Assembly: GCF_010692325.1 (NCBI RefSeq)
Contig: NZ_JAAHHW010000072.1
Location: 1-34,108, forward strand
DNA from: Moorena sp. SIO3I8
GTDB taxonomy: Bacteria; Cyanobacteriota; Cyanobacteriia; Cyanobacteriales; Coleofasciculaceae
Direction of reading: 5' to 3'
DNA: 34,108 bases
In this document: positions 1-34,108 of the stretch, piece after piece
Numbering within the stretch: the stretch's first letter is position 1
Layout of the letters: every line of letters starts with the position of its first letter
Notes under the pieces: generated by a model
Told to the model about the DNA's origin: nothing
Database searches by the model: none
Seen by the model: only the letters and a program-made list of their open reading frames with translations
Program-made: the position numbers and the translations under genes

Positions 1-1180
1 CGTACGTTTGTATTTTGAATTCCAGTCGATACCGTCGTTTATCATGTTGTGTTCGTGAGGCCATCACTGGGTCAGGATCATGATTACTCGTAAAACGAAC
101 CCGACGAATCAGTCTCCAGCCATTTTCGCTCCGAGGCTTTGACCCACTCCAAACCAAATCCGAAAATAGCTGTTTCCTCGTGCGCCAGTGTGTGTCTACC
201 CATCGACGAAAACCGGTTTCAACGATCCTCTTCCCCAAGCGGCTGTGACATATAACGATTGCAACTGCCAGGATGAACCATTCGCCCTTGATAAAGCAGG
301 AACTGAGCGAATTTGGGATTTTTGCACATTCGCTCCCATTGGACTGGTCATCCAAGAAATTTTCCTCGATATCAAAGCGCAATCCATATTCAAGAAAGGA
401 TTTAAGAGTGGTCTTTTCATCACTAACAATGGCCCATTATCACCATTGACATTGTTACGACCGAAGACGAGATGGACCCCACCAAAAAGCTTACTCCTTG
501 TGGAGTTTGACATTGTGAAAGCAGAGGGCTTCACCTCGTAGAACATGGAAATCTTTAAGCTGACACCATCCAATTCCTGCTCGCCTTATCCAACTGTCCT
601 TTTTCAAACTTTTCCGATAGTGCCAGCCCCATTGGGTTGTCATGGCTTTCATTAAATCGGTGTGTATAACATCGATCTGCCAGTAAAATGACCGATTACC
701 CCTTTGGGCAAGAGGTGTATGGCTTGTTGCAACATCTCGCGATAATCGTGTTTTGGATACAGAAGCACTGCGATGTTCCAGCACTCGCGCCTTCCACAGG
801 CAAGGCACGTCCGGTGATGCACCACAACCAATCGCACCAGGCAATATTGATCCGGTGAACAGTGAGGTGTCCTTGCCTCAAATAAATAGTGTCATCTTGT
901 CCTACCGCCAAAGCTGCTTGAATCAAAGGTTTGTACAATCGTTCGCGTAGCGTGGCCTATTGGCCATGGATGTTAATTCGAGCAAAATGGCAGCCAGCGT
1001 TGCATCCGGCGTTGCAAGCTAAAGGCATATTGGCCTCTACATGGGAACTCAGGAATCCAACGGGTCAAATTTACCTCCTCTGTTTTGATCACGGCCACCA
1101 CCATCCACAAACAGGTTGTCAGGTGGCTCAGGTGAGCCCAGTCACGCTTGTTGATCTATCCAGCTCTTCAAGGCATTGTA
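1..1180 (-). pseudogene. Decayed DDE transposase (IS4-like), runs off the left edge
   Basis: Reading the minus strand and joining frames gives a recognisable transposase. It starts with a stretch ending LTRWIPEFPCRGQYAF, then LIQAALAVGQDDTIYL, then CLVRLVVVHHRTCLACGR, EMLQQAIHLLPKGV, TQWGWHYRKSLKKDSW and a C-terminal part near HNVKLHKE. The order and spacing fit a DDE transposase with an RNase-H-like catalytic core. The frame changes several times, and a palindromic repeat sits inside it at 942-965. Similarity continues to base 1 (RRVRFTSNHDPDP), so the 3' end lies outside the window. The exact IS family is uncertain; IS4-like is my best guess from the general look. It cannot encode a working enzyme. 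Confidence 0.65.
942..965. repeat. Palindromic repeat inside the transposase relic
   Basis: The core ttcgcgtagcgtggcc is followed by tattggcc. It is one copy of the family seen again at 5788, 5861, 5899, 6223, 9020, 10591, 21151, 32598 and 33051. It lies within the transposase reading frame and contributes to its disruption. Confidence 0.8.
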
Positions 1181-1335
1181 TAGACAGGAGTTTTTTTCAC
1201 AGCATTCCAAGGGTGTAAGTGGTTTCTGTCCTTAGAATGCTGGCTCCCACTCACTTTAGTCAAGGGCGGCTATCTCTCTCCAGATAAGTATTTGAGCACT
1301 TTTGACTTCATTTTTTGTCAGTCAACCAGCATTAG

Positions 1336-1366
1336 CCTTAGGGGCGCACGCTGTGCGCCCCTAAGG
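1336..1366. terminator. Perfect 14-bp hairpin, possible bidirectional terminator
   Basis: Arms ccttaggggcgcac (1336-1349) and gtgcgcccctaagg (1353-1366) are perfect reverse complements around a 3-base loop. It lies between the transposase relic and the small minus-strand gene at 1443-1592. There is no clear T-tract on either side, so it may be a dispersed palindrome rather than a terminator. Confidence 0.5.
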
Positions 1367-1442
1367 GTGTTGTGTATTCCAGCAAGAACCACTATAACTA
1401 GCGTTCAAATTCTAGCTAAAATCGAATAATTTACCGAAGAAT

Positions 1443-1592
1443 TTACCAAGATGCCTCTTTCTGCTCAAAGGGCTCACCGCTAAAGGGTTGAACACCAATA
1501 GCAGGATAAATGTCATCATTAGGTCCAAAAATCCTAGCTACTGCTTCAGAAAGATATTGAATACTACTTTCCAATAGTTTGTAAAAACCCAT
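1443..1592 (-). CDS. Small conserved-looking cyanobacterial protein, 49 aa
   Basis: The ATG at 1592 is preceded by aggagagcaatttt, a good Shine-Dalgarno sequence, and the frame runs 49 codons to TAA. The protein begins MGFYKLLESSIQYLSEAVAR and ends with a motif reading YPAIGVQPFSGEPFEQKEASW. The first half could form an amphipathic helix; the second is a Pro/Gly-rich tail. I believe similar short proteins with a YPxxGVQPFxGEPF tail exist in other cyanobacteria, but I know no function for them. It stands alone, divergent from pncB. There is no signal peptide, membrane span or cysteine. The call rests on the ribosome binding site and the non-random composition. Confidence 0.6.
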   Translation of the reverse strand: MGFYKLLESSIQYLSEAVARIFGPNDDIYPAIGVQPFSGEPFEQKEASW

Positions 1593-1966
1593 AAAATTGC
1601 TCTCCTGAATTAGTTGAGTTAGAGTTGAAAACAGCAGCAGTGGTTATAATTACCGCGAACCTTTAGCTTTTATGGTGGTTCACGATTACTGCCATGCTGT
1701 CCTCAAATTGCTGTTCTCAAATTATTGAGTCTTAACTGTGAGTACAGACTGAAAAAGATTTCTGTCTGGTGTACTTTATCTTATCGAGGATTATCGATTC
1801 AGTGCCAGGGTTAGTAATATTTGTTTGGTAATATTTGCAATACTTTTCTCAAGCTTGACTAATCACTAAGATTTGTTTGGTAATTTTGAGATGCTTGTTA
1901 ACAAATCTGTACCTATTTAAAGTTCCTTTACCTTATGTTAAACATTACTACTTAAACACTACTACC
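1593..1966 (+). promoter_or_regulatory. Divergent upstream region of pncB with a 14-bp direct repeat
   Basis: No gene was seen here. The sequence atttgtttggtaat occurs twice, at 1819-1832 and 1871-1884, with starts 52 bases apart, just upstream of the pncB ATG at 1967. Direct repeats in this position could be regulator sites. The NAD regulator NrtR is a candidate in principle, but I do not recognise its known operator here. Confidence 0.3.
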
Positions 1967-3319
1967 ATGAATGATAAACACCAGGAATTAATACCTACAC
2001 CTGAGGAGTATAGCTTATTAACTGACCTGTATCAGCTGACCATGACAGCCTGTTATAGTGGTGAAGGCTTAGCCCAAAAACCAGCTTCCTTTGAACTATT
2101 TGCGCGACGTTTACCTAATGGCTTTGGTTACTTGATTGCTATGGGACTCGCCCAGGTACTCGACTACCTGGAACAGTTTCGCTTTAGTCCCCAGGCACTA
2201 GAAGCATTACAACAGACAGAAATTTTTCAGGGAGCACCGGAACAGTTTTGGTCACTCTTAGCAGAAGGAAGCTTCACCGGTGATGTCTGGGCAGTGCCTG
2301 AGGGAACCGCAATGTTTGCTAATGAACCGTTGTTGCGGGTGGATGCTCCTCTGTGGCAAGCACAGATAGTAGAAACTTACCTACTCAATACAATTAACTA
2401 TCAAACCTTGATTGCCACTAAGGCAGCACGGCTCAGAGATGTGGCGGGGGCCGAGGCTACCTTACTAGAATTTGGCACTCGACGAGCCTTTAGTCCTCAG
2501 GCATCCTTGTGGGCAGCACGAGCAGCTATAGCAGGTGGGTTGGATGGCACATCTAATGTATTAGCAGCCCTGAAATTAGGATGTCAGCCTAAAGGAACCA
2601 TGGCTCATGCTTTGGTCATGGCGATCACAGCAGTATCTGGAAGTGAGCAGGATGCCTTTACAGCCTTTTATCGCTATTTTCCCAATGCTCCCTTATTAAT
2701 AGATACCTATGATACAGTAGCAGCCGCTGAGAGTCTGGCTCAACGAATCGCAGCTGGGGAAATCCAAGTGACTGGAGTACGTTTGGATTCTGGGGATTTA
2801 GTGACCTTGTCCCAAAAAGTGCGATCGCATTTACCCAATGTCTCAATTTTTGCCAGTGGGGATTTAGACGAGTATGAAATAGCCAGACTCAAACAGGCTG
2901 GTGCTTGTATCGACGGTTATGGACTCGGAACTCGCCTAGTCACTGGAAGCCCAGTCAATGGAGTCTACAAATTAGTAGAAATTGATGGCATTCCCACCAT
3001 GAAACAGTCCAGTAGCAAAATCACCTATCCAGGACGCAAGCAAATCTATCGCCAATTTCACCAAGATACAGTTATCAAAGACCGGCTAGGATTAATGGCT
3101 GAATCCTGCCAAGATCATGAACAACCTCTGCTCGAACAAGTCATCAAACAAGGTCAACGACTCAAGCTGCCAGAATCCTTATACACCATACAAAAACGCA
3201 CAGCTGCCTCTGTTGCTAGTCTTGCCACGTCAACCCGACAAGTTCATCAGCCAAGCCCACTACCTGTAGAAATTTCTGATGCCCTACAACAGCTCACCAT
3301 AGCTATCTCCAAAAGGTAA
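1967..3319 (+). CDS. pncB: Nicotinate phosphoribosyltransferase
   Basis: Cytosolic enzyme of the Preiss-Handler salvage route. It makes nicotinate mononucleotide from nicotinate and PRPP, coupled to ATP hydrolysis. The 450 aa from the ATG at 1967 begin MNDKHQELIPTPEEYSLLTD and show family motifs in order: TDLYQLTMTACY (res 19-30), FELFARRLPNGFGYL (42-56), LLEFGTRRAFSPQAS (166-180), GTMAHALVMA with the likely phosphorylated His (H214), DTYDT (246-250) and RLDSGD (272-277). Length is normal for the family. The frame is open upstream to a TTG at 1877, but those 30 residues look non-coding and the ATG matches homologue starts. In many cyanobacteria pncB lies next to nadD, a Nudix gene and nadE. 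Here those genes follow at 9836-14428 after unrelated insertions. Confidence 0.93.
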   Translation: MNDKHQELIPTPEEYSLLTDLYQLTMTACYSGEGLAQKPASFELFARRLPNGFGYLIAMGLAQVLDYLEQFRFSPQALEALQQTEIFQGAPEQFWSLLAEGSFTGDVWAVPEGTAMFANEPLLRVDAPLWQAQIVETYLLNTINYQTLIATKAARLRDVAGAEATLLEFGTRRAFSPQASLWAARAAIAGGLDGTSNVLAALKLGCQPKGTMAHALVMAITAVSGSEQDAFTAFYRYFPNAPLLIDTYDTVAAAESLAQRIAAGEIQVTGVRLDSGDLVTLSQKVRSHLPNVSIFASGDLDEYEIARLKQAGACIDGYGLGTRLVTGSPVNGVYKLVEIDGIPTMKQSSSKITYPGRKQIYRQFHQDTVIKDRLGLMAESCQDHEQPLLEQVIKQGQRLKLPESLYTIQKRTAASVASLATSTRQVHQPSPLPVEISDALQQLTIAISKR

Positions 3320-3367
3320 CCTGTCACACATTAATCAATAACTTAGATTGAATGCCAACTGCTCTAT

Positions 3368-3444
3368 TTCCTACTCCCTACTCCCTACTCCCTGCTCCCT
3401 AAAAAACCAGAAATATGTACTTAATAAAATCGTAAACCGCTATA
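3368..3444. repeat. Heptamer array (ccctact) plus 45-bp cap element
   Basis: About four 7-bp units of the ccctact/ccctgct type end at 3399. They run directly into taaaaaaccagaaatatgta and a further 25 bases ending accgctata (3400-3444). The same combination occurs at 26451-26522, 6583-6678 and, reduced to about one heptamer, at 24013-24060. It lies between the convergent pncB and channel genes. Confidence 0.7.
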
Positions 3445-3452
3445 ACAAATAA

Positions 3453-5705
3453 CTACAAATACCGCCAGCACAGAAGAGACGTATAAACTACCAAAATCAC
3501 TGGAAACGCCACTCTTCCAAACTCCATTAATTTGCTAATCTTGATTTTACCAGACTGAAACCCCTCACTATTCCCAATCACCACCATCAACAACTGTAAG
3601 CCATTGAGTATGTAAACGATATAAAAGGCATAGTCGAGAGCCACTACATAGCCAACCCCCTCCGGTAGTCCTTCTATCAAGCTTAGATGGTAAAATACAA
3701 TCGCTAGTAGCAAGCCACTTACTGCTTCTACGGACATGTGATCGAAGGGGAGAAACATAAACAGGTATCCCACCACCACAAAAAATAGTAGAGGCAAAAG
3801 ATTCTTGATACTAAAACTGACTAAATCCCGCTTGATTTTAATAACCACATTGAATCGAGAATATTCGATATCCGAATCTGTGTCTATAAATCGTCGATTG
3901 CCCAACGTGGAATTGTTAATCACCGTATCCTGGAAAAAGGCAGCACTCTCAACACTCCAATCGGTAATCTGATCAAACACTTTAGCTGTCTTCCAATTTT
4001 TGAGAACTTCTTCTGTAGTGGTATCTCTCATTCCCACGAAGTCCACTACATAAATTAGCTTGTCCCGAGTTAGGTTGAGATGTCGAAATCTCGCTGATAG
4101 GGTCTGAAGGTCAAACGGGTAATCGTGAAAATCAAACTTTTCATGAAAATCGGCTTTAACCCGGTATACTTTATATTTTATATCATTGTTTAAATCTGTA
4201 TCTATCGGTTCTTTTAAGGTCAATTTTTCTCCTGAATCTAGCCGCTCAATGCCATAATTTGTGAACTCGATTTGGTCGGCTGTAATATCCCCTTGGTACC
4301 TAAACCAAATGAAAAAATCAACCAAATATGAGGAGGTTTTTTCATCTATGTGACTAATCTCATTGATATCCATCCCGGTGTAAACGATATGGGTTTTTAC
4401 CATATAGTTATTACCAACCTTTACAATTTCACCACTGTCGAGCTGTTCCTCCAGATTAGCAACAGCCCGTAAGTCCGGGATTATTTGCAGCTGGCTAAAT
4501 GCTGAAATAAAATTTCTTCTATCAAAAATACCCACAAAAACGGGTGCTACTGCATTACCATAATAGTCAAAATAAATATTTCTGGTTGCCCCCTTGAACG
4601 CCGTTTCCTGGCTATTAATAGTTGCTAAGCTTTCTTTAAGCATCAAACGGTCTTTCGGTAAATCGTCCCAGGTAATATCAGAGCGTTTAATTGCCTCAAC
4701 AATGGCTTTTGCCGCATCATAATAGCAAGTCGCCACCCATCCCGGCGCTTGTTTGTACTGCTTTTCAAATTCGTTTCTGAACTGTTGACCGCTATCATCA
4801 GAAATGTCAAAAATAATCGGAGCAATGGCATAAATTCCATTGGTAAAGAAGCCTGGTTCATCCTTCTCCTCTGGGGAGTATTCAAACCGTTGCGCCAGGG
4901 ATATTTCGGCTAAGGAGTCACCGCCAAAAATGGGGAAATCCATCTTAGAACTCTTCATTTTGGCAATTAATCGAGCCACTTGATTGCGATTCGCTGTCAT
5001 CACAATCACTCCTGGGTCTTTCCCGCTATTTTTTAAAGCCAATAAATCTTGATAAATCGTTTCTATGGCTTGGTCTATATCATCCCCTAATACCCACTTA
5101 CTGGCTACTTCTCCCCCTAACTGCCGAAACGTCTCTTCAACAGTCTTCCCTAAGGTCAAGCCATAAGTGCTGGGGCTGGAAACTAGGCTAATCTTTGAAG
5201 ATCCCAGAATCTTTTTGATGTAATTGGCAATAAAAGTACCCTGAGCACTGTTAGAAAAAATGGTGCGAAAATACCAACTGTTCGATTGGGTGACCCCATC
5301 AGCAGTAGCTGAGCCGGTCACCGCAGGAATCTTATAGTCTTGATAAACTTTGCCAGCAGCCGTAGATACCCCACTACTGTAATGACCAATCACTGCGATC
5401 GCATTTGATTGAGCAATCTTCTTCGCAACCTGCTGTGCCACATCCGGATTGCCTTGGTCATCATAAACTTCAAGCTTAAATTTTTTCCCCTTAACACCGC
5501 CAGCCTTGTTAACTTGCTTAATGTAAAGTTGAGCACCGTCTACCATTGCTCTGCCTGAGCGTTGGGCTGATTCACTAGCATTGCTTAACGGAGCTGCGAT
5601 CGCAATGGTTATCCTCTCTTGATATCCCTCGAAGGTATCAATTGCTACAACTGTAGCCCAGGCAAGCAGTACTATAGATACTAATACGATGGCTTTTTTT
5701 AGCAT
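3453..5705 (-). CDS. LivJ-type binding protein fused to a pentameric ligand-gated ion channel (Cys-loop/Pro-loop) module
   Basis: A 750-aa receptor-like protein. Residues 5-20 form a hydrophobic signal or anchor helix. Residues 33-410 are a type I periplasmic binding domain of the LivJ/amino-acid receptor kind, with IGHYSSGVSTAAGKVY at 106-121, GSATADG at 131-137 and STYG at 179-182 where ligand-contact residues normally lie. Residues about 430-630 match the channel extracellular beta-sandwich, with the hallmark FDFHDYPFDLQTL at 524-536 (the Pro-loop, without the two cysteines of animal receptors). Four membrane helices follow: M1 631-652 with its conserved Pro at 638, M2 657-674, M3 684-710 and M4 731-748. 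An aggtga ribosome site precedes the ATG. Inference: an amino acid or similar ligand bound outside the cell opens a cation or anion channel. A passive sensor without conductance is possible. The gene stands alone, convergent with pncB. Confidence 0.88.
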   Translation of the reverse strand: MLKKAIVLVSIVLLAWATVVAIDTFEGYQERITIAIAAPLSNASESAQRSGRAMVDGAQLYIKQVNKAGGVKGKKFKLEVYDDQGNPDVAQQVAKKIAQSNAIAVIGHYSSGVSTAAGKVYQDYKIPAVTGSATADGVTQSNSWYFRTIFSNSAQGTFIANYIKKILGSSKISLVSSPSTYGLTLGKTVEETFRQLGGEVASKWVLGDDIDQAIETIYQDLLALKNSGKDPGVIVMTANRNQVARLIAKMKSSKMDFPIFGGDSLAEISLAQRFEYSPEEKDEPGFFTNGIYAIAPIIFDISDDSGQQFRNEFEKQYKQAPGWVATCYYDAAKAIVEAIKRSDITWDDLPKDRLMLKESLATINSQETAFKGATRNIYFDYYGNAVAPVFVGIFDRRNFISAFSQLQIIPDLRAVANLEEQLDSGEIVKVGNNYMVKTHIVYTGMDINEISHIDEKTSSYLVDFFIWFRYQGDITADQIEFTNYGIERLDSGEKLTLKEPIDTDLNNDIKYKVYRVKADFHEKFDFHDYPFDLQTLSARFRHLNLTRDKLIYVVDFVGMRDTTTEEVLKNWKTAKVFDQITDWSVESAAFFQDTVINNSTLGNRRFIDTDSDIEYSRFNVVIKIKRDLVSFSIKNLLPLLFFVVVGYLFMFLPFDHMSVEAVSGLLLAIVFYHLSLIEGLPEGVGYVVALDYAFYIVYILNGLQLLMVVIGNSEGFQSGKIKISKLMEFGRVAFPVILVVYTSLLCWRYL

Positions 5706-5725
5706 ATATCACCTGATCAGTTGAA

Positions 5726-5995
5726 TGGTCACAGATTACAGGTTACAGGTTTAACGTTACAGGTTTAACGTTACAGGTTACAGGTTGTTCGCGTAGCGTG
5801 GCCTTTTGGCCAAGGTTACAGGTTGAAAGTTACAGGTTGAAAGTTACAGGTTGAAGGTTGTTCGCGTAGCGTGGCCTTTTGGCCAAGGTTACAGGTTGTT
5901 CGCGTAGCGTGGCCTTTTGGCCAAGGTTACAGGTTACAGGTTTAACGTTATAAAGTTTATATTTTACGTTACAGGTTACATGTTACATGTTTAAC
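5726..5995. repeat. Tandem gttacag-type heptamers with three embedded palindromic repeats
   Basis: Upstream of the channel gene, variants of gttacag, gtttaac and gttgaaa repeat with a roughly 7-bp period. Inside lie three identical 26-bp copies beginning ttcgcgtagcgtggcc, at 5788-5813, 5861-5886 and 5899-5924, each flanked by the same ggtt/ggtt junctions. Any promoter of the channel gene must lie within or upstream of this array. Confidence 0.85.
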
Positions 5996-6045
5996 GTTAC
6001 AGGTTGCCAGTTATACATCCGGCTTTCAGTTCTTAAGCCTCTAAT

Positions 6046-6345
6046 CTTCAACCATCAACCATCAAACCTTCAAACCATCAACCATCAAACCTTCTATCTT
6101 AAACCATCAACCATCAACCATCAAACCTTCAAACCATCAACCATCAAACCTTCAACCTTCAACCTTCAACCTTCAACCTTCAACCTTCAACCTTCAACCT
6201 TCAAACCATCAACCATCAAACCTTGGCCAAAAGGCCACGCGCTTCGCAGCAAAGCGGGACTTCGTCCATCGCGTTCAACCTTACCTGGCTTCGTGAGTGG
6301 GCAATCACGCCCTTGCTGCAATGGCGGCGATTAAACCTTTCTAAA
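6046..6345. repeat. caaccttcaa heptamer array followed by a composite palindromic repeat
   Basis: Units of caacctt and caaccat repeat from about 6049 to 6222. Next comes ttggccaaaaggccacgc (6223-6240, inverse of the palindromic family), then a second repeat type containing agcaaagcgggacttcgtcc (near 6248-6267). That second type has relatives at 9640-9680 and, inverted, at 21151-21213. The open frame across this tract has no coding character. Confidence 0.8.
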
Positions 6346-6582
6346 AACCACGAATTAGAACTGTCAATAAAATTATTTAAAACAGGATAAAGGCTTGTGA
6401 AAAATGATCAATGATCAATGATTAATAGACTGAATTATAGCCAAGTCAACCTTTTTACAATCAACCTTGTCTAAAAAAAACATCCCTTAGGACTTTTAGA
6501 ATAAACTAGGTGGCAATTTAATCAATATTTTTTTAATTTTATTCTCTCTATTGACTTTATTATATCTATTACTTATTTTTAA

Positions 6583-6678
6583 TATAGCGGTTCTGATATT
6601 AATGAGGTAGACATAATTTTTTCCCTATTCCCTATTCCCTATTCCCTATTCCCTATTCCCTATTCCCTATTCCCTATT
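6583..6678. repeat. Cap element plus eight exact ccctatt heptamers
   Basis: tatagcggttctgatattaa and about 20 further bases (6583-6622) are followed by eight perfect ccctatt units (6623-6678). The first part is the inverse-orientation relative of the elements at 3400-3444 and 26479-26522. This is a short tandemly repeated repetitive (STRR) array. Confidence 0.85.
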
Positions 6679-7408
6679 TTCTGTAATAGAGCCATAGCAA
6701 TTGCTTTAGGTAAGATCCTCAGGGATATCACCGGCACTTCCGTGCTATAAATTCGGGTTCTTCAGTACCTGCTATGCGATCATTTCAAGTAAAAAAAATC
6801 ATAAAGCTTACTCTACAAGGGAAATGTATTTAATTAACAATAATTTCTAAATACTGCCTCTTTCCACTGCTCCCTACTCCCTGCTCCCTGCTCCCTTTGC
6901 CAAAGTGTTAATTTAGCATAACAAGTACGGAAGAGCCTAAATTCGATAAACTAATAGGTGGTAACTATTCATCTATCAGCTCCTCAGCCGTCAGCTTTGG
7001 AAGGGTTAACTTCTGTTGCTCTCATCTGAATGTTCGCTTTTCCAGGTTTAGATACTTGTTTAATTCTTTAATTAAATAAAACAATACACCATTAAACCTT
7101 TTAAGCAAAGCTTATGAAGCATAAGTAACAACAGGGATTAATTATGAAATAAATGTGAAATAATGTGAAATTAAGCTCAACTGATGATCTGAGCTCAAGT
7201 TGTGCTCAAATGGCGCAGATCGACCTAGGGGTCTCCTGTCCATGGAACACTGTCAAGAAAAACCTTTTGAAACCTTCATCAACTTCTGGCTATGAGGCGG
7301 TGGATGAACCTTCCTGTAGTGGTATCAATTTAATTGTAGTTAAGAATATAATTTATATTTACTAAGTAAAGTATTGTATTATACTGAAAGGTTGAGCTAA
7401 TTTGTTAA
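6679..7408. other. Intergenic, 730 bp, no gene recognised
   Basis: AT-rich sequence. The only structured piece is a short heptamer run of the ccctact/ccctgct type near 6868-6896. A 66-codon frame at 7165-7365 has no ribosome site and no coding look. The last 60 bases form the leader of the MscS gene. Confidence 0.6.
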
Positions 7409-8986
7409 GTGAACAACATAATTATTATCTTGGCTGAAGTCAGCCTGGTCATCGTAGTTTTCTGTCTAGTCAACTGGCTGGTGGGTATACTATTCAAGCA
7501 ACTGATCAGAGTTGCTTGGTTCCAAAAGGTGAACAGCAATGCTAGAAACCTCCGCCAGAACCTCCAGGCGCTGATCGTTATCTGTTGTATAGCGCTATGC
7601 CTTCTAATTGTTGGTGGCAACGGTTGGCTGATCTATCGCGGGAAAGACCTCAAGGAATACACACTTGGGTTAGTGAGCAATATTCCCAAAGGATTCTGGA
7701 TAACCCTTGGCACTGGGTTAGGCAAATGCATCTGCCTTCTGATGCTAGTTGCGTTCGCCATGAAACCCTTGCAGCGTTTGCTCAACTATGGCTGCGTTCG
7801 GGCAAAGAAACTAGAACAAATCACTGCTAGTGATGAAAGCATTGAGGATTTGTTCAGTTACTTAACCAAAATCCTTACCAGTGGACTCTGGCTGCTTTCC
7901 CTAATCTGGTGTACCCAGTTTCTGAAAGTGCCAGAATCCACAACTAAGTATCTGTACGTTCTTCTTAACATCTATCTGATTATTGGAATCGGGTTGCTCA
8001 TTCTGAGATCCATCGTGGTCATTATCGATAGCATAGACAACCTGACTGTTCAATACTCTAGCCCTGATAATATCCTGCGATTCTATAGCAATCTCAGGCA
8101 TCGGATTCCTTTCTTTAAGGGGTGCCTAGAATATATAATCTATGTTACCATGGCCACCCTGGTGGTTGAGCAAGTAGAGATAATTGCTAACTTAGCCACC
8201 TATGGATCGAAAGCTGTCAAAATTATCGGTATCATCTTCCTGAGTCGTGGCTTGATCGTGATCGCCAATTTGTTCCTCGAAGAAGCACTGCTTAGGTCCC
8301 CGAAGCTGACTGATGTGCAGCGAAAGAAGCGGTTAACGATTATTCCCATACTAGAGAGTTTACTGAAGTACTTGATTTACTTCGGTTCGGGTATATTGAT
8401 CCTCGATACCATAGAAATTGACGCCACCCCAATCCTAGCGGGTGCTGGCATTGTGGGGCTAGCGGTCGGTCTTGGGGCGCAGAATCTCATTAACGATATG
8501 GTTAGTGGATTCTTTATTCTCTTTGAAAACTACTACCTGGTAGGTGACTATATCCAAACAGGGGAAGCCGAGGGGATTGTGGAGGCGATTGAACTGAGAA
8601 CTACCCGTATTCGACACTTCAATGGTCAAATGCATATTATTCGGAACGGGGATATTGGCTCAATTACCAACTACTCCAAGGACTATATCTATGCTGTAGT
8701 GGAAGTTGGCATAGAATATGATGCTGACCTGGATCATGTGTACAGGGTGATCGAAAAGGTGGGACACCAGTTAAAAGAGAAGTATTCCGAGGTAATTGAA
8801 CCGACCAAGGTGGATGGAATCGAGGACTTTGGGGATTTTGATCTGTCCATAAGAACCGTTACCAAAGTTAAACCTGGAAAGCACCGCCTGATTAAGCTAG
8901 TGCTTCGTAAAATGATCAAGGATTTCTTTGACCAGGAGGGCATTGAATTAAACTTTCAGGATCCGGTGTTTATTTTGAAACAATAG
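7409..8986 (+). CDS. MscS-family mechanosensitive channel
   Basis: A 525-aa inner-membrane protein with several N-terminal helices (about 4-30, 52-75, 95-118, 152-172, 180-207, 238-258, 270-290) before the conserved MscS module. The pore-lining TM3 is at about 339-372 and contains GAGIVGLAVGLGAQNLINDM, with the Gly/Ala packing pattern and Gln-Asn before the kink. A beta domain (NYYLVGDYI, 374-382; RNGDIGSITNYSKDY, 412-426) and an alpha/beta C-terminal domain ending near 522 follow. E. coli MscS is about 286 aa, so this belongs to the larger multi-helix subclass. It likely releases solutes on hypo-osmotic shock. The start is the GTG at 7409 with only a weak ribosome site; there is no better start close by. 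It lies alone between repeat-rich gaps, upstream of nadD. Confidence 0.9.
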   Translation: MNNIIIILAEVSLVIVVFCLVNWLVGILFKQLIRVAWFQKVNSNARNLRQNLQALIVICCIALCLLIVGGNGWLIYRGKDLKEYTLGLVSNIPKGFWITLGTGLGKCICLLMLVAFAMKPLQRLLNYGCVRAKKLEQITASDESIEDLFSYLTKILTSGLWLLSLIWCTQFLKVPESTTKYLYVLLNIYLIIGIGLLILRSIVVIIDSIDNLTVQYSSPDNILRFYSNLRHRIPFFKGCLEYIIYVTMATLVVEQVEIIANLATYGSKAVKIIGIIFLSRGLIVIANLFLEEALLRSPKLTDVQRKKRLTIIPILESLLKYLIYFGSGILILDTIEIDATPILAGAGIVGLAVGLGAQNLINDMVSGFFILFENYYLVGDYIQTGEAEGIVEAIELRTTRIRHFNGQMHIIRNGDIGSITNYSKDYIYAVVEVGIEYDADLDHVYRVIEKVGHQLKEKYSEVIEPTKVDGIEDFGDFDLSIRTVTKVKPGKHRLIKLVLRKMIKDFFDQEGIELNFQDPVFILKQ

Positions 8987-9019
8987 GGCCTAGGCAATGG
9001 AGGTGAGATCGCAGCAGTT

Positions 9020-9171
9020 GATTGGCCTTGGCCTTGGCCTATTGGCCACGCGGGGCGCGTTTGGGCCACGCGGGGCGCGTTTGGCCACGCTAAGCGATTG
9101 GCCTTGGCCTTGGCCTATTGGCCACGCGGGGCGCGTTTGGGCCACGCGGGGCGCGTTTGGCCACGCTAAGC
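9020..9171. repeat. Two exact 76-bp tandem copies of a palindromic-repeat cluster
   Basis: 9020-9095 and 9096-9171 are identical by eye. Each unit begins gattggccttggccttggcc, carries two cacgcggggcgcgtttgg blocks and ends ggccacgctaagc. It is closely related to the 124-bp insert in the nrtR-like gene at 10591-10714. Confidence 0.9.
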
Positions 9172-9412
9172 GAACGGGCGGTTGAAACTCCCACAGTTTG
9201 AGGGGCGTTGCACTTTTAGAGAGATGATTGGTGGTGGGATGGAACAGATGGAACAGCGGTAAGAGGGTTAAGTCAGCTTTAAGGCATCTATATCAGGCAG
9301 ATATCGGTAGCCTCTACATCTAATTGATTTATAAATTGAATCTCTAAGGGGAGAGGATTGTAGAGTTTTTCCCGCTTATTCAAAAATAGACAAGTTAAAT
9401 AGGCGACAGCTT

Positions 9413-9441
9413 AGTAGGGTGAGTTATCAACTCACCTTACT
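9413..9441. repeat. 12-bp inverted repeat
   Basis: agtagggtgagt (9413-9424) pairs with actcaccttact (9430-9441), with one G-U wobble and a 5-base loop. A related gtaggg/ccctac hairpin lies in the MITE-like element at 11784-11879. Confidence 0.55.
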
Positions 9442-9541
9442 CAAGGGAGTTACTAGGTAAGTCCTGATCAGTTGGAGTTCTGGGTAAATCCTATTTGAGT
9501 TGCCCCATTTCTCAGGTTCTGTCCATTGTACCTACTGTCAT

Positions 9542-9581
9542 GCCCCCTAGTTGATTGACAAAAGTCTTTCAACTAGGGGGC
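9542..9581. terminator. 13-bp hairpin, possible terminator
   Basis: gccccctagttga (9542-9554) and tcaactagggggc (9569-9581) are perfect reverse complements around a 14-base loop. It is GC-rich at the base, with no T-run after it. It could end readthrough from the upstream repeat region or be a dispersed palindrome. Confidence 0.4.
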
Positions 9582-9835
9582 TATCACCATTTGTATCAGG
9601 ACTTAAGCAAATAAGCTATATATAGCTTGTAGCAGTTCAAGCGTTCGCTGAAAGCGGGACGAAGTCCATCGCATTCTGTTTCCTTTGAGTGTACCCTAAT
9701 CCGTGGCGCGTTTAAATTTTATAATTCTGAAGCTAAAACCCAACGCTAGGCTTAGATCACTTTTCACGCACTAGATGCTGAAGAGCAAACCTAATCTCAA
9801 ACCCCTTTGAGCTTTTAACTAACTTTTAACTAACT

Positions 9836-10402
9836 ATGGTCAATATTGCCCTGTTTGGTACCAGTGCAGATCCCCCAACTTGTGCTCATCAAGCCATTCT
9901 CCAGTGGCTATCCCATCACTATGACCAAGTGGTGGTTTGGGCATCAGATAATCCATTCAAGTCTCATCAGACCACCCTAGAACAACGTTCCCAAATGCTC
10001 ACGTTACTGATTGAGGAGATTGACCCGTATCAAAATCCGATCCGTGTCAGCCCCGACTTGAGTAGCCCGAGAACCTTGGAAACCATAGCACTAGTTAAAC
10101 AGCGCTGGGGATTACAGGCAAACTTGACTCTGGTGATTGGTACTGATTTAATCCGTCAGATGCCCCGTTGGTATCAAATTGAACAATTGTTAAAACAAGT
10201 ACAGTTGCTGGTGATACCTCGTTCAGGATATGGAGTAGATCAGGCTAGTTTAGAAAAGTTGAAGCATCTAGGAGCACAATTAGCGATCGCTAATATTACG
10301 GTACCATCAGTTTCCTCTACAGCGTATCGTGAGAATGGTGATACAACAGCACTGACTCCTCTGGTTAAGGACTATATCCATCAAGAGCAGTTGTACCAAT
10401 GA
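9836..10402 (+). CDS. nadD: Nicotinate-nucleotide adenylyltransferase
   Basis: Transfers AMP from ATP to nicotinate mononucleotide, giving nicotinate adenine dinucleotide, the middle step of NAD synthesis. The 188 aa have the nucleotidyltransferase N-terminus IALFGTSADPPTCAHQ (4-19; the T-x-x-H signature, with H18), GTDLIRQMPRW (102-112) and the C-terminal ISSTxYR-type motif, here VSSTAYR (159-165). Length is typical. Its last four bases overlap the start of the Nudix/NrtR-like frame (atga at 10399-10402), so the two were translationally coupled. With pncB and nadE it forms the nicotinate-to-NAD route. No strong Shine-Dalgarno precedes the ATG at 9836. Confidence 0.92.
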   Translation: MVNIALFGTSADPPTCAHQAILQWLSHHYDQVVVWASDNPFKSHQTTLEQRSQMLTLLIEEIDPYQNPIRVSPDLSSPRTLETIALVKQRWGLQANLTLVIGTDLIRQMPRWYQIEQLLKQVQLLVIPRSGYGVDQASLEKLKHLGAQLAIANITVPSVSSTAYRENGDTTALTPLVKDYIHQEQLYQ

Positions 10403-11275
10403 CCCAAAGCAGCAATATAAAGGTCAAACTACCAGCTCTAGCCAACCTCCAGGTCAGGGCCCGTCATGTGATTTTTTCCGTCAATACCCAACAAAGCCGC
10501 CTTTTGGTACTCCAAGAGGAAGCCTTCCTCGGTAAATCGAGTTTACCAGGAACCTTGGTGTGGGACGGAGAATCATTAGACCATGCTGCCGATTGGCCTT
10601 GGCCTTGGCCTATTGGCCACGCTACGCGAATGGGCCACGCGGGGCGCGTTTGGCCACGCTACGCGATTGGCCTTGGCCTTTGGGCCACGCGGGGCGCGTT
10701 TGGCCACGCTACGCGAACGGATTTGGGCAGAGAAAATTCGAGTTAACAACGTGAACCTAGAGCAACTGTACACTTTCGGAGAACTAGGTCGTTATCAACC
10801 AAAATTGGTTAGAGTCGAGGTTACCTATAACCACCACTACGCCATGGGTTACCTATCCGTCAGTTACTTTGCCCTAGAGCGACTAGAAGAAGCTAAATTC
10901 AACACAGATGATGTCAGTGGTATTGCCTGGTATTCCATCGAGCATGTGCCGCAGCTCGCCTTTGACCATAATCAAATTTTGGACTATGGTTATCGGCATT
11001 TGCGCAACAAATTGGCAGACAATTCTGTCGCCTTTGACCTGTTCCGAGATGTATTTACCATCAAAAATATCTATACTATTTATCGACTGTACACCACATT
11101 TTTTTTTGAAAACGTCTCTGATTATTACAATTTTAGCCCTCGTCTTTTAAAGCTATGCTTCCTGGCTGATACTAGTTGAAAAGTGTCTCAGGGAGCAGGT
11201 CATCCATGAAGTTTGTACCGCTTTGATGCGGAGGCATATGCTCGTTTAAAGGATAAACCGTTGGTATTTATTTAG
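10399..11275 (+). pseudogene. Broken NrtR-like Nudix regulator of NAD metabolism
   Basis: Three segments make one protein. Frame 1 from 10399 gives MTQSSNIKVKLPALANL to DGESLDHAA, the Nudix-like core. A 124-bp repeat (10591-10714) then shifts the frame by +1, and [13 protein letters not shown] resumes at 10715. After TGA at 11177 the same frame continues KVSQGAGHP, meets a second TGA at 11207, and goes on SLYRFDAEAYARLKDKPLVFI to TAG at 11275. Both TGAs are single-base changes from GGA. The region after 11030 ([10 protein letters not shown] to [12 protein letters not shown]) matches the C-terminal winged helix of NrtR regulators rather than a plain Nudix hydrolase. Overlap with nadD and nearness to nadE support a role in NAD control. 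It is almost certainly inactive. A hydrolase of the same fold remains possible. Confidence 0.8.
10591..10714. repeat. 124-bp palindromic-repeat insertion in the nrtR-like gene
   Basis: Begins gattggccttggccttggcc exactly after the codon for the last Ala of DHAA and ends gctacgc just before the GAA of ERIWAEK. It contains several cacgctacgcga and ggggcgcgtttgg blocks. Length 124 is not a multiple of three, which explains the frame change. Confidence 0.88.
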
Positions 11276-11297
11276 CAATGAAAAAACATCTGTAATT

Positions 11298-11663
11298 GTG
11301 GTTCATAAAATCCTATTCATTGAGGATGACGATTTTAATCGAGAAGTTATCACTGAATACCTTCAGTTGCAAGGGTATGACGTTTGCGCTTTACCCCATG
11401 GGTTAACCATTAAACGAGACCTCGCCGACTTTCAACCTGACTTGATTCTGCTGGATCTCAAATTACCAGAAGTTGATGGCTTTACCTTGATCGAAAAACT
11501 CAAGAAATCCCAATGGGCAACAATCCCTATAGTTATCCTTTCTGCCTACTCCTTCCCAGCAGACAAAAAGCGAGCTCTCAGACTAGGAGCTCGTCGTTAT
11601 CTAGTCAAACCAGCGCTTCTCAGAGAAATAGAACAAGCCATAGAGGAAGAAATAACCAATTGA
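11298..11663 (+). CDS. Single-domain response regulator (CheY-like)
   Basis: A 121-aa receiver domain with nothing attached. It has the acidic pair in FIEDDD (7-12), the phospho-acceptor Asp in LLDLKLPEVDG (D53), the Ser/Thr switch position in ILSAYS (S82) and the invariant Lys in YLVKPA (K104). It would accept phosphate from a histidine kinase and act by protein contact, since it has no output domain. The partner is not known. A histidine-kinase scrap lies at 14431-14526, but nothing links them. The start is GTG at 11298, since no upstream ATG is in frame. It sits between the broken nrtR-like gene and nadE and is not expected in a NAD operon. Confidence 0.88.
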   Translation: MVHKILFIEDDDFNREVITEYLQLQGYDVCALPHGLTIKRDLADFQPDLILLDLKLPEVDGFTLIEKLKKSQWATIPIVILSAYSFPADKKRALRLGARRYLVKPALLREIEQAIEEEITN

Positions 11664-11680
11664 TATCCAGTCAGCTTTTT

Positions 11681-11766
11681 TTGTCATTTGTCTTGAGAGC
11701 CACAAAGTTGAGCCCCCTGCCAAACACTCTTGTGGTATACAATACCGATGGTACCGGAGATGATAT
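11681..11766. repeat. Dispersed repeat, partner of 29703-29796
   Basis: Shares ttgtcatttgt, ttgagag and actcttgtg.tatacaatacc.atg in the same order with the segment at 29710-29785. The other copy has paired ends and looks like a miniature element. This one seems to have lost one arm. Confidence 0.5.
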
Positions 11767-11783
11767 GAGTTTGAAGTCTTAGG

Positions 11784-11879
11784 CAGGACTTACGCAAAAC
11801 TAGGCCAGAAGTTCCCTTAAGTAGTAAGTAGGGTTGGTTAATAACGCACCCTACAGATAAGGTTGTTGCGTAAGTCCTG
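11784..11879. mobile_element. 96-bp MITE-like element
   Basis: Terminal inverted repeats caggacttacgcaa (11784-11797) and ttgcgtaagtcctg (11866-11879) match perfectly over 14 bp. Inside is a smaller hairpin (gtaggg/ccctac). It has no coding capacity. Ends of this kind are common on cyanobacterial insertion sequences and their miniature derivatives. The matching full-length element is not in the window. Confidence 0.7.
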
Positions 11880-11921
11880 TTAAGGAAATCATTGACATTG
11901 ATTGTCTCATCAGTCATGGAA

Positions 11922-12104
11922 TTAGTTTTTTTGATTCTGCTGTAGGAGAAATTCCTGAAGGATTTCGCTCAGGTTCTCTATAGACCGTCCCATTTTAGCA
12001 ATTTTTGCTTCTGTCTGAGACAGTCCGAGAACTGCATTTTGAAGTTGGTTGGCTAGACTTTGAATCTCTTCTCGATAACGGGTTTCGAGTTCTTCTACGT
12101 TCAT
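11922..12104 (-). CDS. Small coiled-coil protein, 60 aa
   Basis: Starts MNVEELETRYREEIQSLANQ and ends FLLQQNQKN. Almost the whole length is heptad-like (L, I and A at a/d spacing), charged and without membrane segments, so a short alpha-helical coiled coil is likely. No strong ribosome site is visible before the ATG at 12104. I do not recognise a named family, although similar short helical proteins occur in cyanobacteria. The low-complexity helical composition and full use of the frame suggest a real gene. Confidence 0.5.
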   Translation of the reverse strand: MNVEELETRYREEIQSLANQLQNAVLGLSQTEAKIAKMGRSIENLSEILQEFLLQQNQKN

Positions 12105-12547
12105 GATTTATTTTTGATTACTTAATCTACACTATCAAGTATTAGGTTTGCGTTAGGGTTTACGTTCGAGTTTACGTTTATGTTTAATTTCGTTAAAATC
12201 CTAGGATTATTTTTAAATTGAATATCAATAAATATAACGATTAAATTTTCATAAATGAGATGCCTATATAATTACCGGTATTAGGAATTATTAAAATTTA
12301 TGTTTGTCCAGAAATTGTTCAAAGATATCAGCAGCAAGCTTTGGAGTTTATTTTCCAAGGTAATCAAAGAATAAAACCAGCCAAGCAATTTCCAATAAAA
12401 ATGCTAATCATGAGCCAGTTACTTTTTATATAAATTTTTTATATACGATATAAACTGTATATTTTCGCCTTTAATTACTAACCAAACCCAGATTACTAAA
12501 GATTGTGTGAAGTAGATGGCCTAAACTATAAAAAACAAGCAAAAATG
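12105..12547. other. Intergenic, 440 bp, AT-rich leader of nadE
   Basis: No gene or RNA recognised. Near 12140-12190 gtttacgtt-like words repeat loosely. The stretch 12420-12500 is very AT-rich and could hold the nadE promoter, but no convincing -10/-35 pair stands out. Confidence 0.5.
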
Positions 12548-14428
12548 ATGAAGATTGCGATCGCTCAACTCAACCCCACCATTGGTGATATTACAGGCAA
12601 CGCTCAACAGATTCTTGAAGTAGCCAAGACTGCTGCGAGTCAGGATGTGCGTCTGTTGCTGACACCAGAATTATCCTTGTGTGGCTATCCACCACGAGAT
12701 TTGCTGCTCAATCCCAAGTTTCGAGAATCGATGACTACACAAGTGCAACAACTAGCTCAGCAGCTACCAATGTCTCTAGCGGTTTTGGTGGGGACAGTAA
12801 CACCGAATACCAAAGCAGAGCTTGCTGGTGGCAAACCTTTATATAACAGCATTGCTCTACTAGAGGGGGGAAAAGTACGGCAGATTTTTCACAAGCGACT
12901 CTTGCCCACCTATGATGTTTTCGATGAAAACCGCTACTTTGAACCAGGACGGGAGAGTAATTCCTTCACCATTGATCACCAACCATCACGAATCACAACT
13001 GAGAATGCCCACTCCCCAATTAAAATCGGTGTTACCATTTGCGAAGACTTGTGGAACGATGAAGAGTTTTGGGGCAAACGCAGCTATCAAGTCAATCCGA
13101 TCACAGACTTAGTTCAACAGGGTGTAGACCTAGTGGTAAACCTGTCCGCCTCACCCTATAGCGCGGGTAAACAGAAAACTCGGGAAGCAATGTTGCGCCA
13201 TAGCGCTAGCCGTTACCATACACCTATCCTCTACGCCAATCAGCTAGGAGGCAATGATGACCTGATATTTGATGGGTGTAGTGTAGCATTTAATCAGGCT
13301 GGTGAGATGGTATGTCGCGCCCGTGCCTTTGAAACAGACTTAGTCATTTTGGAATATGACCGAGAAACACAGGATCTGGTCACCCCACCAGAAACAACTA
13401 TACAGTCTCCACCATCGGCAGCCATAGCACCAGCCCCAGCCAGCCTAGACGAAGAAATTTGGTCAGCCTTAGTCCTAGGAGTCCGGGATTACACCCGTAA
13501 GTGTGGTTTTAAAAAAGTCGTAATTGGTTTGAGTGGTGGGATTGATTCTGCTCTTGTAGCTGCTATTGCCACCGCCGCCTTAGGAGCAGACAATGTCTTG
13601 GGGATTCTCATGCCTTCTCCCTACAGTTCTGACCACTCCGTCAAAGATGCTCTCTCATTAGCACAAAACCTAGGTATTAAGACTCACACCCTAGCTATTG
13701 GTTCCTTGATGCAGGGGTTTGACCAAACCTTAGCCTCCCTATTTGCCGGGACAGAGTTTGGTGTGGCTGAAGAGAATATTCAATCCCGAATTCGGGGCAG
13801 CTTACTGATGGCGATCGCCAATAAATATGGCTATCTCCTGCTCTCCACTGGCAACAAGTCAGAGATGGCAGTGGGTTACTGTACCCTCTATGGTGATATG
13901 AATGGTGGATTAGCTGTAATTGCCGATGTTCCCAAAACCCGGGTCTACTCCCTATGTCGGTGGCTAAATTCTAAGGCAGAGGAGTCCCAGGTTAATCAGG
14001 ATTTGCAGGTTAGTAGGGTCAAGGTTGAACCTTCAGACTCCTCTTCTAACCTTCAACCTGATCAGCCTCAACCGGCTAACCTAACTGACTCGAACGCCAA
14101 AGGCGAACAACCTTTAAGCCAAACAGAAATTATTCCTTCTAACATTATAATTAAGCCCCCTAGCGCTGAATTAAAACCTGGTCAAGTAGACCAAGATTCC
14201 TTGCCATCCTACGATATCCTAGATGATATTCTGGAGCGACTGATCCACCAGCACCAAGCCCCGGAGCAAATTATTGATGCAGGTCATCAGCCCGAAGTGG
14301 TTAACAAAATCATCCGACTAGTCGCTCGTGTTGAATTTAAGCGCCGACAAGCTGCCCCAGGCTTAAAGGTTACTGACCGCGCCTTTGGTACTGGCTGGCG
14401 GATGCCAATTGCTAGTCGTTGGCTATAG
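12548..14428 (+). CDS. nadE: Glutamine-dependent NAD+ synthetase, with an in-frame repeat-derived insert
   Basis: Makes NAD+ from nicotinate adenine dinucleotide, ATP and glutamine. Residues 1-280 form the nitrilase-type glutaminase domain with the triad E41 (TPELSLCGYP), K116 (FHKRLLPTYD) and C165 (GVTICEDLW). Residues from about 300 form the synthetase, with the PP-loop GLSGGIDSA (327-335). The C-terminus FGTGWRMPIASRW is canonical. It is 626 aa from the ATG at 12548, longer than most relatives. The extra length is an Asp/Ser/Pro/Gln-rich stretch at about 475-524, between RVYSLCRWLN and TEIIP, in a position that is normally a short connection. That insert is encoded by repeat-like DNA. All catalytic residues remain, so the enzyme is probably active. 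An ATG at 12545 directly precedes the chosen start. Confidence 0.93.
   Translation: MKIAIAQLNPTIGDITGNAQQILEVAKTAASQDVRLLLTPELSLCGYPPRDLLLNPKFRESMTTQVQQLAQQLPMSLAVLVGTVTPNTKAELAGGKPLYNSIALLEGGKVRQIFHKRLLPTYDVFDENRYFEPGRESNSFTIDHQPSRITTENAHSPIKIGVTICEDLWNDEEFWGKRSYQVNPITDLVQQGVDLVVNLSASPYSAGKQKTREAMLRHSASRYHTPILYANQLGGNDDLIFDGCSVAFNQAGEMVCRARAFETDLVILEYDRETQDLVTPPETTIQSPPSAAIAPAPASLDEEIWSALVLGVRDYTRKCGFKKVVIGLSGGIDSALVAAIATAALGADNVLGILMPSPYSSDHSVKDALSLAQNLGIKTHTLAIGSLMQGFDQTLASLFAGTEFGVAEENIQSRIRGSLLMAIANKYGYLLLSTGNKSEMAVGYCTLYGDMNGGLAVIADVPKTRVYSLCRWLNSKAEESQVNQDLQVSRVKVEPSDSSSNLQPDQPQPANLTDSNAKGEQPLSQTEIIPSNIIIKPPSAELKPGQVDQDSLPSYDILDDILERLIHQHQAPEQIIDAGHQPEVVNKIIRLVARVEFKRRQAAPGLKVTDRAFGTGWRMPIASRWL
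13970..14119 (+). repeat. Repeat-derived in-frame insert in nadE
   Basis: Contains caggttaatcaggatttgca, aaggttgaacc, a reverse-type aaccttcaacc, and gaacgccaaaggcgaacaac. The last of these also occurs in the repeat at 29209-29260, and the others resemble the ggttgaa heptamers at 5726-6222. The insert preserves the frame. Confidence 0.6.
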
Positions 14429-14430
14429 GA

Positions 14431-14526
14431 TTAGTCTATCTCCAACGTATATCTGCTAACAGTCAGCATATGTGGAAACTCATTGACGATTTGCTAGAGC
14501 TTTCGAGAGTTAGCGGTGACCCGATG
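14431..14526 (+). pseudogene. Scrap of a histidine kinase (HisKA dimerisation helix)
   Basis: Directly after nadE the plus strand reads LVYLQRISANSQHMWKLIDD LLELSRVSGD. This is the second helix region of a HisKA domain (R-I-x-x-N-x-x-x-M-x-x-L-I-D-D-L-L-x-L-S-R). There is no conserved H-box before it and no ATPase domain after it; the frame then runs into unrelated sequence and stops at 14652. It is a remnant only. Confidence 0.65.
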
Positions 14527-14674
14527 GAGCAACCTTTTATTTTACCTTTCCACCCTTCACAAATTATTGGTTATAATAACACCATTGCTTCGTCTCCTCC
14601 ACACCTGAAAACTATGGCCATCACTACTGATCTAATGATTAGCACTAGTTAAATTACAATTGATGATCTGTTTG

Positions 14675-14758
14675 CAAACATAAAAATGGCAAAATGGCAG
14701 CCATGTGTTTCATTTTTAATGCAAATCCAAACATAAAAATGGCAAAATGGCAGCCATG
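14675..14758. repeat. Two-copy tandem repeat, period 53 bp
   Basis: The 31 bases starting caaacataaaaatggc occur at 14675-14705 and 14728-14758, and the following T-rich spacers are also alike. Purpose unknown. Confidence 0.8.
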
Positions 14759-14861
14759 GGTTTCTTTTTTATGAAAATTCAGGATTGAAGATGGCTAAGG
14801 TTAATTATGGCGCTTAGTAAATTTAAGCTGTTAGGAATTGAATTTACAGAAATCGCAGCTT

Positions 14862-15375
14862 GTTTGCCCCCATGCTTGACGCGGGGGATGAAAATAAGTT
14901 AGGGGATGCACACCCCTGGTCTACTTTGTTTGTGATTAGGAGGTGATCTAACTAGTGCAATACGGGACAAAGAAAATATTATTATCTGGATTATTGTCTG
15001 GGAACATACCAGATGAAACTAATGACCTCCTTGTTTTATGGTGTGAACCAGCCAACAACATGTACAAGCAGGCTTGGTAGGCAGTAAGACAGACTTCTAA
15101 ACGAAAACTGTCAGTATTACACTTACTTTGATGCTTATGATATGTACCGAGTTGGTCGAAAACACAAGAGTATTCCTATGGTCAACTTTGCAAAGATTTC
15201 CAGGATAATCCGCACTACAAAGCACCTCCTGTTCACCAAGGTCAACAGGAGGTGCGACCCGTGGCGAATTTAATTCTTAATGGGTCAAGCGCACCTATAC
15301 TAAAGTCGGTAGTTCAAGCCTGCTTTTATTATAACCAATTATAATCTCCTGTGCTTGACGCGGAGGATAGTTCAA
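14862..15375 (+). mobile_element. IS200/IS605-type relic with tnpB fragment
   Basis: The left end has a hairpin in gcccccatgcttgacgcggg (about 14863-14885), and a related sequence tgtgcttgacgcggaggata lies at 15350-15369. These look like the imperfect palindromes at the ends of IS200/IS605 elements. Between them, from GTG at 14955, the frame reads VQYGTKKILLSGLLSGNIPD ETNDLLVLWCEPANNMYKQAW and then TAG. Later frames give QYYTYFDAYDMYRVG and DNPHYKA, matching the N-terminal half of a TnpB lineage found in cyanobacteria. The RuvC and zinc-ribbon halves are deleted. It is inactive. Confidence 0.68.
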
Positions 15376-15746
15376 TTGTTTTAACTCGTTCTAGATCTGT
15401 TGGGATTAAACCTAAAATTACCTGAATTATACATAACCAACTATCCTCCGAGTCAAAAGCTTCGAGTTAGGAGCTTCGAGTCAGAATAATTGATTTTCCA
15501 GGAATTTTTAGGAGAAATTGGCTTGGGAATCCACTAATCGTTATTGCTCCTCCCACTAACCTTGCTAAATTATTGTCCTGATTTCTGAATTTTGGATCAT
15601 GTATACTCATCAAAATTTGCCCATTAATTACCTCAAGATGAGGTAAAATTAAGCTAGTTGTATTTATAGAAGGAGATTACTTATCTCCTAAGACACAATC
15701 TTTCTAATCAAGTAGAAAATTATTGATGAATAGATAGGGTAAATCT
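15376..15746. other. Intergenic, 370 bp, leader of the EAL regulator
   Basis: No gene. A short repeat (aagcttcgagttaggagcttcgagtcag) lies at 15460-15485. The 100 bases before 15747 are AT-rich and probably hold the promoter. Confidence 0.45.
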
Positions 15747-17555
15747 ATGAATAAACCACTGCGAGTTTTGATTGTCGAAGACTCAGAAGATGATGCTGAG
15801 TTGCTAGTGGTTGAACTAAAAAATGGTGGCTACGAAGCAATTTATGAACGAGTGGAAGCACCAGGAGCAATGAACGAAGCCCTAGATAATAAAGGGTGGT
15901 ATCTGGTGATTGCTGATTACTTCATGGCTAAGTTTAGCGCCATTAGTGCCTTACTCCTCTTACAAAAAAAAGGCTTAGACTTACCGTTTATTATCGTCTC
16001 CGGCTCGATTAAGGAAAATATGGCAATCGCTGCTATGAAAGCGGGAGCCCATGACTATTTACTTAAACACCAGTTAGCACGATTAGTTCCGGCGGTGGAG
16101 CGGGAGTTAAGAGAAGCAAAGGTGCGCAAAAATTACCGGAAGGCAATCAAGAGGTTACAAGACCTGACGTTTTATGACGAATTGACCGGTTTGCCTAATC
16201 GGACATTGTTTTTATACTACCTTCGCCAGTGGTTTAAGCCAGTAAAGCCAATTCACAATCGCAAATGTCTACCGATGGCATACCCGATTCTACCAACTCT
16301 TTGCTGGGATGAACCAATTGTTGGAAACACTCAGAAGGATAATGTATTTGCTGTGCTATGTCTGACTCTCAGTCGCTACCTACTTATCCAATACAGTCTA
16401 GGTGATCTACTCAGTGAACAACTCCTAGTTGCTACTGCTCAACGCTTACAGAAATGCATCGGTGATCAGGATATAGTGGCACAGATGAGAGAGAATAAAT
16501 TTGGGATTTTGCTCTCGAATATCCAAGACTTAGATCAGGTGAAAGAGACAGCTGAGCGTATCCATCAGGAGATTTCCATCCCATTTGAACTCAATGGGCG
16601 AGTCGTGTCTTCTAATTGCTACATTGGTATTGTCCTGAGTACCATGGGGTATGAGCAACCGAAAGATTTGCTGCGAGCGGCAGATACGGCGATGTATTAT
16701 GCCAAATTAGAAGGTATTGGCTCCTCAGAAGTTTTTCATCCTAGTATGCAACAGAGAGCTATTGAGCGACTACAGTTAGAAACCGACTTACAACAGGCAA
16801 TTAAATACGAAACATTGCATCTGAATTATCAACCAATTGTGTCCCTGACAACGGGCAAAACTATTGGTTTTGAAGCCTTGGCGAGGTGGCAGCACCGTAC
16901 TCGCATCAAGGTTAGTCCTAGTGAGTTTATTCCGGTAGCAGAAGAAACAGGACTAATTATCCCCCTTGGGGAATGGATTTTGCGGGAAGCCTGCAAACAG
17001 TTAAGCTTTTGGCAAGACCAGTTTCCTGATTATTCTTCTTTGAGTATCAGTGTGAATCTGTCTGGTATTCAACTCAACCAACCCCAGCTGATTGACCAGA
17101 TTGACCAAATCTGCACCACCTTAGAATTGAGTGGGGCGAACTTGAAGCTGGAAATTACTGAGAGTGTGTTGGTAGATAATGCCTCAGTTGCTAGCACTAT
17201 CTTGCAGAAACTTAAAGACAGAAATATAAAATTGTGTATCGATGATTTTGGCACCGGATACTCATCGTTTTCCTATCTAAATGATTGGCCAATTGATATC
17301 CTGAAAATTGACCGTTCTTTTATTAGCAAAGGATTTCCAAAAAATGGCAAAACTTTGGATACGCTAGAAGCGATAGTTAATCTATCTAAAAAGCTAAAAA
17401 TTGAGGTAATTGCTGAGGGAATAGAAACCCAAGAACAAAAAGAAATTTTGCAAGATTTAGGATGTGAATATGGACAAGGATTATTATTTGATGAAGCCCT
17501 CACTGCAGAAACTGTGACCAATTTGATGTTAACCAAGCCAGATAGGTTTTGGTAA
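15747..17555 (+). CDS. REC - degenerate GGDEF - EAL cyclic-di-GMP regulator
   Basis: A 602-aa cytosolic response regulator. Residues 1-125 are a receiver with acidic residues at 11-16, phospho-acceptor D57 (IADYF), S85 and K107. Residues 135-330 are a GGDEF domain whose signature is replaced by RENKF (248-252), so cyclase activity is unlikely. A foreign-looking stretch at about 163-197 also separates its first helix from FAVLCLTLSR. Residues 340-597 form an EAL domain with the metal and catalytic set present: E376 (FEALARW), N437 (SVNLSG), E469 (LEITES), D499/D500 (IDDFGTGYS), K520, E557 (EVIAEGIET) and Q577. Expected activity is c-di-GMP phosphodiesterase controlled by phosphorylation. No kinase gene is adjacent. 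Confidence 0.92.
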   Translation: MNKPLRVLIVEDSEDDAELLVVELKNGGYEAIYERVEAPGAMNEALDNKGWYLVIADYFMAKFSAISALLLLQKKGLDLPFIIVSGSIKENMAIAAMKAGAHDYLLKHQLARLVPAVERELREAKVRKNYRKAIKRLQDLTFYDELTGLPNRTLFLYYLRQWFKPVKPIHNRKCLPMAYPILPTLCWDEPIVGNTQKDNVFAVLCLTLSRYLLIQYSLGDLLSEQLLVATAQRLQKCIGDQDIVAQMRENKFGILLSNIQDLDQVKETAERIHQEISIPFELNGRVVSSNCYIGIVLSTMGYEQPKDLLRAADTAMYYAKLEGIGSSEVFHPSMQQRAIERLQLETDLQQAIKYETLHLNYQPIVSLTTGKTIGFEALARWQHRTRIKVSPSEFIPVAEETGLIIPLGEWILREACKQLSFWQDQFPDYSSLSISVNLSGIQLNQPQLIDQIDQICTTLELSGANLKLEITESVLVDNASVASTILQKLKDRNIKLCIDDFGTGYSSFSYLNDWPIDILKIDRSFISKGFPKNGKTLDTLEAIVNLSKKLKIEVIAEGIETQEQKEILQDLGCEYGQGLLFDEALTAETVTNLMLTKPDRFW

Positions 17556-17646
17556 TCGCTATAGTAGGAATTAAGAAAGGCAAAAGGTTATCCCCCAATA
17601 TTCACCGAAGATCGGGGGGCAAGCTTGCATGTAAAAGAGGCCAAAC

Positions 17647-18669
17647 ATGAAACCTGACTTGGAAAACAGATCCTACACTGCAAGAGCTGAGCATAAACTA
17701 GGTGATTCAGTCTTGAGCACGTCTTACGACTTAGGAAAATGGGCGTTGCTCAATCAAGTAATGAATAGGAGTAGAGTGGGCATCCTGCCCGCGCGAAATA
17801 AGGAGGAAACTGGCAAGATGCCAGTTCTACGCAAGATGCCAGTTCTACGCAAGATGCCAGTTCCACCAAGATGCCCATTCTACAAAACTCTTAAAATCAT
17901 TCCATTATTCAGCAACGCCGGAAAATGCACTCAAGACAATGGACTGAGCACTCAAAACTCAGCACTCAGTTTGCTTAAACGTTTACTAATTGCCACAGCG
18001 GTGCTGTTGGCTGTTGTCCCTACCACAACTAGTTGCAGTCTATTGGAACGGCAGCCTCGGTCAAACTCTACCTTGGTCTACAAAGGACCAGTTAGGCAGG
18101 AGGTGAAAGCTGGTTCATTGATACCAGGGACTGATATTCGGTACATCAGTAGGACGGAGGATAAAACTGCTGAAGTGTTGATCAATGGACAGCGGGCATT
18201 TAAGCGCAGTGGTGACTCTCTAGACTGGACTGGAAGTCCTCTGAGGGGAGTCGAAATGCGCCTCAACCAGCGGGTATTAGTTTATAGTGATGAACGCCTA
18301 CAGGCTGGTGGTACTGTTCGTCTAACGGTAGATGGGGTATCTTCTCAACCTGGTTGGGTACCGCAGGTACCGGCTCAAACAAACCCCAGTCTAGTCGTTT
18401 ACAAGGTTCCAGTTTTATACCGAGTCAAGCAGGGAGAAACAATTCCTGGTACCACTTTGAGTTATACCGGCAAAACCGACAAAGGTGCGCAGTTGGGTGG
18501 ATTACCGACCGGAGAGTCTCCCTACCGCCAAGGGGGTGACTCGATTAGTTGGCGAGGAGAATTACGCCCTAGAGTTTATCTCGATTTAGTAGTGCGTACT
18601 ACCTTATATAACGAAGACCGTCTGAATGTGACTGGCTTTGCAACAGTTATCCTAGCAATCGGTGGTTGA
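17647..18669 (+). CDS. Putative lipoprotein with two homologous C-terminal repeats
   Basis: A 340-aa frame. Residues about 111-127 are hydrophobic and followed by TTTSC (C130), a lipobox-like end. Two related domains come next. Residues 144-230 begin LVYKGPVRQEVKAGSLIPGT. Residues 250-338 begin VVYKVPVLYRVKQGETIPGT. Both contain a GDS-W motif (GDSLDW, GDSISW) and end in a V-x-L-x-V strand. They look like paired beta-sandwich domains anchored to a membrane. I do not recognise the family. The first about 105 residues are odd, containing KMPVLRKMPVLRKMPV from 18-bp repeats. The ATG at 17647 has a gagg site 7 bases upstream, but a downstream start such as the TTG at 17971, next to the signal helix, would give a more normal lipoprotein. 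Confidence 0.65.
   Translation: MKPDLENRSYTARAEHKLGDSVLSTSYDLGKWALLNQVMNRSRVGILPARNKEETGKMPVLRKMPVLRKMPVPPRCPFYKTLKIIPLFSNAGKCTQDNGLSTQNSALSLLKRLLIATAVLLAVVPTTTSCSLLERQPRSNSTLVYKGPVRQEVKAGSLIPGTDIRYISRTEDKTAEVLINGQRAFKRSGDSLDWTGSPLRGVEMRLNQRVLVYSDERLQAGGTVRLTVDGVSSQPGWVPQVPAQTNPSLVVYKVPVLYRVKQGETIPGTTLSYTGKTDKGAQLGGLPTGESPYRQGGDSISWRGELRPRVYLDLVVRTTLYNEDRLNVTGFATVILAIGG
17813..17883. repeat. 18-bp tandem repeat, about four units, in frame
   Basis: gcaagatgccagttctac occurs at 17813-17830 and 17831-17848, with diverged copies at 17849-17866 and 17867-17883. The unit length keeps the reading frame. A related gtgggcatcctgcccgcgcg lies just upstream at 17777. Confidence 0.88.
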
Positions 18670-18765
18670 GGGTTGTTGGCTCTTGGCGTCCCTTTTTGGA
18701 GTTTGGATGTTAGAGTTGAGAGTTGAGATGGCTACTTAAATGGCGGGAAGACCCTACATTGGTCG

Positions 18766-21700
18766 ATGGATAACTCTAATGCGATCGCAACTGATAATCA
18801 GCATGCCCTGAAAAAACTGGCGTCGGCAGTAGAAGCCTCTCAGGGACAGTTCAAGCTGATTTTAGCCCGCTGTAATTATATTAGGGTGCGTTTCCGTTTG
18901 GTAGCGCAATTATCAACACTCTGGGACCTTGACATTCATACCGTAACCCTTAAGCCATCAGACAACGTGCTCTATGACACCATTCGGTCAATAGTGGGAG
19001 AAGAACGCCCTAGTGCTGTGATGGTGTTGGGCTTAGAATCGGTGCAGAATCTAGCACAGATGCTGAGTGTTACTAATCAAGTGCTCGAAGAGTTTCAGAA
19101 AAATCTTCCTTTCCCCTTAGTGTTATGGATTACAGATGAGGTTCAGCAGCAACTAACCCAGTTTGCTCCAGATTTCGAGAGTTTGGGGACACCGATAGAA
19201 TTTGCGATGTTCCTTTGGAACCGCTACGCGATCGCAACAGAAACCTTAATTACTGAACTCAAAGAGACTACCGATGCTATCTTTGACTATATTTTAAAAT
19301 CTAATATTATAGCATATTTTGTCCCTACTGATATAGGTATTCTACGTTACCGGGAAATTGATGCTGCTCTGAAGGATTTACAGCATCGCGGTGAAACCCT
19401 AGAACCTGCGCTCAAAGCTAGTATAGAATTCCTTCGCGGTCAACAGGCCTATGCTAACTCTCAGTTGGGTAGTGCAGTAACTCACTATGAGCAAAGTTTG
19501 GCATTTTGGCAACCAGCGCCAAGGGAGACTGAGAGATGGGGAGATTACCAGATCAGGAGATCAGGAGATGGGGAGAGTGGGAAAAATGTTTCTTCATCTA
19601 ATTTAGATAATTTAGAATATCTAGATAACTTAGAATATCTAGATAACTTAGAATATCTAGATAACTTAGAATATCTAGATAATTTAGAAGATATAAATAA
19701 CTTAGAAAACGGGAGTGATACTACGGTAAATGAGATTACCGTTTCTGATCAGCAATTCCTGGAGCGTCAGGGAATCGTCCTGTTTTACATTGGGTTGTGT
19801 TATTTCCAGCAGGGGGAAAAGTCTCGGGAACCAGAAAACTGTCTCTATTGGAACGATGCTAGAGGATTATTCCAGCAGTGTCTTGATAGGTTTGAGCAGT
19901 TGAATCGTCATGATTTAGTCACTAAGTTGATCAATCAACTAGGTGAGGTGATGCAACGTCTAGAGGATTGGGATGATTTGTATCACTTAGCTCACAATGC
20001 CCTAGGGTTACAGCAACGCCAAATCCTATTAGGGGCGCAAGGTCTGGCACCACTAAAAGCCCAAGCTTACGGATTTTTAGCAGAAGTCGCTCTTAACCAA
20101 TCTCGTTGGCAAGAGGCTAAGCAAAATGCTCAGAAAGCATTAGACACTATAGCGACAGTTTCCTCTGGTGTGGCACAAGAGGGCACAGAGGAAACAGAGG
20201 AAACAGAGGGTACAGAGGGCACAAAACCATGTCTTAACTCAGGAGTCGGCATTCAGGAGAATGCACTCCAGACAATGCACTCACTTCAAACTAGTCTGTA
20301 TCTACTACTGTTAGCTCAATCTGAGCAACGGCTAGGTGAAGCTGAAGCTGCACTCCAACACCTAGAACAGGCAAGGGTTATTGCACCTCAGGATAATCCT
20401 CGGTTTTACAGTCGGATTTTGCAGGGATTGCGATCGCTTTATTTCCAGCAGGGGCAGTATCTCCAAGCTTTCCAACTTAAGCAATATCAACAATCGTTAG
20501 CGCAACAGTATGGTTGGGGAGGGTTTATTGGTGCTAGTCGATTACAGCCACGACAACGGATAAGGTTGGTGGGGTTGCCAACAAATTTGATCGGAGCGCA
20601 ACGCCTTGCCCCCCTAGAGGAGGAGAATCGAAAAACTATAGCGCTAGAAATTGCGGCATCTGGGCGACAGCAGGATGTGAATCGCTTGATTGAACGGATT
20701 GGAAGCAATGATTACAAGCTAATTGTGATTCATGGGGAATCGGGGGTGGGCAAGAGTTCTCTGGTGAATGGGGGATTAGTACCAGGGTTGAAACAGACTG
20801 TGATTGGTACAGAAGATGTGTTGCCTGTAGTGATGGCAGTCTATAGCAATTGGGTAGAAGAATTGGGACGGTTATTGGCAGAGGCATTAAATAGAATAAA
20901 TTTAGAGACATTGCATGGAACATCTCTACAAAGTCCAGATATTATTATACAGCAATTGCGGCAAAATGAACAGCACAATTTGCGGACAGTACTGATTTTT
21001 GACCAGTTTGAAGAATTTTTCTTTGTTTACCTGGATAAAGCTGAGCGACGGCAATTTTTTGAATTCCTAGGAGAGTGTCTTACTAGTCCGTCAGTGAAGG
21101 TGATTCTGTCGATGCGGGAGGATTATCTCCATTATTTACTCGAATGCGATGGACGTTCGCGTAGCGTCGGCTCTGCCGAGAGTCCCGCTTTCAGCGAACG
21201 CGCAGCATGGTCGGGTAGCGCTAATCCCATGCTGAGTATGGAAATTATTGGCAATGACATATTGAGTAAGCATGTGCGCTATCCTTTAGGGAATTTTTCC
21301 CGAGATGATGCCAAGTCGGTGATTGAGCAATTAACTAAACAATCGCATTTTTACCTGGAACCAGCTTTGATTGAAGAATTGGTACAGGATTTAGCTGGGG
21401 AGTTCTCGGAAGTACGTCCGATTGAATTGCAGGTAGTAGGAGCGCAATTGCAGGCCGAGAGTATTACTACCCTGGAACACTATTGGGAAGGGGGTTCAAA
21501 GCAAGGATTGATGGCGCGGTATTTGACTGGAGTAGTGGAGGATTGTGGACCAGAGAATCAGCAGGTGGCGGAACTGGTGCTATATTTACTGACAGATGAA
21601 AAAGGGAATCGTCCACTGAAGACCAAGGCTGAGTTAGCTAATCATTTAGGAACAGAAGCTGATAAATTAGAGTTGGTGTTAAGGATTTTAGTAGAGTCGG

Positions 21701-21921
21701 GGTTGGTGGTTAAGGTACCGGATATTGTTGCTCACCGCTATCAATTGGTGCATGATTATCTTGTTTCTTATCTACGACAACCAGCACTGAAGTTAGATGA
21801 GTTAATTACAAAACTAAAACAAGCTGATCAGGCTAAGCAGGTATTGGAAAATACTAACCAAAAAGCCACCCATCAGATTAAGATTGGGTCAGCAGTATTG
21901 AGCCTTACATGGGTTAAGTAA
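18766..21921 (+). CDS. TPR-containing STAND NTPase, C-terminally truncated
   Basis: A 1051-aa protein. Residues 1-190 look like an NTPase-like alpha/beta domain without a P-loop. About 195-640 is helical with TPR-like repeats (for example 355-400, 420-465, 515-570). A STAND-type NTPase follows, with Walker A GESGVGKSS at 657-665 and Walker B LIFDQFEEF (D746, E749, E750). The end, a helical segment around 960-1050, normally precedes a membrane helix and a WD40 or similar sensor array. Here the frame stops at TWVK, and no such domain follows in the next 200 bases. Low-complexity insertions occur at 279-312 (repeated DNLEYL), at about 474-487 (EETEETEGTEGT) and at 796-815 (palindromic repeat). 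Proteins of this class act as signalling or defence switches. The role here is unknown, and loss of the sensor may have inactivated it. Confidence 0.82.
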   Translation: MDNSNAIATDNQHALKKLASAVEASQGQFKLILARCNYIRVRFRLVAQLSTLWDLDIHTVTLKPSDNVLYDTIRSIVGEERPSAVMVLGLESVQNLAQMLSVTNQVLEEFQKNLPFPLVLWITDEVQQQLTQFAPDFESLGTPIEFAMFLWNRYAIATETLITELKETTDAIFDYILKSNIIAYFVPTDIGILRYREIDAALKDLQHRGETLEPALKASIEFLRGQQAYANSQLGSAVTHYEQSLAFWQPAPRETERWGDYQIRRSGDGESGKNVSSSNLDNLEYLDNLEYLDNLEYLDNLEYLDNLEDINNLENGSDTTVNEITVSDQQFLERQGIVLFYIGLCYFQQGEKSREPENCLYWNDARGLFQQCLDRFEQLNRHDLVTKLINQLGEVMQRLEDWDDLYHLAHNALGLQQRQILLGAQGLAPLKAQAYGFLAEVALNQSRWQEAKQNAQKALDTIATVSSGVAQEGTEETEETEGTEGTKPCLNSGVGIQENALQTMHSLQTSLYLLLLAQSEQRLGEAEAALQHLEQARVIAPQDNPRFYSRILQGLRSLYFQQGQYLQAFQLKQYQQSLAQQYGWGGFIGASRLQPRQRIRLVGLPTNLIGAQRLAPLEEENRKTIALEIAASGRQQDVNRLIERIGSNDYKLIVIHGESGVGKSSLVNGGLVPGLKQTVIGTEDVLPVVMAVYSNWVEELGRLLAEALNRINLETLHGTSLQSPDIIIQQLRQNEQHNLRTVLIFDQFEEFFFVYLDKAERRQFFEFLGECLTSPSVKVILSMREDYLHYLLECDGRSRSVGSAESPAFSERAAWSGSANPMLSMEIIGNDILSKHVRYPLGNFSRDDAKSVIEQLTKQSHFYLEPALIEELVQDLAGEFSEVRPIELQVVGAQLQAESITTLEHYWEGGSKQGLMARYLTGVVEDCGPENQQVAELVLYLLTDEKGNRPLKTKAELANHLGTEADKLELVLRILVESGLVVKVPDIVAHRYQLVHDYLVSYLRQPALKLDELITKLKQADQAKQVLENTNQKATHQIKIGSAVLSLTWVK
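19600..19702. repeat. 18-bp tandem repeat encoding DNLEYL
   Basis: ttagaatatctagataac and close variants repeat about five times within the STAND gene, giving consecutive DNLEYL hexapeptides. Codons hardly vary between units, so the expansion is recent. Confidence 0.9.
21151..21213. repeat. In-frame palindromic repeat inside the STAND NTPase gene
   Basis: ggacgttcgcgtagcg is followed by the hairpin tcggc-tct-gccga, then agcgaacgcg. It encodes GRSRSVGSAESPAFSERAAW (796-815) between REDYLHYLLE and the conserved NDILSKHVRYPLGNFS, where relatives have only a few residues. Arms cgttcgc and gcgaacg pair. Confidence 0.8.
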
Positions 21922-22016
21922 AAGGACACAACAAATTGGCTCTAGCTTCGGTGACACTGATAATTTTCATGAGTCATTTTACTAACGTACAACAAATTGT
22001 ACCACTTCCACAAGCA

Positions 22017-22045
22017 ATGCAGTCGCTCATGGGCAGCGACTGCAT
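22017..22045. terminator. 11-bp hairpin between convergent genes
   Basis: atgcagtcgct (22017-22027) and agcgactgcat (22035-22045) are perfect complements with a 7-base loop. The position, between the end of the STAND gene and the minus-strand reductase gene, fits a bidirectional terminator. No T-tract is present. Confidence 0.5.
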
Positions 22046-22123
22046 CAACATAATATAGCAGGCAAAGGAAAGGAAAAATTGCCTCAAACTCAGACATTCA
22101 GGATCTGCAGCTGCTAAACCTAA

Positions 22124-23116
22124 TCACCGCAAAACCCTATCGGTATTAGCGGCTTTGGGAGGCTGACTACGACGGATATCCCGCCAAATTTGAGTAGCTG
22201 CTAATGCTCCATCGGCAGCAGCAATGACAACCTGATTCAGTCCTACCTTTAAATCACCAATGGCAAAGATACGAGGATGGGAAGTGCGGGCCATCTTATC
22301 TGTAACCAGATTCCCTCCCTTTTTCTCCAAATCAAATGTATCTAGATATTGGGCATGGTATTTGGAACCCATGGAAATCAAGCCAGCTTCTAACTCAATT
22401 ACTCGACCATCGGTTAATTCCACTCCAGTCATCTGATGGTCTTCCCCTAAAAATTGCTCAACTGGGGTTTCTATGATTTGATAACCCTGTTGTTGTATTT
22501 TTTGTCCCAATTCATCATTTACCTCGAACAATCCTTGGGTAAATAAAGTAATTTCAGAAGTAAACCAACCCAGAGGAAAAACTACTTCCGCATTACCTGC
22601 AGTGCTAGCAAATACCCCCACCTTTTTATCAGCCATTTCATAACCATCACAAATGAGACAGACCTGGAGGTTATAACCTGCGTAATCATAGACATTTCGC
22701 ATATTTTACAAGGCTGGCAAATAGTCAATAATGCCACTAGCAGCAATCAGATATTTAGCCCGAAAGGTATAGTATTCACTATTGTTTCGACCGACTTTTA
22801 CTCGCACAGCAAAGGTCTCACCCTCATCAATTACTTCTTCGACAAAAGCATCTAGTAAATCGCCACCGATAGACAAATAATGCTCTTTACCTTGTCTAAG
22901 AACAGAACGACCAGGGGTATCGGGAGGTAAACCCAGGTAGTTGTGGAGTTCCTGCATCCAAAAAGAGCGGGCTTTGCCTTTATCGATAATCAAAGTATTG
23001 AGTAAGTAACGCTGGAGATAGATTCCCGCAGAGAGACCTCCTGCGCCACCTCCCACAATAATTGTGTCGTAAATTTTGTCAGTGGATTCTTGAAGATTTT
23101 GTTTTTTGAGTTTCAT
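22124..23116 (-). pseudogene. Thioredoxin-reductase-like flavoprotein split by one in-frame TAA
   Basis: Reads as one 330-residue protein. The first 136 residues hold the FAD-binding VGGGAGG (21-27) and end IAASGIIDYLPAL. A TAA (22706-22708) follows, then one codon, then ATG (22702) in the same frame. The second part begins MRNVYDYAGYNLQVCLICDG, carrying a CxxC pair (CLIC) where thioredoxin reductases have their redox cysteines, then an NAD(P)-binding region and ARTSHPRIFAIGDL, the conserved FAD-domain end. The stop needs one base change from GAA or CAA. Either the gene is dead, or a two-part protein is made by reinitiation; no separate strong ribosome site precedes the second ATG. It lies downstream of the double-cupin gene on the same strand. 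Confidence 0.82.
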
Positions 23117-23187
23117 GATATTATCTCTGTAGTGATTTGGAAGATAGCAATTATCTATGCCATGAGGTACAAAGGGATCCCCCTAAA

Positions 23188-23206
23188 TCCCCCTTATCAA
23201 GGGGGA
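23188..23206. terminator. 8-bp hairpin between cupin and reductase genes
   Basis: tccccctt (23188-23195) and aaggggga (23199-23206) pair around atc. This resembles the common cyanobacterial ccccctaaatcccccttatc repeat and may be only that. Confidence 0.4.
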
Positions 23207-23276
23207 CTTTGAGGTTGATAACCATACCTCATAAATCCTAGAAACGCTATAAAAACTATTAGAATTAAATTTACAT

Positions 23277-23930
23277 TTAATTTAAATGTCCTGTTTTAAC
23301 GTAAATTAAACAGCCTTCTTTACTAAAGGGAGTATGAGTACTGCCATGAGGATTACGTATCCAAGTTCCTTTAGGATAAGTTCCATGTTCATCTTCAAAC
23401 ACCCCGTCAATTACATAAATTTCTTCTCCCCCAAAATGACTATGGTGTTTAAAAACAGTTCCAGGTTCCCATTTCACTAGGGCAACATTCTCTGTACTAT
23501 GAGTATGTAATGGCATTACCTGTAATCCTTTAACTAAACCTGGAACCCAAGAGTTGTTAGTTGTATCGATTACTACTCGCTCTTGATCTTCAGGAGACAT
23601 TTGCCATAGTTTCACCAGAATCGTACAACCTGATTCACTCTTAGGAGTATGGCTTGAACCTACGGGATTGCGGACATAAGTACCAGGGGGATAATCTCCT
23701 TTTTAATCAGAAAATATGCCATCTAAAACCAGAAATTCTTCACCACCACCATGAGTATGAGCAGAAAAGGAACTACCAGTTTCATAGCGAACTAGAGACG
23801 TTGCTCTGGCTACTTCCTCTCCATCCCTTTCCAAGATCCGACGCTGTACACCGGCCATAGGAGAATCAACCCAAGGTAGCTCTTCGCTATAGACAACAAC
23901 TCGTTGACTTAAATCTGCATGAATCTGCAT
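23277..23930 (-). pseudogene. ChrR-like double-cupin protein cut by one in-frame TAA
   Basis: One frame from ATG 23930 gives a first cupin ([18 protein letters not shown]), a TAA at 23703-23705, then without frame change KGDYPPGTYVRNPVGSSHTP and a second cupin (KHHSHFGGEEIYVIDGVFED, then GTWIRNPHGSTHTPFS). The HxH-GGEE-H metal-binding pattern is present in both halves. In the second cupin the residue at the matching place is Glu (FEDEHGTYP), so the stop most simply arose from GAA to TAA. The protein would have been about 217 aa, similar to the cupin domains of ChrR-type sensors that bind zinc. The second half could still be made from ATG 23615. It is followed by the reductase pseudogene on the same strand. 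Confidence 0.82.
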
Positions 23931-24012
23931 GGTAACCTCCTGAAATTAGGTTTATTGTTGGAATCTCTAATTATTGCTTGAGATTGCTACTATCATCACC
24001 TGTCCGACTACT

Positions 24013-24060
24013 TATAGCGGTTTTTAATTGGGTGAGGTACAGAGTCCTGGGTTTTAGGGA
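24013..24060. repeat. 45-bp cap element with a single heptamer remnant
   Basis: tatagcggtttttaattggg through gggtttta (24013-24056), followed by ggga. It is the inverse-orientation relative of 3400-3444 and 26479-26522. It forms the present 3' end of the PNPOx-like relic, where the frame reads LTQLKTAI. Confidence 0.7.
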
Positions 24061-24306
24061 ATATTGATTGAGCAGTTGTGGGTTGTTATCAATAACTTGA
24101 GCTCTTCCCCAAATCTTTAATCGGCGACGGTGAGCGTAATCCATCAAAAATAGAAAAACGCGATCGCTTTCAGACAAGTTACCGACACTGATGTATTGCA
24201 GATTTCCTTGAAAATCCACAAAACCCAAGGTTTTATCGTCCAGAACTTTGAGGAATCCTTTAGGTCCTCCACGAAACTGGATGTCAGGCCAACCGTTACT
24301 GTTGAC
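24057..24306 (-). pseudogene. PNPOx-like flavin protein fragment, both ends lost
   Basis: The minus strand reads VNSNGWPDIQFRGGPKGFLK VLDDKTLGFVDFQGNLQYIS VGNLSESDRVFLFLMDYAHR RRLKIWGRAQVIDNN. This is the FMN-binding core of a pyridoxamine 5'-phosphate oxidase-like protein. The N-terminus is missing: a TAA lies at 24307-24309, and the nuclease gene ends eight bases before the relic begins. The natural C-terminus is replaced by a dispersed repeat. An internal ATG at 24228 gives an 85-codon frame but lacks the first strands. It probably belonged with the cupin and reductase genes. Confidence 0.7.
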
Positions 24307-24314
24307 TTAGTAAA

Positions 24315-24917
24315 CTATCGAGTTGTCATAGCAACCAGCACTCCCAGTAACTCATCCACAGGTGTTAAATAGCGGTCATTAAGATCCACCATCGCCTTGC
24401 CTTCTGGTGTCAGAGCCAGGAATCGCCACACTTGTCCCGTCGTAACAGTTCCATATACTGTTCGCTCAGCCATCTCTGGCTCTTTTTGGTTAACCAATAG
24501 AGCTGCATACATCGTAGCCAGGCATTGAGGGAGTCCCTCATTAATATTTTCGTTTTTTGCCTCTACCACTACCACCACTGGAGCTTTGATCGTTAACTTA
24601 TCTGGGTTATCAGTAAGGATGAAATCAAAAAATCCAGTAAGTCCCTGTGCTGGATCTACATTAAAGTTTTTGCCAGAAAACAGACTAATACGAGGGTTTA
24701 TGACTGTAATTTCACTTAAAATAGGAGCGATTAGATATTCAGAGCGAGCTTTTTCAGTATTGATAGCAGTTGCTAGTGGCACAAAGCGTCTGAGAGCTTC
24801 CTGAAGAAAGTCACTGGGGTAAATTGGGTCTGCTTGAATCAGAGATGGCACAGGTTCTAGCATATCAATCCCTAGAGAAGCTAGTGTGTCTAGAGATTTA
24901 AAATCACTGTAGGACAT
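24315..24917 (-). CDS. PD-(D/E)XK nuclease-like protein, 200 aa
   Basis: Contains a helix with RSEYLIAPIL (58-67), then GFFDFILT (D98) and VVVVVEAKNENINEGLPQC (E119, K121). This spacing fits the E...D...ExK core of the PD-(D/E)XK nuclease superfamily, followed by Q131 in a helix. Proteins of this size and pattern are common as orphan genes in filamentous cyanobacteria. They resemble the nuclease part of type I restriction enzymes but lack helicase domains. No methylase or partner is adjacent, so it may not be a restriction system. The ATG at 24917 has aggagag eight bases upstream. It appears intact. Confidence 0.68.
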   Translation of the reverse strand: MSYSDFKSLDTLASLGIDMLEPVPSLIQADPIYPSDFLQEALRRFVPLATAINTEKARSEYLIAPILSEITVINPRISLFSGKNFNVDPAQGLTGFFDFILTDNPDKLTIKAPVVVVVEAKNENINEGLPQCLATMYAALLVNQKEPEMAERTVYGTVTTGQVWRFLALTPEGKAMVDLNDRYLTPVDELLGVLVAMTTR

Positions 24918-25157
24918 TCACATCTCTCCTAGGTTTTAAACTTGACACTTGTTACTTGTTACTTGTCAAAGGTCAATTTTAAAGTAATACTTAACACTTA
25001 ACAAGTAATAATAATTCAGCCAAATAATCGATAATTCCTGGAAATAATACCGAATTGTTTGGCTGCTCAAGCTCTTATTTATAGCTAATTAACCTGGATT
25101 TATACCTTAAAAATTACTAACTCAGAAACGCAAGGTACTAGACTTGGTGTAGCTTTC

Positions 25158-25182
25158 GTCCCCCGCCCCAAGCACGGGGGTT
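25158..25182. repeat. GC-rich hairpin at the 3' end of the 25191 gene; terminator or IS200/IS605 end
   Basis: cccccg (25160-25165) and cggggg (25175-25180) flank ccccaagca. On the minus strand this reads cccccgtgcttggggcgggg, close to the palindrome at 14865-14885 in the tnpB relic. It lies 10 bases past the stop of the minus-strand gene, so it could also act as its terminator. Confidence 0.5.
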
Positions 25183-25190
25183 TTGAGCTT

Positions 25191-25529
25191 TCAAGAACTC
25201 TTCATAAATATGAAAGAGAAGATGGAAATTAGGACAAAACCAATAACGAGATTCTCGACAGGTAGGGTAGATTGAGGGTTTTCAAGAAAATTGACTGTCG
25301 GTCTGACCACATTTTCCAGATTTATGGGATTGTTAAACTGGACTTCTTGGAAATAAGAATAACTAGGCTCATAACTAGGCTGTTGGGGATTGATCAACAC
25401 TAGAGAAACAGCTTGATCCATCGGACTCACTTCGGCTAATTCTTCAAAAACCAAGTTACGGCTACCGTTAGCAGTCCTGGCGATGGCTGGACTGGTTGAG
25501 TTATAATAGAGATCTGTGGTGAGAGACAC
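25191..25529 (-). CDS. Unknown protein with a C-terminal membrane anchor, possibly 5'-truncated
   Basis: From GTG 25529 the frame gives 112 aa ending NLVIGFVLISIFSFIFMKSS, one clear membrane helix. The middle reads LVFEELAEVSPMDQAVSLVL INPQQPSYEP, followed by NINLENVV-like text and a Pro-rich segment. The frame stays open upstream to about 25643 and encodes DWARNPYSLGGALPVTLPIV III, a second hydrophobic stretch, but has no usable start codon there. The natural N-terminus may therefore be lost or may use an unseen start. No family recognised. No Shine-Dalgarno is evident before the GTG. Confidence 0.45.
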   Translation of the reverse strand: MSLTTDLYYNSTSPAIARTANGSRNLVFEELAEVSPMDQAVSLVLINPQQPSYEPSYSYFQEVQFNNPINLENVVRPTVNFLENPQSTLPVENLVIGFVLISIFSFIFMKSS

Positions 25530-25867
25530 TTGACTAATAATTATTACTATTGGTAAGGTTACAGGTAAAGCACCGCCTAGGCTATAGGGGTTTCTAGCCC
25601 AATCATACCATTTATAAATAGGATTTATAGATAGTATTTATACATAAGTCAACTGCGAAGACAGGAATAAAAATAAGCTCAAAGGAAGTTTAGGGGCTAA
25701 GACTGTTGGCATTTTGCTCTTCTCAGCACGATACCGATGTACACAGATACCAAATAGACTCAGATTAGTCTATCGGTTAGTCTATCCGGTATCTGTGTGT
25801 AAAAATCCATGGTGTGCTTTTCTGGTTGATCAAATGCATTCAGGGGGGACTATATAAAAGCCTGGTT
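25530..25867. other. Intergenic, 340 bp
   Basis: No complete gene. 25540-25643 is the open upstream extension of the preceding minus-strand frame. 25725-25800 contains gtatctgtgt/acacagatacc in inverted orientation (about 25739-25751 and 25788-25799), a possible hairpin. Nothing else recognised. Confidence 0.45.
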
Positions 25868-26185
25868 TTAAGCCATAGCTGGATAAAGCATCACCCCTAG
25901 AGACACCACACCAGCAATGATCATGAGTCCAGCTGGCATAAACTTGCGAGTTTTAGCGAGCCGGATGGCAAAGACAATCACCAGTGCAGCTGCTACGGCT
26001 ATCCCTAAGGTTTGTGCCCAGGGTTGTCCTTGAAGCTGCATTATTCCAGCAAATATTAGCAATAAACCGCTGATTATACCAGAAATGAGAGATATTTTGC
26101 TTTTGGCTTTAGCATAGCCCATGATTCCCCCGATCAGGGCTAAGATGCCGTATAAGAGTACTGCTGCAATACTTAGATTCATCAT
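25868..26185 (-). CDS. TMEM14-family small membrane protein
   Basis: About 105 aa from the ATG at 26185, or 104 from the ATG at 26182; a TTG at 26200 opens the frame slightly earlier. Four hydrophobic helices are visible. The first contains LLYGILALIGGIMGYAKAKS, with the G-x-x-GY-x-K-A-x-S motif of the TMEM14/UPF0136 family, and the next begins SLISGIISGLLLIFAG. The length is typical. Family members in plastids and bacteria are small membrane proteins, and plant FAX1 has been linked to fatty acid export. A function in this organism is not established. The gene lies downstream of ureC on the same strand, separated by repeat-rich DNA, so co-transcription is doubtful. Confidence 0.82.
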   Translation of the reverse strand: MMNLSIAAVLLYGILALIGGIMGYAKAKSKISLISGIISGLLLIFAGIMQLQGQPWAQTLGIAVAAALVIVFAIRLAKTRKFMPAGLMIIAGVVSLGVMLYPAMA

Positions 26186-26263
26186 TAAATTTTTTGTCAA
26201 ACTGAACTAAGTTATACCTCTAGCTCGATACCTCTATGGTCAGTTCAGCAGAAAACTTAACAT

Positions 26264-26310
26264 TAGGGAGTAGGGAGTAGGGAGTAGGGAGTAGGGAGTA
26301 GGGAGTAGGG
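26264..26310. repeat. tagggag heptamer array
   Basis: Six to seven units of tagggag. The adjacent 26311-26450 holds no convincing gene. Confidence 0.85.
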
Positions 26311-26450
26311 GTAACTAGTTGAATGTACCTTATAAATATGGTAAACCCTATAACGGCTATAGCAATTATCATACTCATCAGGTACACAGGATTTTTGTTC
26401 ACTCCCCCCCCTCCCTGGCTCCGGGTCTCCAACTCCACAAATATTACACC

Positions 26451-26522
26451 TACTCCCTACTCCCTGCTCCCTGCTCCCTAAAACCCAAGGATTTGTACCT
26501 CACCCAATTGATAACTGCTATT
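26451..26522. repeat. Heptamer array plus cap element downstream of ureC
   Basis: ctactccctgctccctgctc (about 26451-26478) runs into taaaacccaaggatttgtac and about 24 further bases ending aactgctatt. It is the same composite as at 3368-3444. It ends two bases before the ureC stop codon. Confidence 0.75.
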
Positions 26523-26523
26523 A

Positions 26524-28242
26524 TCAAAATAAGAAGTAACGCTGTGCCATGGGTAAAACCGTTGCGGGCTCGCATGTTAATAATTCCCCATCAGCTCTGA
26601 CTTCATAGGTTTCTGGATTGACCTCAATCTGTGGCAAGGCATCGTTGAGTTTCATGTCGGTCTTGCTCAAGTTTCGGGTGTTGGAAACGGCAACAGCAGA
26701 TTTTTGTAAGCCAATTTGAGCTGGGATGTCTTGGTCTAAGGCAGCTTGGGAGACAAAGGTAACGGATGTGGCTGCGATCGCACCACCAAAACTACCAAAC
26801 ATCGGACGCATATGAATCGGCTGGGGTGTGGGAATACTAGCATTGGCATCACCCATTTGGGACCATGCGATCGCACCACCTTTAATCACTATCTCTGGCT
26901 TGACTCCAAACATGGCTGGACGCCACAGACACAAATCCGCTAGCTTCCCTTCTGCGATGGAACCGACATAATTAGCAATTCCGTGAGCGATCGCAGGATT
27001 AATCGTATACTTGGCAACGTAACGCTTGGCTCGGAAATTGTCATTTTCCCCAGTTTCCCCAGTAGTGGTGGATAACATTCCCCGTTGCACTTTCATTTTG
27101 TGGGCTGTCTGCCAGGTACGGATAATCACTTCACCCACCCGTCCCATGGCTTGAGAATCAGAGGCAATCATACTAAAAGCCCCTAAATCATGAAGGATAT
27201 CCTCAGCAGCAATAGTTTCCCGACGAATCCGGGACTCAGCGAAGGCCACATCTTCAGGAATGCCCCGGTCTAGGTGATGGCACACCATGAGCATATCCAG
27301 ATGTTCTTCTAGGGTATTAAGGGTATAGGGACGGGTAGGATTGGTAGAAGAGGGCAATACATTAGCTTCACTACACACTTTAATAATATCTGGAGCATGA
27401 CCTCCCCCTGCTCCTTCGGTGTGGTAGGTGTGAATGACTCGGTTTTTGAAGGCAGCAATGGTATTTTCCACAAACCCGGCTTCATTTAGGGTATCGGTAT
27501 GAATTGCCACCTGGACATCAAACTGATCCGCCACACTTAAACAGGTATCAATAGCGGCTGGAGTAGTCCCCCAGTCTTCGTGCAGCTTCAATCCCATGGC
27601 ACCTGCTATCACTTGTTCCTGTAATCCCTCGGGTTTGGCACTATTGCCTTTACCTAAAAACCCTAGATTCACAGGAAATGCATCGGCAGCTTGCAGCATC
27701 CGGTGAATATTCCAAGCACCAGGAGTACAGGTTGTGGCGTTAGTGCCAGTGGCTGGACCTGTACCACCGCCGATCATAGTAGTGATACCAGATGCGATCG
27801 CAGTTTCAATCTGTTGGGGACAAATAAAGTGAATGTGAGCATCAATCCCCCCAGCAGTGAGAATCATTCCTTCCCCAGCAACTGCTTCGGTGCTAGGACC
27901 AATAATAATAGTGACATTGTCCTGGATGTAGGGATTTCCGGCTTTGCCAATGTTGACTATTTTGCCATCTTTAATACCAATATCGGCTTTAACAATACCC
28001 CACCAATCCAGGATGAGGGCATTAGTGATCACCAAATCCACAGCACCCTCAGCGCGGGAGATGGGGGATTGTCCCATTCCATCTCTAATCACTTTACCAC
28101 CACCGAATTTAACTTCATCACCATAGGTGGTGTAGTCCTGTTCCACTTCGATCACTAGTTCTGTATCAGCCAAGCGGATGCGATCGCCTACGGTAGGACC
28201 ATAAGTTTCGGCGTAGGCACGACGATCCATACGATAACTCAT
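26524..28242 (-). CDS. ureC: Urease subunit alpha
   Basis: Catalytic subunit of cytosolic urease (urea to ammonia and carbamate). About 572 aa from the ATG at 28242, with aaggag six bases upstream; a TTG one codon earlier also lies in frame. Numbering from that TTG, the nickel ligands and active-site residues are present: H137 and H139 (GIDAHIHF), the carbamylated lysine K220 (GLKLHEDWG), H249 ([10 protein letters not shown]), H275 ([13 protein letters not shown] region), the flap Cys-His C322/H323 (MVCHHLD) and D363 (IASDSQAMG). The C-terminus PMAQRYFLF is canonical. ureB lies 130 bp upstream on the same strand. ureA and the accessory genes ureD/E/F/G are not in the window. The gap between ureB and ureC contains a heptamer array. 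Confidence 0.97.
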
Positions 28243-28260
28243 CAATAACTCCTTGATTGA

Positions 28261-28302
28261 GGGTAATAGGTAATGGGTAATGGGTAATGGGTAATGGGTA
28301 AT
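28261..28302. repeat. gggtaat heptamer array between ureB and ureC
   Basis: About six units of gggtaat, one of them imperfect, lie inside what is usually a very short intercistronic space. Confidence 0.88.
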
Positions 28303-28375
28303 TTTATCCCCTTGGCCAAACTCTCGGATTACCTGTGGGTAGGGCTTGCTTTAGAAAAAAAATAGTAATTATATA

Positions 28376-28693
28376 TCAAGTTGAGCTATCAAGTTGACCA
28401 TTTATTTTGCCATTGAAGCCGTAGACCTGACGACTACCAACAATAGTGACTAATTCCACCTCTCGTTCGTCTCCCGGTTCAAAGCGGATAGCGGTGCCAG
28501 CTGGAATATTTAACCGCATGCCTTTAGTGGCTTCCCGGTCAAATTGGAGAGCTTCGTTGACTTCAAAGAAGTGAAAATGAGACCCTACTTGAATAGGGCG
28601 ATCGCCTGTATTCGCTACCCGTACTCTGATGGTTGCACGACCAGCATTGAGTTCTATTTCCCCTGTTTGGGGAATGATTTCGCCTGGAATCAC
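28376..28693 (-). CDS. ureB: Urease subunit beta
   Basis: A 105-aa small structural subunit, starting [20 protein letters not shown] from GTG 28693, with aaggag seven bases upstream. [20 protein letters not shown] (32-51) and [15 protein letters not shown] are the family's hallmarks. It assembles with UreA and UreC into the trimer-of-trimers enzyme. The natural upstream neighbour ureA is absent: the next 120 bases are non-coding and lead into an IS relic, so ureA must be elsewhere or lost. Confidence 0.96.
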
Positions 28694-28812
28694 TAACTAA
28701 CTCCTTAAACCCTGACTAGCTTTTTATTATCTCGTGAATTAGTTGATTATCTCGTAAATTCGATTTTTTTTGTAGCCTTAACTGACACACTGAAGCAGGG
28801 CAAACGCATCTA

Positions 28813-29581
28813 CCTCTCTTCTGTCACTCAGGGAGTTGTAAAATGAAGAGCAAACCTATTAAACCCGTCAGTCGAGTATGGTAGAGGCGAGACAGGCTGC
28901 TTCCACAGTGAGAAAAGTAGATACATACTGTGAACTGTACAAAAACTTATTTGTAGAAGTAAGAGCCTAGGAGTACTTTAAATACATTCATTTGGGACGT
29001 GCTTAGTGACTTTGAAAGAGTTGACCAGAGATAGCTAAGGTAGTAGGGTTAGAAAATGCACAAGGATTACACCATTGTCTTGATGCAAAGCGCGAGTGGG
29101 GGAAACCACGGCAGACGAAACGAAGCGAGAGGGTCGCCTTATTCAAAAATATTTAACCCTTTTCTGCATAACCTGCTGACTATAAAGGCGACCCTCTCTT
29201 ACGGTAACTATCGCCAAAGGCGCGCTTGGCCGTAGGCCACGCCAAAGGCGAACGCGAACAAACCACTCGCCCTTTGCATCAAGACAGAGAAGTTATTTAG
29301 GGAAAGAGAGGATTAAGACAATATTGGGAGAGCACAACGGATAAAGAGAGAATACCAGCCGATTCAACTTGGTTTGTCATGACGAAAATTCCCAAAATCA
29401 CCTATGACAAAGTTGGCCAAATCTATCAAATAAGAGCTTGGGTGGAATATGGATTTAAACAAACTAAAAGTGAATTAGGTTGGGCAGATTTACCCGTAAA
29501 TAATTCTGGTTAAACCATTTTTTTATTCTTGATAAACTTCCATATTTATTACTTATTTAATTCGGAGAGTGACAGAAGAGG
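28813..29581 (+). mobile_element. IS701-family relic with inverted-repeat ends
   Basis: Ends cctctcttctgtcactc (28813-28829) and gagtgacagaagagg (29567-29581) are inverted repeats, with two bases missing at the outer end of the right one. From ATG 28878 the frame reads MVEARQAASTVRKVDTYCEL YKNLFVEVRA, then stops, with PEIAKVVGLENAQGLHH further on. After the nested element it resumes DSTWFVMTKIPKITYDKVGQ IYQIRAWVEYGFKQTKSELG WAD, the C-terminal region of IS701 (DDE_5) transposases. The catalytic middle is deleted. It lies directly upstream of ureB, where ureA would be expected. Confidence 0.78.
29076..29286. mobile_element. 211-bp MITE-like element nested in the IS701 relic
   Basis: Terminal inverted repeats of 24 bp (29076-29099 and 29263-29286, starting tgtcttgatgcaaag) match at 23 positions. 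An internal perfect 14-bp pair, gagagggtcgcctt (29127-29140) and aaggcgaccctctc (29185-29198), gives a second nested hairpin. 29209-29260 contains the palindromic-repeat words cgccaaaggcg and cgtaggccac. No coding capacity. Confidence 0.75.
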
Positions 29582-29702
29582 AATATATTAACTGCTTGTC
29601 CAGGATAAAGCTATATCGTTAGCCGACTGCTAATAGTTGACTGTTTAGATCAGATCAAGTCTGCTGGCGTCGTTCGTTTATAGTCTTAGTTTTTTGGTCA
29701 AA

Positions 29703-29796
29703 AGTCCGTTGTCATTTGTTATTGGTATTGAGAGTCCATAGCCTCAACACCTGCAGAAGACTCTTGTGTTATACAATACCAATGCGCTTCGGACTT
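29703..29796. mobile_element. 94-bp miniature inverted-repeat element
   Basis: Outer arms aagtccg (29703-29709) and cggactt (29790-29796), and inner arms attggtattg (29722-29731) and caataccaat (29774-29783), pair in register. The sequence is shared with 11681-11766. No coding capacity. Confidence 0.6.
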
Positions 29797-29802
29797 GATA
29801 TC

Positions 29803-29883
29803 ATGCAAAACTTTCTTGTCGCCATTGATTTTTCCGAGATCAAGCCAGTAGTGATTGCCCAAGCCGAAATACTTAATCCTTAA
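29803..29883 (+). pseudogene. N-terminal scrap of a universal stress protein
   Basis: ATG 29803 gives MQNFLVAIDFSEIKPVVIAQ AEILNP and TAA, 26 residues. It matches the first strand and helix of USP domains (VLVAIDFSE... pattern) and nothing more. The symporter gene begins 19 bases later. It is a remnant, or possibly a leader peptide of the symporter gene. Confidence 0.55.
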
Positions 29884-29901
29884 TCCTTCATAATAAAATT
29901 A

Positions 29902-31695
29902 ATGCATCCAGTTGATTACATCATTGTTACTATTTACCTGATTTGTATAGTCCTTTTTGGGGTTATTCTTCAACGGAAAGCATCTGAGGGTATAGAATCC
30001 TACTTTTTGGGAAATCGCAATCTGCCCTGGTGGGTTTTGGGGGCTTCTGGAATGGCCTCCAATACTGATTTGGCTGGGACGATGGTGATCAGCGCCTTAA
30101 TTTATGCTCTGGGAACGAAGGGATTTTTCATCGAAATCCGGGGTGGCGTTGTCTTAATTATGGCTATTTTTATGATATTCATGGGCAAGTGGAACCGACG
30201 GGCAAAGGTGATGACTTTGGCGGAATGGATGCACTTGCGCTTCGGCTCAGGACGGGAAGGCAATACGGCTCGGATCATAAGTGCTGTTGCTAATATTATC
30301 TTTGCTATTGGCTCAATGAGTTACTTTTCGGTTGGGGGGGGCAAATTCTTGGGGGAATTTCTGGGTATTGATGACCGCTATGCTTCGATATTTTTGATTT
30401 TGCTCGCCCTGGTATACACGGCTGTTAGCGGTTTTTACGGCGTGGTATGGACGGATGTATTTCAAGGTATTTTGATTTTTATTGCGATTATCTATATTTG
30501 TGCGATCGCATTCTCTACGGCAACTATCCCGGATACCTTCTCGGTCTCGATTCCTGGGGCTGAGCAATTGCAAACTTGGAATTTCACAGAGTGGAGCAGC
30601 ATCTCGCCCCCAATCACAGTTGATCTACCGGGAGACTATGCCATATTCAACTTGTTCGGTGGCGTGATTTTATTCTATCTGTTCAAAGAAATTATGGTAG
30701 GGTTTGGCGGCGGGGGTGGCTATATGATCCAACGCTATTTTGCCGCAAAAAGCGATCGCGAAGCTGGGTTACTGTCCCTATTTTGGATAATCTTGCTTTC
30801 TTTCCGTTGGCCCTTGGTTACAGCCTTTGCAGTATTGGGTATCCATTACGGAACCACTAAGGCGGTAATTGCTGACCCTGAACTTATCTTACCAACGGTG
30901 ATCGCAGAATATGTGCCAGTGGGGATAAAAGGGTTGCTGATAGCTTGTTTTATTGCAGCAGCTATGTCTACCTTTGACTCAATCATCAATGCTAGTGCTG
31001 CTTACTGGGTTAAGGATATTTATCAAGCTTATATCAATCCCCAAGCCTCTAGCCAACAACTAATTATTCAAAGCCGCTGGGCATCAATTGTAATTGTAGT
31101 GGTGGGATTGCTATTTAGTTTCAATATCACCAATATCAATGACATTTGGGGATGGCTAACCCTGGGACTAGGTGCTGGACTGTCTATTCCTCTGGTGTTG
31201 AGATGGTACTGGTGGCGCTTTAATGGCTATGGATTTGCCCTTGGGACAGTGGCGGGGATGGTAGCGGCTATTTTAACCAAGGCAATAGTAATACCCAATT
31301 TAAATTACGCTCAATTTCAGGAATATGCGCTGTTTCTCATTCCCAGCGTTTGCTCATTACTAGGATGTATCGTAGGAACATTTTTAACTGAGCCAACTGA
31401 CCGGGAGGTGATGGATAATTTCTATCGAGTCACTCGACCGTTTGGATTTTGGGGAGTAATCCGTCAAAACCTCCCAGCTAATAGTCAGGCAAAAATCAGG
31501 AACGAAAATCGGCGGGATATTCTATCTACATTGATCGGAATTCCTTGGCAGATAGTTTTGTTTTTAATGGGAATCATGTTGATGATGAAACGTTGGGATA
31601 ATTTTGGTATCCTGTTGTTTTTATTTATTATCCTATCTATTTGTTTGTACTTTAATTGGTTTAGACACCTGTCAAAAGAGGTGAGAGTAGATTAA
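29902..31695 (+). CDS. Sodium:solute symporter (SSF) family transporter
   Basis: A 597-aa polytopic membrane protein with about 13-14 helices. Family features: the TM1-like region YFLGNRNLPWWVLGASGMAS (34-53), WTDVFQGILIF (183-193) and the highly conserved AAMSTFDSIINASAAYWVKD followed by IY (353-374), which carries the Na2-site Ser/Thr positions. It couples substrate uptake to the sodium gradient. The substrate cannot be read from the sequence. A urea permease (DUR3 is in this family) is tempting, given ureB/ureC 1.2 kb away, but those genes lie on the other strand and many SSF proteins carry sugars or organic acids. Hydrophobic segments continue to the C-terminus (about 545-590), longer than the core. 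The start ATG 29902 has no strong ribosome site. Confidence 0.9.
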   Translation: MHPVDYIIVTIYLICIVLFGVILQRKASEGIESYFLGNRNLPWWVLGASGMASNTDLAGTMVISALIYALGTKGFFIEIRGGVVLIMAIFMIFMGKWNRRAKVMTLAEWMHLRFGSGREGNTARIISAVANIIFAIGSMSYFSVGGGKFLGEFLGIDDRYASIFLILLALVYTAVSGFYGVVWTDVFQGILIFIAIIYICAIAFSTATIPDTFSVSIPGAEQLQTWNFTEWSSISPPITVDLPGDYAIFNLFGGVILFYLFKEIMVGFGGGGGYMIQRYFAAKSDREAGLLSLFWIILLSFRWPLVTAFAVLGIHYGTTKAVIADPELILPTVIAEYVPVGIKGLLIACFIAAAMSTFDSIINASAAYWVKDIYQAYINPQASSQQLIIQSRWASIVIVVVGLLFSFNITNINDIWGWLTLGLGAGLSIPLVLRWYWWRFNGYGFALGTVAGMVAAILTKAIVIPNLNYAQFQEYALFLIPSVCSLLGCIVGTFLTEPTDREVMDNFYRVTRPFGFWGVIRQNLPANSQAKIRNENRRDILSTLIGIPWQIVLFLMGIMLMMKRWDNFGILLFLFIILSICLYFNWFRHLSKEVRVD

Positions 31696-31713
31696 GTTTT
31701 AAAGTATAACAAA

Positions 31714-31783
31714 GGGAATCGGGAATCGGGAATCGGGAATCGGGAATCGGGAATCGGGAATCGGGAATCGGGAATCGGGAACA
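31714..31783. repeat. Nine exact gggaatc heptamers
   Basis: 31714-31776 is nine perfect units, followed by the variant gggaaca. It lies just past the symporter stop. Confidence 0.92.
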
Positions 31784-31813
31784 GGGAAAAGTAGGAAAGA
31801 CCGCGCTGCATCA

Positions 31814-31857
31814 CTACTCCCTACTCCCTACTCCCTACTCCCTACTCCCTATTCCCT
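31814..31857. repeat. ccctact heptamer array
   Basis: About six units of ctactccc/ccctact. A second array lies 35 bases upstream at 31714-31783 with a different unit. Confidence 0.9.
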
Positions 31858-31900
31858 CAAACCCCCCGATTACCGATTACCGAAACAACTGGACAGGATA

Positions 31901-32578
31901 TCAGAGGACAAAGAAAAGTCCAAATCCCAAAATAATTGCTCCAACTGCAACAGTCAATGACCAGAAACGATGGTAACTGTTGACAGTGGCGCTATTGCTT
32001 TCCAAGTGGATCAAGTCTAGCCAAGGGGCAATTCCTCTGCGGAACCAGCCAACTACATTGACTTGGGAGCCAATTAAGTTCTGCACCTTACTGCTACCAA
32101 AGAGGAAGTTACCGATTGGACCAAAGCGAGAAGCATAGCGCGTATAAATCATCCCACTGGGGTCTTGAAGCTTGAGATCGGAACCAAATTTATAGCCAGG
32201 ATCTCCGCGACCAATTAACTCACCTTGGAGTTTCACGGGACGACCACGCAAAGGACTGGCGTAGGGGTCACACATTAAGGTGAAGATATCCGATCGAGAC
32301 GATTGCTTGAAATCTGGGTACATCACTAGGGTCTTAATCAAGGTTCCCACAGCAAAGCCAAAGAGCATAAAGCTGGGTAATACTGTTACTTGAGCAGTCC
32401 AACTCAAGACGATAGAAGCAATCATTAAACCAGTAATACTACCAATGAATTGAGCATTGAACAATACGATATCCACGGCAAAATTACCATAGAGCTTTTT
32501 CTTACTGAGCTGATTGCCTTCTCGGACGACAGTAGCCATATCAAATTCAGTCTCTAAGTCCATTTGCTCAGCATAAGT
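31901..32578 (-). pseudogene. C-terminal part of an M48-type membrane metalloprotease gene, cut by the tnpB element
   Basis: The frame reads PTYAEQMDLETEFDMATVVR EG, then two hydrophobic stretches, DPYASPLRGRPVKLQGELIG RGDPGYKFGSDLKLQDPSGM, FGPIGNFLFG, VVGWFRRGIAPWLDLIHLES and a last membrane helix. I recognise this as the C-terminal, non-catalytic half of cyanobacterial HtpX-like M48 proteases (from memory of the family, no search). No HExxH motif is in the window. The right end of the tnpB element begins at about 32578, and upstream codons (MAYGLRCANANNVVG) come from repeat DNA. The sequence beyond the other end of the element does not look like the missing half, so the 5' part may be deleted or moved. 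Confidence 0.6.
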
Positions 32579-32597
32579 AGGTGAACTACCCCGACCT

Positions 32598-32677
32598 ACT
32601 ACGTTGTTCGCGTTCGCGCAGCGGAGGCCGTAGGCCACGCTTCGCGAACGGCTTTGCCGAAAGCGTGGCCTACGGCC
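32598..32677. repeat. 80-bp palindromic repeat in the loop of the tnpB right-end hairpin
   Basis: Made of gttcgcgttcgcgcagcgga, ggccgtaggccacgc, ttcgcgaacggctttgccga and aagcgtggcctacggcc. Its two halves pair with each other. It also supplies the final codons (WP) and stop of TnpB. Confidence 0.82.
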
Positions 32678-33911
32678 AGGTCGGGGCTTCCAGTTTCACG
32701 GAAGAATGCCTTAACTTGGACGGGCGTCCACGTCTTGGTCTTGCTTCTTCTCCACTGGCGTTGACCTCCTCCGTCCCAGAGGAGGCTAGCATTCTGATGC
32801 CTTCTGCCCTAATATTCTTTGCCGCATTACCATCTCTATCGTGATGAGTTCCACAATTTGGACAAGTCCAAGTCCTGATATCCAGTGGCAACTTTTTGAT
32901 TCGGTAATGACAATTAGAGCAGGTTTTGGAACTAGGGAACCATCGACTTATTTCGACCAACACTTTCCCCTCTTTCTCGCACTTATAAGAAAGAAAATTC
33001 ACAAAAGTTCCCCAACCTAGATCAGATATTGCTTTAGCTAATTTATGGTTACGTTCGCGAAGCGTGCGCGTAGCGCACAGCATGCCCTTGACATTTAGGT
33101 TTTCGACTACCACTACTTGGTTGTTGTCAACTATCTTCCTAGATAGCTTATGGAGGTAGTCTTGGCGGACATTTCCAATCTGTTCGTATACCTTAGCTAC
33201 AATCTTTTTGGCTTTTTTGCGCCCATTACTGCCTTTTTTCTTTCGGGCAGCAATACGTTGCTTTTTGGCCAGTTTATTTTCGTACTTAGCTAAGTGCCTT
33301 GGATTCCTAAACTTGGAAATCTTTTCGCCATCGTAGGTAATAGCAAAATCCTTAATGCCCAAATCAATTCCGATAAACTTTCCCTTTGTGGAAGGCTGTA
33401 AATAATCCGAATCATATTCCATCAACACAGAAGCATAGTACTTCCCAGAGGGGGTTTTACTGACGGTTACAGTTTTGATTTCTCCATCTAGTGGTCGGTG
33501 AATTATTGCCTTGACAAATCCTAATTTCCCAGGAAATTTAAGGCAGTCATCAACTTGTTTTACGTTCTGGGGATACTGAATCGATTGGCGCTGATGATAT
33601 GATTTGAACCTAGGATATTCAGCCCTAGCCTCAAAGAAATTTTGATAGGCACGACTAAGATTGAGGCTCACAGATTGTAAAACCTGAGAATAACATTCTT
33701 TTAGCCATTCAGTCTCTTTTTGTTTTTTGAGTTTTGGTAGCATAGAGTTGAGTGCAGATTGTTTTAGCCCTTTGCCAGTTTCTTTATAGGTTTCTATACA
33801 CTGATTTAGCGCATAATTCCACCACCAACGAGCACACCCAAAATGTTGGGCAAGGATTTGAACCTGTTCTTGGGTGGGATAGATTCTGACTTTGACGGCT
33901 CTATGTTTCAT
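32670..33911 (-). CDS. tnpB: TnpB RNA-guided nuclease, with a 10-residue repeat insert
   Basis: About 413 aa from ATG 33911 (MKHRAVKVRIYPTQEQVQIL); the frame opens at a TTG nine bases earlier, which is used for numbering. An N-terminal helix-turn-helix and beta region is followed by the RuvC core: D186 (FIGIDLGIKDFA), E273 (VVVENLNVKGM) and the DRD at 361-363 (HDRDGNAAKNI). A zinc ribbon lies between them (C334, C337, C353, C356). TnpB proteins cut DNA guided by the RNA from the element's right end. Residues 281-290 (LCATRTLRER) are an in-frame palindromic-repeat insertion between KGM and NHKL, right after a catalytic Glu. The C-terminal tail is basic and ends in repeat-derived TWP. All catalytic residues are present, but the two insertions make activity uncertain. 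Confidence 0.93.
   Translation of the reverse strand: MKHRAVKVRIYPTQEQVQILAQHFGCARWWWNYALNQCIETYKETGKGLKQSALNSMLPKLKKQKETEWLKECYSQVLQSVSLNLSRAYQNFFEARAEYPRFKSYHQRQSIQYPQNVKQVDDCLKFPGKLGFVKAIIHRPLDGEIKTVTVSKTPSGKYYASVLMEYDSDYLQPSTKGKFIGIDLGIKDFAITYDGEKISKFRNPRHLAKYENKLAKKQRIAARKKKGSNGRKKAKKIVAKVYEQIGNVRQDYLHKLSRKIVDNNQVVVVENLNVKGMLCATRTLRERNHKLAKAISDLGWGTFVNFLSYKCEKEGKVLVEISRWFPSSKTCSNCHYRIKKLPLDIRTWTCPNCGTHHDRDGNAAKNIRAEGIRMLASSGTEEVNASGEEARPRRGRPSKLRHSSVKLEAPTWP
33051..33080. repeat. 30-bp palindromic repeat inside tnpB
   Basis: acgttcgcgaagcg is followed by the stem gtgcgc-gta-gcgcac. It encodes LCATRTLRER on the minus strand without shifting the frame. Confidence 0.82.
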
Positions 33912-34022
33912 TACACTCAACCTCTTTATCGACCTTAATTACTATTATATATATTTTCTATTAAGGAGTCAAGGTATAAAGCTGACTGACGGACACTTTT
34001 TTTTGTACATTTAGCAGTACAT

Positions 34023-34108
34023 TTAGGCCCAGGCATCAAATTCCTGAATCAGAGAGAAGGTAATCTTTCGATAGTAGCGGTCACGAGCTTTTTGGGAAGC
34101 GAAACAAG
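34023..34108 (-). CDS. 3' end of an unidentified gene
   Basis: The minus strand from the window edge gives CFASQKARDRYYRKITFSLI QEFDAWA and TAA at 34023. The amphipathic, charged composition looks coding, but 27 residues are too few to name. It does not clearly match the missing half of the M48 gene. Confidence 0.35.
   Translation of the reverse strand, partial: CFASQKARDRYYRKITFSLIQEFDAWA

Follow-up and report, generated by a model that had tools for sequence, protein, structure and literature searches.

Can a periplasmic binding domain and a Cys-loop-type channel in one polypeptide form an ion channel gated by amino acids? The question is raised by a gene in the window, as we call the whole 34,108-nucleotide stretch of Moorena sp. 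SIO3I8 DNA that was analysed (contig NZ_JAAHHW010000072.1). A reading of the letters (the original prediction) had proposed that a single frame encodes a LivJ-like domain followed by a full Cys-loop-type channel module. It had described this architecture as apparently not characterised by experiment and allowed that the fold combination might have been noted before. In the excerpts from which all papers are cited here, Tasneem et al. 2004 (PMC549065) described, from Magnetospirillum and Bradyrhizobium, acetylcholine-receptor-type channels that carry a PBP-I domain at the N-terminus, together with MCP-N/Cache fusions and stand-alone PBP-II neighbours. The window protein has the same order, with PBP-I, ligand-binding domain (LBD) and four membrane helices in one chain; the fusions in that text were from alphaproteobacteria only, and cyanobacterial channels were then called simple. 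Among the matches listed by our literature search there was no measurement of ligand, current or assembly for PBP-I/pLGIC channels. The design has been known since 2004 and is apparently unmeasured, and the window gene is a cyanobacterial case of it.

Two domains in one intact gene

The gene lies on the minus strand, with the following features (positions of the window):

3453..5705, minus strand: PBP-I/pLGIC fusion gene of 750 codons and a stop, starting with the ATG at 5705
5625..5702, minus strand: N-terminal hydrophobic helix, residues 2-27 (DSSP of the model), signal peptide or uncleaved anchor
4497..5618, minus strand: PBP-I (LivJ-type Venus-flytrap) domain, residues 30-403
5373..5375, minus strand: S111, counterpart of LivJ S79
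5304..5306, minus strand: T134, counterpart of LivJ T102
5163..5165, minus strand: Y181, counterpart of LivJ Y150
4917..4919, minus strand: D263, aligned to the D of 4gnr, presumed place of LivJ E226
3831..4493, minus strand: linker and pLGIC beta-sandwich LBD, residues 405-625
4104..4130, minus strand: Pro-loop, residues 526-534 (FHDYPFDLQ), with P530 and D532
3828..3830, minus strand: R626, pre-M1 arginine, aligned with GLIC R192
3759..3824, minus strand: M1, residues 628-649 (model), including P638, invariant in an 11-row alignment
3669..3731, minus strand: M2, the presumed pore helix (residues 659-679), with E660 unchanged throughout the 11-row alignment
3573..3653, minus strand: M3, residues 685-711 (DSSP of the model)
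3459..3548, minus strand: M4, residues 720-749 (DSSP of the model); C-terminus expected to be periplasmic

In the pLGIC family the end of M4 lies on the periplasmic side. Pfam and fold searches confirmed both predicted domains. Pfam detected Peripla_BP_6 above its curated cut-off and neither an MscS domain nor an SBP_bac-type domain in the window protein. The PBP-I part has the LivJ fold, so that domain and fold both place it in the PBP-I/HAAT amino-acid binding family, and most of its ten best structural matches belong to the amino-acid class (branched-chain, Ala/GABA-receptor). A fold search with the whole model (all models of the window protein are monomers) gave PBP-I matches alone among the best 50 listed, and the channel half was therefore modelled and searched separately. 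This half, which the original prediction expected to match the Cys-loop fold, returned the pLGIC fold with GLIC and ELIC as relatives. The superfamily's beta-sandwich ECD followed by a four-helix TMD is present, and P530 supplies the Pro-loop proline, described as the only absolutely conserved motif residue in the superfamily (Jaiteh et al. 2016, PMC4795631). GLIC has a triad that links and couples the two domains, made of Pro-loop D122, pre-M1 R192 and D32 (PMC5760087). R626 and D532 are present in the window protein; the loop-2 Asp is ambiguous, since the alignment sets GLIC D32 against the variable E455, or D454 one residue off.

The frame contains no stop or frameshift between the two domains, as had been predicted, and the plus strand across 3453-5705 is closed by stops. 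Three further genomes of the genus have unbroken orthologues (93-96% identity), and the channel half is 94% identical to its Moorena bouillonii PNG counterpart. An assembly or frameshift artefact was considered and rejected, as four genomes of the genus, counting that of the window, have the gene unbroken and relatives with an MscS pore occur in complete records. In two of the three congeners the fusion gene lies between pncB- and MscS-like genes, as in the window (pncB by eye), with nadD- and Nudix-like genes beyond, again as in the window (names by eye), and a nadE-like gene in one of the two; in the third, the contig stops just past the fusion gene. A promoter and terminator scan found sites no commoner than in shuffles. 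PF02931 had no match in the window genome, a weak test because the control genomes likewise gave none. In the search for viral homologues one stretch matched the pattern and none was confirmed.

Other features of the window were also recorded. An MscS-family channel gene (7409-8986) adjoins the fusion gene and is also found beside the orthologues in three congeners; MscS-like frames occur near channel genes in loci L075 and L089 as well. Dense arrays of 7-mer and 14-mer repeats lie upstream of the fusion gene start (5727-6224). The Nudix-like gene (10399-11179, by eye) is split over two overlapping frames, has a repeat array at 10612-10709 and is a single frame in a congener (L036:3384-4088). 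An IS200/IS605-type OrfB/TnpB-like gene (by eye) occupies 32670-33920.

The predicted ligand pocket

We take S79, T102, Y150 and E226 to be the ligand residues of LivJ, with E226 contacting the amino group. Alignment to LivJ and LBP places S111, T134 and Y181 at the first three positions, and D263, where the alignment shows the D of 4gnr, is presumably the equivalent of E226. All four members of the Ser/Thr/Tyr/acid set of PBP-I/HAAT pockets are present in the window protein. In the 13 rows taken as the window clade, Ser is kept in 12 rows and Thr, Tyr and Asp in all 13. The corresponding counts for Ser, Thr, Tyr and Asp are 47, 40, 43 and 40 among all 51 pLGIC rows without PBP-II, and 18, 17, 18 and 14 among 18 MscS-pored rows; the set is less well kept in 11 rows with PBP-II (8, 5, 5 and 4). 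The G022 protein, which falls outside the 13 window-clade rows, has Asn at the position of D263.

As a control, 24 other cyanobacterial PBP-I segments were compared: in 16 the full set of letters is present, in 7 one or more positions are unaligned, and 1 is different, so that the residues indicate competence rather than specificity. The pocket is predicted to be a reasonable fit for an alpha-amino acid, which falls short of proof. The originally predicted gating by amino acids is a reasonable reading on the four residues and the structural matches; the residues, being common in control PBP-I segments, lend it no specificity.

Relatives and the exchange of the pore

When the genome_contigs collection, described as covering 84,980 species, was scanned with the channel profile, 91 places were confirmed and 79 loci kept; the extracted frames were scanned with HMMs built in this analysis. 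The domain order for which a genome survey had been proposed, PBP-I before LBD, was found in 78 of the 79 loci, a set that leans towards PBP-I-bearing proteins because the survey patterns came from their channel profile; the remaining locus is a fragment truncated where its contig stops. Among the 76 complete loci, 47 encode PBP-I, LBD and a pLGIC TMD (including L119 and L126, whose TMD is below the HMM threshold and which were classed as pLGIC from their sequence tails), 11 add a C-terminal SBP_bac_1-type domain after M4, and 18 combine PBP-I and LBD with MscS; a cyclic-nucleotide domain is present in 14 of the 18. The contig-truncated L144 was left out of the class counts. Pfam on samples confirmed the triple fusion (three frames of L031 and L032, plus L092) and the MscS type (L117, L125, L131, L145, L116, L139, L180, L182, L183 and Azospirillum sp. 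B510). Positions in relatives are as follows:

L031:900-4463 and 4550-8101: triple fusion of PBP-I, pLGIC and SBP_bac_1, tandem pair
L032:3499-7134: triple fusion of PBP-I, pLGIC and SBP_bac_1, then a copy without PBP-II
L116, L117, L121, L125, L128-L133, L136-L140, L142, L143 and L145; also L191:2875-6246: MscS-pored loci
L090:1245-3959, L108:148-3123, L120:1936-4686, L126:473-3205 and L186:358-3156: Peripla_BP_6 plus SBP_bac_5 frames

Since M4 of a pLGIC ends in the periplasm, the third domain of the triple fusions should face the PBP-I side; for one such domain, the closest relatives of solved structure are sugar-binding proteins. The second tandem gene of L032 ends in a linker that in its sister leads to PBP-II, and a separate PBP-II-like frame behind it (9836-10303) is probably the degenerate third domain. 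A stand-alone solute-binding protein frame (SBP_bac_8/1) overlaps the start of the channel frame in G022 and in Xenococcus PCC 7305. One protein query of the window genome returned no stand-alone PBP-II partner like that of G022, an empty answer that is uninformative alone. The Peripla_BP_6 plus SBP_bac_5 double binding-protein frames listed above lie just upstream of PBP-I/pLGIC genes in Desulfobacterales-type genomes. At L089 (255-3200 and 3277-4500), SBP_bac_5 is fused to an MscS pore and adjoins a plain MscS gene and a PBP-I/pLGIC gene. At L167, PBP-I-like and simple channel frames (204-1304 and 1232-2623) overlap on the same strand, possibly as an unfused pair or through a frameshift. Tandem copies were seen at L075, L078, L081, L096, L103, L104, L108, L119, L120 and L126, and neighbouring paralogues could form mixed pentamers.

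In a sample of 386 genomes from across the cyanobacterial phylum, 22 match the channel profile, 7 of the 22 with the PBP-I form; in the phylum of Desulfonema magnum, the LBD profile matches 8 of 297 genomes, and in 2 of these PBP-I shares the frame. Desulfonema magnum itself has 8 frames in 9 matches (two with MscS pores, three with a TMD hit, three with a TMD below threshold), and a Parabeggiatoa bin has 12 places in 15 matches, one with internal stops. Both pore types occur in Xenococcus PCC 7305. Filamentous, gliding or giant bacteria are frequent among the hosts (Moorena, Okeania, Spirulina, Beggiatoa kin, Thioploca, Desulfonema, Anaerolineae and Streptomyces).

The MscS-pored type is present in complete records, Desulfonema magnum NZ_CP061800.1 (locus L129) and Azospirillum sp. 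B510 NC_013856.1. The Azospirillum protein, WP_042444963.1, is the only annotated relative examined and is named 'ABC transporter substrate-binding protein', which indicates that the class can hide in databases. The pore of the pore-swapped relatives matches YnaI (E 1.9e-20). MscS/YnaI, or MscS with a cyclic-nucleotide domain (bCNG), provides the pore of these relatives and is absent from the window protein; known bCNG channels lack a PBP-I/LBD ectodomain.

In an LBD tree rooted by eight simple pLGICs, with an unresolved backbone, the MscS-pored proteins formed one clade (99/93) with L144 inside; a tree with six further MscS-pored rows (quick method) again united all 24 and L144, with SH-aLRT 96. 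The trees omit L079 and L141, which are cut or broken, and the PBP-I tree also omits L115; in the PBP-I tree (quick method) 19 of 20 MscS-pored rows grouped. The row outside was that of Xenococcus PCC 7305 (L183:663-3608), whose LBD falls in the MscS clade and whose PBP-I does not; a later PBP-I exchange, a second pore swap or poor resolution are possible explanations. Because the outgroup has a pLGIC pore, this pore is likely to be ancestral, by parsimony rather than proof.

To compare the two pore classes, columns with one residue in at least 85% of 62 pLGIC-pored rows and the same residue in at most 25% of 18 MscS-pored rows were scanned for. The LBD columns conserved with the pLGIC pore and lost with the MscS pore were 446, 526, 529, 530 and 532, and the PBP-I columns lost were 133 and 261; the MscS-pored rows keep 19 of the 31 columns conserved in the LBD and 33 of the 41 conserved in the PBP-I domain. 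Four of the five lost LBD columns lie in the Pro-loop (hypergeometric p 8e-4 among 31 columns, taken as independent). In a separate alignment of 58 pLGIC-pored and 18 MscS-pored rows, P530 was found in 58/58 versus 1/18 (3/18 at the Pro-loop Pro column by another alignment), Asp or Glu at 532 in 58/58 (56 D, 2 E) versus 3/18, and R626 in 58/58 versus 0/17 readable rows; D463, W467 and D555 were invariant in both classes. L116, on the second branch of the MscS clade, is the sole MscS-pored protein with a YPxD loop. Seven further MscS-pored proteins outside the scan have Asp at the Pro-loop position in 0/7 (one has Glu) and the pre-M1 Arg in 0/5 readable cases; W467 is kept in 7/7, and two of them, both from Azospirillum, have Pro at the Pro-loop Pro column. 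As the LBD trees unite the MscS-pored proteins in a single clade, these losses count as few events, not 18.

Across the aligned rows, the putative Pro-loop/R626 coupling set is kept with the pLGIC pore and decays where the same ectodomain has an MscS pore. From this pattern the Pro-loop seems to be retained to serve the pLGIC pore and to be dispensable to the sensor head. On balance, we favour the view that PBP-I and the Cys-loop-type beta-sandwich make up a self-contained amino-acid receptor head carried on two unrelated pores, a pLGIC bundle and an MscS-type pore. In this arrangement the pLGIC pore is probably ancestral, with its Pro-loop kept; the MscS version would often carry a cytoplasmic cyclic-nucleotide domain and would mostly have lost the Pro-loop and the pre-M1 Arg, and some pLGIC versions would add a second, sugar-type binding protein after M4.

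Proposed gating and its alternatives

We propose, with a probability of about 0.6, that the gene product is a subunit of a homopentameric, amino-acid-gated ion channel of the plasma membrane. The pentamer would carry five periplasmic PBP-I flytraps above a ring of Cys-loop-type beta-sandwiches. Binding of an alpha-amino acid between the PBP-I lobes would close them, and this closure would move the short linker (residues 405-435, approximately) into strand beta-1. A twist of the beta-sandwich ring would follow, which the Pro-loop (P530/D532) and pre-M1 R626 would transmit to the membrane helices, and M2 would open. The domains, their folds, the intact gene and its conservation were observed; we infer the pentameric assembly, the ligand, the ion selectivity and that gating means opening, not block or modulation. 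The channel probably passes cations, because near M2 0' the window clade carries an acidic residue in place of the Arg of many relatives; a two-residue alignment gap in M2 of the clade against most relatives makes pore numbering and selectivity unsure. Loci L088, L094 and L099 start M2 with 'AR', as in animal anion channels (PAR motif), where the window clade has the acidic residue, and selectivity may differ within the family.

An alternative that we regard as rather unlikely is that PBP-I is an allosteric modulator or ligand concentrator, with the true agonist site being the classical inter-subunit beta-sandwich site, or with protons or Ca2+ acting there, as in GLIC, ELIC and DeCLIC. GLIC and ELIC open without any PBP, and the amino-terminal PBP-I-like domain of AMPA and NMDA receptors, which modulates rather than gates, is a precedent. 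Tasneem et al. (PMC549065) proposed that PBP-I serves preliminary concentration or sensing before binding to the channel LBD. However, PBP-I precedes this LBD subtype in every surveyed locus but the contig-end fragment, and it was kept on the pore swap with most of its conserved columns, which suggests a central rather than an accessory role. A response of the PBP-I-tethered channel to a non-amino-acid ligand of the HAAT/amide class (urea, an aromatic acid or a keto acid) appears quite improbable, given the pocket set complete in nearly all window-clade rows and the amino-acid class of most of the best structural matches. The atypical M2 of the clade, with its gap and a Glu where others have Arg, could also point to a non-conducting receptor that keeps the channel fold and passes no ions; this is extremely improbable, since distant cyanobacteria and Thiotrichaceae keep the M1 Pro, M2, the Pro-loop and R626.

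The proposed amino-acid-gated channel differs from the systems closest to it. GLIC (Gloeobacter) and ELIC share the LBD, four helices, Pro-loop and pre-M1 Arg (the Arg seen aligned for GLIC only), but they have no N-terminal domain and are proton- or amine-gated. Ionotropic glutamate receptors have a PBP-II split around an inverted K+-channel-like pore, whereas the membrane part of the window protein is a pLGIC TMD; relative to metabotropic glutamate receptors and iGluR amino-terminal domains, the membrane machine differs in each case. GluR0 of Synechocystis is of the PBP-II type and tetrameric. It is described as a cyanobacterial glutamate-receptor homologue with extracellular ligand-binding parts and a role in cell-volume control under KCl upshock, and, unlike the window protein, it has a K+-channel pore between two binding-domain halves (PMC13099474). 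DeCLIC (Desulfofustis) is likewise a bacterial pLGIC with a large N-terminal periplasmic domain, which consists of two jelly-roll lobes with Ca2+ sites, whereas residues 30-403 of the window protein are a PBP-I domain (Pfam, fold). A 2025 paper names DeCLIC as the only pLGIC with a partially characterised N-terminal domain (PMC12664993), and in the excerpts of the DeCLIC papers (PMC9897478, PMC12664993) it is the sole such channel with a solved or partly characterised one. Jaiteh et al. 2016 (PMC4795631) discarded the terminal parts and recommended the study of domain architectures; the same excerpt states that none of the pLGICs of unicellular organisms has a known biological role.

Because a probable ligand sensor is part of the same chain, agonist and gating are directly testable in this protein. 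Its physiological use may, as a guess, be the sensing of released amino acids for motility or for osmotic or ionic adjustment. No title or start of an abstract among the matches listed, from a search covering few subscription journals, named PBP-I/LBD/MscS or PBP-I/pLGIC/PBP-II, and as far as this search reached the pore swap and the triple fusion in relatives are unreported. The pore swap is a natural domain-exchange experiment that separates the residues serving the pLGIC pore (Pro-loop, pre-M1 Arg) from those of the sensor. MscS-type pores are normally heptameric, and the swap poses a symmetry puzzle of a five-fold head on a seven-fold pore. If one receptor head is indeed carried on two pores, bacteria would possess a class of nutrient-gated channels whose pore can be exchanged, and a Cys-loop-type ectodomain would gate something other than a pLGIC.
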